Assembly (NCBI GenBank): GCA_016213205.1
Contig: JACRAZ010000077.1
Coordinates: forward strand, 124,001-188,000
Direction of reading: 5' to 3'
Origin: Burkholderiales bacterium
Lineage (GTDB): Bacteria > Pseudomonadota > Gammaproteobacteria > Burkholderiales > Burkholderiaceae_C
DNA: 64,000 nt
In this document: piece after piece, positions 1 to 64,000 of the stretch
Layout: each line of letters starts with the position of its first letter
How positions within the stretch are numbered: position 1 is the stretch's first letter
The notes under the pieces: model-generated
The model's database searches: none
Seen by the model: the letters and a program-made list of their open reading frames with translations, nothing else
Told to the model about the DNA's origin: nothing
Position numbers and translations under genes: made by a program

Positions 1-234
1 GCCTGGGCCGACACCCTGGTGCAGCGTCGTTGGCAGCGCCTGGCGCTGCGCCTGTGCGCCGCCGATTGCGAGCAACTGCTGTGGCGCGCCGCACAGCGCC
101 AGCTCCTGGGCAGCGGCCAGCGCTGGATCGACAGCACCCAGGCCACCGACGGCTGGGCGCTGTCCTCCGCGGGTCAGGCGTCGGTGATCGCCACGGCCGA
201 AGGGGTGGTGTCGGCGAACGCCGTCTCGCACTGA
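1..234 (+). CDS. C-terminal end of an unrecognised protein (partial)
   Basis: The reading frame is open from the first base to a TGA at 232-234, giving 77 residues of what is probably the carboxyl end of a gene beginning outside the window. The visible peptide is rich in Arg, Leu and Ala with several Trp and Cys (for example LRLCAADCEQLLW) and ends VSANAVSH. I recognise no family. Its last 61 bp overlap, antisense, the 3' end of the minus-strand gene ending at 174, so one of the two may not be real. Confidence is limited by lack of the N-terminus. Confidence 0.4.
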   Translation, partial: AWADTLVQRRWQRLALRLCAADCEQLLWRAAQRQLLGSGQRWIDSTQATDGWALSSAGQASVIATAEGVVSANAVSH

Positions 235-806
235 GCGCCGGCTGCCGGGCCGTCCGGCGGCGCCGGCAGTGCACGCAGCTGCGGTTCACAGAAGGCCGCC
301 AACTGCTGGCCGCTGATGCAGCCGGGCTCCCCGTGGTACCGCTTGGCGGCGCCGATGCCGGTGGCCAGGCATTCCAGCACCGGAGGCCCCGGATCGAACT
401 GGTAGACCACGTTGTGGCAACGCAGCAGTGCCACCGTCGGGCGCTGACGATCACCCGAGACCGCCATCGCCGCGACGATGCTCTGCAGCATGGCATCCAC
501 GCGCAGCTGGCGTTGCCAGTGTTCCGGGTCGTGCGGCCGGCGATCACCATTGCGGTGCGAGACACACAGCAAGCCATTGCCGTGCTCGAACACCGCGTCC
601 ACCGCAACCTGCAGATCACCCACCGTGTAGGCCTGGCGTTCGCCTTCGGCCTGATTTGGCTTCGGCAGGGCCGGCCTCAGCATCGGCAGCAAGCGTGCCA
701 CCCAGTCACCTTGGCCGTCCGCGTCCTGCGGATCGAAGAAATAGGCACGCACCGCCACGCCGAGCAACACCTGTTCGTCGTCCCAGTGCACTGGCGTTTC
801 CATCAT
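174..806 (-). CDS. hypothetical protein, 210 aa
   Basis: A 210-residue protein with no family I recognise. It starts with two tandem ATG codons; AAGGA lies just upstream, so either could be used. The protein is soluble-looking, with no signal peptide or membrane segment, and has several His and Cys residues in the second half (LLRCHNVVY, EPGCISG). It follows the 96-aa membrane-anchored gene by 10 bp on the same strand, suggesting co-transcription. The 3' end overlaps the partial gene on the opposite strand by 61 bp. Function unknown. Confidence 0.6.
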   Translation of the reverse strand: MMETPVHWDDEQVLLGVAVRAYFFDPQDADGQGDWVARLLPMLRPALPKPNQAEGERQAYTVGDLQVAVDAVFEHGNGLLCVSHRNGDRRPHDPEHWQRQLRVDAMLQSIVAAMAVSGDRQRPTVALLRCHNVVYQFDPGPPVLECLATGIGAAKRYHGEPGCISGQQLAAFCEPQLRALPAPPDGPAAGAQCETAFADTTPSAVAITDA

Positions 807-816
807 TGATTCCTTG

Positions 817-1107
817 TCATCGGGGCGCGCTGAGTTGCGCCTGCGGCGCAGCGTCCGATGCCGTCACGATCGACGCCACCCACCAGGCCGCGGCCAGCGC
901 CGTCAACAACACCACGGCCGTGACGACGCGCAGGGTGAGCGAGGTCTGCCGAACCGTGGCGGGCGCCACCGGCGACGGAGGACACACGCTTGTGCTGGCC
1001 GGCGTGTGCCGCACTTCGGCCAATGCATCGCTGGGATCCACCAGCACCCAGCGCACGCCACTCACGCCATTGGCATGCAGCGTCGAGGCGATCTGCACCT
1101 GGATCAT
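817..1107 (-). CDS. hypothetical single-span membrane protein, 96 aa
   Basis: A 96-residue protein with one clear hydrophobic segment at about residues 58-80 (LRVVTAVVLLTALAAAWWVA) after a mostly polar N-terminal half (start MIQVQIAS). The ATG at 1107 has an AAGGAA ribosome-binding site about 8 nt upstream, which favours this frame over the longer overlapping frame starting at 1138. It sits between two other unknown minus-strand genes with gaps of about 10 and 27 bp, so the three probably form an operon. No family recognised. Confidence 0.6.
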   Translation of the reverse strand: MIQVQIASTLHANGVSGVRWVLVDPSDALAEVRHTPASTSVCPPSPVAPATVRQTSLTLRVVTAVVLLTALAAAWWVASIVTASDAAPQAQLSAPR

Positions 1108-1134
1108 CGTGTCGGTTCCTTGAAGGCGGCGTGC

Positions 1135-1431
1135 TCAAGCGCCGAAGGCACTGGCGGTCGCGCTGGACGCGGGCTCGGCACTCGTCGCATCGGACGGCTC
1201 GGCCGTGCGGCGCAGGCTCGCCGCCAGGTCCATTGGCAACTGATGCTCGAAGGCCAGCCGCAGCGCCGCGCAGGCGGCACCGGCGGCGAAGCCGAAGGCC
1301 GCGAACACGATGCCAGCCAGGTGGTTGTCCGGTCGGCCCGCAAAGGCCCCCAGGCCCACCACGGCAAAGGCACAGGCCCAGCCGACGCCGGCCAGCGCAA
1401 CCAGCAGCAAGGAGGTGGTCAGGCGGTTCAT
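1135..1431 (-). CDS. hypothetical small membrane protein, 98 aa
   Basis: A 98-residue protein starting MNRLTTSLLL at 1431. Two hydrophobic stretches, about residues 4-28 and 36-58, are followed by a polar Ala/Ser-rich tail. A longer in-frame start exists upstream (1656), but it would run antisense through the thioesterase gene and adds a non-membrane, Arg/Ser-rich extension that looks like shadow sequence, so the internal ATG is chosen. It is the first gene of a likely three-gene minus-strand unit and is divergent from the thioesterase at 1505. Function unknown. Confidence 0.55.
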   Translation of the reverse strand: MNRLTTSLLLVALAGVGWACAFAVVGLGAFAGRPDNHLAGIVFAAFGFAAGAACAALRLAFEHQLPMDLAASLRRTAEPSDATSAEPASSATASAFGA

Positions 1432-1504
1432 GCCCAAAGCTTTCGGCAGGCCGGCTGCAAGCTTGAGCGGGCCCGCTGCCGACGCGGCGCTATGCTTTGT
1501 GCCC

Positions 1505-1987
1505 ATGACGACTCCGACCACCGTGCGATCGGCCGCGGAACAGGCCCGGCTCGACGCCGAACTGACCGACCTGGTCGAGCACAAAATCACGTTCAACCAG
1601 GTGCTCGGGCTGAAGGTGCAGCAACTGCGGCCGGAGTTCCTGGTGCGCTTTGCCATGCGCCCGGAACTCGTGGGCCACTACCACTACGGCCGGCTGCACG
1701 GCGGCGTGATTTCCGCCACGCTGGACGCAATGGGTGGCTGCGCCCTGATGCTGGCCATCGCCGACAAGCATGCCCACGAAAGTGCCGCGCAGGTGATGCA
1801 CCGCTTTGTGAAGATGGGCACGATCGACCTGCGCGTGGACTTCCTGCGCCAAGGCATGGGCACGTATTTCGTGGCGAGTGCCGAGGTCACGCGCCTGGGT
1901 GGCCGGGTCGGCTCCACCCAGATGCGGCTCGTCAACGACGAAGGCACGCTGATCGCCACCGCCGCAGCGGCCTACATCGTGAGCTGA
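1505..1987 (+). CDS. yigI: YigI-type hotdog-fold acyl-CoA thioesterase
   Basis: A 160-residue single hotdog-domain protein. It resembles the medium/long-chain acyl-CoA thioesterase family typified by E. coli YigI: an N-terminal helix, the segment FNQVLGL, the HGGVISATLD active-site helix (about residues 63-72), and the highly characteristic KMGTIDLRVDFLRQG stretch. It should hydrolyse acyl-CoA to free fatty acid and CoA in the cytoplasm. The frame extends upstream, but the ATG at 1505 is preferred because family members begin shortly before the helix. A TATGCT -10-like hexamer lies at 1491-1496, implying a very short leader. The next gene starts 5 bp downstream, so the two are probably co-transcribed. 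Confidence 0.85.
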   Translation: MTTPTTVRSAAEQARLDAELTDLVEHKITFNQVLGLKVQQLRPEFLVRFAMRPELVGHYHYGRLHGGVISATLDAMGGCALMLAIADKHAHESAAQVMHRFVKMGTIDLRVDFLRQGMGTYFVASAEVTRLGGRVGSTQMRLVNDEGTLIATAAAAYIVS

Positions 1988-1992
1988 AGCCG

Positions 1993-3084
1993 ATGCGCCG
2001 CCCTGCCCTGTTGCTGCTGCCCCTGCTGGTGATCAGCGTCCTGATCAGCACCGCGCCGGCCTTCGCGCAGCGCGGCGATGCCACGCCCCGCGCCGTCACG
2101 CCGCGCGGCCCGCTGCTGGCCGATGAGCTGGCCAACATCGACGTGTTTCGGCGCCTCTCGCCTTCGGTGGTGCACATCACCACGCTGGAGATGTCGCGTG
2201 ACTTCTTCTCGCGTGCCGTGCAGCAGGTGCCGCGTGGCACCGGCACGGGTTTCGTGTGGGACAACCACGGCCATGTGGTGACCAACTTCCACGTGATCCA
2301 GGGTGGCGACGCCGCGCGCGTGACGCTGGCCGACCAAACCACCCACCGGGCAAGCCTGGTCGGCGCCTTCCCCGACCGCGACCTCGCGGTGCTGAAGATC
2401 GAGTTGCCGCGCGAGCGGCTGACCCCGATCCCGCTGGGCACCAGCCGTGACCTGCTGGTGGGCCAGCGGGTCTATGCCATCGGCAACCCGTTTGGCCTGG
2501 ACCAGACGCTGACCACCGGCATCGTCAGCGCGCTCAACCGCGAGATCGAGTCGGCGAACCAGCGCACGATCCGCGGCGTGATCCAGACAGATGCGGCCAT
2601 CAACCCCGGGAACTCCGGCGGCCCGCTGCTCGATTCGGCCGGCCGCCTGATTGGCGTGAACACCGCGATCTACAGCCCTTCCGGGGCCAGCGCGGGCATC
2701 GGCTTCGCGATTCCGGTGGACGAGGTGAATCGCATCGTGCCGCGGCTGATCCGCGACGGGCGCATCACGCGCCCCGCGCTGGGTATCGCGGCCGCATCGG
2801 AAGGCATGCAACGTGCGCTGCGCCTGCCCGAGGGCGTGGCGCTGGTACAGGTGGCGCCGGGCGGCCCCGCGGCAAAGGCCGGGCTGCAGGCCTTTGCCCG
2901 CGGAGCCGATGGCGGCATCGTCGCCGGCGACGTGATCACCGCCATCAACGACGAACCGGTGAAGACCCTGGACGACATGCTCACGGTGCTGGAGCGCCAC
3001 CAGCCGGGCGACCGGGTGACCGTGACGCTCTGGCGCAGCGGCCGCACGCGCAAGCAGGCCGTGCAGCTGGGCAGCGGGGACTGA
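1993..3084 (+). CDS. DegP/DegQ-type trypsin-like periplasmic serine protease with one PDZ domain
   Basis: A 363-residue HtrA-family protease. Residues 1-25 form a Sec signal peptide ending APAFAQ, placing it in the periplasm. The trypsin-like domain (about 45-260) shows the full catalytic triad: His100 in VVTNFHV, Asp130 in PDRDLAVLK, and Ser208 in INPGNSGGPLL. A single PDZ domain occupies about 270-355 (LVQVAPGGPAAKAGL ... GDVITAINDEPV). With one PDZ it resembles DegS or the shorter HtrA forms, but it lacks an obvious permanent membrane anchor. It probably degrades misfolded envelope proteins. It starts 5 bp after the thioesterase gene. Very confident in family, less in the exact Deg subtype. 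Confidence 0.92.
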   Translation: MRRPALLLLPLLVISVLISTAPAFAQRGDATPRAVTPRGPLLADELANIDVFRRLSPSVVHITTLEMSRDFFSRAVQQVPRGTGTGFVWDNHGHVVTNFHVIQGGDAARVTLADQTTHRASLVGAFPDRDLAVLKIELPRERLTPIPLGTSRDLLVGQRVYAIGNPFGLDQTLTTGIVSALNREIESANQRTIRGVIQTDAAINPGNSGGPLLDSAGRLIGVNTAIYSPSGASAGIGFAIPVDEVNRIVPRLIRDGRITRPALGIAAASEGMQRALRLPEGVALVQVAPGGPAAKAGLQAFARGADGGIVAGDVITAINDEPVKTLDDMLTVLERHQPGDRVTVTLWRSGRTRKQAVQLGSGD

Positions 3085-3101
3085 CGCGCCACAAGCACCG
3101 A

Positions 3102-3119
3102 GGCGGCCCGCAGGCCGCC
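3102..3119. terminator. possible terminator hairpin between convergent genes
   Basis: GGCGGCC and GGCCGCC form a 7-bp stem around the tetraloop CGCA, between the protease stop (3084) and the chemoreceptor stop (3139). There is no T-tract, so intrinsic termination is uncertain. Confidence 0.35.
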
Positions 3120-3138
3120 CCGGGATGCGCTGCGTCGT

Positions 3139-4647
3139 TCAGGCCACGCGGAACGCCGCCACCGCCTGCGCCAGGCGGGCGGCCTGCTCGCGCATGCTGG
3201 CCGCTGCGGCGGCAGATTGCTCCACCAGCGCGGCGTTCTGCTGCGTCATCTGGTCGAGCTGCGTCACCGCCTGGTTCACCTGGCTGATGCCGCCCGATTG
3301 TTCGCTGGCCGCGGCGCTGATCTCGCCGATGATGTCGGTCACGCGCTTGACGCCGCCCACGATCTCCTGCATTGCGCCGCCGGTGTCCTGCACCAGCTTG
3401 GCGCCGCTCTCCACCTTCTCGCTGGAGGCGACGATCAGGCTCTTGATCTCGCGCGCGGCCTGGGCCGAACGCTGTGCCAGGGTGCGCACCTCGCCGGCCA
3501 CCACCGCGAAGCCGCGGCCCTGCTCGCCGGCGCGGGCGGCTTCCACCGCCGCGTTCAGCGCCAGGATGTTGGTCTGGAACGCGATGCCGTCGATCACGCC
3601 GATGATCTCGCTGATCTTGCGCGAGGCGGTGTTGATCTCGTCCATGCTGGACATGACGCGCTCCACCATGCCACCGCCGCGGTTGGCCGCCGCGGCGGCC
3701 GCGCCGGCCATCGGGTTGGCCTGCTGCGCGGCGTCGGCGCTCTGACGCACGCTGCCCGTCAGGTGTTCCATCGACGACGCGGTTTCCTGCAGGCTGGAGG
3801 CCGTGGCTTCGGTGCGCGTGCTCAGGTCCTGGTTGCCTGAGGCGATCTCGCCGGAGGCGGTGGCAATCGAGTCGGTGGCCTGCCGGATCAGGCCGATGGT
3901 GTGACCCAGCTTGCCGGCCATCTCGGCCAGGGCCGCGTTGAGCGAACGCTGGTCGCCACTGGCCACCTGGGCCTTCACCGCCAGGTTGCCGTCGGCCACG
4001 TGGCGCATCATCGCGTGCAGGTCGGTGGGCTCGGCGCCCAGGTCGCGCCAGACCGAGCGCACGATGAGCCACGACGCCACGCCCAGCACGCCCAGCACCA
4101 CCAGGCCGGTGGCCAGGTTGACCCACAGCATGCTGGTCACGCCGCGATCCGCAGCCGCCTGGCGGTCCAGCGTGGCCTGCAGGGCCTGCTCGGAGCGGGC
4201 CTTGACCAGCTTGTCGAGCTTGCCCTGCGCCTCCTGCATGCGCTTGACCTGGTCGCCCAGGTCGCCCTTGCTGAGCATGGCCCGCGTGGCACCAAGCGCC
4301 GCGGTCTGGTAAGGATCGAACGCCGATTTCAGTTCACGCGCCTGGTCGGCCTTGCCGGCGATCTTTTCCATCGCGGCCAGGGTTTCGTGCGTCTTTCCCA
4401 CGATCACCTGCACGTCCTTGAGCTTGTCCGCATCGCCTTCGGCCGCGGCCGACTGCAGGTTCAGGCGGAACTGCTCAATGCCGCGGTCGACGCGCTGCAC
4501 ATGATCGAGGTAGGTGTTGTCGACACTTCGCAGTTCCTGCAGCGAGGCCGACGTGCGTGCCCCGACGACGTAGCTCACGGCAGTGCCAACGACGAACACC
4601 CCCGCCGCGCACAGCGGCAACATCCAGATCTTGGTACGGAACTTCAC
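3139..4647 (-). CDS. methyl-accepting chemotaxis protein
   Basis: A 502-residue transmembrane chemoreceptor. TM1 lies at about 7-28 ([14 protein letters not shown]), followed by a roughly 150-residue helical periplasmic ligand domain of four-helix-bundle type, TM2 at about 165-190 ([13 protein letters not shown]), a HAMP linker, and a cytoplasmic signalling helix pair. The hairpin tip reads [20 protein letters not shown] followed by [19 protein letters not shown], which binds CheA/CheW. The GTG start at 4647 is chosen because AGGAG lies 8 nt upstream; the longer frame reaches into the preceding gene. It is last in a unit porin - PstS-like protein - chemoreceptor (gaps 10 and 31 bp), which suggests its ligand may be delivered by the periplasmic partner. 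No CWIIP-like C-terminal tether is present. Confidence 0.93.
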
Positions 4648-4678
4648 GGCATTCACTCCTGACCGGTCACGGCCTCGA

Positions 4679-5074
4679 TCAATCCAGCGACAGCACGGCC
4701 TTGACGGTGCCGTCCACGGCGGTCTTCTCGATGTAACCAACGCCCTTGGGGTCGGCCGCCACGGCCTTCTTCACCGCGGCGGAATCGGGCAGTTGCTTGG
4801 GCGCCTGGCCCTTGCCGGAGAACACGATGCGCGACCAGGTGGACTTCACCTGCGCCACGTCGCGGCCGGTGGCCTTCTTGTAGAACTCTGCATAGATGGG
4901 TGAGCTCTCTGGCTGGTCCACCGGGTTGAGCGCCTGGTTCTTGCCGAGGTAGAGCTCGGCCACCTGGTCCTTGGTGAGCGGGCCCACGGCCGGGTTGGCG
5001 ATCACGACCAGGTCGGCGGCGGAAGCGGCGCCCGCGGCCATCAGCGCAGCGATGACGATCACATGTGATTTCAT
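4679..5074 (-). CDS. short PstS-like phosphate-type periplasmic binding protein
   Basis: A 131-residue exported protein with a signal peptide at 1-19 ([19 protein letters not shown]). The mature part resembles one lobe of a PstS-type periplasmic binding protein: [24 protein letters not shown] near the start, [12 protein letters not shown], and [18 protein letters not shown] at the end. Full PstS proteins are about 340 residues, so this is a single-lobe relative of the short form often annotated as phosphate ABC transporter substrate-binding protein. No Pst permease or ATPase genes are nearby. It lies between a porin (10 bp upstream) and a chemoreceptor (31 bp downstream), so a sensing role, rather than transport, is plausible but inferred. 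Confidence 0.8.
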
Positions 5075-5084
5075 GGCTGGCTCC

Positions 5085-6362
5085 TCAGAACACGAAGTCG
5101 ACCACGGCGGTCACGAGATTGACCTTGGCGCCGGTGAAGGTCGGCAACGGCTTCGCGAAGTAGCCGCTCGAGCCGGTGCCGGTCTCCGCGCGCTCGTACT
5201 GCAGCTTGATCGCCACGTTTCGGATGGCATCCCAGCGCACGCCCACGGTGGCGCTCTTCTGCGTCGGGTTGATGCCGCGCTGCGCGGCCTGGATGCCCGC
5301 GGTCAGTGCCGCTGCGCCGGCCGCCAGCGGCGGTGCGCCGGAGACATCGATGCCCTTCTCCAGCGTGAAGGAGCTTCGTGCCGATGCCAGCCCCACATAG
5401 GGGGTGAAGCTGCCGATGCGGTAGCCCGCCAGCAGGTGCCAGGCCTTGATGTCGCCTTGCAGGCCCTCGGCCTTGCCGAACACGTACTCGCCCATCGCGA
5501 ACCAATCGCCCGGGTCGTAGTTCAGGCCCACCGACACATTGGATTGATGCACATCGAGCGTGCTGTATTTCTTCACCAGTGCGTTCGCGGATGCGGCCGC
5601 GGTCTGGAAGCCCGGCACTGGCACGGCGCCTGCAGCGCCGGCGAACTGGCGCAGCCCGGCAAACAGGGGCTCGATCTGCGCACTGACGAAGTCGACCTTC
5701 GCGTCAAAGAAGCTGACATGGGCTGTCCAGGAGCCCAGTTCCAGCGTGTCGCTGAAGCCAGTGGCCTGCTTCGACTTCACGCGGGTGCCGCTGGCGGCCT
5801 CGGTCTTGCGCGTCCCGTAGTAGACCTGCAGCACGTTGCGCGCCTCGCCCAGGCGGGTCTGCCAGCTGATGTCGATGCCGTCGTTGCTGGTGATCGGCAT
5901 GATGCTGAACACCTCCACCGGCGGGTGGGCCCAGGTGTACGAATAGCCCACCTGGCGCGTCTCCGAGATCATGTAGGGCGGCAGCGCGATGCGGCCCACG
6001 CGCACGCTGAAGTTGTCGCTGAACTTGTACTTGAGGTTGGCCCACTCCACCTCGGGGCGGAAGCTGTTGTCGCCCTGGTGCTGCGACACCACCTGCACCA
6101 CGGCCTCGAGCTTGTCGCCGAACTTCAGGTTCATCTGGCCACCGAGCTTGGTGTCGGGGCCCCAGTCGGTCTGGCGCGTGAGGCCAGCGCCGTTGGGCTG
6201 CAGGCGGGTGGTCACGTAGTCGGCACCCCGGTTGTCGGAGTGCACGAAGCCCACCGAGCCAAAGCCACTGAACTTGTAGTCGAAGCTGGACTGCGCTTGT
6301 GCAGACATGGCCATGCCCAGTGAGGCAATGGCCCCTGCGACGGCGCTGAGGGATATCTTCAT
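5085..6362 (-). CDS. outer-membrane porin-like beta-barrel protein
   Basis: A 425-residue secreted beta-barrel protein. The signal peptide is residues 1-22 (ending MAMSAQAQ), followed by FDYKFSGFGSVGFVHSDN, alternating amphipathic strands rich in Tyr/Phe, and a terminal Phe (VVDFVF) as expected for BAM-dependent outer-membrane proteins. I place it with porin/phosphate-selective-type barrels but cannot name the substrate. The ATG at 6362 is chosen because a signal peptide follows directly and GGAGAAG lies upstream; a longer frame adds an Arg-rich non-export leader. It is the first gene of the minus-strand unit with the PstS-like and chemoreceptor genes. Confidence 0.85.
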   Translation of the reverse strand: MKISLSAVAGAIASLGMAMSAQAQSSFDYKFSGFGSVGFVHSDNRGADYVTTRLQPNGAGLTRQTDWGPDTKLGGQMNLKFGDKLEAVVQVVSQHQGDNSFRPEVEWANLKYKFSDNFSVRVGRIALPPYMISETRQVGYSYTWAHPPVEVFSIMPITSNDGIDISWQTRLGEARNVLQVYYGTRKTEAASGTRVKSKQATGFSDTLELGSWTAHVSFFDAKVDFVSAQIEPLFAGLRQFAGAAGAVPVPGFQTAAASANALVKKYSTLDVHQSNVSVGLNYDPGDWFAMGEYVFGKAEGLQGDIKAWHLLAGYRIGSFTPYVGLASARSSFTLEKGIDVSGAPPLAAGAAALTAGIQAAQRGINPTQKSATVGVRWDAIRNVAIKLQYERAETGTGSSGYFAKPLPTFTGAKVNLVTAVVDFVF

Positions 6363-6722
6363 CTCGATTCTTCTCCGGTGGCGTGTTGGGTCGTTCCGTA
6401 TGGCGGCGAGCGGCTTCTCAGCCGCGGTGCCATCTCGTGTCAGGAGTTGCAGGTACCGCCGTGGGGTATTTGAGTCTCCAGGGTCACCAGGCAATCGACA
6501 GAAATGAACCCGACTTGACCACCTACTGCACTGCAGACGTGACTTGCGGCCGATCGGCCGGCCCGGTCTTGACTGCAATCAAGTGATCAAGGCGCTGACG
6601 CGACCGGCCGATTGGTCGACACGGCACGCACCCGAGGAAGCGGTGCCAAGGCGGCGGAACGGGGCGGCCGGGCCGCTGCGTTACGATGCGCTCCCGCCCG
6701 TTCTGCACTGCTGCTGTCACCC
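6363..6722. other. 360-bp intergenic region between divergent porin and thrH
   Basis: No gene is visible. The stretch must hold divergent promoters for the porin unit and thrH. I see an inverted repeat CTTGA-N6-TCAAG at 6568-6583 and a GC palindrome around 6548-6562 (GCCGATCGGC), but no convincing -35/-10 pair. A TTACGAT element sits about 40 nt upstream of thrH. Confidence 0.4.
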
Positions 6723-7340
6723 ATGCAAGTCGTCTGCCTTGATCTCGAAGGCGTGCTCGTGCCCGAGATCTGGATCGAGTTTTCCAACCGCACCGGCATT
6801 CCGGAGTTCCGCCGCACCACCCGCGATGAACCCGACTACGACAAGCTGATGCGCTTTCGCCTCGCGCTGCTGCGCGAGCGCGGCCTGAAGCTGGCAGACA
6901 TCCAGGACGTGATCGCCGGCATGGCGCCGCTCGAGGGCGCGAAGGATTTCCTCGACGACCTGCGCGGCCGCTACCAGGTGATCATCCTGTCGGACACCTT
7001 CTACGAGTTTGCCGACCCGCTGATGCGGCAGCTGGGCCGCCCCACGCTCTTCTGCCACAAGCTCGAGATCGACGGCGAAGGCTTCGTCGCCGACTACAAG
7101 CTGCGCCAGCCCGACCAGAAGCGCCAGGCCGTGAACGCGCTGCGCCTGCTGAACTTCCAGGTCATCGCCGCGGGCGACAGCTACAACGACACCGGCATGC
7201 TCAGCGCCGCGCATGCGGGCTTCTTCATCCACCCGCCCGAATCCATCGTGGCGCAGTTCCCGCAATTCCCGGTGAACCGCAACTACGCCGAGCTCAAGGC
7301 CAACATCGACGGCGCCGCCGCCCGTTTGCGAAACCCGTGA
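6723..7340 (+). CDS. thrH: ThrH-type phosphoserine phosphatase / homoserine phosphotransferase
   Basis: A 205-residue HAD-superfamily enzyme, exactly the length of Pseudomonas ThrH. Family members dephosphorylate phosphoserine and can transfer the phosphate to homoserine, linking serine and threonine synthesis. Motif I reads CLDLEGVLVPE: the nucleophile is Asp7, and the second acidic residue is Glu9 rather than Asp, as in ThrH. Motif II is IILSDTFYEF, and motif III is the AAGDSYNDTGML segment near residue 155. The frame continues upstream, but the ATG at 6723 gives the family length. Cytoplasmic. No threonine-pathway genes are adjacent. Confidence 0.93.
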   Translation: MQVVCLDLEGVLVPEIWIEFSNRTGIPEFRRTTRDEPDYDKLMRFRLALLRERGLKLADIQDVIAGMAPLEGAKDFLDDLRGRYQVIILSDTFYEFADPLMRQLGRPTLFCHKLEIDGEGFVADYKLRQPDQKRQAVNALRLLNFQVIAAGDSYNDTGMLSAAHAGFFIHPPESIVAQFPQFPVNRNYAELKANIDGAAARLRNP

Positions 7341-7412
7341 TCCGAGGCTTTTGACCAGCGCGTGCCGGGGCGCGCCGCCTAAAATCGCCGGCTTCCCACC
7401 GAAAGGCGCCTC

Positions 7413-9410
7413 ATGCCTGCCCCGCGCCACCTCGAACTGCTGGCCCCCGCGCGTGATGCCGACATCGGCATCGCCGCCATCGACCATGGCGCCGATGCGG
7501 TGTACATCGGCGGCCCCGACTTCGGCGCGCGCGCCAATGCCGGCAACACCGTGGCCGACATCGAGCGCCTGGCGCGCCACGCGCACCGCTTCAACGCGCG
7601 CATCTTCGTCACGCTGAACACCATCCTGCGCGACGACGAGCTCGAGCCCGCACGCCGGCTGGCCTGGCAGCTGCACGAGGCGGGTGCCGATGCGCTGATC
7701 GTGCAGGACATGGGCCTGCTCGAGCTGGACATGCCACCGCTGCAGCTGCATGCCAGCACGCAGACCGACATCCGCACGCCCGAGAAAGCCCGCTTCCTGC
7801 AGGACGTGGGCTTCTCGCAGATGGTGCTGGCGCGCGAACTCACGCTGCCGCAGATCCAGGCCATTGCCGCCGAGGTGCGTGAGGCCACGCTGGAGTTCTT
7901 CATCCACGGCGCGCTGTGCGTGGCCTACTCGGGCCAGTGCTACATCAGCCACGCGCACACCGGGCGCAGCGCCAACCGGGGCAACTGCTCGCAGGAATGC
8001 CGCCTGCCCTACACGGTGACCGATGCGCAAGGCCGCATCGTGGCGCACGAGAAGCACGTGTTGTCCCTCAAGGACAACAACCAGAGCGACAACCTGCGCG
8101 CGTTGGTCGATGCGGGGATCCGCAGCTTCAAGATCGAGGGCCGCTACAAGGACATGGGCTACGTGAAGAACGTGACCGCCCATTACCGCCAGCTCTTCGA
8201 TGCGCTCATCGAGGGTGATGGCAGCCTGGCGCGCGCGAGTTCCGGTCGCACCACGTTCCTGTTCACACCGGATCCGGAGCGCAACTTCAACCGCAGCGCC
8301 ACCGATTACTTCGTCAATGGCCGCCAGGAAGACATCGGCGCCTTCGACACCCCCAAGCATGCCGGCATCCCGCTGGGCGAGGTGCTGAGGGTGGGGCCGG
8401 ATCACTTCGATGTCCAGCTGAGCGAAGGTGTGGGCCCGCTGAACAACGGCGACGGCCTGACCTGGTGGGACCTGCAGCACGAACTCTGCGGCGTGCACCT
8501 GAACGTGGTGCGCCCGCTGGACGAGGCCGGGCGCCAGTGGCGCGTGTTCCCCAACGAGCCGATGAGCGAGCTGAAGGACCTGCGCCGCGACACGGCACTG
8601 CACCGCAACCGCGACATGGCCTGGGACCGCCAGCTCGACCGCAAGAGCTCAGATCGCCGCATCGGCGTGAACCTGCGGTTGGACGAAGTGCCCGAAGGCT
8701 TCGTGCTCACGCTCACGGACGACGACGGCCACCTCGGACATGCCACGCTGGTGCAGCCGCACCAGCCGGCCCAGCACCCGGAACGTGCACAGCAGACACT
8801 GCGCGAGCATCTGGGCAAGCTGGGCGGCACGATCTTCGAGCCGCGCGAGATCGAGCTCGCCACGCGCCAGGCCTGGTTCCTGCCGGCCGGTGCCGTGAAC
8901 GGCCTGCGCCGTGACGCGGTGGCGGCCCTCGAGGCCGCACGCGCTGCAGGCCACCGGCCGCTGCCGCGCGCGCGGCCGGTCGAGCCACCGGTGCCCTACC
9001 CGGACGACACGCTGAGCTACCTGGCCAACGTGTACAACCACAAGGCGCGCGACTTCTACGCCCGCCATGGCGTGAAGGTGATCGAGGCCGCCTACGAAAG
9101 CCACGAGGCCCTGGGCGAAGCCAGCCTGATGATCACCAAGCACTGCGTGCGCTACAGCCTGAGCCTGTGCCCCAAGCAGGCCAAGGGCGTGACCGGCGTG
9201 CAGGGCACGGTGCGTGCCGAGCCGCTGACCATCCGCCACGGCGACGAGACCCTCATGCTGCGCTTCGATTGCAAGCCCTGCGAGATGCACGTGGTGGGCC
9301 GCATCAAGCGCAACGTGTTGCAGCAGGCCGCGGCGGTGCCGATGCAGTTCTACCGCACGCGGCCCGGCGAGCGCAGCCGGGCCACCGCTGCGAAGGCCAG
9401 CGCCGGCTGA
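7413..9410 (+). CDS. rlhA: RlhA, 23S rRNA 5-hydroxycytidine (C2501) synthase, U32 family
   Basis: A 665-residue U32-peptidase-family protein, closely matching the architecture of E. coli RlhA (YdcP), which is needed for 5-hydroxycytidine at position 2501 of 23S rRNA. Visible hallmarks are [33 protein letters not shown], the Cys-bearing block [19 protein letters not shown] followed by CSQECRLPY (about residues 170-195), [16 protein letters not shown], and a C-terminal block with [14 protein letters not shown] and [10 protein letters not shown]. The paired Cys residues probably bind an Fe-S cluster. A TAAAAT box lies at 7380-7385, about 27 nt before the ATG. It is followed 38 bp later by a histidine kinase gene. 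Confidence 0.93.
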
Positions 9411-9448
9411 GCGCGGCCAGGGCGCCCGACCTCGACCCAGGACAGACC

Positions 9449-11224
9449 ATGTCGGGCCGGCCGCCTGCCCCACCAGACGCTGAACAGCAGGCGCAGCAGG
9501 AGCTGCTGCGGCTGAGCCTGCGCAACGCGATCCGCAGCGTGCCGGCCCAGGTGGCGGCCGCGGCGGTGATGGTCTACCTCAGCCTGCGGGTCTCGCAGCC
9601 CTGGGTCAGCGTGCTGTTGGGCGTGCTGGGGCCCAGCATCGGCCTGTGGCGCTGGCAGTTCGCCCGCAGGCACCTGAAGGCGCAAGCCGTGTCACCGGCC
9701 ATGATCGAGCGGGCCCGCGCCGCGATGGAGCGCAACGCCCTGCTGTCCGGGCTGCTGTGGTCGTTTGCGCTGTTGTCGGTGTACCCGCACCTGCAGGGCG
9801 TGCAGGCTGCGCTGCTGCTGGCCATCGTCTGCGGTTCGGTCGCGATGGCGGCCTTGTTCATGTCGCTGGCCGGCCGTTCCTACCAATGGCTGGCCACGCC
9901 GCAGATCACCACGCTGGTGGCCGTGAGCCTGGTGCACCCACCGGTGCGCTCGGCAGCGCTGGCGCTGCTGGCACTGATTTTCGGCATCACGCTGCAACGG
10001 GCCTCGAAGGAATACCGCGAAACGGCCGAGCAGGCTATCCGCCACCGCCTGGAGGTGGATGCGGCCAACGCCTCGCTTCAGCAGGCCAAGGAGGCGGCCG
10101 AAGCCGCCAGCCAGGCCAAGACCGAGTTCCTGGCACTGATGAGCCACGAGATCCGCACCCCGATGAACGGCGTGCTGGGCGCGCTGGACCTGCTGCGGCG
10201 CTCGGGGCTGGATGCGCGCCAGCGGCGCCTGGCGCGCATCGCGGCCTCGTCGGGCAGCTCGCTGATGGCCATCTTGAACGACGTGCTGGACCAGTCGAAG
10301 ATCGAGGCCGGCAAGTTCACGCTGAGCGCGGCGCCGATGTCGCTGCACGGCCTGCTGCTGTCGGTGGCTTCGCTGTTCCGCGCCAATGCCGAACGGCGCG
10401 GCCTGCAGCTGGAACTGCAACTGGCACCCGACCTACCGGACCGGGTGCTGGGCGACGCCCAGCGCCTGAAGCAGGTGCTGTCGAACCTGGTGGGCAACGC
10501 GATCAAGTTCACCGAACGCGGCAGCATCACGCTGCGGGTGGCCGCCATGCCGCAAGGGGTGCGCTTCGAGGTGTGCGACACCGGCATCGGCATCCCGGCA
10601 GACCGCCTCGATCGCCTGTTCGACCCGTTCTACCAGATCGACACCTCGCGCCGGCGCAGCCACGGCGGCACCGGGCTGGGGCTGTCGATCAGCCAGCGCA
10701 TCGTGCAGGCCATGGGCAGCAGCATCGACGTGGCCTCCACGGTGGGCCAGGGCTCGGTGTTCTCGTTCACGCTCGCCTTGCCAATCGACCCGGCGCCTGG
10801 CCCCTTGGCAGCGGTGGACTCCGTGCATGGCGCACTGGACGACGACACGTCGCTGCGCGGCACCGTGCTGCTGGCCGAGGACAACCCGGTGAACCGGCTG
10901 ATTGCCTCCGAGATGCTGCAGGCCCTGGGGCTGGAGGTGATCGAGGTCGAAAACGGCCAGGCCGCGCTGGATTGGTTGGCACAGGACCACGCCGACCTGG
11001 TGCTGATGGATTGCCAGATGCCGGTGCTCGACGGCTACACCGCCACCCGCCGCATCCGCGAGCGCGAGCAGGCGCAGGGCCTGCCGCGCACGCCGGTGCT
11101 CGCACTCACGGCCGATGCCTTTGCCGACGATGCCGAACGCGCCCACAACGCCGGCATGGACGCGCACCTGAGCAAGCCCTTCACGCAGGCCCAGTTGCGC
11201 GAGCTGCTCGAAGCCTGGCTCTGA
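9449..11224 (+). CDS. hybrid sensor histidine kinase with C-terminal receiver domain
   Basis: A 591-residue membrane hybrid kinase. The N-terminal ~200 residues contain about six hydrophobic segments in three pairs with no large periplasmic domain, followed by a coiled coil ([15 protein letters not shown]). The HisKA phosphoacceptor His is in [15 protein letters not shown] (about residue 232). The ATP-binding domain has N-box [13 protein letters not shown]1 DTGIGIP and G2 GGTGLGLS. The receiver domain near the C-terminus carries the phospho-Asp in [13 protein letters not shown]. No output domain is present, so signalling must go through a separate Hpt or response regulator, not found nearby. 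A second kinase of the same layout begins at 63278. Confidence 0.93.
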
Positions 11225-11251
11225 GCCCGGCCGCGGGCGGGCCTCTCGGCC

Positions 11252-12085
11252 TCAGCCGCGGGCCGGTGCCGCGCCCACCACGCTGAATTGCGCGCTGTGC
11301 GTCGCCAGCCACTCATGGGCCAGGTGGTCATCCTGCTGCGCCGGGTGGAAGTCGGCCCGCTTGTAGCGCCGCCAGGGTCCGGCCATCTGGCGCAGCAGGC
11401 CGCTGCGGCCGAACAGCATGCGCGCGGCGCTGGCCCAGGTGGAGGGGCGCCACCAGGTGCCGTCGCGCCACAGGTTGTGCAGGGTCTGGCGCAACATGTC
11501 GGTCACGAAGAACATCGTCACCGCGCGGAAGATCTTCAACCGCCATTCCTCGTTGCCGCCCAGCGCGCGGTACAGATCGAAGGCCGTGCTGCGGTGTTCG
11601 GCCTCCTCGCTGGCATGCCAGCGCCACAGCGTGGCCAGGCGCTCTTCGGCGCCGGCCAGCGGCGCCTCCTGGCCCAGCAGGTACTCGGCCAGGATGGCGG
11701 TGAAGTGCTCGGTGGCCGCCGTCACACCCAGGTGGATGCGCACGTCCGCCTGGGCCATGGCGTCCATGCGGCGCTTGGCGCGCGGCGCCCAGTGGTTGAC
11801 CAGGCCCTGTTTCTCGAGATGGGCGTTGAACAGCCCGTGGATGCGCCGGTGCGTGGCCTCCTGGCCGATGAAACCCTTCACCTCCGCCTCGAAGCGCTCG
11901 CGCTGCTCGGGCGGCAGGGCCTGCAGGCCGGCCTTGACCGAATCGATGAAGTACTGCTCGCCCACGGGAAAGCTCATCGACAGGGCATTGAACAAGGCCG
12001 TGCGGAACGCATCCCCCCCGTTCCAGTGTCGCGCCAGCGGCGTCTCGAGGTCGATCATCAGGCGACGTACCACCAGCTCGGTCAT
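11252..12085 (-). CDS. PF10118-type predicted metal-dependent hydrolase
   Basis: A 277-residue cytoplasmic helical protein of the family usually named predicted metal-dependent hydrolase (PF10118). It has repeated acidic/His pairs: GQEATHRRIH (about 93-102), ATEHFTAIL (about 124-132) and SEEAEHRSTAFDLY (about 160-173). This spacing on long helices resembles ferritin-like di-iron carboxylate proteins, so the true chemistry may be oxidative rather than hydrolytic; that is my inference. The ATG at 12085 has AAGGAG 6 nt upstream. It is divergent from a TetR regulator, with a palindrome over its predicted transcription start. Substrate unknown. Confidence 0.8.
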   Translation of the reverse strand: MTELVVRRLMIDLETPLARHWNGGDAFRTALFNALSMSFPVGEQYFIDSVKAGLQALPPEQRERFEAEVKGFIGQEATHRRIHGLFNAHLEKQGLVNHWAPRAKRRMDAMAQADVRIHLGVTAATEHFTAILAEYLLGQEAPLAGAEERLATLWRWHASEEAEHRSTAFDLYRALGGNEEWRLKIFRAVTMFFVTDMLRQTLHNLWRDGTWWRPSTWASAARMLFGRSGLLRQMAGPWRRYKRADFHPAQQDDHLAHEWLATHSAQFSVVGAAPARG

Positions 12086-12099
12086 GCGTGCTCCTTCTC

Positions 12100-12115
12100 G
12101 GTACCAAACAGTACC
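12100..12115. promoter_or_regulatory. TetR-type operator palindrome GGTAC-N6-GTACC
   Basis: Inverted repeat GGTAC-CAAACA-GTACC, 15-30 nt upstream of the metal-dependent hydrolase start codon and just downstream of its predicted -10. It also contains a 10-bp-period direct repeat of GTACCAAA. Its position fits repression of the hydrolase by the divergent TetR protein (inference). Confidence 0.6.
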
Positions 12116-12127
12116 AAACCGCTGCGC

Positions 12128-12156
12128 ATGATGGTCATCCGCCTGCCCGATGTCAA
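12128..12156 (-). promoter_or_regulatory. sigma70-type promoter for the metal-dependent hydrolase gene
   Basis: On the minus strand, TTGACA (12156-12151) is followed after 17 bp by CATCAT (12133-12128). The -35 is perfect and the -10 matches TATAAT at 4 of 6 positions. Transcription would start near 12121, immediately before the palindrome at 12100-12115. Confidence 0.55.
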
Positions 12157-12206
12157 GCCCCGGGCGCCAACGCGGCCGGCGCGGCCGGTGGCATCATGCG
12201 CCGCTG

Positions 12207-12779
12207 ATGAACGCTCCCGCCCCCACCCCCGGCTCCGATCACCGCCGCCGCCTGCTCGACGCGATGGCCCGCACCGTGGCCAGCAAGGGTTTTGCCGGGG
12301 TGACGATTGCCGACCTGGCGGCAGAGGCCCGCGTGTCGCGGCGCAGCTTCTACGAGCATTTCACCGACAAGTCGGCCTGCCTGGTGGCGCTGTACGAGGC
12401 GGCCAGCCGGCAATCGCTGCAGGTGCTGCGCGAGGCCATCGACCCCACGCAGGACTGGCATGCCCAGGTCGAACGCGCGCTGGCCGCCTACTTCGGCCTG
12501 CTGGCCTGCAACCCGCCGCTGCTGCGCACGCTGTTCATCGACATCATCGCGCTCGGCCCCGAAGGCTGGGCCGCGCGGCGGCGCGCCACGGCGCAGCTGG
12601 CGGACCTCATCGTCCAGGTGGTGGGGCCCGGGTTGCCGTCAGCGCAGGCGGTGGCCATCGTGGGCGGCATCCACGAATGGGTGCTGGAGGCGGTGGAGCA
12701 GGACCGTGTCGACACCCTGGCCGCGCTGGCCGCGCCGGCCGCGCGCCTGGTGCGCGTGGTGGTGGACCACCACGGCTGA
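12207..12779 (+). CDS. TetR/AcrR family transcriptional regulator
   Basis: A 190-residue one-component repressor. The N-terminal HTH (about residues 15-60) reads [20 protein letters not shown] then [22 protein letters not shown], which is typical of TetR. The remaining all-helical domain ([22 protein letters not shown]) would bind a small hydrophobic ligand. The ATG at 12207 (MNAPAP) is preferred to the longer frame at 12150, whose first part is Arg/Gly-rich and upstream of any normal TetR start. It is divergent from the metal-dependent hydrolase and likely controls it through the palindrome at 12100-12115. A luciferase-like monooxygenase gene follows after 49 bp. Confidence 0.9.
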
Positions 12780-12828
12780 ATCAGCCCCTGGCCGGCAGCG
12801 GCGGCCCGGGCGGGGCAAGATCGGGCCC

Positions 12829-13851
<1,023 letters not shown>

Positions 13852-13858
13852 ACCCGGA

Positions 13859-14152
13859 TCACGGCATCGCAATGCCGTCGATGCGGTCCAGCCGCACGAC
13901 GATGCGGCTGTACTGCTGGCTGCGCAGCTCCACCCACTGGCCCGGCTCGATCTTGGTGACACCACCACCGATGGCCTGCCCGCCCACGTAGAGCATCACG
14001 CCCTTCTTGCTTTCCTGTGCGGCGGCCAGCGCCTGTTCGATGCCCTTGTTGATGTCGGCCGCACGGGCGGCCAGCGGCAGGGCGCAGGCCGAGGCCAGCA
14101 TGGCGGCGAGGCCGGCTTGCTGCAGGCGGACGGAACGGGGCTTGAGGCTCAT
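13859..14152 (-). CDS. small exported protein of unknown function, 97 aa
   Basis: A 97-residue protein with a signal peptide at about 1-32 (QQAGLAAMLASACALPLAARA then ADINKG). The mature part is about 65 residues: a short helix (KGIEQALAAAQESKK) followed by a strand-rich region with GGQAIGGGVTKIEPGQWVELRSQ, resembling a small beta-barrel fold. No Cys or catalytic motif is seen. The ATG at 14152 is selected because the signal peptide follows; the frame is open upstream. Converges with the monooxygenase gene, whose stop is 8 bp away. Function unknown. Confidence 0.65.
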   Translation of the reverse strand: MSLKPRSVRLQQAGLAAMLASACALPLAARAADINKGIEQALAAAQESKKGVMLYVGGQAIGGGVTKIEPGQWVELRSQQYSRIVVRLDRIDGIAMP

Positions 14153-14280
14153 GGCGGAACTCCGAGGCGGTTGGAATGGGCGCATCGTCGCCGCTGCGTG
14201 TTGCAGAGGCAATGCGCCGGCCACCCGGCGCGGTTTCAATCGTTGCGCCGCTGCGACCGGCCGGCGCGGCCGTTTGACTT

Positions 14281-14490
14281 TCAGGGCTCGAGGATCAGCT
14301 CCGCCTCGTCGCGCCAGTAGGCCACCGCCTCGTAGTAGCCCTCCCACACGCAGCCGTTGCAGCCGCGCCCGCAGCAGCCGATGGGCTCGGGCGGCGGCTC
14401 GCGCAGGCTGGCGCCGGCCTGGCCGGCGCGCTGCTGCAGGTGGCCGATGACGGCCAGCGCCGTCTCCCGGTCGGTGATCGAAAAGCTCAT
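14281..14490 (-). CDS. small Cys-rich oxidoreductase-like domain protein, 69 aa
   Basis: A 69-residue protein matching the small oxidoreductase-like domain family (PF09791 type): the core REPPPEPIGCCGRGCNGCVWEGY (residues about 30-52) contains four Cys in a CC-x3-C-x2-C pattern, likely a metal or Fe-S binding site. Proteins of this type occur as tiny stand-alone genes in betaproteobacteria; their function is not known. It lies on the same strand as purL, with the extragenic repeat and about 136 bp between them. Confidence 0.75.
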   Translation of the reverse strand: MSFSITDRETALAVIGHLQQRAGQAGASLREPPPEPIGCCGRGCNGCVWEGYYEAVAYWRDEAELILEP

Positions 14491-14554
14491 CTCATTCTTC
14501 CGTGCTGCCGATCAGCACCCAACGCGCATGAACCCCGGCGCAGCCCAGCAAACG

Positions 14555-14625
14555 CCGCGGAACCGGCTTCGCCGGGCCGCTGGCGTTGCCCCCTGGAGGG
14601 GGCGCGCGAAGCGCGTAGGGGGTGG
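14555..14625. repeat. extragenic GC-rich palindromic repeat after purL
   Basis: Starting 2 bp beyond the purL stop codon (minus strand), a block of nested palindromes contains CCCCCT/AGGGGG arms, GCGCG-AAG-CGCGT and GGCTTCGCCGGGCC. I recall very similar blocks recurring in Comamonadaceae/Burkholderiales intergenic regions. A shorter relative (CCCCCTCC-T-GGAGGGGG) lies at 24300-24316, also beside a gene 3' end. Confidence 0.55.
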
Positions 14626-14626
14626 T

Positions 14627-17600
14627 TCAATTCACCCAGTGGCGCGCATTGCCGAACATGCGCATCCAGGGGCTGCGTTGCGACACCTCGCCCGAGGTCC
14701 AGCTCATCTGCACGTTCCGGAACACACGCTCGGGGTGCGGCATCAGCACGGTGAAGCGGCCGTCGGCGGTGGTCACCGAGGTCAGGCCGTCGGGGCTGCC
14801 GTTCGGGTTGAACGGGTAGGCCTCGGTCGGCTGGCCGTGGTGGTCGACGAAGCGCATCGCGCGCTGCACCTGGGCCGCATCGCCGCGCTGCGAGAAGTCC
14901 GCGAAGCCTTCGCCATGCGCCACCGCGATCGGCAAGCGGCTGCCCGCCATGCCGGTGAAGAAGATCGAAGGGCTCTCGAGCACTTCCACCAGGCTCAGCC
15001 GGGCCTCGAACTGCTCGCTCTTGTTGCGCGTGAACTTCGGCCAGGCCTGCGCGCCCGGGATGATGGGCGCGAGCGCGGCCATCATCTGGCAACCGTTGCA
15101 CACGCCCAGCGCGAAGGTGTCGGGCCGCGCGAAGAACGCCGCGAACTGCTCGGCCAGCGCCGGGTTGAACAGGATCGAGCGCGCCCAGCCTTCGCCGGCG
15201 CCCAACGTGTCGCCGTAGCTGAAGCCGCCGCAGGCCACGAAGCCCTGGAACTGGTCCAGCCGCGCCCGGCCCGTCTGCAGGTCGGTCATGTGCACGTCGT
15301 AGGTGTCGAAGCCGGCCTGCGCCATCGCATAGCTCATCTCGACATGCGAGTTCACGCCCTGCTCACGCAGGATGGCCAGCTTGGGACGCGCCACGTGCAC
15401 GTAGGGCGCGGCCACGTCCTCGGCCGGGTCGAAGCTCAAGCGCAGGTGCAGGCCAGGGTCGCCGTCGGCGCCGGCGCTGTCGTGTTCGCTGTCGGCGCAG
15501 GCGGGGTTGTCGCGCAGGCGGGCGATGCGCCAGCTCACCTCGTCCCAGGCCTGCTGCAGCGTGTGCAGCGGCGCGCTGAACTGCGCCTTGGTGTCGCGCC
15601 AGACCTCCACCACGCCGCGCGTGTTGGTCTGCCCGATCACATGGCTGTGGCGGCTGAGGCCATGCTGGCGCAGCACGGCCATCACCGCATCGCGGTGCTC
15701 GCGCGCCACCTGGATCACAACGCCCAGTTCCTCGTTGAACAGCGCCTGCAGCGTGAGCTCGTTGCGGCGCTCGCCCACCTGCGAAGCCCAGTTCTTGGTG
15801 TCGCCGTACTCGGCACGGCTGTCGCTGATGCCGTCGCCTTCGGTCACCAGCAGGTCGACGTTGAGCGTCACGCCATGGCGGCCGGCAAAAGCCATCTCGC
15901 ACACCGTGGCCCAGAGGCCGCCGTCGCTGCGGTCGTGGTAGGCCAGCAGCCTGCCCTCGGCGCGCAGCTGGTTGATGGCCGCCACCAGCGCCTTCAGCGC
16001 GGCCGGGTCGTCCAGGTCGGGCACGGTGTTGCCGAACTGGCCCAGCACCTGGGCCAGCATCGAGCCGCCCATGCGCTTCTTGCCGGCCCCCAGGTCGATC
16101 AGGATCAGGCTCGAGTCGCCGGTCTGCAGCTGCGGCGTCAGCGTGCCGCGCACGTCGGCCAGCGTCGCGAAGGCCGAAACGATCAGGCTCACCGGTGCCG
16201 TCACCTGCTTGTTTTGGCCGTTATTGGTCCAGCGCGTGCGCATCGAGAGGCTGTCCTTGCCCACCGGGATACCGATGCCCAGCGCGGGGCACAAGTCCAT
16301 GCCCACCGCCTTCACGGTGTCGTACAACGCAGCGTCCTCGCCCGGCTCGCCGCAGGCGGCCATCCAGTTGGCGCTGAGCTTCACGCGCGAAAGCTCGATC
16401 GGCGCCGCCAGCAGGTTGGTGATGGCCTCGCCCACCGCCATGCGGCCGGAGGCCGGCGCATCCAGCGCGGCCAGCGGCGTGCGTTCGCCCATGCTCATGG
16501 CCTCGCCGCGGAAGCCGGCGTAGTCGGCCAGCGTCACCGCGCAATCGGCCACCGGCACCTGCCAGGGGCCGACCATCTGGTCGCGGTGGTCCAGGCCGCC
16601 CACGGTGCGGTCGCCGATGGTGATGAGGAACCGCTTGCTCGCCACCGTGGGGTGGCGCAGCACGTCGAAGGCCACCTGCTCGAGCTTCACGCCGGTGAGA
16701 TTGAGCGCCGCTTCCTGGCGCGCCACGCGCTGCACGTTGCGCTGCATCTTCGGCGGCTTGCCCAGCAGCACGTCCATCGGCATGTCGATCGGGCGCTCGC
16801 CGCCGGGGCCGTCTTCGAGGATGAGTTCGCGGTCATCGGTGGCCACGCCGACGATGGCATAGGGGCAGCGCTCGCGCTCGCACATCTGCTCGAACAGCGG
16901 CAGCAGGTCGGGGTTCACCGCGAGCACGTAGCGTTCCTGGCTCTCGTTGCACCAGATTTCCTTCGGTGCGAGGCCGGTCTCTTCCAGCGGCACCTTGCGG
17001 ATGTCGAAGGTGGCGCCCTTGCCGGCCCCATCCACCAGCTCGGGGAAGGCGTTGCTGATGCCGCCGGCGCCAACGTCGTGGATCGCAACCACCGGATTCA
17101 CTTCACCGAGCGCCCAGCAGTGGTTGATGACCTCCTGCGCGCGCCGCTGGATCTCGGGGTTGCCGCGCTGCACGCTGTCGAAGTCCAGCGCCGCGGTGTT
17201 GGTGCCCGCGGCCATCGAGCTGGCGGCACCGCCGCCCATGCCGATGCGCATGCCCGGCCCGCCCAGCTGCACCAGCAGCGTGCCGGCGCCGAAGGGCAGC
17301 TTGTGGGTCTGGCCGTCACTGATGCTGCCCAGCCCGCCGGCGATCATGATCGGCTTGTGGTAGCCGCGCTGCACGCCGGCCACGCGCTGCTCGAACACCC
17401 GGAAGTAGCCGCCCAGGTTGGGCCGGCCGAACTCGTTGTTGAAGGCCGCGCCGCCCAGCGGGCCCTCGATCATGATCTGCAGCGGGCTGGCAATGTGCTC
17501 GGGCTTGCCGATGGGTTCACGCTCCCAGGGCTCGGCAAGACCCGGCAGCTGCAGGTTCGAGACGCTGAAGCCGGTGAGCCCTGCCTTGGGCCTGGCGCCG

Positions 17601-18607
17601 CGGCCGGTGGCGCCCTCGTCGCGGATCTCGCCGCCGGCGCCGGTGGAAGCGCCAGGGAAGGGCGAGATCGCGGTGGGGTGGTTGTGCGTCTCCACCTTCA
17701 TCAGCACATGCGCTGTCTCGGCGCGTGCCCCGTAGGCCGGTGCGTTGGTGAAGCCCTGCGGCAGCCAGCGCTCGATGGGGCCGCCTTCCATCACCGCCGC
17801 ATTGTCCGAGTAGGCCACGATGCTGTGCTGGGGCGACAGCTTCTCGGTGTTGCGGATCATGCCGAACATCGACAGCGGCTGTGGCTGCCCGTCGATCGTG
17901 AACTCGGCGTTGAAGATCTTGTGGCGGCAGTGTTCGCTGTTGGCCTGCGCGAACATCATCAGCTCCACGTCGCTGGGGTTGCGCGCGAGGCCGGTGAAGG
18001 CCTGCACCAGGTAGTCGATCTCGTCGTCGCTCAGCGCCAGGCCGAACTCGGTGTTGGCGGCGACCAGGGCGGCCCGGCCCTGGCCCAGCACGTCCACGTG
18101 CGCCAGCGGCTCGGCCTGCTGCGCGTCGAACAGGTGCAGCGCGGCCTCGCGCTCGAAGGCCACGCTCTCGGTCATGCGGTCGTGCAGCAGCGCGGCGCAG
18201 GCCTGCAGCTCCTCGCCTGCCAGGGGCTTGGCGGCGCCGCCCAACAGGCCGCCCTTTAGTTGCAGCCGGTACTCGGTGACCCGCTCGACCCGGTGCAGCG
18301 CCAGGCCGCAGTTGTGCGCGATGTCGGTGGCCTTGCTGGCCCAGGGCGACACGGTGCCCAGCCGCGGCATCACCACCACCAGCTGGCCCTCGGTGCCGCC
18401 GGTGTAGGCGTCGCCATAGTTCAGCAGCGCACCCAGCTTGTCGGCCTCGGGCGCCTGGTCGCACCACACCCAGTGCACATGGCGCGCCGAAAGGCGGGTG
18501 ATGCGCGGGCTCACCGCCTGCAGCCGCGGCAGCAGGGCCAGGGCGCGGAAGGTAGACAGGGCATTGCCGCCCTCGAAGTGCAACAGGTGTTTGGCAGAGG
18601 ACGGCAT
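14627..18607 (-). CDS. purL: phosphoribosylformylglycinamidine synthase
   Basis: A 1326-residue large-type PurL, which converts FGAR, glutamine and ATP to FGAM in purine synthesis. The order is N-terminal PurS-like domain, linker, two AIRS-type ATP-binding domains, and a C-terminal class I glutaminase domain. Visible motifs are [12 protein letters not shown] (about residues 215-226), [16 protein letters not shown], a second-domain segment with [11 protein letters not shown], and in the glutaminase domain [15 protein letters not shown] (nucleophile Cys) and a late His in MPHPERVF. The ATG at 18607 ([14 protein letters not shown]) gives the usual length; the frame opens upstream into the divergent map promoter. 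Cytoplasmic. Confidence 0.96.
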
Positions 18608-18670
18608 GGGAGAGGGGCGATCCCGGGGGAAAACCCGCGATTTTACGTTGCGGTGGAATAATGCCCGCCC

Positions 18671-19471
18671 ATGCCGATCACCCTGAAATCCGCGGAAGAC
18701 ATCGAAGGCCTGCGCGTTGCCGGCCGACTGGCCTCCGAAGTGCTGGACATGCTCACCGAGCACGTGAAGCCTGGCGTCTCCACCGAGCAACTCGACAAGC
18801 TGGCCCACGACCACATCGTGCACGTGCAGGGCGGCATTCCCGCGCCGCTGAACTACGCGCCGCCGGGCTACATCCCCTACCCGAAGTCGATCTGCACCTC
18901 GATCAACCACCAGGTCTGCCACGGCATCCCGAACGACCGGCCGCTGAAGAACGGCGACATCGTCAACATCGACGTCACCGTCATCAAGGACGGCTGGCAC
19001 GGCGACACCAGCCGCATGTTCATCGTGGGCGAAGGCTCGATCGCTGCCACGCGCCTGTGCAGCCTGACTTATGAGGCCATGTGGAAGGGCATCGCCAAGG
19101 TGAAGCCCGGCGCCCGCCTGGGCGACATCGGCCACGCGATCCAGACCTTTGCCGAGAACCAGGGCTTCTCGATCGTGCGCGAGTTCTGCGGCCACGGCAT
19201 CGGCCGCAAGTTCCATGAAGAGCCGCAGGTGCTGCACTACGGCCGCCCCGGCACGCTGGAAGAACTGGTGCCCGGCATGGTGTTCACGATCGAGCCAATG
19301 ATCAACGCCGGCCGGCGCGAGATCCGCGAATTGGGCGACGGCTGGACCATCGTCACCAAGGACCGCTCGCTCTCGGCACAGTGGGAACACACTGTCGTCG
19401 TCACCGAGACGGGCTACGAGGTGATGACGCTGTCCGCCGGCTCGCCGCCCCCGCCCGCCTTCATCGGCTGA
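18671..19471 (+). CDS. map: type I methionine aminopeptidase
   Basis: A 266-residue MetAP1 that removes the initiator Met from nascent proteins. All five metal ligands are visible: Asp in VNIDVTV, Asp in HGDTSRMF, His in [13 protein letters not shown], Glu in FTIEPMIN and Glu in AQWEHTVV. It starts [18 protein letters not shown], as usual, and has no zinc-finger extension. An AATAAT -10-like element lies at 18657-18662, only 8 nt upstream of the ATG, so the mRNA may be nearly leaderless. It is divergent from purL (63 bp) and 5 bp upstream of glnD. The map-glnD pairing is common in proteobacteria. Confidence 0.96.
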
Positions 19472-19476
19472 GGTCG

Positions 19477-22089
19477 ATGTCGGCCGCCGTACAGACCGCA
19501 GTGCCGGGCGGCAGTGTCGCCGCGCTGCGCGCGCGGTTCCGCGATGGCAAGAAGGCGCTGATCGACCACTTCCTGCAGTCGCGCGCCACGGCGCCGGCCA
19601 CCTCGCTGCTGATCCGCTCGCTCACGCGGCACGTGGACGCCACGCTGTGCGAGCTGTGGCGCAACGCCGCGATGCCGGCCAGCGCGGCGCTCGTGGCCGT
19701 GGGCGGCTATGGCCGCGGCGAGCTGTTCCCGCACTCGGACATCGATGTGCTGGTGCTGCTGCCGGGTGGCGCGCCCACCGACGCGCTGCGCGCCGCGGTG
19801 GAGGGCTTCATCACCGCCTGCTGGGACATCGGCCTGGAGATCGGCTCCTCGGTGCGCACGATCGACGAGTGCGTGGCCGAGGCGCAAAGCGACGTCACGG
19901 TGCAGACGGCGCTGCTCGAATCCCGGCCCATCTGCGGCTCCAAGCGCCTGTTCGTGCACTTCAGGCACACCACCGCGGCCGTGATGGACCCGGCCGCGTT
20001 CCTGCGCGCCAAGACGCTGGAGATGCGCCAGCGCCACGTGAAGTACGAGGACACGCCCTACTCGCTGGAACCCAACTGCAAGGAAAGCCCGGGCGGCCTG
20101 CGCGACCTGCAGGTGGTGATGTGGGTGGCACGCGCCGCGGGGCTGGGCCGCAGCTGGAGCGAGCTGGCCGCCAACGGCCTGATCACGCCCTTCGAGGTGA
20201 AGCAGCTGCAGCGCAACGAGGGCATCCTGCGCGTGATCCGGGCGCGCCTGCATGCGATCGCCGGCCGGCGCGAAGACCGCCTGGTGTTCGACCTGCAAAC
20301 GGCCGTGGCCGAGAGCTTCGGCTACCAGGCCAGCCGGGCACAGCGCTCGTCCGAGGTGCTGATGCACCGCTACTACTGGGCGGCCAAGGCGGTGGCCCAG
20401 CTCAACCAGATCCTGATGCTCAACATCGAGGAGCGCATCAGCGGCTCCGAGGCCGCGCCGATGAGCGTGATCGACGAGCATTTCCTCGACCGCGGCAGCA
20501 TGCTCGAGGTGGCGCGCGACGACCTCTACCTCGAGGACCCGCGCACGATCCTCAAGACCTTCCTGGTGTTTCAGCAGACGCCGGGCATCAAGGGCCTCTC
20601 GGCCCGCACGCTGCGGGCGCTGTACAACGCCCGCAACGTGATGGACGGTGCCTTCCGCCGCGACCCGGCCAACCGCGCCACCTTCCTGCGCATCCTGCGC
20701 CAGCCGCAGGGCATCACGCACGCGTTCAGGCTGCTCAACCAGACCTCGGTGCTGGGGCGCTACCTGTGGGTGTTCCGCCGCATCGTCGGCCGCATGCAGC
20801 ACGACCTGTTCCATGTGTACACCGTGGACCAGCACATCCTGATGGTGCTGCGCAACGTGCGGCGCTTCTTCATCCCGGAGCATGCCCACGAGTACCCGTT
20901 CTGCTCGCAGCTGGCCGCCGAGTGGGACAAGCCCGAGCTGCTGTACATCGCCGCGCTGTTCCACGACGTGGCCAAGGGCCGCGGCGGCGACCACTCCGAC
21001 CTGGGCGCCGTGGAGGTGCGGCGCTTCTGCCGTGACCACGGGCTGGACAAGGAGGATGCCGCGCTGGTGGAGTTCCTCGTCAAGAACCACCTGACGATGA
21101 GCACCGTGGCACAGAAGGAGGACCTGTCGGACGCCGAGGTGATCCGCGCCTTTGCGCTGAAGGCCGGCAATGCACGCCGGCTCACCGCGCTGTACCTGCT
21201 GACGGTGGCCGACATCCGCGGCACCAGCCCGAAGGTGTGGAACGCCTGGAAGGGCAAGCTGCTGGAGGACCTGTACCGCATCACGCTGCGCGCGCTGGGC
21301 GGCGCCAAGCCCCACCTCGATGCGGACCTGGAGGCCCGCAAGCAGGAGGCCATCCACATCCTCGCGCTGCACTCGGCCCTGCCCGGCACCGAGGGCCCGC
21401 TGTGGAAGACGCTGGAGCTGAGCTACTTCGCACGCCACGACGCGACCGAGATCGCCTGGCACGCCCGTTCGCTGTGGCGCCATGTGCAGACCGATGTGCC
21501 GGTGGTGCGCGCACGCCCATCGCCCATCGGCGACGGGCTGCAGGTGCTGGTGTACTCGCCCGACCGGGCCGATCTCTTCGCCCGCATCTGCGGCTACTTC
21601 GACACCGCCGGCTACTCGATCCAGGACGCCAAGATCCACACCAGCCGCACCGGCTACGCGATGGACACGTTCCAGATCGTCAAGCCCGGCTACGAGAACG
21701 ACCAGGCCGGCTACCGCGACCTGATCTCGATGATCGAGACGCAGCTCGCCCAGGCCCTGGCCAGCGCCGGCCCGCTGCCGGAGCCCAGCCGGGGCCGGGT
21801 GTCGCGGCGCGTGAAGTCCTTCCCGGTGACGCCCCGCGTCTCGCTGCGGCCGGACGAACGCGCGCAGCGCTGGCTGCTCAGCGTGAGCGCGAGCGATCGT
21901 TCCGGCCTGCTCTACGCGATTGCGCGCGTGCTGGCCCGGCACCACGTGAACCTGCAGCTGGCCAAGGTCACCACGCTGGGTGAACGGGTCGAAGACACCT
22001 TCCTGATCGACGGCCCGGTGCTGCAGCAGACGCGTGCGCAGTTGCAGATCGAGACCGAACTGCTGGACGCGCTGGCCCCGGCCGGTTGA
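19477..22089 (+). CDS. glnD: bifunctional PII uridylyltransferase / uridylyl-removing enzyme
   Basis: An 870-residue GlnD, the glutamine sensor that uridylylates PII proteins under nitrogen limitation and deuridylylates them under nitrogen excess. The nucleotidyltransferase motif [17 protein letters not shown] (residues 76-92, catalytic Asp88 and Asp90) is followed by the GlnE-like helical domain, the HD phosphohydrolase domain ([18 protein letters not shown], about residue 510), and two C-terminal ACT domains ([19 protein letters not shown] and [20 protein letters not shown]). Starts 5 bp after map and ends 7 bp before mnmH, so the three are likely co-transcribed. No PII gene is in the window. 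Confidence 0.96.
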
Positions 22090-22096
22090 GCACCCG

Positions 22097-23170
22097 ATGG
22101 CCCTGCGCAGCATCGACGCGACCGAGGCCGCCCCGCGGCTGGCCGAGTTCGGCACCGTGATCGACGCACGCTCGCCGGCCGAGTTCGCCGAGGACCACCT
22201 GCCCGGCGCGGTGAACTGGCCGGTGCTCGACGATGAGCAACGCCACATCGTCGGCACGATGTACGTGCAGGATTCGCCGCTCGCCGCACGCAAGCTCGGG
22301 GCTGCGCTGGTCTCGCGCAACATCGCCGCGCTGCTCGAGCGCCACGTGCAGGACAAGCCGCGCGAGTGGCAGCCGCTCGTGTATTGCTGGCGCGGCGGCC
22401 AGCGCTCGGGCTCGCTGGCGCTGGTGCTCGACCAGATCGGTTTTCGCACCACGCGGCTGTCCGGCGGCTACAAGGGCTTTCGGGCGCTGGTGCGCCAGGC
22501 CCTCGAAACCTTGCCACGCCAGTTCGACTTCCACGTGCTGACCGGCCGCACCGGCAGCGGCAAGACCCACCTGCTGCACGCGCTGGCCGATGCCGGTGCC
22601 CAGACCCTGGATCTCGAGGCGCTGGCCTGCCATCGGGGCTCGGTCCTGGGCGGCCTGCCGGCGCAGGCGCAGCCCTCGCAGAAGCGCTTCGACACGCAGC
22701 TGTGGCAGGCGCTGCATTCGCTGGATGCGGCGCGGCCGGTCTTCGTGGAGGCTGAAAGCAAGAAGATCGGTGCACTGCAACTGCCCACCGCGTTGGTGGA
22801 GCACATGCACGAGGCCGGCCGCTGCGTGCTGGTGGAACTCGACGATGCCGCGCGGGTGCAACTGCTGTTGCGCGACTACGCCGCGCTCACCGTGGATGTC
22901 GACCACCTCTGCGCCTTGCTGCAGGGCCTGGTGGCGCTGCGCGGCCGTGAAACCGTCGCCCGCTGGCAAGCCCAGGCGCGCTCCGGGCATTGGCCCGCAC
23001 TGCTGTCCGAACTGCTGCACCAGCACTACGACCCCTTGTACCTGCGCTCCACCGACCGGCACTACGCTGGCCAGGCGCAAGCGCAACGCCTGCGCCTGGC
23101 CGACGCCAGCGACGCCGCCTTTGCCGCCGCAGCCCGGGCGCTCGTGGCGCCGGCCCTCGCTTGCCCGTGA
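22097..23170 (+). CDS. mnmH: tRNA 2-selenouridine synthase
   Basis: A 357-residue MnmH (SelU/YbbB). The N-terminal rhodanese domain carries the active Cys in VYCWRGGQRSGSLA (about residue 97), and the C-terminal P-loop domain has LTGRTGSGKTHLLHAL. The family replaces sulfur by selenium on 2-thiouridine at tRNA position 34 using selenophosphate, via a geranylated intermediate. No selD or other selenium gene is in the window, so selenium use depends on genes elsewhere. It lies directly downstream of glnD (7 bp). Confidence 0.93.
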   Translation: MALRSIDATEAAPRLAEFGTVIDARSPAEFAEDHLPGAVNWPVLDDEQRHIVGTMYVQDSPLAARKLGAALVSRNIAALLERHVQDKPREWQPLVYCWRGGQRSGSLALVLDQIGFRTTRLSGGYKGFRALVRQALETLPRQFDFHVLTGRTGSGKTHLLHALADAGAQTLDLEALACHRGSVLGGLPAQAQPSQKRFDTQLWQALHSLDAARPVFVEAESKKIGALQLPTALVEHMHEAGRCVLVELDDAARVQLLLRDYAALTVDVDHLCALLQGLVALRGRETVARWQAQARSGHWPALLSELLHQHYDPLYLRSTDRHYAGQAQAQRLRLADASDAAFAAAARALVAPALACP

Positions 23171-23210
23171 TCAAGCCCGTTCCCCCCCACTGCACGCCAT
23201 CATTGCGACC

Positions 23211-23996
23211 ATGCGCGAGAGCCAAGCCCTGATCGAATCGCGCCGCTTCGCGGTCCGCCAGATTCCGTTGCTGCGGCCGCTGGGTTGGCTGGCCCGTGGC
23301 TGGGCCGACCTGATGCAGTGCCCGCTGCCCGGGCTGCTGCACGGCCTGGTGTTGGCGCTGTTCGGCGCCCTGCTCATATCGGTGGCGCGGCATCGCTTCT
23401 GGCTGCTGTCCGGCGCGTTCACCGGCTTCCTGCTGGTGGCGCCGATCCTGGCCACGGGCCTGTATGCCGTGAGCCGGGCGATCGAGCGACGGCAGCCCGC
23501 CAACCTCGGGGTCGCGCTGGCGGCCTGGAAGCCCGAGGGCCGGTTGATCGTGTTCGGCCTGTTGCTCGCCTTCGCCGGCACCGGCTGGGTGCTGACCTCG
23601 GCCTCGCTGATCACGGGCTTCGCATCGGCGCCGGTGCGCAACCCGGCCGACTTCCTGCGCGTGGTGGTGCTCAACGAACAATCGCACCTGTTCGAGATCT
23701 GGCTGGCGCTGGGCGCGTTCCTGGCCGCGCCGGTGTTCGCCAGCAGCGTGGTGGCGATCCCGCTGCTGCTGGATCGGCAGGTGGGCGTGCTGGCCGCCGT
23801 GCTCACCAGCTGGCGCGTGGTGCAGGCGCATCCGCTGCCGCTGGCGCTGTGGGCCGCGCTGCTGATGGTGCTCACCGTGATCGGCATGGCCACCGCGCTG
23901 CTCGGGCTGGTGGTCATCGCCCCCTGGCTCGCCCATGCCAGCTGGCATGCCTACCGCGACCTGGTCGACACCGCCGGCCTGGCCGAGCAACCCTGA
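23211..23996 (+). CDS. DUF2189 integral membrane protein
   Basis: A 261-residue protein with about six transmembrane segments, matching the DUF2189 family: an N-terminal RQIPLLRPLGWLARGWADLMQCP amphipathic segment (about residues 16-38), hydrophobic pairs from residue 45 onward (LHGLVLALFGALLISVA), and the loop GFASAPVRNPADFLRVVV. The function of this family is not established. The start at 23211 is the first ATG after the mnmH stop (40 bp away). A DUF2788 gene starts 9 bp downstream, so it is probably in the map-glnD-mnmH transcription unit. Confidence 0.85.
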   Translation: MRESQALIESRRFAVRQIPLLRPLGWLARGWADLMQCPLPGLLHGLVLALFGALLISVARHRFWLLSGAFTGFLLVAPILATGLYAVSRAIERRQPANLGVALAAWKPEGRLIVFGLLLAFAGTGWVLTSASLITGFASAPVRNPADFLRVVVLNEQSHLFEIWLALGAFLAAPVFASSVVAIPLLLDRQVGVLAAVLTSWRVVQAHPLPLALWAALLMVLTVIGMATALLGLVVIAPWLAHASWHAYRDLVDTAGLAEQP

Positions 23997-24005
23997 GGCG
24001 CCGGC

Positions 24006-24224
24006 ATGTTCGGCTACACCGAGGAGCAGGTGGCATGGTTCGGGCTGACCTTCGGGGTCAGCGCGTTCATGCTCTACATGGTTTTCATCATCTTCCAGCT
24101 CGCCCGTGAATCCAAGGCGGGCCGGATGGGCACCTTCGTGCTGTTCCTCGCACTGGGCTTCGGCCTGTTGGGGTTTGCGGCCAAGGGCCTGATCAAGTAC
24201 TTCCTGGCTGGCGTGGTCGAGTAG
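24006..24224 (+). CDS. DUF2788 small membrane protein
   Basis: A 72-residue protein with two transmembrane segments (about residues 10-32 and 43-63) separated by a short polar loop ARESKAGRMG. The opening MFGYTEEQVAWFGLTFGV and the segment GTFVLFLALGFGLLGFAAKG match the betaproteobacterial DUF2788 family. No function is established. It is the last gene of the plus-strand cluster and converges on phaB, with a shared hairpin between them. Confidence 0.85.
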   Translation: MFGYTEEQVAWFGLTFGVSAFMLYMVFIIFQLARESKAGRMGTFVLFLALGFGLLGFAAKGLIKYFLAGVVE

Positions 24225-24260
24225 CGGCATCGGCCGCCGCCCGCCCGCGCCGAAGGCGAA

Positions 24261-24282
24261 AACGCCGGCATCAGCCGGCGTT
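24261..24282. terminator. bidirectional terminator hairpin between DUF2788 and phaB
   Basis: AACGCCGGC and GCCGGCGTT form a 9-bp stem around ATCA. A short A run precedes it and CGTCGTT follows, so it may act on both converging transcripts. Confidence 0.55.
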
Positions 24283-24299
24283 CGTCGTTCGAGATGGAA

Positions 24300-24316
24300 C
24301 CCCCTCCTGGAGGGGG
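24300..24316. repeat. short GC-rich extragenic palindrome
   Basis: CCCCCTCC and GGAGGGGG flank a single T, followed by further G/C blocks. It resembles the core of the repeat at 14555-14625 and lies beside the phaB 3' end. Confidence 0.4.
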
Positions 24317-24343
24317 CAGGGGGCGCCCCAACGTTCACCCGCA

Positions 24344-24370
24344 GGGTTGAACGCCACAGGCGTTCAACCC
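24344..24370 (-). terminator. 12-bp perfect hairpin over the phaB stop codon
   Basis: GGGTTGAACGCC and GGCGTTCAACCC pair perfectly around a 3-nt loop. The phaB TGA (24364-24366) lies inside the first arm of the transcript. There is no U-tract after it, so it may be a 3'-end stabiliser or a Rho-assisted terminator rather than a classic intrinsic terminator. Confidence 0.5.
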
Positions 24371-25101
24371 ATGTGCATGCCGCCGTTGCAGCTGAAGTCG
24401 GCGCCGGTGGAGAAGCCCGAATCCTCGCTCGCCAGCCAGGCGACGATGGAGCCGATTTCCTCCGGTGTGCCCAGGCGCTTGACCGGGATCGTCGCGACGA
24501 TCTTCTCCAGCACCTCGGGCTTGATCGCGCGCACCATGTCCGTGCCGATGTAGCCCGGGCTCACCGTGTTCACGGTCACGCCCTTGGCGGCCACTTCCTG
24601 TGCCAGGGCCATCGTGAAGCCGTGCATGCCGGCCTTGGCGGCCGAGTAGTTGGTCTGGCCGGCCTGGCCCTTTTCGCCGTTGACCGACGAGATCTGGATG
24701 ATGCGGCCCCAGCCCTTTTCCACCATGCCCGGCACCACCTGCTTGGTGACGTTGAACATGCTGTTGAGGTTGGTGTCGATCACGGCCTTCCAGTCGTCGG
24801 GCGTCATCTTCAGGAACATGCGGTCGCGGGTGATGCCGGCGTTGTTCACCAGCACGTCGATCGTGCCGTGCTCGGCCGTGGCCTTGGCAAAGGCCTGCAC
24901 GGTGGATTCCCAGTCGGCCACGTTGCCCACCGAAGCGTAGAAAGTGAAGCCCAGCGCCTTCTGCTCGTCGAGCCACTTCGCGTAGTCGCGGCTCGGCCCG
25001 CAGCCGGCGATGACCTTGAAGCCTTCCTTCGCCAGGCGTTGGCAGATCGCGGTGCCAATGCCGCCCATGCCACCCGTCACGTATGCCAGTTTCTGTGTCA
25101 T
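24364..25101 (-). CDS. phaB: acetoacetyl-CoA reductase
   Basis: A 245-residue short-chain dehydrogenase that reduces acetoacetyl-CoA to (R)-3-hydroxybutyryl-CoA with NADPH, the second step of PHA synthesis. The cofactor loop is TGGMGGIG (residues 9-16), with NNAG at 86-89. The catalytic Ser139-Tyr152-Lys156 set is visible in QISSVNG and TNYSAAKAG. PhaB-type signatures include ITRDRMFLKMTPDDW and the ending DFSCNGGMHMG. It is the third gene of the minus-strand phaC-phaA-phaB cluster, 106 bp after phaA. The gap is long enough to contain a separate promoter, though none is obvious. Confidence 0.95.
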   Translation of the reverse strand: MTQKLAYVTGGMGGIGTAICQRLAKEGFKVIAGCGPSRDYAKWLDEQKALGFTFYASVGNVADWESTVQAFAKATAEHGTIDVLVNNAGITRDRMFLKMTPDDWKAVIDTNLNSMFNVTKQVVPGMVEKGWGRIIQISSVNGEKGQAGQTNYSAAKAGMHGFTMALAQEVAAKGVTVNTVSPGYIGTDMVRAIKPEVLEKIVATIPVKRLGTPEEIGSIVAWLASEDSGFSTGADFSCNGGMHMG

Positions 25102-25207
25102 TGCTTGCTCCTTGTGCTGTTGAGTTCAGCGTCGGGCCAGCGTGACCCGAAGCCGCCAAGCGGTCAATCGGGTTCGCCCTGCCCGGCGCATCATGGTTTG
25201 TGGTTTG

Positions 25208-26389
25208 TCAGCGTTCGACGGTGAGGGCCACGCCCATGCCGCCGCCGATGCACAACGAGGCGATGCCCTTCTTGGCGTCGCGCTTGGCCATCTCGTGCAG
25301 CAGGGTCACGAGGATGCGGCAGCCCGAAGCGCCGATCGGGTGGCCGATGGCGATGGCGCCACCGTTCACGTTGACCTTGCTCGTGTCCCAACCCATCTCC
25401 TGGTGCACCGCGCAGGCCTGGGCCGCGAAGGCTTCGTTGATCTCCAGCAGGTCCAGGTCGGCGGCCTTCCAGCCGGCGCGCTCCAGCGCCTTGCGCGCTG
25501 CCGGCACCGGGCCCATGCCCATGATCTTGGGGTCCAGCGCGGCGCTGGCGTAGCTGGCGATGCGCGCCAGCGGCTTCAGGCCCAGCGCGGCGGCCTTGGC
25601 GGCGCTCATCACCATCACCGCGGCGGCGCCGTCGTTGATGCCCGAGGCATTGCCGGCGGTCACGCTGCCGGCCTTGTCGAAGGCGGGGCGCAGGCCGGCC
25701 AGCGCTTCGGCGCTGGTCTTCTTGTTGATGAACTCGTCGGCCGCAAACAGGATCGGGTCGCCCTTCTTCTGCGCGATGCTCACCGGCACGATCTCGTCCT
25801 TGAAGCGGCCGGCCTCCTGGGCCGCGGCGGCCTTCTGCTGCGAGGCCAGCGCCAGCGCGTCCTGCGCCTCGCGGGTGATGCCGTACTGCTTGGCCACGTT
25901 CTCGGCGGTGATGCCCATGTGGTACTGGTTGTACACGTCCCACAGGCCATCGATGATCATCGAATCGACCAGCTTCCAGTCGCCCATGCGCTGGCCATCG
26001 CGCGAGTTCGGCAGCACGTGCGGCGCGAGCGACATGTTCTCCTGCCCGCCGGCGATCACGATTTCGCTGTCGCCATCGCGGATGGCCTGCGCGGCCAGCA
26101 TCACGGCCTTGAGGCCGGAGCCGCAGACCTTGTTGATCGTCATCGCCGGCACGGCCAGCGGCAGGCCTGACTTCACCACCGCCTGACGCGCCGGGTTCTG
26201 GCCCGAGCCGGCGGCGAGCACCTGGCCGAGGATCACTTCGCTGATCTGCTCGCCGCTCAGGCCGCTGCGCTCGAGCAGGGCCTTGATCACGGTGGCGCCC
26301 AGTTCCGGGGCCGGGGTCTTGGCCAGGGTGCCGCCGAACTTGCCGACCGCGGTGCGGGCGGCGGCGACGATGACGATGTCGGTGCTCAT
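25208..26389 (-). CDS. phaA: acetyl-CoA C-acetyltransferase (beta-ketothiolase)
   Basis: A 393-residue biosynthetic thiolase that condenses two acetyl-CoA to acetoacetyl-CoA. The acylated nucleophile Cys89 is in [12 protein letters not shown], the His about 350 in [10 protein letters not shown], and the second Cys about 380 in [16 protein letters not shown] is also present. The length and motifs match PhaA of PHA producers. It lies 39 bp downstream of phaC on the minus strand and upstream of phaB. Together they feed the synthase with C4 monomer. Confidence 0.96.
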
Positions 26390-26428
26390 GAATCAGTCTC
26401 CAGAGGTGGGAATCGGGTTGGGGAGGCG

Positions 26429-28120
26429 TCAGGCCTTCTGCTTGACGTAGCGCCCCGGTGCGGGTTCGATGGCCTTGTACTTGCGACTGCCGTAGCCCTT
26501 GGGTGCGGCGACCTGCTTGCCGCCGAAATCGGCCAGCCAGCGGTGCCACTCGGGCCACCAGCTGCCGGGCTTCTCGGTGGCGCCGGCCAGCCATTCGGCC
26601 GCGGTGGCGGGCAGCTTGTCGTTGACCCAGTGGCTGCGCTTGTTCTTTTCCGGCGGGTTGATCACGCCGGCGATGTGGCCCGAGGCGCCGAGCACGAACT
26701 TCTTCTTGCCCTTGAGCACGCCGGTGGTGGCATAGGCGGCCATCCAGGGCACGATGTGGTCCTCGCGCGAGCCGTAGACGAACACCGGCGCATCGATCAG
26801 CCCCAGGTCCAGCTTCTGGCCGCAGACGGTGGTCTTGCCCGGCTGCTTGAGCTTGTTCTCGAGGTAGGTGTTGCGCAGGTACCAGCAGAACATCGGGCCG
26901 GGCAGGTTGGTGGCGTCGCTGTTCCAGTACAGCAGGTCGAACGGCGGCGGTGCCTCACCCTTGAGGTAGTTGCCGACGACGTAGTTCCACACCAGATCGT
27001 TGGGCCGCAGGAAGCTGAAGGTGGTGGCCAGCTCCGACCCCTTGAGCAGGCCGGGACCGTTGGGCGACTTGTCGCCGATGGTCATCTCGCGCAGTTGCAC
27101 CGAGGGCTCGTCGATGAAGACATCCAGGATGCCGGTCTCGGCGAAGTCGATCAGCGTGGTCAGCAGCGTGACCGAGGCCGCCGGCTTGCGGCCGCGCGCC
27201 GCCAGCACCGCCAGCGCGGTGGCGATGATGGTGCCGCCCACGCAGAAGCCCAGCGTGTTGATCGTCTCGGCGCCGGTGATCTCCTGCACCACGTCGATGG
27301 CCTTGATGGCGCCGTCGTCGATGTAGTCGTCCCAGGTCTTGTGCACCAGCGAGGTGTCGGGGTTGCGCCAGCTCACCACGAACACCCGGTGGCCCTGGGC
27401 CACGGTGTAGCGGATCACCGAGTTCTCGGGCTGCAGGTCGAGGATGTAGTACTTGTTGATGCACGGCGGCACGAACAGCATCGGCCGCTCGTACACCTTG
27501 GCGGTGAGCGGCTTGTATTCGATCAGCTGGAACAGCTCGTTCTCGAACACCACCGCGCCCTCGCTGGTGGCCACGTTGCGGCCCACCTCGAACACGCTCT
27601 CGTCGGTTTGCGACAGGTGCCCCTTGCTGATGTCCTGCCACAGCTGCTGCATGCCCTGCGCGATGCTTTCGCCGCGGGTGTCCAGCGCCTTCTTCAGGGC
27701 CTCGGGGTTCAGCGCCAGGTAGTTGGAGGGGCTGGCGGCATCCACCCACTGCTGCACCGCGAACCGGATGCGTGCGCGGGTCTTGGCGTCGCCCTGCACG
27801 CTGTCGGCCATCTGCATCAGCGTGCGGGCATTGAGCAGGTAGGTCTGCGCGGCCATTGCGGCCAGCGGGTTGCCGGCCCAGGACTGGTCGGCAAAGCGCT
27901 TGTCGCTGATCTTCGCCCCGCCGTCCGATGCCCCGGCCTGGCCGAGTGCGCTGTTCCAGAGGGCCGTGGCCTGTGCCACATATTCGGACTGCAGCTTGGA
28001 CAAGGTCTCCAGGGGCAGGTTCAGCCCCGTCATCGACTTCATCGCCTCGCCCATCGCGCTGCCGAAGGCCTGCGCCTGGGCCGTGACGCCCTCGATCGCC
28101 GGGGCGGCCGGATTCTTCAT
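26429..28120 (-). CDS. phaC: class I polyhydroxyalkanoate synthase
   Basis: A 563-residue class I PHA synthase. It polymerises (R)-3-hydroxyacyl-CoA into PHA on the granule surface. The lipase-like box is GFCVGG with nucleophile Cys293; Asp454 is in SREDHIVPW and His482 in GASGHIAGVINPP. The variable N-terminal domain (about 1-170) precedes the alpha/beta-hydrolase core. The ATG has AGGAG 6 nt upstream. It is the first gene of phaC-phaA-phaB, with the divergent small gene at 28257 and an AT-rich control region between them. Confidence 0.96.
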   Translation of the reverse strand: MKNPAAPAIEGVTAQAQAFGSAMGEAMKSMTGLNLPLETLSKLQSEYVAQATALWNSALGQAGASDGGAKISDKRFADQSWAGNPLAAMAAQTYLLNARTLMQMADSVQGDAKTRARIRFAVQQWVDAASPSNYLALNPEALKKALDTRGESIAQGMQQLWQDISKGHLSQTDESVFEVGRNVATSEGAVVFENELFQLIEYKPLTAKVYERPMLFVPPCINKYYILDLQPENSVIRYTVAQGHRVFVVSWRNPDTSLVHKTWDDYIDDGAIKAIDVVQEITGAETINTLGFCVGGTIIATALAVLAARGRKPAASVTLLTTLIDFAETGILDVFIDEPSVQLREMTIGDKSPNGPGLLKGSELATTFSFLRPNDLVWNYVVGNYLKGEAPPPFDLLYWNSDATNLPGPMFCWYLRNTYLENKLKQPGKTTVCGQKLDLGLIDAPVFVYGSREDHIVPWMAAYATTGVLKGKKKFVLGASGHIAGVINPPEKNKRSHWVNDKLPATAAEWLAGATEKPGSWWPEWHRWLADFGGKQVAAPKGYGSRKYKAIEPAPGRYVKQKA

Positions 28121-28191
28121 GTTTGTCTCCTAGCGGGGCAGCAAGGTTGTGGGACAGTGTGCGATGCTGCGCACGCCGACGCGGTTTGTAC

Positions 28192-28207
28192 GGGTAATAG
28201 CTTACCC
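28192..28207. promoter_or_regulatory. inverted repeat in the phaC promoter region
   Basis: GGGTAA-TAGC-TTACCC lies 72-87 bp upstream of the phaC start, in a local AT-rich stretch that also carries CGATATT twice (about 28217 and 28235). It could be an operator for phaC or for the divergent gene at 28257. The regulator is unknown. Confidence 0.35.
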
Positions 28208-28256
28208 TAGCATGACGATATTTTTCGATAAGCGATATTGCGTACCACGATTCGAA

Positions 28257-28553
28257 ATGCACATCGTTGCCATCGCCTGGATGTTCGTCGTCGTGCTCGT
28301 CTGCCTGGCCGAGGCCACGTCGCCACAGGGCACCGTGCTGGGTGCCTTCTTCACCTTCGTGTTCTGGGGCGCCTTGCCCTTGTCGATCGTGCTGTACGTG
28401 CTGGGCACGCCAGCGCGCCGGCGGGCCCGCCTGGCTGCGGCCCATGCCGCACAGCAGGCAGCGCCGCTGCCCGGGGCCGCTTCAGGCCCGCACGGCAATG
28501 GCCGCGGCCATGCGTCCGGTGAGCCCCTCGCGCCGGAACGAGAAGAAGCGTGA
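28257..28553 (+). CDS. small membrane protein, 98 aa, divergent from phaC
   Basis: A 98-residue protein with two transmembrane segments (MHIVAIAWMFVVVLVCLAEA at the start; FFTFVFWGALPLSIVLYVLG at about 30-49), followed by a basic stretch (TPARRRARLA) and a polar Pro/Gly/His-rich tail. Related proteins of similar sequence are, from memory, common in Comamonadaceae-type genomes; no function is known. The internal ATG at 28257 is chosen over 28149 because it begins exactly at the conserved-looking membrane segment. Its last 72 bp overlap antisense with the end of pgeF. Confidence 0.65.
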   Translation: MHIVAIAWMFVVVLVCLAEATSPQGTVLGAFFTFVFWGALPLSIVLYVLGTPARRRARLAAAHAAQQAAPLPGAASGPHGNGRGHASGEPLAPEREEA

Positions 28554-29282
28554 CGCCTCTTCCACCGTGCACCACCGGCCGCCGCTGAGCTGGCGCACGC
28601 CGGCCGCCGTCAGCCGGTCGCGGGCCAATTGCGGCAGGTTGGCGAGCCAGCGCCACTGCCCATCCGCCCGCCGCCGTGCCACGAAGCGCGCCGGGTCGGG
28701 CGCCTGGGGGTCGGCGCCGAAGGCCGCCAACACGTCGGGCCCCACCTCGAATGCCCGCGGGCCGATACAGGCCCCCAGCCACACCAGCACCTCGGCCGGC
28801 GTACAGCCGGCATCGGTGCACACCGCCGCCAGCGTGCGCTCGACAACCCCAGCCGCCAGCCCGCGCCAGCCCGCGTGCGCGGCACCCACGGCCCGGCCGT
28901 TGGCCGCACACATCAGCACCGGCAGGCAATCGGCCACCAGCACGGTGCAGGCAATGCCTGGCATGGTGGTGACGGCCGCATCCGCCACCCGAAAGCCCTG
29001 CCCCGGCAGCAGGTCCGCCGGCCCCAGCCGCACCACGTCGGCACCGTGCACCTGGTCCAGGTACACCGGCGTCGCCCCCAGCGCGGCGGCAAAACGGCGC
29101 TGGTTCTCGGCCACTGCCTCGCTGCTGTCGACGGCGTCGCCACGCAGCCCCGGTGGCCGCAGGTTCAGGCTGTCGAACGGTGCGCGGCTGGCGCCCCCCG
29201 AGCGCGTGCTCATCGCCGCCGTGACGGTGGCCGGCGCCGCCCAGTCGGGCCGCAGCAGCGCCAGCGGCGTGTCACCCGGCAT
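28482..29282 (-). CDS. pgeF: peptidoglycan editing factor PgeF (laccase domain)
   Basis: A 266-residue YfiH/PgeF protein. It is a cytoplasmic purine-nucleoside-active multicopper-oxidase-like fold enzyme associated with keeping L-Ser out of the muropeptide stem. Metal-site motifs are visible: YLDQVHGADVV (His), LVADCLPVLM (Cys) and GAAHAGWRGLAAGVV (His). The conserved GACIGP(R)AFEVG follows. The ATG overlaps the upstream gene's stop as TGATG, indicating translational coupling to the maiA-like gene; the longer frame would run into that gene. The 3' end overlaps the gene at 28257-28553 by 72 bp, tail to tail. Confidence 0.9.
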   Translation of the reverse strand: MPGDTPLALLRPDWAAPATVTAAMSTRSGGASRAPFDSLNLRPPGLRGDAVDSSEAVAENQRRFAAALGATPVYLDQVHGADVVRLGPADLLPGQGFRVADAAVTTMPGIACTVLVADCLPVLMCAANGRAVGAAHAGWRGLAAGVVERTLAAVCTDAGCTPAEVLVWLGACIGPRAFEVGPDVLAAFGADPQAPDPARFVARRRADGQWRWLANLPQLARDRLTAAGVRQLSGGRWCTVEEASRFFSFRREGLTGRMAAAIAVRA

Positions 29283-29920
29283 CAGCTGGCGTCCGGGCAG
29301 GCCGAAGGCTGGGTGTTGGTGAACGCGTCCAGCGCCATGCAGGCCTCGAACACCTTCATCACCTGCGGCACGTGGTCGAGCCGGCAGTTGAACCGCTGGG
29401 CGTTGAAGATCTGCGGCACCAGCACGCAATCGGCCATCGTCGGCGCATCACCATGGCAGAAGCGCGCGGGGGCGGCCTGCAACTGGCGCTCCACCACCTC
29501 CAGCCCGGTCTCCACCCAATGGCGGTACCAGCGGTCCTTGTCGTCCTCGGACAGTTTCAGCGGGCCGGTGAGGTAGCGCAGCACGCGCAGGTTGTTCAAC
29601 GGGTGGATCTCGCAGGCGATGTCCAGCGACAAGGCCCGCACCCGGGCGCGGCCCAGCGCATCGGCCGGCAGCAGCGGCGGCTCGGGGTGGGTGTCGTTCA
29701 GATATTCGATGATCGCGAGCGACTGGGTCACCACCGCTTCGCCATCGGTCAGCAGCGGCACCAGCCGCGAGGCCGACACGCCGGTGTACGACTCACCCAG
29801 GTGCTCGTTCTTCGGCAGGTGCACCGGCATGTAGTCGTACGGCAGCCCCTTGAGCGCCAATGCAATGCGCACGCGGTACGAGGCCGACGAGCGGAAGAAG
29901 TTGTAGAGCTTCATCACCAT
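29282..29920 (-). CDS. maiA: maleylacetoacetate (or maleylpyruvate) isomerase, zeta-class GST
   Basis: A 212-residue zeta-class glutathione transferase that would isomerise maleylacetoacetate to fumarylacetoacetate, or maleylpyruvate to fumarylpyruvate. The signature YNFFRSSASYRVRIALALKG near the N-terminus includes the SSxSYRVRIAL active-site motif, and QSLAIIEYL and IACEIHPLNNLRVL follow. The next gene upstream (5 bp) encodes a FAH-family hydrolase, so the two probably act in sequence in aromatic ring-cleavage product breakdown (homogentisate or gentisate branch). No ring-cleavage dioxygenase is in the window, so the exact substrate is unresolved. The start could instead be the ATG two codons later. 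Confidence 0.88.
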   Translation of the reverse strand: MVMKLYNFFRSSASYRVRIALALKGLPYDYMPVHLPKNEHLGESYTGVSASRLVPLLTDGEAVVTQSLAIIEYLNDTHPEPPLLPADALGRARVRALSLDIACEIHPLNNLRVLRYLTGPLKLSEDDKDRWYRHWVETGLEVVERQLQAAPARFCHGDAPTMADCVLVPQIFNAQRFNCRLDHVPQVMKVFEACMALDAFTNTQPSACPDAS

Positions 29921-29924
29921 GGTC

Positions 29925-30617
29925 TCACCTCACGCGCACCCGCAGGGTGCCCAGGCCCGCGATGCTGCCTTCCATCACATCGCCCCGCACCACGGCGGCC
30001 ACGCCGGCGGGCGTGCCGGTGAAGATCAGGTCGCCGGGCTGCAGCGTCCAGGCCTTGGACAGGGTTTCGATCGTCTCGCTGACGTTCCAGATCAGTTCGC
30101 TCAGGTCACCCTTCTGGCGCGGCGTGCCGTTGACGGACAGCGTGATCGCACCGCGGGTGAGTTCGCCGGTGGAGGCGATCGGGTGCAGCGGCCCGATCGG
30201 CGCCGACTGGTCGAAGGCCTTGCCGATGCACCACGGCCGGCCCTGCTTCTTCATGTCGTTCTGCAGGTCGCGCCGGGTCATGTCCAGACCGATCGCGTAG
30301 CCCCAGATGTGGCGCGCAGCATCGGCCGCCGCGATGTCGCGGCCGCCCACGCCGATGGCCACCACGAGTTCGACCTCGTGGTGCAGGTTCTGGGTCTGCG
30401 GCGGGTAGTCCATCTCGCCGATGCTGCCCTCGGCCACCGGCAGCACCGCATCGGCGGGCTTCAGGAAGAAGAAGGGCGGCTCGCGGCCGGTGAAGCCCAT
30501 CTCCTGGGCATGCTCGGCGTAGTTGCGGCCGACGCAATAGATGCGGTGTACCGGGAAGTCGCCCCCGCCCTCCACCGGGGCGACCGCCTGGCGCGGCGCG
30601 GGAATCACATGGCTCAT
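29925..30617 (-). CDS. fumarylacetoacetate/fumarylpyruvate hydrolase family protein
   Basis: A 230-residue FAH-family hydrolase, the short form resembling fumarylpyruvate hydrolase. It cleaves a carbon-carbon bond in diketo acids such as fumarylpyruvate, using a divalent metal. Metal-ligand acidic residues are visible in HHEVELVVAIG (two Glu) and GYAIGLDMTRRDLQ (Asp). GRNYAEHAQEMG and FTGTPAGVAAV are also typical. The ATG at 30617 (MSHVIPAPRQ) is used because GGAG is 6 nt upstream; the frame begins further up at 30716 with non-family sequence. It is 5 bp upstream of the maiA-like gene. Confidence 0.9.
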   Translation of the reverse strand: MSHVIPAPRQAVAPVEGGGDFPVHRIYCVGRNYAEHAQEMGFTGREPPFFFLKPADAVLPVAEGSIGEMDYPPQTQNLHHEVELVVAIGVGGRDIAAADAARHIWGYAIGLDMTRRDLQNDMKKQGRPWCIGKAFDQSAPIGPLHPIASTGELTRGAITLSVNGTPRQKGDLSELIWNVSETIETLSKAWTLQPGDLIFTGTPAGVAAVVRGDVMEGSIAGLGTLRVRVR

Positions 30618-30693
30618 GAACATCTCCAATTCGCTCGGCGCGAGGCCTGAAGAACGATGATGCCATGGGCGCCCGCTACACTTTGCAGCCACC

Positions 30694-31242
30694 ATGCTGG
30701 AGACCCGTCGCATCAAGCACTGCCGCCACTGCGGAGCCGCGGTGGCCTATCGCGTGCCGGACGACGACAACCGCGAACGTGCCGTCTGCCCGGCCTGCGC
30801 GACCATCCATTACGAGAACCCGATCAACGTGGTCGGCACCTTGCCGGTGTGGGGCGAACAGGTGCTGCTGTGCCGCCGCGCCATCGAGCCCCGTTACGGG
30901 TTCTGGACCCTGCCCGCGGGCTTCATGGAACTGGGCGAAACCGTGGCCGACGGCGCGCTGCGCGAAACCGTGGAAGAAGCCGGCGCCAAGGTGGAACTGC
31001 AAGGCCTGTTCACGATGTTGAACGTGGTGCGTGTGGGCCAGGTGCACCTGTTCTACCGCGCCCGCATGCTCGACACCTCGCTGGACCCCGGCCCCGAGAC
31101 GATCGAGGCACGCCTGTTCCACGAGCACGAGATCCCCTGGGACGAGATCGCCTTCCGCACCGTGCGCGAGACCCTGCAGCACTACTTCGATTGCCGCCGG
31201 CGTGGCGGCGACTATCCCCTGCACTGCGGCGATATCAGCTGA
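30694..31242 (+). CDS. Nudix hydrolase with N-terminal zinc ribbon
   Basis: A 182-residue protein. The zinc-ribbon CRHCG (about residues 10-14) pairs with CPACA (about 32-36), followed by a Nudix domain. The Nudix box reads GFMELGETVADGALRETVEEAGA (about 79-101), matching GX5EX7REUXEEXGU. The arrangement resembles NAD-pyrophosphatase-like or ADP-ribose-type zinc-ribbon Nudix proteins, but the substrate cannot be fixed. A TACACT -10-like element lies at about 30676, giving a short leader. Its 3' end overlaps the end of the minus-strand GGDEF-EAL gene by 8 bp. Confidence 0.88.
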   Translation: MLETRRIKHCRHCGAAVAYRVPDDDNRERAVCPACATIHYENPINVVGTLPVWGEQVLLCRRAIEPRYGFWTLPAGFMELGETVADGALRETVEEAGAKVELQGLFTMLNVVRVGQVHLFYRARMLDTSLDPGPETIEARLFHEHEIPWDEIAFRTVRETLQHYFDCRRRGGDYPLHCGDIS

Positions 31243-33298
31243 AGTCGGCGGCCATCGAACGCACCGCCGGGCCGGTGGCGGCATCGAAACCCAGGTTCCA
31301 CAGCAGGGTGAGTTCGTCCTCGGTGCTCACGCCTTCGGCGGTGATGGACAAGCCCACCGCCTGCACCAGCTGCACCAGCCCGCGCAGGTAGCGGCGTGCA
31401 TCGCTGGCATGGGCGTCGGCCGCGCCGCGGATGTAGCGCGCATCGATGCGCACGCAGTCCAGGCCCAGCTCGAGCAGGCGCGGGATGCGCGCCAGGCCAT
31501 CCCCCGCGTGCTCCAGGCTGAGGTAGACGCCCAGCGGGCGCCAGCGGCGTGCGGCCTCCTGCACCAGCAGGGGCCGGTCCAGCGCCAGCGACTCGGGCAG
31601 ATCGATCCACAGCCGCGTGGCCGCCTGCGGCGAGGCCTCCAGGTGGTGCGCGACAACCGCCATGAAGTCGCTGACACCGAGCGACTGCGCCGCAAAGTTG
31701 ATGCAGCGCGCCTGCCCATCCTGCTCGATCGCACGCAGTGCGGCCGTCAATGCCGCCTCGTCCACCGCGGCGCTCAGCCGCGCCCGGGCGGCCTGTGCCA
31801 GCCAGCGGCGCGCGGGCTCGAAGGCGCCGCCCGGCTCCAGTTGCACGCGCATCGGGCAGTCCAGGTGGAGCACCCGGCCATCGGCGGTGCACACGGGGTA
31901 GGCACCGAGTTCGATCTGACCCTGCTCCAGGGCATGGGTGAGGCGTTGCTGCCACTGCGCCTCGCCACGCGGCGCGCCCTGGGTGTCGTCGGCCAGGCAG
32001 GCGGCGGAGAACGCATGTTCGGTCTCGGCGTGGGCCAGCGCCTCGTCGGCCAGGGCCAGGGCCTGCTGCGCCGAGACCGTGCCATGCAGCTCGACCGCGC
32101 CGATCGAGACGCCCGCAGCGGCATCGATCGTGACCAGCGGCACCCTCAGGGCATGCACCAGCGCCTGCGCCGTTTCTTCCGCCATGCCCCCGACCGGCAG
32201 CACGAGTGCGAAATCGGCGCCATTGAGACGGCCGGCGAAACAACCGTCCGAGCGGCGCGGATAGCTGTCCAGCGTCTGCGCCACGGCCTGCAGCACGTGG
32301 TCGGTGGCGGCATGGCCGAGGCGGCGGTTCATGCCGGCCAGGTCGCGCACGCGCAGCAGCAGCAGGCCCAGCTGGGCCTGGGGTGCGGCGCCGGCGAGCA
32401 GCTGCTCGAACTGGGCCAGGAAATGGCGCCGCACCGGCAGGCCGGTCAACGCGTCGGCATGGGCCTGGCGGCGCAGCACCTCGAGCTGGGCCGACTGGGT
32501 GTCGAACATGGCCTGCAGCCGTTCCACCAGCAGGTTCATGCTCGAGGTCAGGGGCTGCAGCTCAGGCAGCACGGGTTCGGCCACCTGCAGGTAGCGCCCG
32601 TCGGACAAGGCGTTGGCCTGGCGCACCGCATCGGCCAGCGCGCGCCGGAGCACCTTCACCCGCCAGGCAGCACCACTGAGCACCACGGTGCCCAGCATGG
32701 CCAGCACCAGGGCCGAATCGGACAGGCTGCGCCACAGGGCATCGGCGGCGTCGGCCGTTTGTGATTCGACCAGCACGCTGCCGGCAGGCTGTTGCGGCGA
32801 CCGGCCGGGCCATGCGGCCGTGTTCGCGGCCGGTTGCAGGCCCAGCAGATCGAGGTACCAGCGTGGCGCCTGCGCGGGCTGGACCTCGGCATGGCGTTGC
32901 CAGACCACACGGCCGCTCGCATCGCGCACCTGCAGCCGGGCCAGGTGGGCGGCCGACAAGTGCGCCAGCAGCAGGGCCTCGCGCTGCTCCGGCGTGGCGG
33001 CGGCATCACCACCGAGCGCCAGCGCCAGCCAGCGGGCGCTTTCGGCGTTCTGGCGTTCGAGCTGCTGCTGCACCGCATCGCGCGCGCCCCACTGCTGCAC
33101 CACCAGCGCTGCCAACAGGCACAGCAGCACCACGGCGCCCAGCAGGCCGCTGACGCGTGCGTGCAGCGCCAGCCGGTGGCGAGGGTCCGAGCGCTGCCGC
33201 TCGGCCACCGCCGTGGGCCGCCCCAGTGCGGGCGGTGCGACGGAGATTTCGGGCACGAAGGGCATGGCGTGGCGATTCAAGCGCCGGGCAAGGCGCAT
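31235..33298 (-). CDS. LapD-like membrane protein with degenerate GGDEF and EAL domains
   Basis: A 687-residue inner-membrane protein. TM1 lies at about 49-67 (LLGAVVLLCLLAALVV), followed by a periplasmic domain of about 125 residues, TM2 at about 196-213, and a HAMP-like linker (LLVERLQAMF). A GGDEF domain (about 280-440) has NGADF in place of GGDEF. An EAL domain (about 450-685) has LDCPMRV in place of the EALxR motif. Late EAL landmarks survive partly (CVRIDARYI, GLSITAEGVS). Both catalytic motifs are lost, so it is probably a c-di-GMP receptor like LapD rather than a cyclase or phosphodiesterase. LapG/LapA-type partners are not in the window. The start may instead be the ATG at about 33265. 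Confidence 0.82.
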   Translation of the reverse strand: MRLARRLNRHAMPFVPEISVAPPALGRPTAVAERQRSDPRHRLALHARVSGLLGAVVLLCLLAALVVQQWGARDAVQQQLERQNAESARWLALALGGDAAATPEQREALLLAHLSAAHLARLQVRDASGRVVWQRHAEVQPAQAPRWYLDLLGLQPAANTAAWPGRSPQQPAGSVLVESQTADAADALWRSLSDSALVLAMLGTVVLSGAAWRVKVLRRALADAVRQANALSDGRYLQVAEPVLPELQPLTSSMNLLVERLQAMFDTQSAQLEVLRRQAHADALTGLPVRRHFLAQFEQLLAGAAPQAQLGLLLLRVRDLAGMNRRLGHAATDHVLQAVAQTLDSYPRRSDGCFAGRLNGADFALVLPVGGMAEETAQALVHALRVPLVTIDAAAGVSIGAVELHGTVSAQQALALADEALAHAETEHAFSAACLADDTQGAPRGEAQWQQRLTHALEQGQIELGAYPVCTADGRVLHLDCPMRVQLEPGGAFEPARRWLAQAARARLSAAVDEAALTAALRAIEQDGQARCINFAAQSLGVSDFMAVVAHHLEASPQAATRLWIDLPESLALDRPLLVQEAARRWRPLGVYLSLEHAGDGLARIPRLLELGLDCVRIDARYIRGAADAHASDARRYLRGLVQLVQAVGLSITAEGVSTEDELTLLWNLGFDAATGPAVRSMAADFS

Positions 33299-33320
33299 CT
33301 GAGATCGCTATCGGCCGCCT

Positions 33321-33339
33321 GCCGCTGAACTTGAGCGGC
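33321..33339 (-). terminator. possible terminator hairpin after lpdA
   Basis: GCCGCT and AGCGGC pair around a 7-nt loop in the 74-bp gap between lpdA and the next minus-strand gene. There is no T-run, so its strength is uncertain. Confidence 0.3.
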
Positions 33340-33372
33340 GCCCCAGGGCGCGCGGCGTGCAAACCGGACGAA

Positions 33373-35166
33373 TCAGCGCCGTGCGGGCGGCAGATCGGTG
33401 CAGCTGCCGTGCGCGGCCTCGGCCGCCAGGCCGATGCTCTCGCCCAACGTGGGGTGCGGGTGGATGGTCTTGCCGATGTCCACCTCGTCGGCGCCCATTT
33501 CGATGGCCAGCGCGATCTCACCGATCATGTCACCGGCATGGGTGCCGACGATGCCGCCACCCACGATGCGGTGCCCGCCTTCCGGCGAGGCGTCGAACAG
33601 CAGCTTGGTGAAGCCCTCGTCGCGCCCATTGGCGATGGCACGGCCCGAGGCCGTCCATGGGAACAGGCCCTTCTTGACGGCAATGCCGCGCGCCTTGGCC
33701 TCGTCTTCGGTCAGGCCGACCCAGGCCACCTCGGGATCGGTGTAGGCAACGCTCGGGATCACCCGGGCATCGAACCGCGCCTTGCCGTCGCCGGCCGCCA
33801 CCTCGGCCGCCACATGCGCCTCGTGCACCGCCTTGTGCGCGAGCATGGGCTGGCCGACGATGTCACCAATGGCGAAGATGTGCGGCACGTTGGTGCGCAT
33901 CTGCACGTCCACCGGGATGAAGCCGCGCTCGCTCACCACCACGCCGGCCTTGTCGGCACCGATCTTGCGGCCGTTCGGGCTGCGGCCCACGGCCTGCAGC
34001 ACCAGGTCGTACAGGCCGTCGCTCGCCTTGCCGTCCGCCGATTCGAACCTGACGCGGATGCCCTCGGCGGTGGCCTCGGCGCCCACGGTCTTCGTCTTCA
34101 GCAGGATGTTGTCGAAGCGCGGTGCATTCATCTTCTGCCACACCTTGACGAGATCACGGTCGGCGCCGGTCATCAGCCCGTCGAGCATTTCCACCACATC
34201 CAGGCGTGCGCCGAGCGTGGAGTACACCGTGCCCATCTCGAGCCCGATGATGCCGCCGCCGATGATCAGCATCTTCTTCGGCGCCGTGCTCAGCTGCAGC
34301 GCGCCGGTGGAATCGACGATGCGCGGGTCGTCCGGCAGGAAGGGCAGGCGCACCGCCTGCGAGCCGGCGGCGATGATGCACTGCCCGAAGCGCACGGTCT
34401 GCGTCTTGCCGGTCTTGTCCTGCCCGTCGCCGGTGGTCTCTTCCACCACCACATGGTGCGGATCGGCAAACGCGCCGTAGCCCCGCACCACCGTCACCTT
34501 GCGCATCTTGGCCATCGCCGCCAGGCCGCCGGTGAGCTTGCCGATCACCTTGTTCTTGTGCGCCAGCAGCTTCGGCAGCTCGAGCTTCGGCGTACCGAAC
34601 TCGACACCGAGATCAGCGAAGTGCTTGACCTCGTCCATCACCGCAGCCACATGCAGCAAGGCCTTCGACGGGATGCAGCCCACGTTCAGGCACACGCCGC
34701 CCAGCGTGGCGTAGCGCTCGACCAGCACCACCTTCAGGCCGAGGTCGGCGGCGCGGAACGCAGCCGAATAGCCGCCAGGGCCGCCGCCCAGCACCAGCAG
34801 GTCGCAATCGAGGTCGGCGGTGCCGCCGTAACTGGCAGCCGCGGGCGCGGGCGCGGCCATGGCAGCAGGCACTGCGGCGGCCACCGCGGCCGGTGGCGGT
34901 GCAGCGGCAGCGGCCGCTGGCGCAACGCCCTCCCCTTCGAGCACCAGCAGCAGGCTGCCCTCGTTGATCTTGTCGCCGAGCTTGACCTTGAGTTCCTTCA
35001 CCACGCCGGCGGCGGCGGAAGGAATCTCCATCGAGGCCTTGTCGGATTCCACCGTCACCAGGCTTTGCTCCACGGCCACCGTGTCGCCCGGCTTCACGAG
35101 GATCTCGATCACCGCCACATCCTTGAAGTCGCCGATGTCGGGCACCTTCACGTCGATCAGCGCCAT
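33373..35166 (-). CDS. lpdA: dihydrolipoyl dehydrogenase (PDH E3) with N-terminal lipoyl domain
   Basis: A 597-residue E3 that re-oxidises dihydrolipoyl groups of pyruvate dehydrogenase with FAD and NAD. An extra N-terminal lipoyl domain (residues 1-80, lipoyl-Lys in [11 protein letters not shown]) and an Ala/Pro linker precede the flavoprotein. FAD-binding motif [16 protein letters not shown], redox disulfide in [20 protein letters not shown]-binding [12 protein letters not shown], and C-terminal HAGDMIGE. The ATG at 35166 is preferred (AAGGG 9 nt upstream; same [14 protein letters not shown] start as E2), but the one at 35175 overlaps the previous stop as ATGA and remains possible. Last gene of aceE-aceF-proteasome-like-lpdA. 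Confidence 0.96.
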
Positions 35167-35171
35167 CGCCT

Positions 35172-35744
35172 TCATCCCTTCAGTTTCAATGTGTGGGCCT
35201 TGATCGGCCCGGCAGAGTTCTTGTCGAATTCACAGCCCGCGCGCACGCCGGCGTCCACCACTTCGCGCGCACTCTTGGCCTTGTCCCAGGCCGCGAACAT
35301 CGCGCCCAGCGCAAACGCGCGGCCGGAGCCGATGGCCCAGAAGCGGTCGAACTCGAACACCTCGCGGTACGAGTAGACGCCGAAGATGCCGCTCGCATTG
35401 GCGATCAGCACCGTGAACTGGCTGCTCTCGTAGGGGTCGGCGTCTTCTTCCTTGGTGTTCAGGAAGAAGTGCTCCTTGAGCTTGGGGTGCAGCTTCAGGA
35501 AGGTGTCGAACACCTCGTCGCGCGAGTGCAGCTTCAGCTCGTCGGGCGCCAGGCCACCCAGGGCCTTGCGCAGCACCGGAAAGTGCGCCGTGGTGCCGGC
35601 CATGCCGACCCACGAATCGCCGATGCGGAACACCTTGTCGTTGGCCTCGTAGCCATGCGCCAGGCGCGTGTCGCCAAAGGTCACCAGCGCATCGGCGGCA
35701 ATGGCCACCTGCCCGTTCTTGCGGGCCACGCAGATCGTCGTCAC
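35172..35744 (-). CDS. proteasome-type Ntn-hydrolase, beta-proteobacterial proteasome homologue (BPH-like)
   Basis: A 190-residue threonine-type Ntn hydrolase related to HslV and the 20S beta subunits. After removal of the initiator it begins [10 protein letters not shown], so Thr1 would be the nucleophile. The Asp17 equivalent is in VAIAADAL, the Lys33 equivalent in ANDKVFRIG, and the late Ser in [16 protein letters not shown]. The sequence best fits the group called betaproteobacteria proteasome homologue. The GTG start at 35744 overlaps the aceF stop as GTGA, which indicates translational coupling; the longer frame back to 35909 is aceF shadow. No HslU or other AAA+ ATPase is nearby. It lies between E2 and E3 of pyruvate dehydrogenase; its role there is unknown. 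Confidence 0.85.
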
Positions 35745-37090
35745 AGCAGCACGCGGCGGAAGTCGGCCAGGATGCCGGCGAGGTAGGCGTTGAAGCGCGC
35801 GGCCGAGGCACCGTCGATCACGCGGTGGTCCCACGAGAGCGACAGCGGCAGCATCAGCCGCGGCACGAACTGCTGGCCGTCCCAGCGCGGCTCGGTGGCG
35901 CTCTTGCACACGCCGAGAATCGCGACCTCGGGCGCGTTGATGATCGGCGTGAAGTAGCGCCCGCCGATGCCGCCCAGCGAGCTGATCGAGAAGCAGCCGC
36001 CAGTCATGTCGGCCGGCCCGAGCTTGCCCTCGCGGGCCTTGGCGGCCAGCGCGCTCATCTCCTGGCTGATCTGCAGGATGCCCTTCTGGTCGGCGTCCTT
36101 GATCACCGGCACCACCAGGCCATTGGGCGTGTCCGCCGCGAAGCCGATGTGGAAGTAGTTCTTCAGCACCAGCTGTTCACCATCGAGCGAGGCGTTGAAC
36201 TCCGGGAACTTCTTCAGCGCCGCGACGCAGGCCTTGATCAGGAAGGCCAGCATCGTGACCTTGACGCCGGACTTCTCGTGCTCCTTGTTCAGCTGCACGC
36301 GGAAGGCTTCGAGCTCGGTGATGTCGGCGTCGTCGTGGTTCGTGACATGCGGGATCACGACCCAGTTGCGGTGCAGGTTGGCGCCGCTGATCTTCTTGAT
36401 GCGCGAGAGGTCCTTGCGCTCGATCGGGCCGAACTTCGCGAAGTCCACCTGCGGCCAGGGCAGCAGGCCGGGGAAGGCGCCGCCCGTGGCTGCGGCGGCT
36501 GGGGCCTGGGCCTTCTGCGCCGCCGTCTGCGTGCTGCCGGCCATCACGCGCTTGACGAATTCCTGCAGGTCATCCTGGGTGATGCGGCCCTTCGGGCCCG
36601 TGCCGCGCACTTCGTCCAGGGGCACGCCGAGCTCGCGCGCGAAACGCCGGATCGACGGCGAGGCATGCGGCAGCGCGCCCTTGGGCGCCACGGGCTCGTG
36701 GGGTGGCAGGGCCGCGGTGGGTGGGATGCGCTCATGCGCCACAGCGGCCACCGCAACGGCCGGTGGCGGCATCGCGGCCACGGCAGGCGCCGGCGCGGCT
36801 GCGGCGGCCGCAGGCGCCGGGGCGGGCGCGGGGCCCGGCGCGGCGCCGGCGCCATCGGCCTCCAGCATCAGCAGCAGCGTGCCCTCGTTGACCTTGTCGC
36901 CCAGCGCGACCTTGAGCTCCTTCACGGTGCCGGCGTGGCTGGAGGGGATCTCCATCGAAGCCTTGTCGCTTTCCACCGTGATCAGGCTCTGCTCGGCCTT
37001 GATCACGTCACCCGGCTTGACCAGCAGTTCGATGATGGCCACGTCCTTGAAGTCGCCGATATCCGGGACCTTCACTTCCACCAATGCCAT
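35741..37090 (-). CDS. aceF: pyruvate dehydrogenase E2, dihydrolipoyllysine acetyltransferase
   Basis: A 449-residue E2 core. A single lipoyl domain occupies residues 1-80 (lipoyl-Lys in [13 protein letters not shown]), followed by an Ala/Pro-rich linker, a peripheral-subunit-binding domain (ASPSIRRFARELGVPLDEV then RGTGPKGRITQDDL, about 150-185), and the acetyltransferase domain. The active site is SLSWDHRVIDGASAARF near the C-terminus. E. coli AceF has three lipoyl domains; having one here is common in betaproteobacteria, where E3 carries another. It is 29 bp after aceE, and its stop overlaps the start of the proteasome-like gene. Confidence 0.96.
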   Translation of the reverse strand: MALVEVKVPDIGDFKDVAIIELLVKPGDVIKAEQSLITVESDKASMEIPSSHAGTVKELKVALGDKVNEGTLLLMLEADGAGAAPGPAPAPAPAAAAAAPAPAVAAMPPPAVAVAAVAHERIPPTAALPPHEPVAPKGALPHASPSIRRFARELGVPLDEVRGTGPKGRITQDDLQEFVKRVMAGSTQTAAQKAQAPAAAATGGAFPGLLPWPQVDFAKFGPIERKDLSRIKKISGANLHRNWVVIPHVTNHDDADITELEAFRVQLNKEHEKSGVKVTMLAFLIKACVAALKKFPEFNASLDGEQLVLKNYFHIGFAADTPNGLVVPVIKDADQKGILQISQEMSALAAKAREGKLGPADMTGGCFSISSLGGIGGRYFTPIINAPEVAILGVCKSATEPRWDGQQFVPRLMLPLSLSWDHRVIDGASAARFNAYLAGILADFRRVLL

Positions 37091-37119
37091 GGGTTGTCTC
37101 CGCGCCTGTTCCGTTGGGT

Positions 37120-39846
37120 TCAGGCGTACAGCGGGTTGATCTTGTCGGTGTTGAGCTTGTACTTCGCGATCGCCTCGGCCACCTTGGCCACCGGCACGCT
37201 GCCTTCATCGGCCAGCGATTTGAGCGCCGCCACCACGATGTAGTGGCGGTTGATCTCGAAGTGTTCGCGCAGTTTGCTGCGGAAGTCGCTGCGGCCGAAG
37301 CCGTCGGTGCCCAGCACCTTGTAGCTGCGGCCCTTGGGCATGTAGGCCCGGATCTGCTCGCAGTAGTTCTTGATGTAGTCGGTGGAGGCCACCACCGGCC
37401 CGGCATGCGCACCGAGCTGCTGCGCGACGAAGGGCACGCGTGGCGCCTCGGTCGGGTGCAGCAGGTTCCAGCGCTCGGTGTCCTGGCCGTCACGTGCCAG
37501 CTCGTTGAAGCTGGGGCAGCTCCAGACCTTGGCGGCCACGCCCCATTCGGATTCGAGCAGGGTCTTGGCGGCCATCGATTCACGCAGGATGCTGCCCGAG
37601 CCGAGCAGGTTCACCACCGGGGCCTTGGCCTTGCGACCCTGCCCAAGGTCGGCATCCTGCAGCAGGTACATGCCCTTGATGATCTGCTGTTCGGTGCCGG
37701 GCTGCAGGCCGGGCATCGGGTAGTTCTCGTTGAGCAGCGTGATGTAGTAGTACACGTTGTCCTGCTGTTCCACCATGCGCTTGAGGCCGTGGTGCAGGAT
37801 CACGCCGACCTCGTGCGCGAAGCTGGGGTCGTAGCTCACGCAGTTGGGGATGGTGCCGGCCAGCACGTGGCTGTGCCCATCCTCGTGCTGCAGGCCCTCG
37901 CCATTGAGCGTGGTGCGGCCCGAGGTGCCGCCCAGCAGGAAGCCGCGGGCCTGCATGTCGCCCGCGGCCCAGCACAGGTCGCCCACGCGCTGCAGGCCGA
38001 ACATCGAGTAGTAGATGTAGAACGGCACCATGATGCGGTTATTCGTCGAATACGACGTGGCCGCGGCGATCCAGCTGCTCATGCCGCCGGCCTCGTTGAT
38101 GCCCTCCTGCAGGATCTGGCCGTCGGTGGCCTCGCGGTAGTACATGACCTGGTCCTTGTCGACCGGCGTGTACTTCTGCCCTTCGGGGTTGTAGATGCCG
38201 ATCTGGCGGAACAGCCCCTCCATGCCGAAGGTGCGCGCCTCGTCCACCAGGATCGGCACGGTGCGCGGGCCGATCTGCTTGTCGCGCAGCAGCGTGGTGA
38301 GGAAGCGCACGTAGGCCTGCGTGGTGCTGATCTCGCGGCCCTCGGCGGTGGGGTCGAGCACGGCCTGGAAGGTGGCGAGGTCCGGCACGGCCAGCTGCTC
38401 GTCGGCCCGGGTGCGGCGGTGCGGCAGGTAGCCGCCCAGCGCCTTGCGGCGCTCGTGCAGGTAGCGCATTTCCGGCGCATCGTCGGACGGCTTGTAGAAC
38501 GGGATGCCCTGGGCCAGCTGCTCGTCGCTGATGGGGATGTTGAAGCGGTCGCGCATCGCCTTGATGTCGTCGTCGGTCAGCTTCTTGGCCTGGTGCGCGG
38601 TGTTCTTGCCCTCGGCGGCCTTGCCCATGCCGAAGCCCTTGACCGTCTTGACCAGCAGCACCGTGGGCTGCCCCTTGTGGTTGGCGGCGCGGTGGTAGGC
38701 GGCGTACACCTTCTGCGGGTCGTGGCCGCCACGGTTGAGGCGCCAGATGTCGTCGTCGCTCATCCTGGCCACCATCTCCAGCAGCTTGGGGTGCTGGCCG
38801 AAGAAGTGCTTGCGCACGAAGGCGCCGTCGTTGGCCTTCATGGCCTGGTAGTCGCCATCGACGGTGTCCATCATCACCTTGCGCAGGATGTGTTCCTTGT
38901 CGCGCGCGAGCAGCGGGTCCCAGTAGCCGCCCCACAGCAGCTTGATGACGTTCCAGCCCGAGCCGCGGAACTCGCCCTCGAGCTCCTGGATGATCTTGCC
39001 GTTGCCGCGCACCGGGCCGTCCAGGCGCTGCAGGTTGCAGTTGATCACGAAGATCAGGTTGTCCAGTTTCTCGCGCGCGGCCAGGCCGATGGCGCCCAGG
39101 CTCTCGGGCTCGTCCATCTCGCCGTCGCCGCAGAACACCCACACCTTGCGCTTGCTGGTGTCGGCAATGCCACGCGCGTGCAGGTACTTCAGGAAGCGCG
39201 CCTGGTAGATGGCCATCAGCGGGCCCAAGCCCATCGAGACGGTGGGGAATTGCCAGAACTCGGGCATCAGCTTGGGGTGCGGGTAGCTGGAGAGTCCCTG
39301 GCCGTCGACTTCCTGGCGGAAGTTCAGCAGCTGCTGCTCGCTGATGCGGCCTTCCATGAAGGCGCGGGCGTAGACACCGGGTGCGCTATGGCCCTGGATG
39401 TAGAGCAGGTCGCCACCGTGGCCTTCATGTTCGGCATGCCAGAAGTGGTTGAAGCCGGCGCCGAACATGGTGGCCACCGACGCGAACGAGGAAATGTGGC
39501 CCCCCAGGTCGCCACCATCGGCCGGGTCCAGCCGGTTGGCCTTGACCACCATCGCCATGGCGTTCCAGCGCATGTAGCCGCGCAGGCGCTCCTCGACGTC
39601 CAGGTTGCCGGGGCAGCGCTCTTCCTGGTCGGTGGGAATCGTGTTCACGTAGGCCGTGTTGGCCGAGAACGGCATGTCGATGCCGGCCTGGCGGGCCTCG
39701 TCGATCAGCTGCTCCAGCAGGAAATGCGCGCGCTCGGGGCCTTCGGTGGCAATCACCGCGTCGAGCGCCTCGATCCACTCGCGGGTTTCCTGCGCATCGG
39801 CATCGTTGGCGGCGGCGCCGAGGAATGAGTCGGGCACTGCGGACAT
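37120..39846 (-). CDS. aceE: pyruvate dehydrogenase E1, homodimeric type
   Basis: A 908-residue homodimeric E1 that decarboxylates pyruvate using thiamine diphosphate and passes the acetyl group to lipoyl-E2. Visible landmarks are EERCPGNLDVEERLRGYMRWNAMAMV, GGDLGGHISSFAS (about residues 110-122), the ThDP-binding FCGDGEMDEPES followed by NLIFVINCNLQRLDGPV, and DEARTFGMEGLFRQIGIYNP. First gene of the aceE-aceF-proteasome-like-lpdA unit. The start ATG has AGGAGACACACC upstream. A sensor kinase/response regulator pair is divergent, 170 bp away. Confidence 0.97.
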   Translation of the reverse strand: MSAVPDSFLGAAANDADAQETREWIEALDAVIATEGPERAHFLLEQLIDEARQAGIDMPFSANTAYVNTIPTDQEERCPGNLDVEERLRGYMRWNAMAMVVKANRLDPADGGDLGGHISSFASVATMFGAGFNHFWHAEHEGHGGDLLYIQGHSAPGVYARAFMEGRISEQQLLNFRQEVDGQGLSSYPHPKLMPEFWQFPTVSMGLGPLMAIYQARFLKYLHARGIADTSKRKVWVFCGDGEMDEPESLGAIGLAAREKLDNLIFVINCNLQRLDGPVRGNGKIIQELEGEFRGSGWNVIKLLWGGYWDPLLARDKEHILRKVMMDTVDGDYQAMKANDGAFVRKHFFGQHPKLLEMVARMSDDDIWRLNRGGHDPQKVYAAYHRAANHKGQPTVLLVKTVKGFGMGKAAEGKNTAHQAKKLTDDDIKAMRDRFNIPISDEQLAQGIPFYKPSDDAPEMRYLHERRKALGGYLPHRRTRADEQLAVPDLATFQAVLDPTAEGREISTTQAYVRFLTTLLRDKQIGPRTVPILVDEARTFGMEGLFRQIGIYNPEGQKYTPVDKDQVMYYREATDGQILQEGINEAGGMSSWIAAATSYSTNNRIMVPFYIYYSMFGLQRVGDLCWAAGDMQARGFLLGGTSGRTTLNGEGLQHEDGHSHVLAGTIPNCVSYDPSFAHEVGVILHHGLKRMVEQQDNVYYYITLLNENYPMPGLQPGTEQQIIKGMYLLQDADLGQGRKAKAPVVNLLGSGSILRESMAAKTLLESEWGVAAKVWSCPSFNELARDGQDTERWNLLHPTEAPRVPFVAQQLGAHAGPVVASTDYIKNYCEQIRAYMPKGRSYKVLGTDGFGRSDFRSKLREHFEINRHYIVVAALKSLADEGSVPVAKVAEAIAKYKLNTDKINPLYA

Positions 39847-39913
39847 GGTGTGTCTCCTGTTCCGGTCCGTTGGCAGTAGGGGGCGGCGCGGAGTGTGGCA
39901 TAAACGCCGCCAC

Positions 39914-39942
39914 TTTTCAAATAGTGCGAGCTGATTTCATAT
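39914..39942 (+). promoter_or_regulatory. weak candidate promoter for the histidine kinase gene
   Basis: In the 170-bp region between aceE and the kinase, TTTCAA (39914-39919) and CATATT (39937-39942) are 17 bp apart. The same region holds ATTA-CGA-TAAT and a second TAAT (GATAAT at about 40002, 10 nt before the kinase ATG), so the true start could be later. No clear aceE promoter is evident. Confidence 0.3.
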
Positions 39943-40016
39943 TACGATAATCGCAGCCTGGAAGGGGGCTGTGGCGCGGTCGCCCGCACCACGCCGCACC
40001 GGGATAATCCGCCCTC

Positions 40017-42587
40017 ATGACAAGTTCCGACGCCAGCACCTCCTCGCTCGGCCGACGCATGCTGGGCCGCTGGTGGCGCCGGCAATCCCCGGCGCGCCAG
40101 GACCGCTTTGCCACGCTGGCGCCGCTGGTGTCCGTGCTGCTGTTCCTGGCCGCCATCATTTCGGCCTTCTGGTACTTGCGCAACGAGGAAATAGAGCGCG
40201 AGTCCGAAGCGGTCAAGCGCGACACCGAGATCGCCCAGCAGCAGATCCGCCTGCGGCTGATCGAGAACCAGGAACAGCTGGTGCGCATGGCACGCGAGAT
40301 CGTCACGCGCGAGCTGGAAACACCGAACTTCCTGGCCCAGGCCACGCGCTTCACCTCCGACCGGCCCGAGATCATCCAGATCAGCTGGCTGGGCGCCGAC
40401 CGGCGCATCCGCGCGCGCCAATCCAGCTTCGGCGAGCGCGACGAGTGGGCCATGCCGCCGAAGGCCGGCGCCTCGATCATCGCGCCACCGGACGAAGCCA
40501 ACTGGGCCTTCATCGCGGCGCGCGACGTGCGCCAGCCGATGTATTCGCGCCCCTACAAGGACGCCACCGGCGCCATGGTGTTCCAGCTGCACGTGCCCTT
40601 GCTGGACCGGGGCAGTTTCTCCGGCGCGCTGGTCGTGGAGTACTCCATCGACGTGCTGCTGCGGCACTTCGTGCCGGCCGAAGTGACCCGGCGCCATGCC
40701 GTGGCCGTGATCGACGAGCACGAGCGTGTGATCGCCAGCTCGGTGACGGCGATGCCCGGCCACACGCGGCAGCCGGCCTCCATTGCACACGATGTGCCCT
40801 TTGCGCCCACCGCCAATGGCCTGGTGCTGCGTGGCACCGGCTACCGCACCTCCGTCGGCCTGATCGGCAACACGCTGTTCTGGATGGTGGTGGCGCTGTC
40901 GGTGCTGACGGTGTGGATGCTGCTGGGCACCTGGCGGCACATGCGCCGGCGCAGCCAGATCCAGGGCGCGCTGGTCAAGGAAACCAACTTCCGGCGGGCG
41001 ATGGAGAACTCCATGCTCACCGGCATGCGCGCGATGGACCTGGAAGGCCGCGTCACCTACGTGAACCCGGCCTTCTGCGCGATGACCGGCTTCACCGAAT
41101 CCGAGCTGATCGCCCGCCTGCCGCCCTACCCGTACTGGCCGCACGACCGTATCGAGGAGAACACCCGCCTGCTGCAGCAGGAACTGCAGGGCCGCAGCCC
41201 GGCGGGCGGCATCGAGGTGAAGGTGATGCGCAAGAACGGCACGCTGTTCGATGCACGCATGTACGTCTCGCCGCTGGTGGACCCGCGTGGCCAGCAGACC
41301 GGCTGGATGACCTCGATGACCAACATCACCGAAGCCAAGCGCATCCGCGACCAGCTCTCGGCCTCGCACGAGCGCTTCACCACCGTGCTGGAGGGGCTGG
41401 ACGCCGCGGTGTCGGTGCTCTCGGTGCAGCAGAGCGAGCTGCTGTTTGCCAACCGCTCGTACCGGCTGTGGTTCGGTGCCGAGGCACGCGGCCACGCGCT
41501 GCTGGCCAGCGGCGCCGGCCCGGCAGTGCCCTACGTCGCCGAACCCGACGACGCGGTGGACAGCCTCTCCGGCCTGCCCACGCAGGAGCTGGCCGGCATG
41601 GGCACCAACCCGCGCGAGGTGTACGCGCACACGCTGGACAAGTGGTTCGACGTGCGCTCGCGCTACTTGCAGTGGACGGACGGCCGGCTGGCCCAGATGC
41701 TGATTGCCACCGACATCACCGCCCGGCGCCGCGCCGAGGAACAGGCCGCAGCACAGGCCGAGAAGGCACAGGTGTCGAGCCGCCTCATCACGATGGGCGA
41801 GATGGCCTCTTCGGTGGCGCACGAGTTGAACCAGCCGCTCACCGCCATCACCAACTACTGCAACGGCATGATCTCGCGGGTGAAGGCCGAGACCATCAAG
41901 CAACCCGACCTCATCGCCGCGCTCGAAAAGACCGCACGCCAGGCCGAGCGCGCGGGCCAGATCATCCACCGCATCCGCGCCTTCGTGAAGAAGAGCGAAC
42001 CGCAGCGCCAGCCCGCGCACGCGAAGGACATCGTCGAGGACGCGGTCGAACTCGCCAGCATCGAACTGCGCCGCCGCAACGTGGCGATCCACCACTACGT
42101 GGCGCAGCGCCTGCCGGTGCTGCGCTGCGACCCCATCCTGGTGGAGCAGGTGCTGCTGAACCTGCTGAAGAACGCCGCCGAGGCGATCGACAACGCCAAG
42201 CTGCCCGCCGCGCGCCGCCACATCGAGTTGCGCGTGGTGCCCCGCCACACGCCGGACGAAGGTGGCGTCATCGAGTTCAGCGTCACCGACATGGGCCCCG
42301 GCTTGCCCGAAGAAGTGATCAACCGGCTCTACGAGGCCTTCTTCTCCACCAAGGCCGAAGGCATGGGCATCGGCCTGAGCCTGTGCCGCTCGATCGTCGA
42401 GTCGCATCGGGGACGTATCAAGGCGCAGAACATCTACAATGGCGCCTCTGTCGTGGGGTGCCGGTTCGCCTTCACCCTGCCCGTCGAAACCACTGCGCGG
42501 CACGAGGAGACAACGCTGCCACCCGCACCCCGTGTTGCAGCGCCCGACGCCGACGGCAGCCCAGCTGCGAAGACCACGTCCTCATGA
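40017..42587 (+). CDS. PAS-domain sensor histidine kinase (FixL/DctB-like)
   Basis: An 856-residue membrane kinase. TM1 lies at about 36-56 (LAPLVSVLLFLAAIISAFWY), followed by a periplasmic Cache-like domain of about 230 residues, TM2 at about 285-305, and two PAS domains (FRRAMENSMLTGMRAMDLEGRV; FTTVLEGLDAAVSVLS). The HisKA box is MASSVAHELNQPLTAITNYC (His about 603), followed by N-box LLNLLKNAAEAID and G boxes DMGPGLP and GMGIGLSLC. The response regulator gene overlaps its stop as ATGA. Divergent from aceE, so a control link to pyruvate dehydrogenase or pyruvate-related sensing is plausible but unproven. Confidence 0.93.
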   Translation: MTSSDASTSSLGRRMLGRWWRRQSPARQDRFATLAPLVSVLLFLAAIISAFWYLRNEEIERESEAVKRDTEIAQQQIRLRLIENQEQLVRMAREIVTRELETPNFLAQATRFTSDRPEIIQISWLGADRRIRARQSSFGERDEWAMPPKAGASIIAPPDEANWAFIAARDVRQPMYSRPYKDATGAMVFQLHVPLLDRGSFSGALVVEYSIDVLLRHFVPAEVTRRHAVAVIDEHERVIASSVTAMPGHTRQPASIAHDVPFAPTANGLVLRGTGYRTSVGLIGNTLFWMVVALSVLTVWMLLGTWRHMRRRSQIQGALVKETNFRRAMENSMLTGMRAMDLEGRVTYVNPAFCAMTGFTESELIARLPPYPYWPHDRIEENTRLLQQELQGRSPAGGIEVKVMRKNGTLFDARMYVSPLVDPRGQQTGWMTSMTNITEAKRIRDQLSASHERFTTVLEGLDAAVSVLSVQQSELLFANRSYRLWFGAEARGHALLASGAGPAVPYVAEPDDAVDSLSGLPTQELAGMGTNPREVYAHTLDKWFDVRSRYLQWTDGRLAQMLIATDITARRRAEEQAAAQAEKAQVSSRLITMGEMASSVAHELNQPLTAITNYCNGMISRVKAETIKQPDLIAALEKTARQAERAGQIIHRIRAFVKKSEPQRQPAHAKDIVEDAVELASIELRRRNVAIHHYVAQRLPVLRCDPILVEQVLLNLLKNAAEAIDNAKLPAARRHIELRVVPRHTPDEGGVIEFSVTDMGPGLPEEVINRLYEAFFSTKAEGMGIGLSLCRSIVESHRGRIKAQNIYNGASVVGCRFAFTLPVETTARHEETTLPPAPRVAAPDADGSPAAKTTSS

Positions 42588-43210
42588 GCTTGATCCCGAA
42601 AAAAGGCACCGTCTACGTCGTCGATGATGACGAGGCCGTGCGCGATTCGCTGCAGTGGCTGCTCGAAGGCAAGGATTACCGCGTCAAGTGCTTCGACTCG
42701 GCCGAATCCTTCCTCTCCCGCTTCGACCCGCGCGAGGTGGCCTGCCTGATCGCCGACATCCGCATGGAAGGCATGAGCGGGCTCGAGCTGCAAGACCGCC
42801 TGCTCGAACGCAAGAGCCCGCTGCCGGTGGTGTTCATCACCGGCCATGGCGACGTGCCGATGGCGGTCACCACCATGAAGAAGGGCGCGATGGATTTCAT
42901 CGAGAAGCCCTTCAAGGAAGACGACCTGCTGGGCCTGGTCGAGCGCATGCTCGATTCGGCGCGCGCGGCCTTCAGCCAGCACCAGGAACAGGCCAGCCGC
43001 GACGCCCTGCTCTCGCGCCTGACCACCCGCGAAGCCCAGGTGCTCGAGCGCATCGTCGCCGGTCGGCTGAACAAGCAGATCGCTGATGACCTCGGCATCA
43101 GCATCAAGACGGTCGAGGCGCACCGCGCCAACATCATGGAAAAGCTCAACGCCAACACCGTGGCCGACCTGCTGAAGATCGCGCTCGGCGCGAACACCGC
43201 AAAAGCCTGA
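42584..43210 (+). CDS. FixJ/NarL-type response regulator
   Basis: A 208-residue regulator. The receiver domain has the acidic pair VVDDDEAVR, phospho-Asp58 in LIADIRMEGMSG and Lys in FIEKPFKED. The C-terminal LuxR-type HTH is LTTREAQVLERIVAGRLNKQ followed by IADDLGISIKTVEAHRAN. The architecture matches FixJ/TtrR. The ATG overlaps the kinase stop (ATGA), so the two are translationally coupled and presumably form a cognate pair. Targets are unknown; the adjacent pyruvate dehydrogenase operon is an obvious candidate. Confidence 0.94.
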   Translation: MSLIPKKGTVYVVDDDEAVRDSLQWLLEGKDYRVKCFDSAESFLSRFDPREVACLIADIRMEGMSGLELQDRLLERKSPLPVVFITGHGDVPMAVTTMKKGAMDFIEKPFKEDDLLGLVERMLDSARAAFSQHQEQASRDALLSRLTTREAQVLERIVAGRLNKQIADDLGISIKTVEAHRANIMEKLNANTVADLLKIALGANTAKA

Positions 43211-43291
43211 GCCCGCCGGGCCGCCCCATGGGCGAAGACCGGAGGGCGCAGCCCGCAGGTACCCCAGTGAGCCCCTCTGAACATCCCCCCC

Positions 43292-43325
43292 GAGGCCGCT
43301 GCCCCCAGCGGCCTCTGTCATTTCT
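43292..43325 (+). terminator. intrinsic terminator after the response regulator
   Basis: GAGGCCGCTG and CAGCGGCCTC form a perfect 10-bp stem around CCCC, followed by TGTCATTTCT, between the regulator and folD. Confidence 0.6.
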
Positions 43326-43340
43326 GGACTGGAGTTCCCC

Positions 43341-44189
43341 ATGACCGCTCAATTGATCGATGGCAATGCACTGGCCAAGCAGATCCGCGCCGAGGTGGCC
43401 ACCCGCGTGGCCGCCCTCACCGCGCAGGGCCGGAAACCCGGCCTGGCAGTGATCCTGGTCGGCGACGACCCGGCCTCGCAGGTGTACGTGAAGCACAAGG
43501 TGGCCGACTGTGAAGGCGTGGGCATGCACTCGGTGCTCGACCGCCACCCGGCCACGATGAGCGAGGCCGACCTGCTGGCCCGCGTGCGCGCGCTCAACGA
43601 GGACCCGTCCATCCACGGCATCCTGGTGCAGCTGCCGCTGCCCAAGCACATCGACAGCGCCAAGGTCATCGGCACCATCTCACCGCTGAAGGATGTCGAC
43701 GGCTTCCACGTCGCCTCCGCCGGCGCGCTGCTGATCGGCCAGCCCGGCTTCAAGTCCTGCACGCCCTATGGCTGCATGAAGATGCTCGAGCACATCGGCT
43801 GCAACCCGCGCGGCAAGCACGCGGTAGTGATCGGGCGCAGCAACATCGTGGGCAAACCGATGGCCATGCTGCTGCTGCAGGCCCATGCCACCGTCACCAT
43901 CTGCCACAGCGCCACGCCGGACCTCGGCGCCTTCACGCGCCAGGCCGACATCGTGGTGGCCGCCGTGGGCAAGCGCAACATGCTCACGGCCGACATGGTC
44001 AAGCCGGGCGCCGTGGTGATCGACGTCGGCATGAACCGCAAGGACGATGGCAAGCTCTGCGGCGACGTCGATTTCGACGGCGTGCGCGAAGTCGCGAGCT
44101 GGATCACCCCGGTGCCCGGCGGGGTCGGGCCGATGACGCGGGCGATGCTGCTGGTCAATACTCTCGATGCGGCGGAACGCGCCGCCTGA
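43341..44189 (+). CDS. folD: methylenetetrahydrofolate dehydrogenase / cyclohydrolase
   Basis: A 282-residue FolD that interconverts 5,10-methylene-, methenyl- and 10-formyl-tetrahydrofolate with NADP. Visible motifs are [16 protein letters not shown] (catalytic Tyr/Lys), [34 protein letters not shown] and the C-terminal [21 protein letters not shown] preceded by GGAG. The M3 peptidase gene begins 34 bp downstream on the same strand. Confidence 0.96.
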
Positions 44190-44223
44190 GCCACTCCCCG
44201 CCCACGAGGCGGCTGAATCCACG

Positions 44224-46269
44224 ATGAACAATCCCCTGCTACAAGCCGGCGACCTGCCGGCCTTCGCCGACATCCGCCCCGAACACATCACGCCCGCGCT
44301 CGATGTGCTGCTGGCCGACGCGAACGCCGCGCTCGAACGCGCCGTGGGCCCCGAGGTGCCGGCCGAGTACGACGCGCTCTCTGCCGTGCTCGACGTGCCG
44401 CTGGAGCGCCTGTCGCGCGCCTGGGGCTCGGTGGGCCACCTCAACGCGGTGGCCAACACACCCGAGCTGCGCGCGGCCTACAACGAGAACCTGGGCCGTG
44501 TGACCGAGTTTCACACCCGGCTTGGCTCGGACGAACGCCTGTACGCCAAGTACAAGGCGGTGGCCACGGGCCCGGCCGCGGCCACGCTGAGCGCGGCGCG
44601 CCAGCGCGCGTTGGCCAATGCGATGCGTGACTTCGTGCTCTCAGGCGCCGAACTGCAGGGCGAGGCCAAGCAGCGCTTCGCCGCGATCCAGGAACGCAGC
44701 GCCGCCGCGGGCCAGGCCTTCTCCGAACATGTGCTCGACGCCACCGACCAGTGGTCGTACCACGCCAGCGCCGCCGAGATGGCCGGCGTGCCCGACGACA
44801 TTGCCCAGAGCACCCGCGAGGCCGCGCAGGCCGAAGGCCAGCAAGGCCACAAGCTCACGCTGCACATGCCGGTGTGGATGCCGGTGATGCAGTACGCCGA
44901 CGATCGCGCGCTGCGCGAGCGCCTGTACCGCGCCTACGTCACCCGCGCCAGCGAGCTCGGCCCGCCCGAGCGCGACAACTCGGCGCTGATGAGCGAGCTG
45001 CTCTCGCTGCGCCAGGAAGAGGCCGCGCTGCTGGGCTACCCGAGCTACGCGCAACTCTCGCTGGTGCCCAAGATGGCCGAGTCGCCCGCGCAGGTGATGA
45101 CCTTCCTGCGTGACCTGGCGCGCCGCGCCCGGCCCTACGCCCAGCGTGACCTGGCCGAGGTGCAGGCCTTCGCCGCAGAGCGCCTGAACCTGCCCGACCT
45201 GCAGCCCTGGGACCTGGCCTACGCCAGCGAAAAGCTGAAGGAAGAGCGCTACGCCTTCAGCGAGCAGGCGGTGAAGCAGTACTTCACCGAGCCGCGCGTG
45301 CTGCAGGGGCTGTTCAACATCGTCGAGACGCTGTTCGAGGTGCGCATCCGGCCCGACACCGCGCCGGTGTGGCACGAGAGCGTGCGCTTCTACCGCATCG
45401 AGCGCCATGCCGGCGGCGACGCCGCGCCGCAGCTGGTCGGCCAGTTCTACCTCGACCCCTATGCTCGCACCGGCAAGCGCCCGGGCGCCTGGATGGACGA
45501 CGTGCGCGGCCGCTGGGCCCGCCCCGACCGCCGCGACGGCCCGGTGCAGACACCCGTGGCCCAGCTGGTGTGCAACTTCGCCGCCCCGGTGGGCGACAAA
45601 CCGGCGCTGCTGACCCACGACGACGTGATCACGCTGTTCCACGAGTTCGGCCACGGCCTGCACCACATGCTCACGCAGGTGGACGAACTGGCGGTGGCCG
45701 GCATCTCCGGCGTCGAGTGGGACGCGGTGGAGCTGCCCAGCCAGTTCATGGAGAACTTCTGCTGGGAGTGGGAGGTGCTGTCGCGCCTCACGGCCCATGC
45801 GGACACCGGCGAGCCGCTGCCGCGCGAGCTGTTCGAGCGCATGCTGGCCGCGCGCAACTTCCAGAGCGGCCTGCAGACGCTGCGCCAGATCGAGTTTGCG
45901 TTGTTCGACATGCGCATCCACGCCGAGCTGGAGGCCTGCAATGCCGTGCAGCGCGTGATCGACGAGGTCCGGTCCGAGGTGGCCGTGATCATGCCGCCGG
46001 CCTTCAACCGCTTCCAGCACACCTTCTCGCACATCTTTGCCGGGGGTTACTCGGCGGGCTACTACAGCTACAAGTGGGCCGAGGTGCTGTCGGCGGATGC
46101 CTTCGCCGCGTTTGAGGAAAGCAGCCTGTTCGACCCCGACACCGGGCGTCGCTACCGGCGCGAGATCCTCGAAGCCGGTGGCAGCCGCCCGGCGATGGAA
46201 AGCTTCAAGGCCTTCCGCGGCCGCGAGCCCCGCATCGACGCGTTGCTGCGCCACCAGGGCATGGCTTGA
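44224..46269 (+). CDS. prlC: M3-family oligopeptidase A
   Basis: A 681-residue zinc metallopeptidase of family M3, the oligopeptidase A type that clears short peptides, including cleaved signal peptides, in the cytoplasm. The zinc motif is LFHEFGHGLHHML (HEXXH, about residue 471), with the third ligand Glu in GVEWDAVELPSQFMEN. The C-terminal AGGYSAGYYSYKWAEVLSADAF is characteristic of the family. The ATG at 44224 (MNNPLLQAGDLPAF) is chosen over the upstream overlap with folD. FolD and prlC neighbours are not functionally linked as far as known. Confidence 0.94.
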   Translation: MNNPLLQAGDLPAFADIRPEHITPALDVLLADANAALERAVGPEVPAEYDALSAVLDVPLERLSRAWGSVGHLNAVANTPELRAAYNENLGRVTEFHTRLGSDERLYAKYKAVATGPAAATLSAARQRALANAMRDFVLSGAELQGEAKQRFAAIQERSAAAGQAFSEHVLDATDQWSYHASAAEMAGVPDDIAQSTREAAQAEGQQGHKLTLHMPVWMPVMQYADDRALRERLYRAYVTRASELGPPERDNSALMSELLSLRQEEAALLGYPSYAQLSLVPKMAESPAQVMTFLRDLARRARPYAQRDLAEVQAFAAERLNLPDLQPWDLAYASEKLKEERYAFSEQAVKQYFTEPRVLQGLFNIVETLFEVRIRPDTAPVWHESVRFYRIERHAGGDAAPQLVGQFYLDPYARTGKRPGAWMDDVRGRWARPDRRDGPVQTPVAQLVCNFAAPVGDKPALLTHDDVITLFHEFGHGLHHMLTQVDELAVAGISGVEWDAVELPSQFMENFCWEWEVLSRLTAHADTGEPLPRELFERMLAARNFQSGLQTLRQIEFALFDMRIHAELEACNAVQRVIDEVRSEVAVIMPPAFNRFQHTFSHIFAGGYSAGYYSYKWAEVLSADAFAAFEESSLFDPDTGRRYRREILEAGGSRPAMESFKAFRGREPRIDALLRHQGMA

Positions 46270-46302
46270 GCGGCGCCGCCAGGATGGGCTAGATTCGGGC
46301 CC

Positions 46303-46914
46303 ATGATGCGCAGCCTGTTTTTCGCCACCGCGGCCCTGGCCGCCGCCTTGCCCGCCCTGGCCCAGTACAAGGTGGTCGGGCCCGACGGCAAGGTCACCTA
46401 CACCGACCGTCCGCCGACCGAGCAGCAAGGCAAGGCCACGCCGATGCGGGTGGACGCGGGCGGCGCGCCGAGCACGGCCAACCTGCCGGCCGAGTTGCGG
46501 CAGGTGGTGCAGCGCTTCCCGGTGGTGCTGTACACCGCGCCGGAGTGCGCGCCCTGCGACGCCGCCCGCACCATGCTGCGACAGCGCGGCATTCCATTGG
46601 CCGAGCGCACCGTGGCCAGCAACGACGATGTGCCCCTGCTCGAGCGTGCCACCGGCGGCCGCTCGGTGCCGGCCATCACGGTGGGGGCCCAGGCCACGAA
46701 CGGCTACTCGGCCACCCAGTGGAACAACCTGCTCGACCTGGCGGGCTACCCGCGTGAATCACGCCTGCCGCGCGACTACGCCGCCGCACCGGCCACGCCG
46801 ATCGCGGGGCGTCCCGCCCCGGCGCCAGCGCCGGCGCCGCAACCCGAACGCGAGGCGCCGCGTCCAGTGGCACCGCCCCCGGTGGCCGAGCCGGCCTCCG
46901 GCATCCGGTTCTGA
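46303..46914 (+). CDS. exported DUF4124-glutaredoxin fusion protein
   Basis: A 203-residue periplasmic protein. The signal peptide is at about 1-20 (ending LPALAQ), followed by a DUF4124 segment (YKVVGPDGKVTYTDRPP, residues 22-38). A glutaredoxin/thioredoxin-like domain (about 60-145) has the redox motif CAPC (Cys82, Cys85) within LYTAPECAPCDAARTML and cis-Pro region SVPAITVG. The tail is Pro/Ala-rich and probably disordered. It may be a periplasmic disulfide-handling protein. A TAGATT element lies just before the ATG, suggesting a short leader. A stand-alone gene converging on the MFS permease. Confidence 0.85.
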   Translation: MMRSLFFATAALAAALPALAQYKVVGPDGKVTYTDRPPTEQQGKATPMRVDAGGAPSTANLPAELRQVVQRFPVVLYTAPECAPCDAARTMLRQRGIPLAERTVASNDDVPLLERATGGRSVPAITVGAQATNGYSATQWNNLLDLAGYPRESRLPRDYAAAPATPIAGRPAPAPAPAPQPEREAPRPVAPPPVAEPASGIRF

Positions 46915-46973
46915 GGCGCTGATCCAGCCCGGCCACGCGCCATGCAGATGGCCGTGGCCGCGTGCCTGGCGTG

Positions 46974-48140
46974 TCAGTGTGGTGAACCGGCGAACGCCTG
47001 CCGCAAACCGCGCGCCGCCCAGCTGCCCGCGCCCACCGCGGCGCCCATGATCCAGAACATCACGCCCGGCCCGAGCGCGGTGCCCACCACGCCGAAGGCC
47101 AGGGGCATGACGCTGCTGGACGCGTTGATCGCCATCGAGCGGAACGCGATCGCCTCGCCATGGCGGTGCGGCGGTGTCAGGTGGTGCAGGGTGGACATGA
47201 TCATCGGCTGCACCGAGCCCAGCGTCAGGCCCAGCAGCGTGGCGCAGATGCCCATCAGCCACGGCGTGCTGGCGAACGGGTACAGCGCGAACACCATCCC
47301 GGTGAGCGCCATCGCGAAGCGCAGCACCGTGACCTCGCGCAGCCGGTGCGCCACCAGCGGGATGACAAAGCGCACCAGTGTCACCGCCAGCGTGAAGCTG
47401 CCCAGCACCAGCCCGATCGTCGACGCGTTGTACCCGCGGCCGTGCCCCAGCACCGGCACGGCAAAGCTGTGCACATCCCAGCTCGCCGAGAGCAGCCAGT
47501 TCACGAACAGCAGGCGCTTGAGGCCGGGCGTGGACAGCAGCTCCCAGGCGTTGCCCCGCCCGCCCTTGGCGGCCGGGTCATGGCGCGCCACCGATGGCAC
47601 GAAGCGCGCCACGGTGAGCGACAGCAAGGGCAGCACCAGCATCAGCGCATAGGCCGCGGCAAAACCGCCGGCATCGATCATGAAGCCCGCGGCCACCGGG
47701 CCCACCACATTGGCCAGTGATGGCGCCATGCCCAGCCAGCTGAACACGCGCAGCCGCTCGGTGGAATCGGCCGCCAATTGCCCCGCCGCGCGCTGGATCG
47801 CGATCAGGCCGATGTTCGTGCCCACGCCGGAGGCGGCAGCCCCAAGGCACAGCATGCCGAACTGCCACCAGCCCGGCAGCCAGCAGGCCCCCAGCGCCAG
47901 CGACACGCCCAGCACGGTGAACCCCACCGCCACCCGCACCGGACGGTGGTAGCCATGGCGGTCGGCCATGCGGCCGGCGCCCAGCGCGGTGAGCACCGGC
48001 AACGCCGCGAACAAGGCCAGCAGCACGCCCACCGCCCAGGCACTGTGCCCTTGCTGCAGCGCCTGCAGCGGCGCGGCCATGCGCTGCCCCGCCATCGCCG
48101 CATGCAACGCGAGCTGGCCGCCGATCAGCGCCGGCAGCAC
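46974..48140 (-). CDS. MFS transporter
   Basis: A 388-residue major facilitator permease with about 12 transmembrane segments. The N-terminal half carries GAGRMADRHGYHRPVRVAVG, the typical loop-2 motif variant between TM2 and TM3. ASGVGTNIGLIAIQR and SWLGMAPSLANVVGPVAAGF follow. The substrate is unknown. It starts with GTG at 48140, 19 bp after the rmuC stop, so the two share a transcript. No strong RBS is visible. Confidence 0.82.
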   Translation of the reverse strand: MLPALIGGQLALHAAMAGQRMAAPLQALQQGHSAWAVGVLLALFAALPVLTALGAGRMADRHGYHRPVRVAVGFTVLGVSLALGACWLPGWWQFGMLCLGAAASGVGTNIGLIAIQRAAGQLAADSTERLRVFSWLGMAPSLANVVGPVAAGFMIDAGGFAAAYALMLVLPLLSLTVARFVPSVARHDPAAKGGRGNAWELLSTPGLKRLLFVNWLLSASWDVHSFAVPVLGHGRGYNASTIGLVLGSFTLAVTLVRFVIPLVAHRLREVTVLRFAMALTGMVFALYPFASTPWLMGICATLLGLTLGSVQPMIMSTLHHLTPPHRHGEAIAFRSMAINASSSVMPLAFGVVGTALGPGVMFWIMGAAVGAGSWAARGLRQAFAGSPH

Positions 48141-48159
48141 GCCGGCCTTGTGCGCTGGC

Positions 48160-49512
48160 TCAGCCAGGGGGCCTCCCGTCGGGCTCGGCCTCTTCCAGCA
48201 GGCCCGGCAGCCAGGCGGCGGTCTGGTGTTCCGGCAGGGCCTCCACGCCGCGCAGCTGCCGGGCCATCGCGCGCGTGCGGGTCTCGGCCGCCTCGATGGT
48301 GTTGCCCGCTTCCTCGAGCTTCTTCTTCGTCTTGGCCAGCACCTCGCCGAACTTCGTGAACTCGGTCTTCACCGCACCCAGCACCTGCCAGACCTCGGCA
48401 CTGCGCCTTTCCAGCGCCAGCGTGCGAAAGCCCATCTGCAGGCTCGACAGGGTGGCCAGCAGCGTGGTCGGGCCGGCCAGCATGATGCGGTGCTCGCGCT
48501 GCAGGGCCTCGGCCAGCCCGGGGCGGCGCAGGGCCTCCGCGTAGAGGCTTTCCGTCGGCACGAACAGGATCGCGAAATCGGTGGTGTGCGGCGCGGCGAT
48601 GTACTTCTCGCGGATGGTGCGCGCCTCCAGCCGCAGGCGGGCCTCGATGGCCCTGGCCGCGGCCTCCACCGCGGGCGCGTCGGCGCGTTCCTGGGCCTCG
48701 AGCAGGCGCTCATGGTCCTCGCGCGGGAACTTGGCGTCGATCGGCAGCCACAGCGGCGCCCCGTCGTCGCGCCGGCCGGGCAGCCGGATCGCGAACTCGA
48801 CCCGCGCGCCACTGCCCGGCACGGTTTCCACATTGGCGGCGTACTGCTCGGGCGTGAACACCTGTTCCAGCAGCCCCGCGAGCTGCACCTCGCCGTAGAT
48901 GCCGCGTGTCTTCACGTTGGTGAGCACACGGTTGAGCGCCCCGACGTCACGGGCCAGGGTCTGCATCTCGCCCAGGCCCTTGTGCACCTGCTCCAGCCGT
49001 TCCGCCACCTGACGGAAGCTGTCGCCCAGGCGCTGCTCCAGCGTGGCGTGCAGCTTCTCGTCCACCGTGGCACGCATCTGCTCGAGCTTCTTCTCGTTGC
49101 CCTCCTGCAGCGCCGCGAGGCGGCTCTCGACCGTCATGCGCACCTCACCCAGGCGGCGCTCGCTGGCCTCGGTCAGCTGGCGCAGCTGTTCGGCCAGCTG
49201 CGCGGTGGCGGACTGCAGCGATTGCGCCACCGTCTGCTGCAGGCTGCCGAGCTGGGTGCGGAAGGAATCGATCTGTTCGTTCTGCGTGCGCGCCACGTCG
49301 CCGCTTTGCGTGAGCAGCGTCTGCTGCAGCAGCGCCAGCGTGGCCGAAAGCTCCTGCCGCGTCGCACGGGACCCGTCCTGCAGTTCCTGCCGCAAATCGC
49401 GCCGGGCCTGGTCCTCCCGCAGTTCGCGCCCCCGGTCCTGCGGCCGCAGCACCAGCCACAGCAACAGCCCCGCATTGAGCGCCAACAGCGCCGGCACCAG
49501 CCACTCGATCAT
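48160..49512 (-). CDS. rmuC: DNA recombination protein RmuC
   Basis: A 450-residue RmuC homologue. An N-terminal hydrophobic anchor (MIEWLVPALLALNAGLLLWLVL) is followed by a long coiled coil (about 30-190, rich in Gln/Glu/Leu) and the conserved nuclease-like domain (about 210-420): RGIYGEVQLAGLLEQVFTPEQY, WLPIDAKFPREDHERLLEA and FVPTESLYAEAL. The family limits inversions at short inverted repeats and is related to restriction-endonuclease folds. The ATG start is unambiguous. It is divergent from the molybdenum hydroxylase pair. Confidence 0.93.
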   Translation of the reverse strand: MIEWLVPALLALNAGLLLWLVLRPQDRGRELREDQARRDLRQELQDGSRATRQELSATLALLQQTLLTQSGDVARTQNEQIDSFRTQLGSLQQTVAQSLQSATAQLAEQLRQLTEASERRLGEVRMTVESRLAALQEGNEKKLEQMRATVDEKLHATLEQRLGDSFRQVAERLEQVHKGLGEMQTLARDVGALNRVLTNVKTRGIYGEVQLAGLLEQVFTPEQYAANVETVPGSGARVEFAIRLPGRRDDGAPLWLPIDAKFPREDHERLLEAQERADAPAVEAAARAIEARLRLEARTIREKYIAAPHTTDFAILFVPTESLYAEALRRPGLAEALQREHRIMLAGPTTLLATLSSLQMGFRTLALERRSAEVWQVLGAVKTEFTKFGEVLAKTKKKLEEAGNTIEAAETRTRAMARQLRGVEALPEHQTAAWLPGLLEEAEPDGRPPG

Positions 49513-49627
49513 CCGATGATTGTGTCAGCACGAACCAGGGTTTCCATCGGCCAGGCAAGCAGTGCCAGGCGCGTTAAGGTCGCGGCCCGCGCGTATTGCG
49601 CGCGGCCAGACACCAACAGGAGACACC

Positions 49628-50095
49628 ATGGTTTCGTTCACTGTCAATGGCAAGGCCGTCGCGGTCGATGCCGATGCCGACATGCCATTGCTGTGGGCCT
49701 TGCGGGAGGACCTGCAGCTCACCGGCACCAAGTTCGGTTGCGGCATGGCCTTGTGCGGCGCCTGCACCGTGCACCTGGAGGGCGAGCCGGTTCGCTCGTG
49801 CTCGACGCCGATCTCGGCGGTGGCCGGCAAGCGGATCACCACCATCGAGGCCGTCGGCGCCACCCCGGCCGGCAAGGCCGTGCAGGCGGCCTGGCTGGCA
49901 CAGGACGTGCCGCAATGCGGGTACTGCCAGTCGGGCCAAGTGATGAGCGCCACCGCCCTGCTGCTGAAGACGCGCAAGCCCAGCGATGCCGAGATCGACA
50001 CCGCGATGAGCGGCAACCTGTGCCGCTGCGGCACCTACAACCAGATCAAGGCGGCCATCAAGGACGCCGCGGTCACGCTGTCGGCAGGGGCTTGA
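49628..50095 (+). CDS. (2Fe-2S) subunit of an isoquinoline-oxidoreductase-type molybdenum hydroxylase
   Basis: A 155-residue small subunit of the IorA type. The plant-type [2Fe-2S] site uses Cys38, Cys43, Cys46 and Cys58 ([17 protein letters not shown]). The second cluster uses Cys97, Cys100, Cys132 and Cys134 (QCGYCQSG and LCRCGTY). It passes electrons from the molybdenum subunit encoded 2 bp downstream to an unidentified acceptor. The ATG is preceded by AGGAGACACC. Substrate not known. Confidence 0.92.
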
Positions 50096-50097
50096 GC

Positions 50098-52233
50098 ATG
50101 GACGACACCACCCCGTTCGCCGCCAGCCGCCGCGGCTTCCTGGCCGGCACCGGTTCTGCGCTGGTGCTGGGCTTCACGCTGCCCACCTCAGGCCGCGCCG
50201 CCGGCAACGACCCACAAGCCGCCCGGCTGAATGCCTGGCTGCGCATCGCGCCGGACAACCAGGTCACCGTGATGTGCGGCTCTTCCGAGATGGGCCAGGG
50301 TGTGCTCACCGCCATCCCGATGCTGCTGGCCGAAGAGCTGGACGCTGATTGGCGCCAGGTCCGGGTCGAGCAGGCGCCGGTGGACAGCGCCTACGCCAAC
50401 CCGGCCTTCGGCATGCAGGTTACCGGTGGTTCCACCACCGTGCGGGCGCATTGGCAGCCGGTGCGCAAGGCCGGTGCCGCTGCGCGCGCCATGCTGATCC
50501 AGGCCGCCGCCGCACAGTGGCAGGTGGACGCCGCCCAGTGCCGCACCGAGGCCGGGCAGGTGGTGCATGGCAACAAGAGCTTGCCGTACGGCGCACTGGC
50601 CGCCGCGGCGGCCAAGCTCACGCCACCGGCCGACCCGCCCTTGAAGTCGCCCAAGGATTTCAAGATCCTCGGCCGGCCGCTGAAGCGGCTGGACAGCGCG
50701 GGCAAGGTCGATGGCAGCGCCCGCTACGGCATCGACGTCCAGCTGCCCGGCATGCTGGTGGCCGTGATGGCCCGCGCACCCATGCCGGGCGCCAAGCCCA
50801 AACAGGTGGACGATGCCAAGGCCAAGGCCGTCAAGGGCGTGAAGGCGGTGCTGAGCATTCCCTCGGGCGTGGCCGTGCTGGCCACTGGCTACTGGTCCGC
50901 GAAACAGGGCCGCGACGCCCTGCAGATCGTGTGGGACCTGGGGCCGAACACCGGCCTGTCATCGGACAAGGTCAGCAGCATGCTCCATGCCGGCGCCGCC
51001 AGCGCCAGCGCGGTGGCACGCAGCGACGGCAATGTGAAGGACGCCGCGGCCACCACCACGGTCGAGGCCACCTATGAAGCGCCCTATCTGGCCCATGCCT
51101 GCATGGAGCCGATGAACTGCACCGCCTGGGTCAAACCCGACGAGGTGGAAATCTGGGCCGGCACGCAAAGCCAGGGCCCGGCGCAGGGCATCCTGAGCCA
51201 GGTGGCCTCGGTGGCCCCGGCCAAGGTGAAGGTGAACACGATGATGCTGGGCGGAGGCTTCGGACGCCGCTTCGCGCCGGATTTCGTGATCGACGCGACC
51301 CTTCTGTCGAAGCTCAGCGGCGCGCCGGTGAAGCTCATCTACACGCGCGAGGACGACACGGCCGCCGGCTTCTACCGCCCGGCTGCGGTGACCAGGTTCA
51401 CCGGCGGGCTCGATGCCGCGGGCAAGCCGGTGCTGCTGAAGGCCGGCGTGAGTTCACCCTCGATCATGGCCGGCTCGGGCTTCATGCAGATCCCGCCCTC
51501 GGGCGTGGATTCGTTCGCCGTCGAGGGCATCGCCGATCACCCCTACGACATCCCGCACCAGCACCTGGCCTACGGCCGGCAGGAGCCCGGGCCGCAGGTG
51601 TGGTTCTGGCGCTCGGTGGGCCACTCGCAGAACATCTTCTTCATCGAGAGCTTCATCGATGAACTGGCCGCCGCCGCGAAGAAGGACCCGTTCGAGTTCC
51701 GGCGCGCGCTGCTGGGCAAGCAGCCCCGCTACAAGGCCGTGCTCGAGGCCGCCGCCGGGAAGGCGGGCTGGGGCCAGCCGCTGCCGGCAGGGCGCTTCCG
51801 GGGCATCGCGGTGGCACAGTCCTTTGGCAGCTATGTGGCCGAGGTGGCCGAGGTCTCGGTGGCGGCCGATGGCACGCCACGGGTGCACCGGGTGGTCGCC
51901 GCGGTGGATTGCGGCATGACGGTGAACCCCGCCATCATCGCGCGCCAGATCGAGGGCGGCATCGTCTACGGCCTGAGCGCGGCGCTGCACGGCCGCATCA
52001 GCTTCAAGGACGGCCGCGTCGAACAGGGCAACTTCAACACCTACCCGGTGCTGCGCATGAACGAAATGCCAGCGGTCGAGGTGCATGTGCTGCCCAGCAC
52101 CGAGGCGCCGGGCGGCATCGGCGAACCGGGCACGCCGCCGGTGGCGGCCGCGGTGGCCAACGCGATCTTCGCCGCCACCGGCAAGCGCCTGCGCAGCCTG
52201 CCGCTGGAGGCGGGCCCGCTGCGCAAGGCCTGA
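50098..52233 (+). CDS. Tat-exported molybdopterin-binding subunit, IorB-like aldehyde/heterocycle oxidase
   Basis: A 711-residue xanthine-oxidase-family large subunit, of the isoquinoline 1-oxidoreductase beta type. A twin-arginine signal is visible (ASRRGFLAGTGSALVLGF, residues about 9-26), so the complex is probably exported folded to the periplasm. Moco-site motifs are EMGQGVLTAIPMLLAEELD, GGGFGRRFAPDF (about residue 386) and the catalytic Glu in GIGEPGTPPVA near the C-terminus. FAD is not carried by either subunit, so electrons must leave through a cytochrome not encoded here. Starts 2 bp after the iron-sulfur subunit. Substrate unknown; it may be an aldehyde or N-heterocycle. Confidence 0.92.
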   Translation: MDDTTPFAASRRGFLAGTGSALVLGFTLPTSGRAAGNDPQAARLNAWLRIAPDNQVTVMCGSSEMGQGVLTAIPMLLAEELDADWRQVRVEQAPVDSAYANPAFGMQVTGGSTTVRAHWQPVRKAGAAARAMLIQAAAAQWQVDAAQCRTEAGQVVHGNKSLPYGALAAAAAKLTPPADPPLKSPKDFKILGRPLKRLDSAGKVDGSARYGIDVQLPGMLVAVMARAPMPGAKPKQVDDAKAKAVKGVKAVLSIPSGVAVLATGYWSAKQGRDALQIVWDLGPNTGLSSDKVSSMLHAGAASASAVARSDGNVKDAAATTTVEATYEAPYLAHACMEPMNCTAWVKPDEVEIWAGTQSQGPAQGILSQVASVAPAKVKVNTMMLGGGFGRRFAPDFVIDATLLSKLSGAPVKLIYTREDDTAAGFYRPAAVTRFTGGLDAAGKPVLLKAGVSSPSIMAGSGFMQIPPSGVDSFAVEGIADHPYDIPHQHLAYGRQEPGPQVWFWRSVGHSQNIFFIESFIDELAAAAKKDPFEFRRALLGKQPRYKAVLEAAAGKAGWGQPLPAGRFRGIAVAQSFGSYVAEVAEVSVAADGTPRVHRVVAAVDCGMTVNPAIIARQIEGGIVYGLSAALHGRISFKDGRVEQGNFNTYPVLRMNEMPAVEVHVLPSTEAPGGIGEPGTPPVAAAVANAIFAATGKRLRSLPLEAGPLRKA

Positions 52234-52250
52234 TCCCGCCCGTCGGGGGC

Positions 52251-53138
52251 TCAGGCCGGTGCCGCGCGTTTCGGCGCGCGCGGCACCAGCAGCGCACGCA
52301 GGGCCTGCAGGGCCGGCGAGGCTTCACCCTGCCAGACCAGGTGGGTGCGGTTGCGCCGCACCCGCTCGGGCAGCGTGTGCTGGCCCACGTCGCTGCCTGC
52401 GCGCAGGGCCTGCAGCACCGACACCGGCACGATGGCGCACCCCGTGCCCGCCGCCACGCAGGCGATGATGGCCGGGTAGCTGGCGAACTCGAGCACCCGC
52501 TCGGGCAGCACGTTGGCCGCGCCGAACCAGTCCTCGAGGCGTTTGCGGTACGAGCAGCCCTGCGCAAAGGCCAGCAGCGTGCTGCGCCCGAGGTCGGAGG
52601 CCCGTGTCACCGGCGGGTGGCTGCGTGCCGTCACCAGCACCAGTTCTTCCTCGAACACGGCCTGCGACTGCAGGCCCGGCGCGGTGAAGGGCTCGCTGAC
52701 GAAGGCCGCCTCCAGCCGGTAGTCCAGCACCTTCTGCAGCAGCGCACCGGTGGTGCCGGTGGACAGCTCGATCACCACCGCCGGGTGCAGGCGGTGGTAG
52801 CGCGACAGCACGGCCGGCAGCCGGCTGCCCGCGGTGCTTTCCAGCGAGCCCAGCCGGAACGGCCCGCGCGCCGCACCGGCCCGCAGCTCGCTCTCGGCCT
52901 CGTCGGCCAGGCGCAGCAGGCGCTCGGCATGCACCAGCAGGCTCTGGCCCTCAGCCGAGAGCACCAGCGACCGGCCCTGGCGCCGGAACAGCGCGACGCC
53001 CAGGCGTTCCTCCAGCTGCTTGATGCGCGTGGTGACGTTGCTCTGCACGCGGTTCAGGCGCTGCGCGGCGCGGATCACCCCGCCTTCGCGCGCCACGCTG
53101 CGGAAGATCTCCAGCGAGTCCAGGTCCAGTGTTCTCAT
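52251..53138 (-). CDS. LysR-family transcriptional regulator
   Basis: A 295-residue LysR protein. The N-terminal winged HTH (about 6-65) reads LEIFRSVAREGGVIRAAQRL followed by NRVQSNVTTRIKQLEERLGV. The C-terminal effector domain (about 92-290) has the usual two-lobe pattern (PFRLGSLESTAGSRLPAVL). It is divergent from a YbfB-type MFS permease, with palindromic sites between them at 53132-53158. It probably controls that permease and itself. Effector unknown. Confidence 0.93.
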   Translation of the reverse strand: MRTLDLDSLEIFRSVAREGGVIRAAQRLNRVQSNVTTRIKQLEERLGVALFRRQGRSLVLSAEGQSLLVHAERLLRLADEAESELRAGAARGPFRLGSLESTAGSRLPAVLSRYHRLHPAVVIELSTGTTGALLQKVLDYRLEAAFVSEPFTAPGLQSQAVFEEELVLVTARSHPPVTRASDLGRSTLLAFAQGCSYRKRLEDWFGAANVLPERVLEFASYPAIIACVAAGTGCAIVPVSVLQALRAGSDVGQHTLPERVRRNRTHLVWQGEASPALQALRALLVPRAPKRAAPA

Positions 53139-53158
53139 TTCGAGAATGATAGTTCTCG
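53132..53158. promoter_or_regulatory. LysR operator candidates in the divergent promoter region
   Basis: Three alternating arms TTCTC / CGAGAA / TTCTCG sit at about 10-bp spacing. CGAGAA-N6-TTCTCG (53141-53158) is a perfect palindrome, and TTCTC-N4/5-GAGAA overlaps the LysR start codon. This matches LysR-type control of a divergent gene. Confidence 0.6.
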
Positions 53159-53202
53159 ATTATTCATTTGTGGAAGGCGCGGATTGCCGTTCCAATGCGG
53201 GC

Positions 53203-54429
53203 ATGCAAGGCATCGCCCCGGCCCCTGTTCCGCGCCCGCCGTGGACCGTGTGCGCTGCCGGCGCCATGGGCCTGGCGGTGGCGATGGGCATCGGCCGGTT
53301 CGCCTTCACGCCGCTGCTGCCCCTGATGCAGCGCGAAGGCCTGCTCGACGCCGGCGGTGGCGCCTGGCTGGCGGCGGCCAACTACCTGGGCTACCTGCTG
53401 GGCGCACTGAGCGCGGCGCGCCTGGGCGTGTCGACGCGGCGCGGCGTGCTGCTCGGCCTTGCGGCCACCGCGCTGCTCACCGCGGCCACCGGCAGCACCC
53501 AGGGCCTGGTCGCGTGGATGGTGCTGCGCCTGCTTGCCGGCATGGCCAGTGCGTGGGTGCTCGTGGGCCTCAGTGGCTGGGCCGTTGGCGAACTGGCCCG
53601 GCGCGGACGGCCCGAACTGGCCGGCATCGTGTTCGCCGGGGTCGGTCTGGGCATCACTGCGGCCGGCCTCTGGGTGTGGGTCGGCGCCGCCGCCGGTGCG
53701 GCGGGCCTGTGGTGGCAGCTCGGGCTGCTGGCGGCGCTGATCGCGCTGGGGGTGCTGCGCCTGTGGCCACCCGAGGCCACACCCCAGCGCACGCCGGCTG
53801 GCGCCCCGGCGGCGACCCCGGCCGGTGCCGTGCCGCGCGGCAGCTGGGCGCCGGTGCTGTGTTATGGCGCGCTCGGTTTCGGCTACATCCTGCCCGCCAC
53901 CTACCTGCCACTGCTGGCCCGGCAACTGATCGACGACCCGCAGCTGTTCGGCGCCGTCTGGCCGGTGTTCGGTCTGGCCGCCGCCGCGTCCACGCTGCTG
54001 GCCGCCCGGGTGCTGAGGCATTGGCAAGGCCTGCAGCTGTGGGCCGCCTGCCATGCCGTGATGGCGCTGGGCTGCGTCCTGCCCGTGTTCAGTCGTTCGG
54101 GTCCGGCGGTGGCACTGGCGGCCGTGTTCGTCGGCGGCACCTTCCTGGTGGCCACGATGACCGGCCTGCAACATGCCCGCAGCCTGGCGCCGGCCCATCC
54201 CACGCCGCTGCTAGGCCGCATGACGGCCGCTTTTGCGCTCGGGCAGATCGCCGGGCCGCTGGTGGCGCTGGCGCTCGACCACCTGTTGCGCCGCCTGCCC
54301 GCATCCGGCTGGACGGGCATCGAACTCACCCTGGCCCTGGCGGCCGCGCTGCTGCTGCGCAGCGCACACTGGCTGCGGCGGGCCGCACGTCGACCGGAGA
54401 CCCCCCATGCCCGACCCAGCCCGCCCTGA
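53203..54429 (+). CDS. YbfB/YjiJ-family MFS transporter
   Basis: A 408-residue permease with about 12 transmembrane segments of the YbfB/YjiJ subfamily: MGIGRFAFTPLLPLMQ in TM1 (about residues 27-42), NYLGYLLGALSA in TM2, and LGFGYILPATYLPLLA in TM7. Several starts are possible; the ATG at 53203 (MQGIAPAP) places the first membrane helix at the usual position. It is divergent from the LysR regulator, and the next gene (CMD family) overlaps its 3' end by 23 bp. Substrate unknown. Confidence 0.88.
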   Translation: MQGIAPAPVPRPPWTVCAAGAMGLAVAMGIGRFAFTPLLPLMQREGLLDAGGGAWLAAANYLGYLLGALSAARLGVSTRRGVLLGLAATALLTAATGSTQGLVAWMVLRLLAGMASAWVLVGLSGWAVGELARRGRPELAGIVFAGVGLGITAAGLWVWVGAAAGAAGLWWQLGLLAALIALGVLRLWPPEATPQRTPAGAPAATPAGAVPRGSWAPVLCYGALGFGYILPATYLPLLARQLIDDPQLFGAVWPVFGLAAAASTLLAARVLRHWQGLQLWAACHAVMALGCVLPVFSRSGPAVALAAVFVGGTFLVATMTGLQHARSLAPAHPTPLLGRMTAAFALGQIAGPLVALALDHLLRRLPASGWTGIELTLALAAALLLRSAHWLRRAARRPETPHARPSPP

Positions 54430-55012
54430 ACCGATCCCGCAAGGCGCCGGTGAGGAGCGCCTGCCCTTGCCGCCCATGAGCGCGCTGGACCCGGCACAAC
54501 ATGCCGCCGCGCAGGCCTTGATCGATGGCCCGCGCAAGGCGGTGTATGGCCCCTTCGTGCCGCTGCTGCGCACGCCGGCGTTGCTGGACAAGGTGGCGCA
54601 GCTCGGCGAGACGCTGCGTTTCGGCGGTGCGCTGGCCGCCGATGTGCGTGAGCTCGCCACCTGCCTGGCCGCGCAGCATGTCGGCAACCAGTTCGAGTGG
54701 GTGATGCATGTGCCGCTGGCGCGCGCTGCCGGCGTGCCGCAGGCCGCGCTGCAGGCCGTGCACCGTGGCGAACGCCTGAGCGGCCTGGCGCCGGCGCTGC
54801 AGGCCTCGGCCGACTTCTGCGCCGAACTGCTGGCCACGCACGAGGTGGGCGACGAGACGTATGCGGCGGCCCGCGCCCAGTTCGGCGAGGCTGGCGTGGT
54901 TGAACTGGGCACGCTCGTCGGCTACTTCGTGATGGTGTCCTGGGTCATGAACATTGCCCGCACGCCTTCGCGGCCCACCGCGGAGGTGACTGCCCTGCCC
55001 CGCGCACGCTGA
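54407..55012 (+). CDS. carboxymuconolactone decarboxylase-family protein
   Basis: A 201-residue all-helical CMD/AhpD-superfamily protein. The family helix is in LATCLAAQHVGNQFEWVMHVPLARAAGV (about 78-105) with Glu/His residues, but it has no AhpD-like CxxC pair, so peroxidase activity is unlikely. The ATG at 54407 has GGAGA upstream and overlaps the MFS gene end by 23 bp, so the two are probably co-expressed. It may be a carboxymuconolactone decarboxylase or a related hydrolytic/decarboxylating enzyme; no aromatic pathway genes are adjacent. Confidence 0.85.
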   Translation: MPDPARPEPIPQGAGEERLPLPPMSALDPAQHAAAQALIDGPRKAVYGPFVPLLRTPALLDKVAQLGETLRFGGALAADVRELATCLAAQHVGNQFEWVMHVPLARAAGVPQAALQAVHRGERLSGLAPALQASADFCAELLATHEVGDETYAAARAQFGEAGVVELGTLVGYFVMVSWVMNIARTPSRPTAEVTALPRAR

Positions 55013-55025
55013 GCGGGGGCAAGGC

Positions 55026-56018
55026 TCAGGGTGGCGCCAGCACCTGCGGGTTCAGCGCCGTCGGCGGCCGGCCGGCATGGGCCCCGCGGCCCAGCGCCGC
55101 GATCAGGTTGTCGGCCGCGAGGTTCGCCATCGCGCGCCGTGTGGGCAGGCTGGCGCTCGCGATGTGCGGTGTCAGCACCACATTGGGCACCGTGAGCAGC
55201 GCGGGGTGCACCGCCGGTTCACCCTCGAACACGTCCAGCCCCGCGGCCGCGATGCGCCGCTCGCGCAGCGCCTCGGCCAGTGCGGCATCGTCCACCACGC
55301 CCCCTCGGGCCACGTTGGTCAGGGTGGCCGTGGGCTTCATCAGGGCCAGTTCCGCCGCCCCGACCAGGTGGTGCGACTGGGCGCTGTACGGCACCACGAT
55401 CACCAGGTGATCGCAGTGGCGCAACAACTCCTCCTTGGTCACCCAGCGCGCGCCGAGCGCCTGTTCGACCGCAGGCTCGAGCCGGGATCGGTTGTGATAG
55501 ATCACCCGCATGCCGAAGCCGAGCGCGCCGCGCCGGGCAATCGCCTGGCCGATGCGGCCCATGCCCAGCACGCCCAGCGTGCTGCCGTGCACATCGGCAC
55601 CGGCGAACAGGTCGTAGCGCCAGTCCGACCATCGCCCGGCGCGCAAGTAGTGCTCGCTTTCGCAGATGCGGCGCGCCGCGGCCATCATCAATGCAAAGCC
55701 GAAATCGGCCGTGGTCTCGGTGAGCACGCCCGGCGCGTTGCTGACCAGCACACCATGCGAGGTGCAGGCCTCGACATCGATGTTGTTGAAGCCCACCGCC
55801 ATGCTGCACACCGCCCGCAGGCCCGGGCAGGCCGCCAGCAGCGTCGCGTCGACGCGCGGTGCGCCGGCCACCAGCATGCCGGCACAGCCGTGCAATCGCT
55901 GCGCCAGTGGGGGCAATGCATCGGGCGGACCGTCGGGCGTGGTCAGCACCTCGAAGTGCTCGCGCAGGCGGTCGAGCACGTCGTTGAACATCGGCAGCGC
56001 CACCAGCACGCGGTCCAT
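55026..56018 (-). CDS. D-isomer-specific 2-hydroxyacid dehydrogenase (glyoxylate/hydroxypyruvate reductase-like)
   Basis: A 330-residue NAD(P)-dependent 2-hydroxyacid dehydrogenase. The cofactor motif is TLGVLGMGRIGQAIARRG (about 147-164). The catalytic Arg-Glu-His set is visible in TNVARGGVVDD (Arg), GLDVFEGEPAV (Glu) and VVLTPHIASAS (His). The sequence is closest to GhrB-like glyoxylate/hydroxypyruvate reductases. The ATG at 56018 overlaps the previous stop as TGATG, so it is coupled to the antiporter gene; an alternative GTG start is at 56030. Confidence 0.88.
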   Translation of the reverse strand: MDRVLVALPMFNDVLDRLREHFEVLTTPDGPPDALPPLAQRLHGCAGMLVAGAPRVDATLLAACPGLRAVCSMAVGFNNIDVEACTSHGVLVSNAPGVLTETTADFGFALMMAAARRICESEHYLRAGRWSDWRYDLFAGADVHGSTLGVLGMGRIGQAIARRGALGFGMRVIYHNRSRLEPAVEQALGARWVTKEELLRHCDHLVIVVPYSAQSHHLVGAAELALMKPTATLTNVARGGVVDDAALAEALRERRIAAAGLDVFEGEPAVHPALLTVPNVVLTPHIASASLPTRRAMANLAADNLIAALGRGAHAGRPPTALNPQVLAPP

Positions 56019-57424
56019 CAGCGCATCCACAGCCAGGTGATGGCCACGAACAGCGGGATCAGCACCGCGCCCGACCAGACCATGTAGCCAAAGAAGCTGG
56101 GCATCTGGACGCCGCGGTCTTCCGCAATGGCCTTGACCATGAAGTTCGGGGCGTTGCCGATGTAGCTGTTGGCGCCCATGAACACCGAGCCGGCGGAGAT
56201 GGCCACCAACGTGCCGGCCAGCGGCCCCATCAGTTGCTGCGGATCGCCGCCGGCCAGGTTGAAGAACACGAGGTAGGTCGGCGCGTTGTCGAGAAAGGAC
56301 GACAGCACGCCGCTGAACCAGAAGTAGGCCCAGGGCAAGGGCTGGCCGCCCTCGCCGGTGACGGCACGCGCCACCGGCGCAAAGGCGCCGGCCTCACCGG
56401 CCTTGAGCATCGCGAGCACCGGCATCATCGTGATGAAGATGCCGATGAACAGCTTGCCCACCTCCTGCATCGGGCCCCAGCTGAACTGGTTGGCCTGGCG
56501 CACCTTGGCGGGCGTGATCGCCAGCGACACGAGCATCACCACGATCAGCAGGCCGTCGCGCACCAGCGATTGCAGTTCGACCGTGGTGCCCAGCACATCG
56601 AATCGGACGCCCGGCTGCCACATGCCACTGAGCAGCACCAGCACAACGATGGCCGCCAGCGGCAGCAGATTGATCGCACCGTCCAGCCCCAGGCGGGGCG
56701 AATCCGGTGTGGGGTCGATCGGCATCACCCCTTCGCGCCGATACCAATGCCGATCGATCAGGTAGAACACCAGCAGCAGGCTGGCCACCAGGAACAGCGT
56801 GGGCGGCCACAGGTGGCGCAAGGTCCAGAAGAAGTCCACGCCTTGAAGGAAGCCCAGGAACAGGGGCGGATCGCCCAAGGGCGTGAGCGCGCCCCCGGCA
56901 TTGCTGACGATGAAGATGAAGAACACGAACACGTGGGTCACGTGGCGGCGGTTGTCGTTGGCGCGGATCAGCGGCCGCACCAGCAGCATTGACGCGCCGG
57001 TGGTGCCCATCACGCTGGCCAGCAGTGCGCCGGCGGCCATCAGCCCGGTGTTCAGCCCGGGGCTGCCGTGGAGGTTGCCACGCACGTAGATGCCACCCGC
57101 CACCGTAAACAAGGCGCTGATCAAGATGATGAACGGCAGGTACTCGGCGAGCAGGGTGTGCACCAGCGCCTGGCCGGCCGTGCCGGCCCCATGGACGGCG
57201 GCAAAGGGCAGCAGGAACGCCAGCGCCCAGCCAAGGGCCACCTTGCCGTAGTGGTGGTGCCAGAAGCGCGGCAGCAGCAGCGGCATCAGCGCAATCGACA
57301 GCAACACGCCGCCAAAGGGCACCGCCCACAGCGCGCCCAGGGATGCGCCGTCCACGCCGGCGGCCTGGGCCGCCGTGCCAAGGCCGAGCAACGGCAGGAT
57401 CAGCAGGCGTCGGCCGTTTCGCAT
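56018..57424 (-). CDS. NhaD/CitMHS-type sodium:proton antiporter
   Basis: A 468-residue integral membrane protein of the ion-transporter superfamily, about 11-12 membrane segments. Family motifs are SNAGGALTPLGDPPLFLGFL (about residues 172-191) and SSFLDNAPTYLVFFNLAGGD (about 376-395), typical of NhaD-like and tricarboxylate/citrate transporters with paired hairpins. It probably exchanges Na+ for H+, but an organic-anion substrate cannot be excluded. It starts at 57424 (MRNGRRLL); a longer in-frame extension is Arg-rich and not membrane-like. The downstream 2-hydroxyacid dehydrogenase gene overlaps its stop. Confidence 0.87.
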   Translation of the reverse strand: MRNGRRLLILPLLGLGTAAQAAGVDGASLGALWAVPFGGVLLSIALMPLLLPRFWHHHYGKVALGWALAFLLPFAAVHGAGTAGQALVHTLLAEYLPFIILISALFTVAGGIYVRGNLHGSPGLNTGLMAAGALLASVMGTTGASMLLVRPLIRANDNRRHVTHVFVFFIFIVSNAGGALTPLGDPPLFLGFLQGVDFFWTLRHLWPPTLFLVASLLLVFYLIDRHWYRREGVMPIDPTPDSPRLGLDGAINLLPLAAIVVLVLLSGMWQPGVRFDVLGTTVELQSLVRDGLLIVVMLVSLAITPAKVRQANQFSWGPMQEVGKLFIGIFITMMPVLAMLKAGEAGAFAPVARAVTGEGGQPLPWAYFWFSGVLSSFLDNAPTYLVFFNLAGGDPQQLMGPLAGTLVAISAGSVFMGANSYIGNAPNFMVKAIAEDRGVQMPSFFGYMVWSGAVLIPLFVAITWLWMR

Positions 57425-57530
57425 GCGCGGGTGTCTCCGTAGGCGTTGGATGGGGCGCCGCGATTCTAGGAAGCGCCGGCCGCATCGATCTGAATGTCGG
57501 CTGAACGGCATGCCGGCGCCAGGAGAGCAC

Positions 57531-57977
57531 TTACCCGGGGGTGACCTGCAACGGCTGCAATGCCGCGAGCAGCGCCGCCGGCAGCCTGACCGGGCGCCGC
57601 GTGGCGCGGTCGACGTACACGTGCACGAAGTGGCCACGCGCGGCCGCCTGCGTCTCGTTGCCCTCGAACAGGCCGATCTCGTAGCGCACGCTGGACGATC
57701 CCAGGTGGGCCACGCGCAAGCCGGCCACCACGTCCTGCGGGAAGGCCAGCGAGGCAAAGTAGTTGCAGTGCGTCTCGACCACGAGCCCGATCACCTGCCC
57801 GGCATGGATGTCCAGTGCGCCCGCCTCGATGAGGTAGCGGTTCACCACCGTGTCGAAGTAGCTGTAGTACTGCACGTTGTTCACGTGGCCGTACAGGTCG
57901 TTGTCCATCCAGCGGGTGGTGATGGTCAGCAGGTGGGGGTAGCGGTCGCGGGTGTCTGGCAGCGGGCGATGGTTCAT
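57531..57977 (-). CDS. 4-hydroxybenzoyl-CoA-type acyl-CoA thioesterase
   Basis: A 148-residue hotdog thioesterase of the FadM/YbgC group: RWMDNDLYGHVNNVQYYSYFD (about 22-42) holds the catalytic Asp and the GHVNN motif, and TRRPVRLPAALL is near the C-terminus. It hydrolyses acyl-CoA esters. The ATG at 57977 overlaps the amidohydrolase gene stop (ATGA at 57974-57977), so the two are translationally coupled. The FadM subgroup acts mainly on unsaturated or aromatic acyl-CoA; the substrate here is not known. Confidence 0.88.
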   Translation of the reverse strand: MNHRPLPDTRDRYPHLLTITTRWMDNDLYGHVNNVQYYSYFDTVVNRYLIEAGALDIHAGQVIGLVVETHCNYFASLAFPQDVVAGLRVAHLGSSSVRYEIGLFEGNETQAAARGHFVHVYVDRATRRPVRLPAALLAALQPLQVTPG

Positions 57978-58948
57978 CGCGCGGATTCTTTCACCGGGCC
58001 CGCACCCGGGCTGTCACCGCCTTGCCAGTGCTGCCAGGCCGCACGCGCCAGCCGCACGGTCTGCAGGTGCACCGCCACCGTGGTGCGAATGTCGTGGCCA
58101 TAGCCACCGGCCATGGTCACGGCCACGGGCACGCGCCAGCGTCGCAGTGCGTCGAACACGCGCTCGTCGCGCTCGGCCAACCCGTCCAGGCTGAGCTTCA
58201 GGCGGCCCAGGCGGTCGCCTTCGTGTGCGTCGGCGCCCGCCAGGTAGAAGGCCAGGCCGGGCGGTCCATCGTGTTGCTGCCGTTGCCAGGCCCTGGCCAG
58301 GGCCGCGTCGAGCGCGGCCAGGTAGTCAGCGTCGCCACACCCGTCGGGCAGGTCGACATCAAGATCGCTTGGCGATTTGCGGAACGGGAAGTTGCGCGCG
58401 CCGTGCAGCGAGAGTGTGAACACCGTCGGGTCGTCGTGGAAGATGGCCGCGGTGCCATTGCCCTGGTGCACGTCGAGATCGATCACCCACACCCGCAGCA
58501 GGCGCCGGTGGTGCCGGTGGGACTCGGCCTGCATCAGCCGCGCGGCCACCGCGACATCGTTGAACACGCAATAGCCGCTGCCCTTGTGAGCGTCGGCATG
58601 GTGGGTGCCACCGGCCAGTTGCAGCGCCACGCCCTCGACCAGCGCCACCCGCGCGGCAGCGATCGTGGCGCCCACCGAACGGCACGAACGCTCCACCATG
58701 CGCTCCGACCAGGGAAAGCCGATCTCGCGCTGCGCCGCCGCGGACAGCGTGCCGCCCATCACCGCACTCACATGGTCGGGTGTGTGCGCCAGTGCCAGTT
58801 CGCCTTCGGTGGCGGGTTCGGCCTCGGTGAAGCGCAGGCCCGTGAGCTCGGCCTGTACCTGCTCGCGCAGCAGCGTGTACTTGGGCATCGGGAACCGATG
58901 CCCGGCGGGCAGCACCGGCAATACGCGGTCGGTGAGGAACACCTGCAT
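57974..58948 (-). CDS. histone-deacetylase-family amidohydrolase
   Basis: A 324-residue zinc amidohydrolase of the bacterial HDAC-like / acetylpolyamine amidohydrolase group, with deacetylase activity on Lys or polyamine. The active-site His pair is in GGTHHADAHKGSGYCVFND (His116, His117). Zn ligands are in VIDLDVHQGNGT (Asp159, His161) and LAGADAHEGDRLG (Asp240), and the catalytic Tyr is in AGGYGHD (Tyr283). The ATG at 58948 gives the usual start. It is divergent from the phasin gene across the palindrome at 59014-59035 and overlaps the downstream thioesterase gene. Confidence 0.9.
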   Translation of the reverse strand: MQVFLTDRVLPVLPAGHRFPMPKYTLLREQVQAELTGLRFTEAEPATEGELALAHTPDHVSAVMGGTLSAAAQREIGFPWSERMVERSCRSVGATIAAARVALVEGVALQLAGGTHHADAHKGSGYCVFNDVAVAARLMQAESHRHHRRLLRVWVIDLDVHQGNGTAAIFHDDPTVFTLSLHGARNFPFRKSPSDLDVDLPDGCGDADYLAALDAALARAWQRQQHDGPPGLAFYLAGADAHEGDRLGRLKLSLDGLAERDERVFDALRRWRVPVAVTMAGGYGHDIRTTVAVHLQTVRLARAAWQHWQGGDSPGAGPVKESAR

Positions 58949-59013
58949 GGGGGCCTGGCATCGTGTGGCCCCATTGTGACCAACCGGCCCGGACACCCGC
59001 CTTTGCCTCACAC

Positions 59014-59035
59014 AACTAGGGATTCGTCCCTAGTT
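59014..59035. promoter_or_regulatory. perfect 9-bp inverted repeat with TTCG centre
   Basis: Arms AACTAGGGA and TCCCTAGTT flank TTCG, 66 bp upstream of the HDAC-family gene and 114 bp upstream of phaP. No T-run follows, so an operator (or RNA hairpin) is more likely than a terminator. The binding protein is unknown. Confidence 0.55.
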
Positions 59036-59109
59036 TGCTGCATTGCAACAAAAAACACTTGCAATGCGCCGAGCGGCTTCTATACTTCGAATCATGTTGC
59101 AGTGCAGCA
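59035..59109 (+). promoter_or_regulatory. phaP promoter with three TTGCA-type boxes (PhaR-like operator)
   Basis: Promoter: TTGCAA (59059-59064) and TATACT (59081-59086), 16 bp apart. Overlapping TGC-rich boxes: TTGC-N6-GCAA (59035-59048), TTGCAATGC over the -35, and TTGCAGTGCAGCA (59097-59109) after the -10. Spacing fits repression by a PhaR-type regulator, which binds TGC-rich sites in other PHA producers. That regulator gene is not in the window. Confidence 0.6.
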
Positions 59110-59148
59110 TAACTGCCCGGCACAACCGCCCCACCAAGGAGATCCACC

Positions 59149-59709
59149 ATGACATTCCTGACCCCCGAACAAATCACCGCCGCCAACAAGGCCAATCTGG
59201 AGACCCTGTTCGGCCTGACGAACAAGGCGTTTGAAGGCGTCGAGAAGCTGGTCGAGCTGAACCTGCAGGTCGCCAAGACCGCGCTGGGCGAAGCGGCCGA
59301 AAACACCCGCGCCGCGCTCGCCGTGAAGGACGCGCAGGAGCTGCTGGCCCTGCAAGCCAGCCTGCTGCAGCCCGCCGCCGAGAAGGCCGCTGCCTACAGC
59401 CGCCATCTGTACGACATCGCTGCGTCCACCAATGCGGAAGTGACCAAGACCGCTGAAGCCCAGTTCGCCGAACTGCAGCAGAAGTTCATGGCCGCTGTCG
59501 ACAACGCCGTGAAGAATGCGCCGGCCGGCACCGAGAACGCCGTGACGCTGGTGAAGTCGGCCATCACCGCCGCCAACAACGCCTACGAGAGCGTGCACAA
59601 GGCCGCCAAGCAGGCCGCTGACATCGCCGAAGCGAACTTCAACGCCGTGACCACCACCGCCGTGAAGGCCTCGCAAGCCGCCGCCAAGTCGGCCAAGCGC
59701 GCGGCCTGA
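59149..59709 (+). CDS. phaP: phasin
   Basis: A 186-residue phasin (PHA granule-associated protein). It is almost entirely helical and Ala/Lys-rich, with the [19 protein letters not shown]-terminus and repeated coiled-coil-like heptads ([17 protein letters not shown]), typical of the phasin_2 family. It coats PHA granules and sets their size. The ATG has AAGGAG 7 nt upstream. Strongly expressed promoter elements and TGC-rich boxes lie upstream. The phaCAB genes are about 31 kb away; an intrinsic terminator follows at 59844. Confidence 0.94.
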
Positions 59710-59717
59710 CACCAGGG

Positions 59718-59760
59718 CTGACAGGGTCTGCGCGGAAGCTTCGCGCCTGCACCCTGTCAG
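59718..59760 (+). terminator. long hairpin after phaP
   Basis: CTGACAGGGT and ACCCTGTCAG form a perfect 10-bp stem, with an inner GCGCG/CGCGC stem near the loop. There is no T-tract, so it may be a 3'-end RNA stabiliser; the T-run terminator lies about 90 bp later. Confidence 0.5.
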
Positions 59761-59843
59761 ACACCGGGCTCTGGCATCTGCCGGGGTCCGGGTGACAGCT
59801 TGTCTCCTCGGTACCTCTCGAAACCCCCTTTCAAGGTACCTTC

Positions 59844-59875
59844 GGCCCGCAGGCCTCGGCATGCGGGCCTTTTCT
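59844..59875 (+). terminator. intrinsic terminator for phaP
   Basis: GGCCCGCA and TGCGGGCC form an 8-bp stem with a 10-nt loop, followed directly by TTTTCT. Confidence 0.75.
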
Positions 59876-59981
59876 ATTCCCGTGACAAACCTGCCACCTG
59901 CAAGCCACCGCCTTTGCCGTATGCTGGCACCCATGCAGCGGAGCGCGAACGGCGCGCACCGGCCACCCCAGGAGGACCGCA

Positions 59982-60167
59982 TTGGCGACCCCCAACTACT
60001 CGTACGAGAAGCGTCAGCGCGAGCTGGCGAAGAAGCGCAAGGCCGAGGAAAAGCGCCAGAAGAAGGCTCACAAGAGCGACGATGCGCCCACCGAAGGCGG
60101 CGCGCACCAACCCTCCGAGGACACGCCGCCCGCGAACCCCGCGGCGCCGCCCCCTGCAGGCGGTTGA
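59982..60167 (+). CDS. small Lys-rich protein with TTG start, 61 aa
   Basis: A 61-residue basic protein starting (TTG) ATPNYSYEKRQRELAKKRKAEE, then a Lys/Glu-charged helix and a Pro/Ala tail. TTG start is supported by AGGAGG 6 nt upstream. I recall similar short Lys-rich proteins in betaproteobacteria, but no function is known to me; the charge pattern suggests an RNA- or DNA-contacting or unstructured role. A hairpin terminator follows at 60208. Confidence 0.65.
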   Translation: MATPNYSYEKRQRELAKKRKAEEKRQKKAHKSDDAPTEGGAHQPSEDTPPANPAAPPPAGG

Positions 60168-60207
60168 CCCACACGCTGCACCTAACGTGCGACCCATCCA
60201 AAACGAC

Positions 60208-60238
60208 ACCGCGGCCCCTTGGGGCCGCGGTTGTTCTT
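60208..60238. terminator. intrinsic terminator, likely shared
   Basis: CCGCGGCCCC and GGGGCCGCGG form a 10-bp stem around TT, followed by TTGTTCTT on the plus strand. It ends the small Lys-rich gene and lies close to the cold-shock gene's 3' end. Confidence 0.7.
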
Positions 60239-60293
60239 GGCGTTCACGCCTGGGTCGCCCCGCGGCCGGACCACCGGCCGGGCGGAACCAACG

Positions 60294-60509
60294 TCAGAGA
60301 ACGCGGATGTTCGCTGCCTGCAGACCCTTGGGGCCCTGCTTGACTTCGAACTCGACGCGCTGGTTCTCCTGAAGGCTGCGGAAGCCGCCGTTGTTGCGGA
60401 TCTCGCTGAAGTGGGCGAACAGATCCTTGCTGCCGTCTTCCGGGGTGATGAAGCCGAAGCCCTTGCCATCATTGAACCATTTGACGATGCCGGTCTGGGT
60501 GGTGCTCAT
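60294..60509 (-). CDS. cspA: cold-shock domain protein
   Basis: A 71-residue single cold-shock domain that binds single-stranded RNA and [23 protein letters not shown] (RNP1 KGFGFI) and DLFAHFSEI (RNP2 variant), and C-terminal [20 protein letters not shown]. The ATG at 60509 (MSTTQTG) has AAGGAA just upstream; the longer frame adds a Cys-rich extension that is not family-like. A leader of more than 150 nt precedes it, as in regulated csp genes. Exact paralog (cspA, cspC or similar) cannot be told. Confidence 0.92.
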
Positions 60510-60744
60510 GCAGAGTGTTCCTTGTGGGAATTTGAATGGAAACGAGGACACCGCGCGAGCACACCGCCCGCAGCGGACAGAGACACTCAAGAAACGTCGA
60601 ACCTGGGATTCAAACCTGGGCCGGTCCGGGGCCTGCGCTCAGACAGGGCCGGACGGTACGGGATAAGACCTTGTAGAAACGGTCTCGTGCATGTCTGTCC
60701 TGCGAATGTAGCAGTAAAGCACCCGGCGCTTTAGCATCCACCTC

Positions 60745-61392
60745 ATGCACACGCTCGCCGATCGACCCCAGACCTGGGGCGAAGAACTGGCCAACACCAT
60801 CAGCCATGGTGTCGGCTTCTTGCTGGCCGTGGCCAGCCTGCCGATCCTGGTGCACATGGCGGCGCTGCGCGGCAGCGCCGTCAACGTGGTGGCGGTGAGC
60901 GTGTTCGCGGCAACGATGATCCTGCTCTACCTCGTCTCGGCGCTGTACCACGCGGTGCCGGCCGGCATGGTCAAGCACTGGCTCAACCGGCTGGACCATG
61001 CGGCGATCTACCTCTTCATCGCTGGCAGCTACACGCCTTTCGTGCTGGGCGTGCTGCGCGGCGGCTGGGGTTGGGCGCTGTTCGGCGTGGTGTGGGGCTG
61101 TGCGGCGCTGGGCGTGGCGGCCAAGCTGTTCAATCGCCTTCGGCACCCGTTGTGGTCCACCGGGCTGTACGTGGCCATGGGCTGGGTGGCCGTGGTGGCC
61201 GTGCAGCCGATGATCGAACGCATGTCCGTCACCGGCCTGGCCTGGCTGGTCGCCGGAGGGCTGGCGTATACCGCGGGCGCTGTCGTCTTCCTGTTCGATG
61301 CGCGCATCCGCTATGCGCACTTCGTGTGGCACCTGTTCGTGATGGCAGGCAGCTCCTGCCACTTCTTCGCCGCGCTGTGGCATTCGGTCTAA
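60745..61392 (+). CDS. trhA: hemolysin III / TrhA-family membrane protein
   Basis: A 215-residue protein with seven transmembrane segments, of the PAQR/hemolysin III family. Conserved polar residues are visible in EELANTISHGVGF (N-terminus), YLVSALYHAVP, LNRLDHAAIYLFIAGSYTPF (about 80-99) and HFVWHLFVMAGSSCHFFA near the C-terminus, with a putative zinc site of His/Ser/Asp. Its role is unclear; family members have been linked to membrane homeostasis. It is a stand-alone plus-strand gene, divergent from the cold-shock gene. Confidence 0.92.
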   Translation: MHTLADRPQTWGEELANTISHGVGFLLAVASLPILVHMAALRGSAVNVVAVSVFAATMILLYLVSALYHAVPAGMVKHWLNRLDHAAIYLFIAGSYTPFVLGVLRGGWGWALFGVVWGCAALGVAAKLFNRLRHPLWSTGLYVAMGWVAVVAVQPMIERMSVTGLAWLVAGGLAYTAGAVVFLFDARIRYAHFVWHLFVMAGSSCHFFAALWHSV

Positions 61393-61465
61393 CCCGAGGC
61401 CGGTCTAGAGGCGTGCGTCGAGACTAAGTTGTGGTGCCGCAGGCCCGGCCTCCAGGCCGGCCCCT

Positions 61466-61508
61466 ATGATGAATTCGGTCCTGCACTGCAGGCCCGGCAG
61501 TTCATCAT
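61466..61508 (+). promoter_or_regulatory. nested palindromes in the GMC oxidoreductase leader
   Basis: ATGATGAA and TTCATCAT flank a 27-nt interior that holds CCTGCA-C-TGCAGG (61480-61492). CTGCACTGCAG fits CTGC-N3-GCAG, similar to the TGC-rich box upstream of phaP. It lies just before the gene's GGAG RBS, so it could act as an operator or an RNA hairpin. Confidence 0.45.
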
Positions 61509-61522
61509 GGAGACACAGCGGT

Positions 61523-63121
61523 ATGTTCGACTATGTGGTGGTCGGTGGGGGTTCCGCCGGCTCGGTGCTCGCGGCCCGCTTGAGTGAAGACCCGGCGGTG
61601 AAGGTCTGCCTGCTGGAGGCAGGCGGCAGTGACCAGAGCGTGCTGATCCAGTGCCCGGGCGGTCTGGCCGTGCTGGGCAAGACCGGCGATGCGAACTGGA
61701 AGTTCGCCACCGTGCCGCAGCGGGGTCTGAACGGCCGCCGCGGCTACCAGCCCCGCGGCAAGGTGCTGGGGGGCTCGAGCTCGGTGAACGCGATGATCTA
61801 CATCCGCGGCCAGCGGGAGGACTACGACGGCTGGGCTGCAGAGGGCAACGCCGGCTGGTCTTTCGACGAGGTGCTGCCCTACTTCAAGAAGGCCGAACAC
61901 AACGAGCGGGGCGCCAATGCGCTGCACGGCACCGGTGGCCCGCTGAACGTGATGGACCTGCGCAGCCCCAACCCGCATGCGCCGGCCTTCATCCAGGCCG
62001 GCCGTGAGGCAGGGCTGCCACTGAACCCCGACTTCAACGGCTCGACGCAGGAAGGCGTGGGCATGTACCAGGTCACGCACCGCAATGGCGAACGCTGCAG
62101 TGCGGCCAAGGCCTACCTGACGCCGCACCTGGGCAGGGCCAACCTCCAGGTGATCACCGGGGCCCAGGCCACCCGGGTGCTGCTGGAGGGCCGCCGCGCG
62201 GTGGGGGTCGAGTACCGCCAGGCCGGCGCCTTGCGTGAAGTGCGGGCGCGACGCGAGGTGCTGGTGTGCGCCGGTGCGCTGCAGTCACCACAGCTGCTGA
62301 TGCTCAGCGGCATCGGGCCTGCGGCCCATCTGCAGCAGCATGGCATCGCACTCGTGCACGACCTGCCGGGGGTGGGCAGGAACCTGCACGACCATGTCGA
62401 CGTGGTGGCGGTCTACGACGCGCCGCACCTGAAGGACCTGTTCGGCCTTTCGGCCGCCGGCGCATGGCGTGTGCTCAAGGGCATCTTCGAGTGGCGGCGT
62501 TCACGCAGTGGCATGCTGACGACCAACTTCGCCGAGTGCGGCGCCTTCCTGCGCAGCCGCCCGGAGGTGGACCGTCCGGACCTGCAGTTGCACTTCGTGA
62601 TCGGCAAGCTGGTCGATCATGGCCGCAAGACGGTGTTCGGGCACGGCTATTCCTGCCACGTGTGCCTGTTACGGCCCCGCAGCCGTGGCAGCCTGACGCT
62701 GGCCAGCCGTGATCCCATGGCAGCGCCGCTGATCGATCCGAACTTCCTCGACCATCCGGACGACCTGGCCGACCTGGTGCGTGGCTTCAAGCGCATGCGC
62801 GAGCTGCTCTCGCAGCCGGCGCTGGCCGCCCTGGGTGCGACCGAATTCCCATCGTCCGCCCAGGCCCGCAGCGACACGCAGATCGCCGAGTTCATCCGCC
62901 AGTACGCCGACACCATCTACCACCCGGTGAGCAGCTGCCGAATGGGCTCGGGACCGCTGGACGTGGTGGACGCAGAACTCCGCGTGCATGGCCTGCAGGC
63001 CCTGCGGGTGGTGGATGCGTCGATCATGCCGAGCGTCGTCAGCGGCAACACCAACGCGCCGGTGATCATGATCGCCGAGAAGGCGGCCGACATGATCCGC
63101 AGCGCGGCCCGCGCCGCCTGA
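61523..63121 (+). CDS. GMC-family FAD oxidoreductase (choline/alcohol dehydrogenase type)
   Basis: A 532-residue flavoprotein. The N-terminal FAD loop is FDYVVVGGGSAGSVLAARL (residues 2-20), followed by GKVLGGSSSVNAMIYIRGQ (GMC signature 1), the second GMC motif GALQSPQLLMLSGIG, and C-terminal YHPVSSCRMG with the catalytic His, and NTNAPVIMIAEKAADMI. It oxidises an alcohol; choline or a long-chain/polyethylene alcohol is possible. The ATG at 61523 has GGAG about 10 nt upstream. The substrate cannot be resolved from the sequence. Confidence 0.92.
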   Translation: MFDYVVVGGGSAGSVLAARLSEDPAVKVCLLEAGGSDQSVLIQCPGGLAVLGKTGDANWKFATVPQRGLNGRRGYQPRGKVLGGSSSVNAMIYIRGQREDYDGWAAEGNAGWSFDEVLPYFKKAEHNERGANALHGTGGPLNVMDLRSPNPHAPAFIQAGREAGLPLNPDFNGSTQEGVGMYQVTHRNGERCSAAKAYLTPHLGRANLQVITGAQATRVLLEGRRAVGVEYRQAGALREVRARREVLVCAGALQSPQLLMLSGIGPAAHLQQHGIALVHDLPGVGRNLHDHVDVVAVYDAPHLKDLFGLSAAGAWRVLKGIFEWRRSRSGMLTTNFAECGAFLRSRPEVDRPDLQLHFVIGKLVDHGRKTVFGHGYSCHVCLLRPRSRGSLTLASRDPMAAPLIDPNFLDHPDDLADLVRGFKRMRELLSQPALAALGATEFPSSAQARSDTQIAEFIRQYADTIYHPVSSCRMGSGPLDVVDAELRVHGLQALRVVDASIMPSVVSGNTNAPVIMIAEKAADMIRSAARAA

Positions 63122-63277
63122 ACCCGCCGCGCCGCAACGGGGGCGCGGCCGGAAATGGCCCCCTGGGCCCGCGCAAGCGGGCCGTTCGCGTGACGCCTTG
63201 AACACGGCGTCGGCGCGATGCGTGGAGATAATCCGGCAGCTTGACGGCGCGCCCCCTGCGCGCTGCCTCTGCGCCGC

Positions 63278-64000
63278 ATGCTGCAGTTCCCCACCCTCGA
63301 ATCCTTGCGCGCCCCGCCCGGCAGTGCCCCCAGCCCGCGCCTGAAGGCCAAGGTGCTGGCAGCGCAAGCGGCGGTGGTGTTCGAGCGCGCGCGCCTGGCC
63401 AACCTGCTGGGTGCTCCGTTCGGCGGGCTGATCTGCTGGGTCTTGTGGGGCAAGGTCTCGAGCACCTCGCTGCTGGTCTGGCTGGCCTTGAAGCTGGCGG
63501 TGTGCGCCTGGCGCATGGGCATTGACCTGGCGCAGCGCCGCGCCGGGCGCGAAGAAGCCGGCCGCTGGCTGCGCCACTACCAGGCGGCGCATGTGGTCGA
63601 CGGCCTGGTCTATGGCGCCGTGGGCACGCTGCTGGTGCCCGACCCGGGCAGCCCGCTGGGCATCCTGATGGCGGCCACCGTGGTCGGCACCGCCTCGGTG
63701 GGCTTCGTCGTGCTGTCGCACCACTACGCCACGATGCTCGCGTTCGTGTTGCCGCTCCTGTTGCCCACGGTGGCCTATCAGCTCTGGCTGGGCACCGAGA
63801 TGAGCTTGTACGCCGGCATCGCCACGGGCCTGTTCGTGCTGTTGATCCTGGTGGACGGCTGGCGTTCGGCCGCCCACACGGCAGCCACCCTGCGTGTGCG
63901 TTTCCGCATGAACGAACTGGCCGACCAGCGCCAGCAGGCCATGGAACTGGCGCAGCAGCACAGCGCCGTGAAGAGCCGCTTCCTGGCCACCATGAGCCAC
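63278..64000 (+). CDS. membrane histidine kinase, cut by the window end
   Basis: The first 241 residues of a gene that runs beyond the window. About six hydrophobic segments in three pairs (for example LVYGAVGTLLVP, LAFVLPLLLPTVAY) lie between residues 40 and 190, followed by a helical linker (NELADQRQQAMELAQQ) and SRFLATMSH, whose last residue is the expected phosphoacceptor His. The layout matches the hybrid kinase at 9449-11224, so it is likely a paralog, but the kinase core and any receiver domain are not visible. GATAAT lies upstream at about 63227. Confidence 0.85.
   Translation, partial: MLQFPTLESLRAPPGSAPSPRLKAKVLAAQAAVVFERARLANLLGAPFGGLICWVLWGKVSSTSLLVWLALKLAVCAWRMGIDLAQRRAGREEAGRWLRHYQAAHVVDGLVYGAVGTLLVPDPGSPLGILMAATVVGTASVGFVVLSHHYATMLAFVLPLLLPTVAYQLWLGTEMSLYAGIATGLFVLLILVDGWRSAAHTAATLRVRFRMNELADQRQQAMELAQQHSAVKSRFLATMSH

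Follow-up and report, generated by a model that had tools for sequence, protein, structure and literature searches.

The window analyzed here, 64,000 nt of contig C57 (G000:C57:124001-188000), carries in its pyruvate dehydrogenase (PDH) operon a gene whose 190-aa product is, on alignment, an intact member of the known betaproteobacteria proteasome homologue (BPH) family. The family, its fold and its PDH-operon location are already known from the available text of Fuchs et al. 2018 (PMC5777263); what is new here are the counts of BPH neighborhoods and of BPH presence among sampled genomes. We favor a general role in proteostasis, with expression coupled to growth, BPH having been placed once in the PDH operon and inherited there, and we give this reading a probability of about 0.55. 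It is preferred over a role dedicated to PDH, which we regard as unlikely.

An intact BPH gene between aceF and lpdA

The reading frame comprises 190 codons on the minus strand, from GTG (35744-35742) to TGA (35174-35172), which bears out the initial annotation of a gene between aceF and lpdA whose start overlaps the aceF stop as GTGA (Table 1). The same annotation put lpdA at most 5 bp downstream, and this holds for both start candidates: one ATG overlaps the BPH stop (ATGA, 35175-35172), and a second, at 35166, lies 5 nt past it and would give a protein of 597 aa. The N-terminal lipoyl domain of LpdA is a Biotin_lipoyl match at residues 8-79. A longer BPH frame starting at GTG 35909 was ruled out because Thr1 would be buried; Met, Val or Leu followed by Thr stands at the position of GTG 35744 in all 82 PDH-linked rows of our alignment (two duplicates included). 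Read from GTG 35744, Thr is the second residue and becomes the nucleophile once Met is removed, as is predicted.

Table 1. Features of the PDH operon in the window
Feature	Position	Strand	Evidence
aceE (pdhA), pyruvate dehydrogenase E1, 908 aa, upstream of aceF	37120..39846	-	TIGR00759, 1439 bits, above cut-off
aceF (pdhB), pyruvate dehydrogenase E2, 449 aa, one lipoyl domain	35741..37090	-	TIGR01348, 616.5 bits, above cut-off
GTGA overlap, aceF stop TGA (35743-35741) / BPH start GTG (35744-35742)	35741..35744	-	sequence
BPH (betaproteobacteria proteasome homologue), 190 aa, GTG start, mature N-terminus Thr-Thr-Ile	35172..35744	-	Pfam Proteasome, 5ovu
BPH acidic pore loop, residues 97-107, [11 protein letters not shown]	35424..35456	-	alignment
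lpdA (pdhL), dihydrolipoyl dehydrogenase E3, 600 aa	33373..35175	-	TIGR01350, 470.8 bits, above cut-off

A scan of 32900-40100 for the sigma-70 consensus found no promoter-like sites, and the same interval held one terminator-like site as compared to 3.9 in shuffled sequence. Divergent from aceE, at 40017-43210 (+), are a PAS/HisKA sensor kinase and a LuxR-type response regulator that might regulate the PDH operon locally. A GGDEF-EAL protein with a LapD/MoxY periplasmic domain is encoded directly 3' of lpdA on the same strand (31235-33298, -). Anti-phage defense was rejected as there was no PADLOC match.

The protein matched the Pfam Proteasome family at 29.9 bits (cut-off 22.4). Its best solved relatives were the BPHs of Cupriavidus metallidurans (Cm-BPH, Rmet_1198, 5ovu; E 6.5e-75) and Thiobacillus denitrificans (Td-BPH, 5ovs, also 5ovt; E 7.2e-36), with full-length matches of 254 and 127 bits as compared to 31 bits for the best HslV chain. 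Cm-BPH, from a different organism, is 63% identical to the window protein and shares its active-site residues and acidic pore loop. Td-BPH is 40% identical with the same active-site residues, but it has one extra residue ahead of the catalytic Lys and is encoded in an argG rather than a PDH operon (PMC5777263, available text). Mature Thr1, Asp17, Lys36 (equivalent to proteasome Lys33), Gly49 and Ser139 align with both crystallized proteins, and the Thr1, Asp17, Lys33-equivalent and late Ser noted initially in an HslV-like protein are thus all present. The elongated pore loop that marks BPHs is also there; its equivalents in the crystallized relatives are acidic, according to the same source.

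HslV (1m4y, 1g3i, and the copy in this genome at C41:40042-40569) belongs to the same Pfam family and likewise has an N-terminal Thr, but its match to the window protein was weak (1m4y, E 1.6e-6). The two HslV equivalog models scored 30.9 and 31.6 bits against cut-offs of 157.75 and 137, the acidic loop is longer than in HslV, and hslU is not a neighbor. We therefore rejected HslV mis-annotation, and the BPH assignment made initially is confirmed. The genuine hslV lies on another contig beside a genuine hslU (C41:38702-40030).

The same active-site residues are kept in BPHs outside the PDH operon. In the 82 PDH-linked rows Thr1, Lys and Gly were invariant, while Asp17 was found in 79 (Glu in 3) and Ser139 in 74 (Thr in 8). 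The 106 other rows from the order all had Asp, Lys and Gly, with Thr1 in 103 (Ser in 3) and Ser139 in 97 (Thr in 2, Ala in 7). Mean net charge of the pore loop was -4.1 in PDH-linked and -6.5 in Hsp33-linked BPHs, and the lower acidity of the former could reflect a different substrate.

The Ser-1 BPHs of the order, L189, L229 and L230, make up 3 of 118 loci. G148 and G115 each carry a Thr-1, argG-linked BPH as well as a long-branch second copy, L229 and L230 respectively. In the available text of PMC5777263, Ser-1 is ascribed to all BPHs outside Betaproteobacteria, and no mention of it inside Betaproteobacteria was found there.

Neighborhoods and inheritance of BPH

A 1994 report on the Alcaligenes eutrophus PDH cluster is said to have placed an unassigned ORF (ORF3) between pdhB and pdhL. 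In Ralstonia eutropha, pdhA1 (H16_A1374), pdhB (H16_A1375) and pdhL (H16_A1377) leave one tag skipped between the last two (PMC3734047, available text), which fits a gene there, as in the window. Three operon contexts of BPH are in print: argG, the three PDH genes (C. metallidurans) and Hsp33 (PMC5777263, available text).

To these we added a survey of 300 sampled genomes of the window's order, using a profile of ten BPHs at E<=1e-12. BPH occurred in 117 of them and in 64 of 140 genera (119 genes), and we read the neighborhoods of all 118 BPHs outside the window's own genome. Twelve adjoined aceF/lpdA. The other 106 comprised 51 next to Hsp33 (43) or an Hsp15-like gene (8, without Hsp33 in the flank examined), 40 next to argG/yajQ (one of them yajQ alone, at a contig end) and 15 with other genes or short flanks. 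To call neighbors we applied a home-made ORF rule rather than a gene finder, and each similarity cluster took its name from one representative; Hsp33, argG and yajQ passed NCBIfam cut-offs, and the Hsp15 representative scored 92.9 bits against a cut-off of 148, hence “Hsp15-like”. In the window's genome an Hsp33 match (C57:8424-9362; 212.9 bits, below the cut-off of 244) lies some 115 kb ahead of the window and about 150 kb from BPH.

Within the window's family, 74 of the 299 sampled genomes, spread over 39 of 126 genera, had BPH, and every one of the 74 had it beside aceF and/or lpdA. At 70 of these loci both neighbors were within 600 nt on the same strand; the other four were G384 (BPH in pieces), G494 (split over two contigs), G507 (ending at a contig edge) and G401. 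Five other families (f3, f7, f9, f20 and f31) contributed ten sampled BPHs, all PDH-linked, and no other BPH was found there. The distinct PDH-linked total is thus 74 + 10, with two family genomes also present in the order sample. Among the best 80 of 121 close relatives, a set picked by similarity and not used for frequencies, every BPH was followed by an lpdA match and all but one were preceded by an aceF match (80 and 79), the exception starting at a contig end; the closest named genera in this set were Aquabacterium, Ideonella, Rhizobacter and Polaromonas, which makes Burkholderiales the probable order. The stable PDH location claimed at the outset thus stands within one clade and fails for the 106 order loci elsewhere. 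Likewise, the rare linkage to aceF/lpdA that was named as evidence against the claim is what we see outside this clade and the reverse of what we see inside it.

For the junctions we used 80 distinct PDH-linked loci (70 from the family and 10 from other families), leaving out G384, G401, G494 and G507. BPH overlapped aceF by 4 nt at 19 loci and by 1 nt at two, and was separated from it by 0-30 nt at 38, 31-100 nt at 11 and more than 100 nt at 10. GTG starts occurred at 15 of the 80 loci, 12 of these among the 19 four-nt overlaps. The GTGA overlap behind the translational coupling first suggested is present at the window locus, but overlap was ruled out as a conserved signature. Shine-Dalgarno cores of at least 4 preceded 37% of 149 BPH, 34% of 59 aceF and 100% of 32 aceE starts.

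BPH is under purifying selection. Median dN/dS was 0.26 for BPH, 0.25 for aceF, 0.23 for lpdA and 0.19 for aceE, values that are meaningful only as a similarity among the four genes as they come from a simple method (pairwise Nei-Gojobori) applied to related pairs of high-GC genes. They cover the 51 of 80 close-relative loci with all four genes, and 671 of 1275 pairs with dS of 0.15-1.0 per gene. Given the close linkage, short spacing and selection, BPH is a maintained gene that is probably co-expressed.

On a tree of 188 BPH rows (two duplicates included) the PDH label required one change. On a thinned tree of 143 rows with an HslV outgroup the PDH group was one clade (SH-aLRT 94) covering six families, and all contexts together required 12 changes as compared to a shuffled mean of 79.5. 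Taken at face value, the rooted tree has the Hsp33/Hsp15-like neighborhoods coming first; this order is only suggestive because the HslV outgroup branch is very long (length 10) and leaves the root unsure.

Presence within the family is patchy. The profile search gave no BPH match in 225 of the 299 genomes, yet aceF was present in 147 of 150. Nineteen of the 30 best-scoring aceF loci were without BPH, and 18 of the nineteen had an lpdA match no more than about 54 nt from that of aceF. A DUF4253 gene fills the junction of the remaining one (L304:759-1454, -). The seven top aceF matches, L304-L310, which align from profile position 2 and so cover more of the lipoyl region, were all without BPH, though seven loci are not enough to carry much weight.

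On an aceF tree of 100 rows (81 with and 19 without BPH), presence and absence required at least 14 changes, 6 of them forced by strong branches; the shuffled mean was 17.6, and 3 to 5 of 500 shuffles were as low as observed. We read the absences as repeated losses since the PDH-linked BPHs form one clade, with the qualification that parsimony alone cannot separate loss from regain, that the BPH-less sample is small and was chosen by aceF score, and that many branches are weak. At L335 (G384:C94, about 1761-2051) BPH lies in two pieces with the middle unmatched, still between aceF and lpdA; this is either a gene decaying in place or an assembly fault.

We also compared the PDH subunits themselves. 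In a crude comparison of medians, the E2 linker was much alike at 66 loci with and 16 loci without BPH (length 53 versus 53.5, hydrophobic fraction 0.082 versus 0.068), and a tie of BPH to this linker was rejected. A tie to the E3 lipoyl domain was also rejected, as the domain occurs in loci with and without BPH alike wherever the N-terminus was covered.

Candidate functions of BPH

Published work on BPH comes mainly from Fuchs et al. 2018, who cite Valas and Bourne 2008, and the statements that follow are limited to the available text of this paper (PMC5777263). BPH is descended from HslV and forms a heptameric double ring with an epoxomicin-reactive Thr1. No peptidase activity was measurable, with BPH inert on standard peptides and casein. 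No PDH subunit and no HslU was recovered in C. metallidurans pull-downs, and BPH left carbonylation patterns unchanged in protease-deficient E. coli. A later survey describes new homologues without co-occurring AAA+ partners and BPH as having no known unfoldase (PMC8665760, available text), in agreement with the lack of an assigned ATPase noted initially. No later functional study was among the matches listed in a literature largely without subscription papers, and PMC4008487 and PMC9166356 (available text) contribute nothing about this gene.

The reading we favor is as follows. By analogy with its relatives, BPH would assemble into a barrel of two heptameric rings that encloses the Thr1 sites in an acidic chamber. 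It would be made together with the PDH subunits, its translation presumably coupled to aceF, and most probably serves general proteostasis as a peptidase that is either ATP-independent or unusually selective. Its gene would have moved once, long ago, into an operon of the growth phase and been inherited vertically since; the R. eutropha PDH genes are induced in growth phase (PMC3734047, available text). BPH would then share the expression of PDH without having it as sole client, the probable benefit being growth-linked dosage. PDH is not an obvious client because BPHs beside Hsp33 and argG keep the same active-site residues, because most PDH operons of the family are without BPH, and because the published pull-downs were negative. 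The general peptidase role itself is unproven since the 2018 study found no activity and unchanged carbonylation (PMC5777263, available text). Also against our reading are the less acidic pore loop, which could mean a different substrate, and the location at PDH genes throughout the clade, which is compatible as well with BPH being functionally tied to PDH.

In such a tie BPH would trim or clear E2/E3 that is damaged, misassembled or wrongly lipoylated, and co-translation would keep its amount in step with the complex; we regard this as unlikely. It is consistent with the constant adjacency to aceF and/or lpdA (74/74 and 10/10), with 59 of 80 junctions overlapping or within 30 nt, with purifying selection and with the less acidic pore loop; however, linkage alone does not support a PDH-specific role. 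Against it stand the family genomes that have aceF and no BPH match, the closely joined aceF and lpdA at BPH-less junctions, the similar E2 linkers, the retention of active-site residues in BPHs without PDH linkage and the pull-downs without PDH subunits (PMC5777263, available text). We therefore find no support for the initial proposal that BPH takes part in the turnover of PDH or of lipoylated proteins, given the 106 order loci elsewhere, the 225 genomes without BPH and these published negatives, the unchanged carbonylation among them. A more elaborate version is less probable still: in one clade, BPH captured by the PDH operon would look after the lipoyl machinery of E2/E3 without ATP and in matched dose, in place of an older partnership with Hsp33, a redox chaperone, and lineages losing BPH would protect lipoylated proteins otherwise.

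We give marginally less credence to BPH acting on a few substrates as a specific processing enzyme or a ligase, in the manner of connectase, rather than as a degradative protease. This would account for a protein that is inert on standard peptides and casein though its Thr1 binds epoxomicin (PMC5777263, available text), and connectase is a ligase of the same superfamily (PMC8665760, available text). On the other hand, BPH keeps the H1/H2 helices and the barrel that are missing in monomeric connectase (same survey), and no substrate is known.

HslV was found in 17 of 20 genomes with BPH and in 53 of 60 without it (one of the latter matches partial; Fisher p 0.70), so its presence is independent of BPH and replacement of HslV by BPH is not supported. 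The genome of the window has one hslU over cut-off, the one beside hslV, and further AAA_2 ATPases. The lack of a companion AAA+ gene is a mark of BPHs, and matches to hslU, AAA_2 (PF07724), AAA (PF00004; 150 of 207 candidates scored) and Lon_C (PF05362) were absent from C57 at E<=0.001. For the four models searched, this agrees with the initial statement that HslU, Clp and Lon are not nearby. A second proteolytic core partnering HslU or another AAA+ unfoldase would fit descent from HslV, the ATPases in this genome and the 17 genomes with both proteins, but it is very unlikely given the seven-fold barrel and the absence of HslU from pull-downs (PMC5777263, available text), the three BPH-bearing genomes without an HslV match, the independence of the two proteins and the absence of an AAA+ match from C57.

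Any account of BPH must fit an apparently single entry into the PDH operon, with none elsewhere in the clade's sampled genomes, and purifying selection. It must also fit the absence of BPH from about three in four sampled genomes of the family, and a remainder of the order in which BPH lies mostly by Hsp33/Hsp15-like genes or argG. Natural relatives with and without BPH, both with intact PDH operons, provide the material for comparison.
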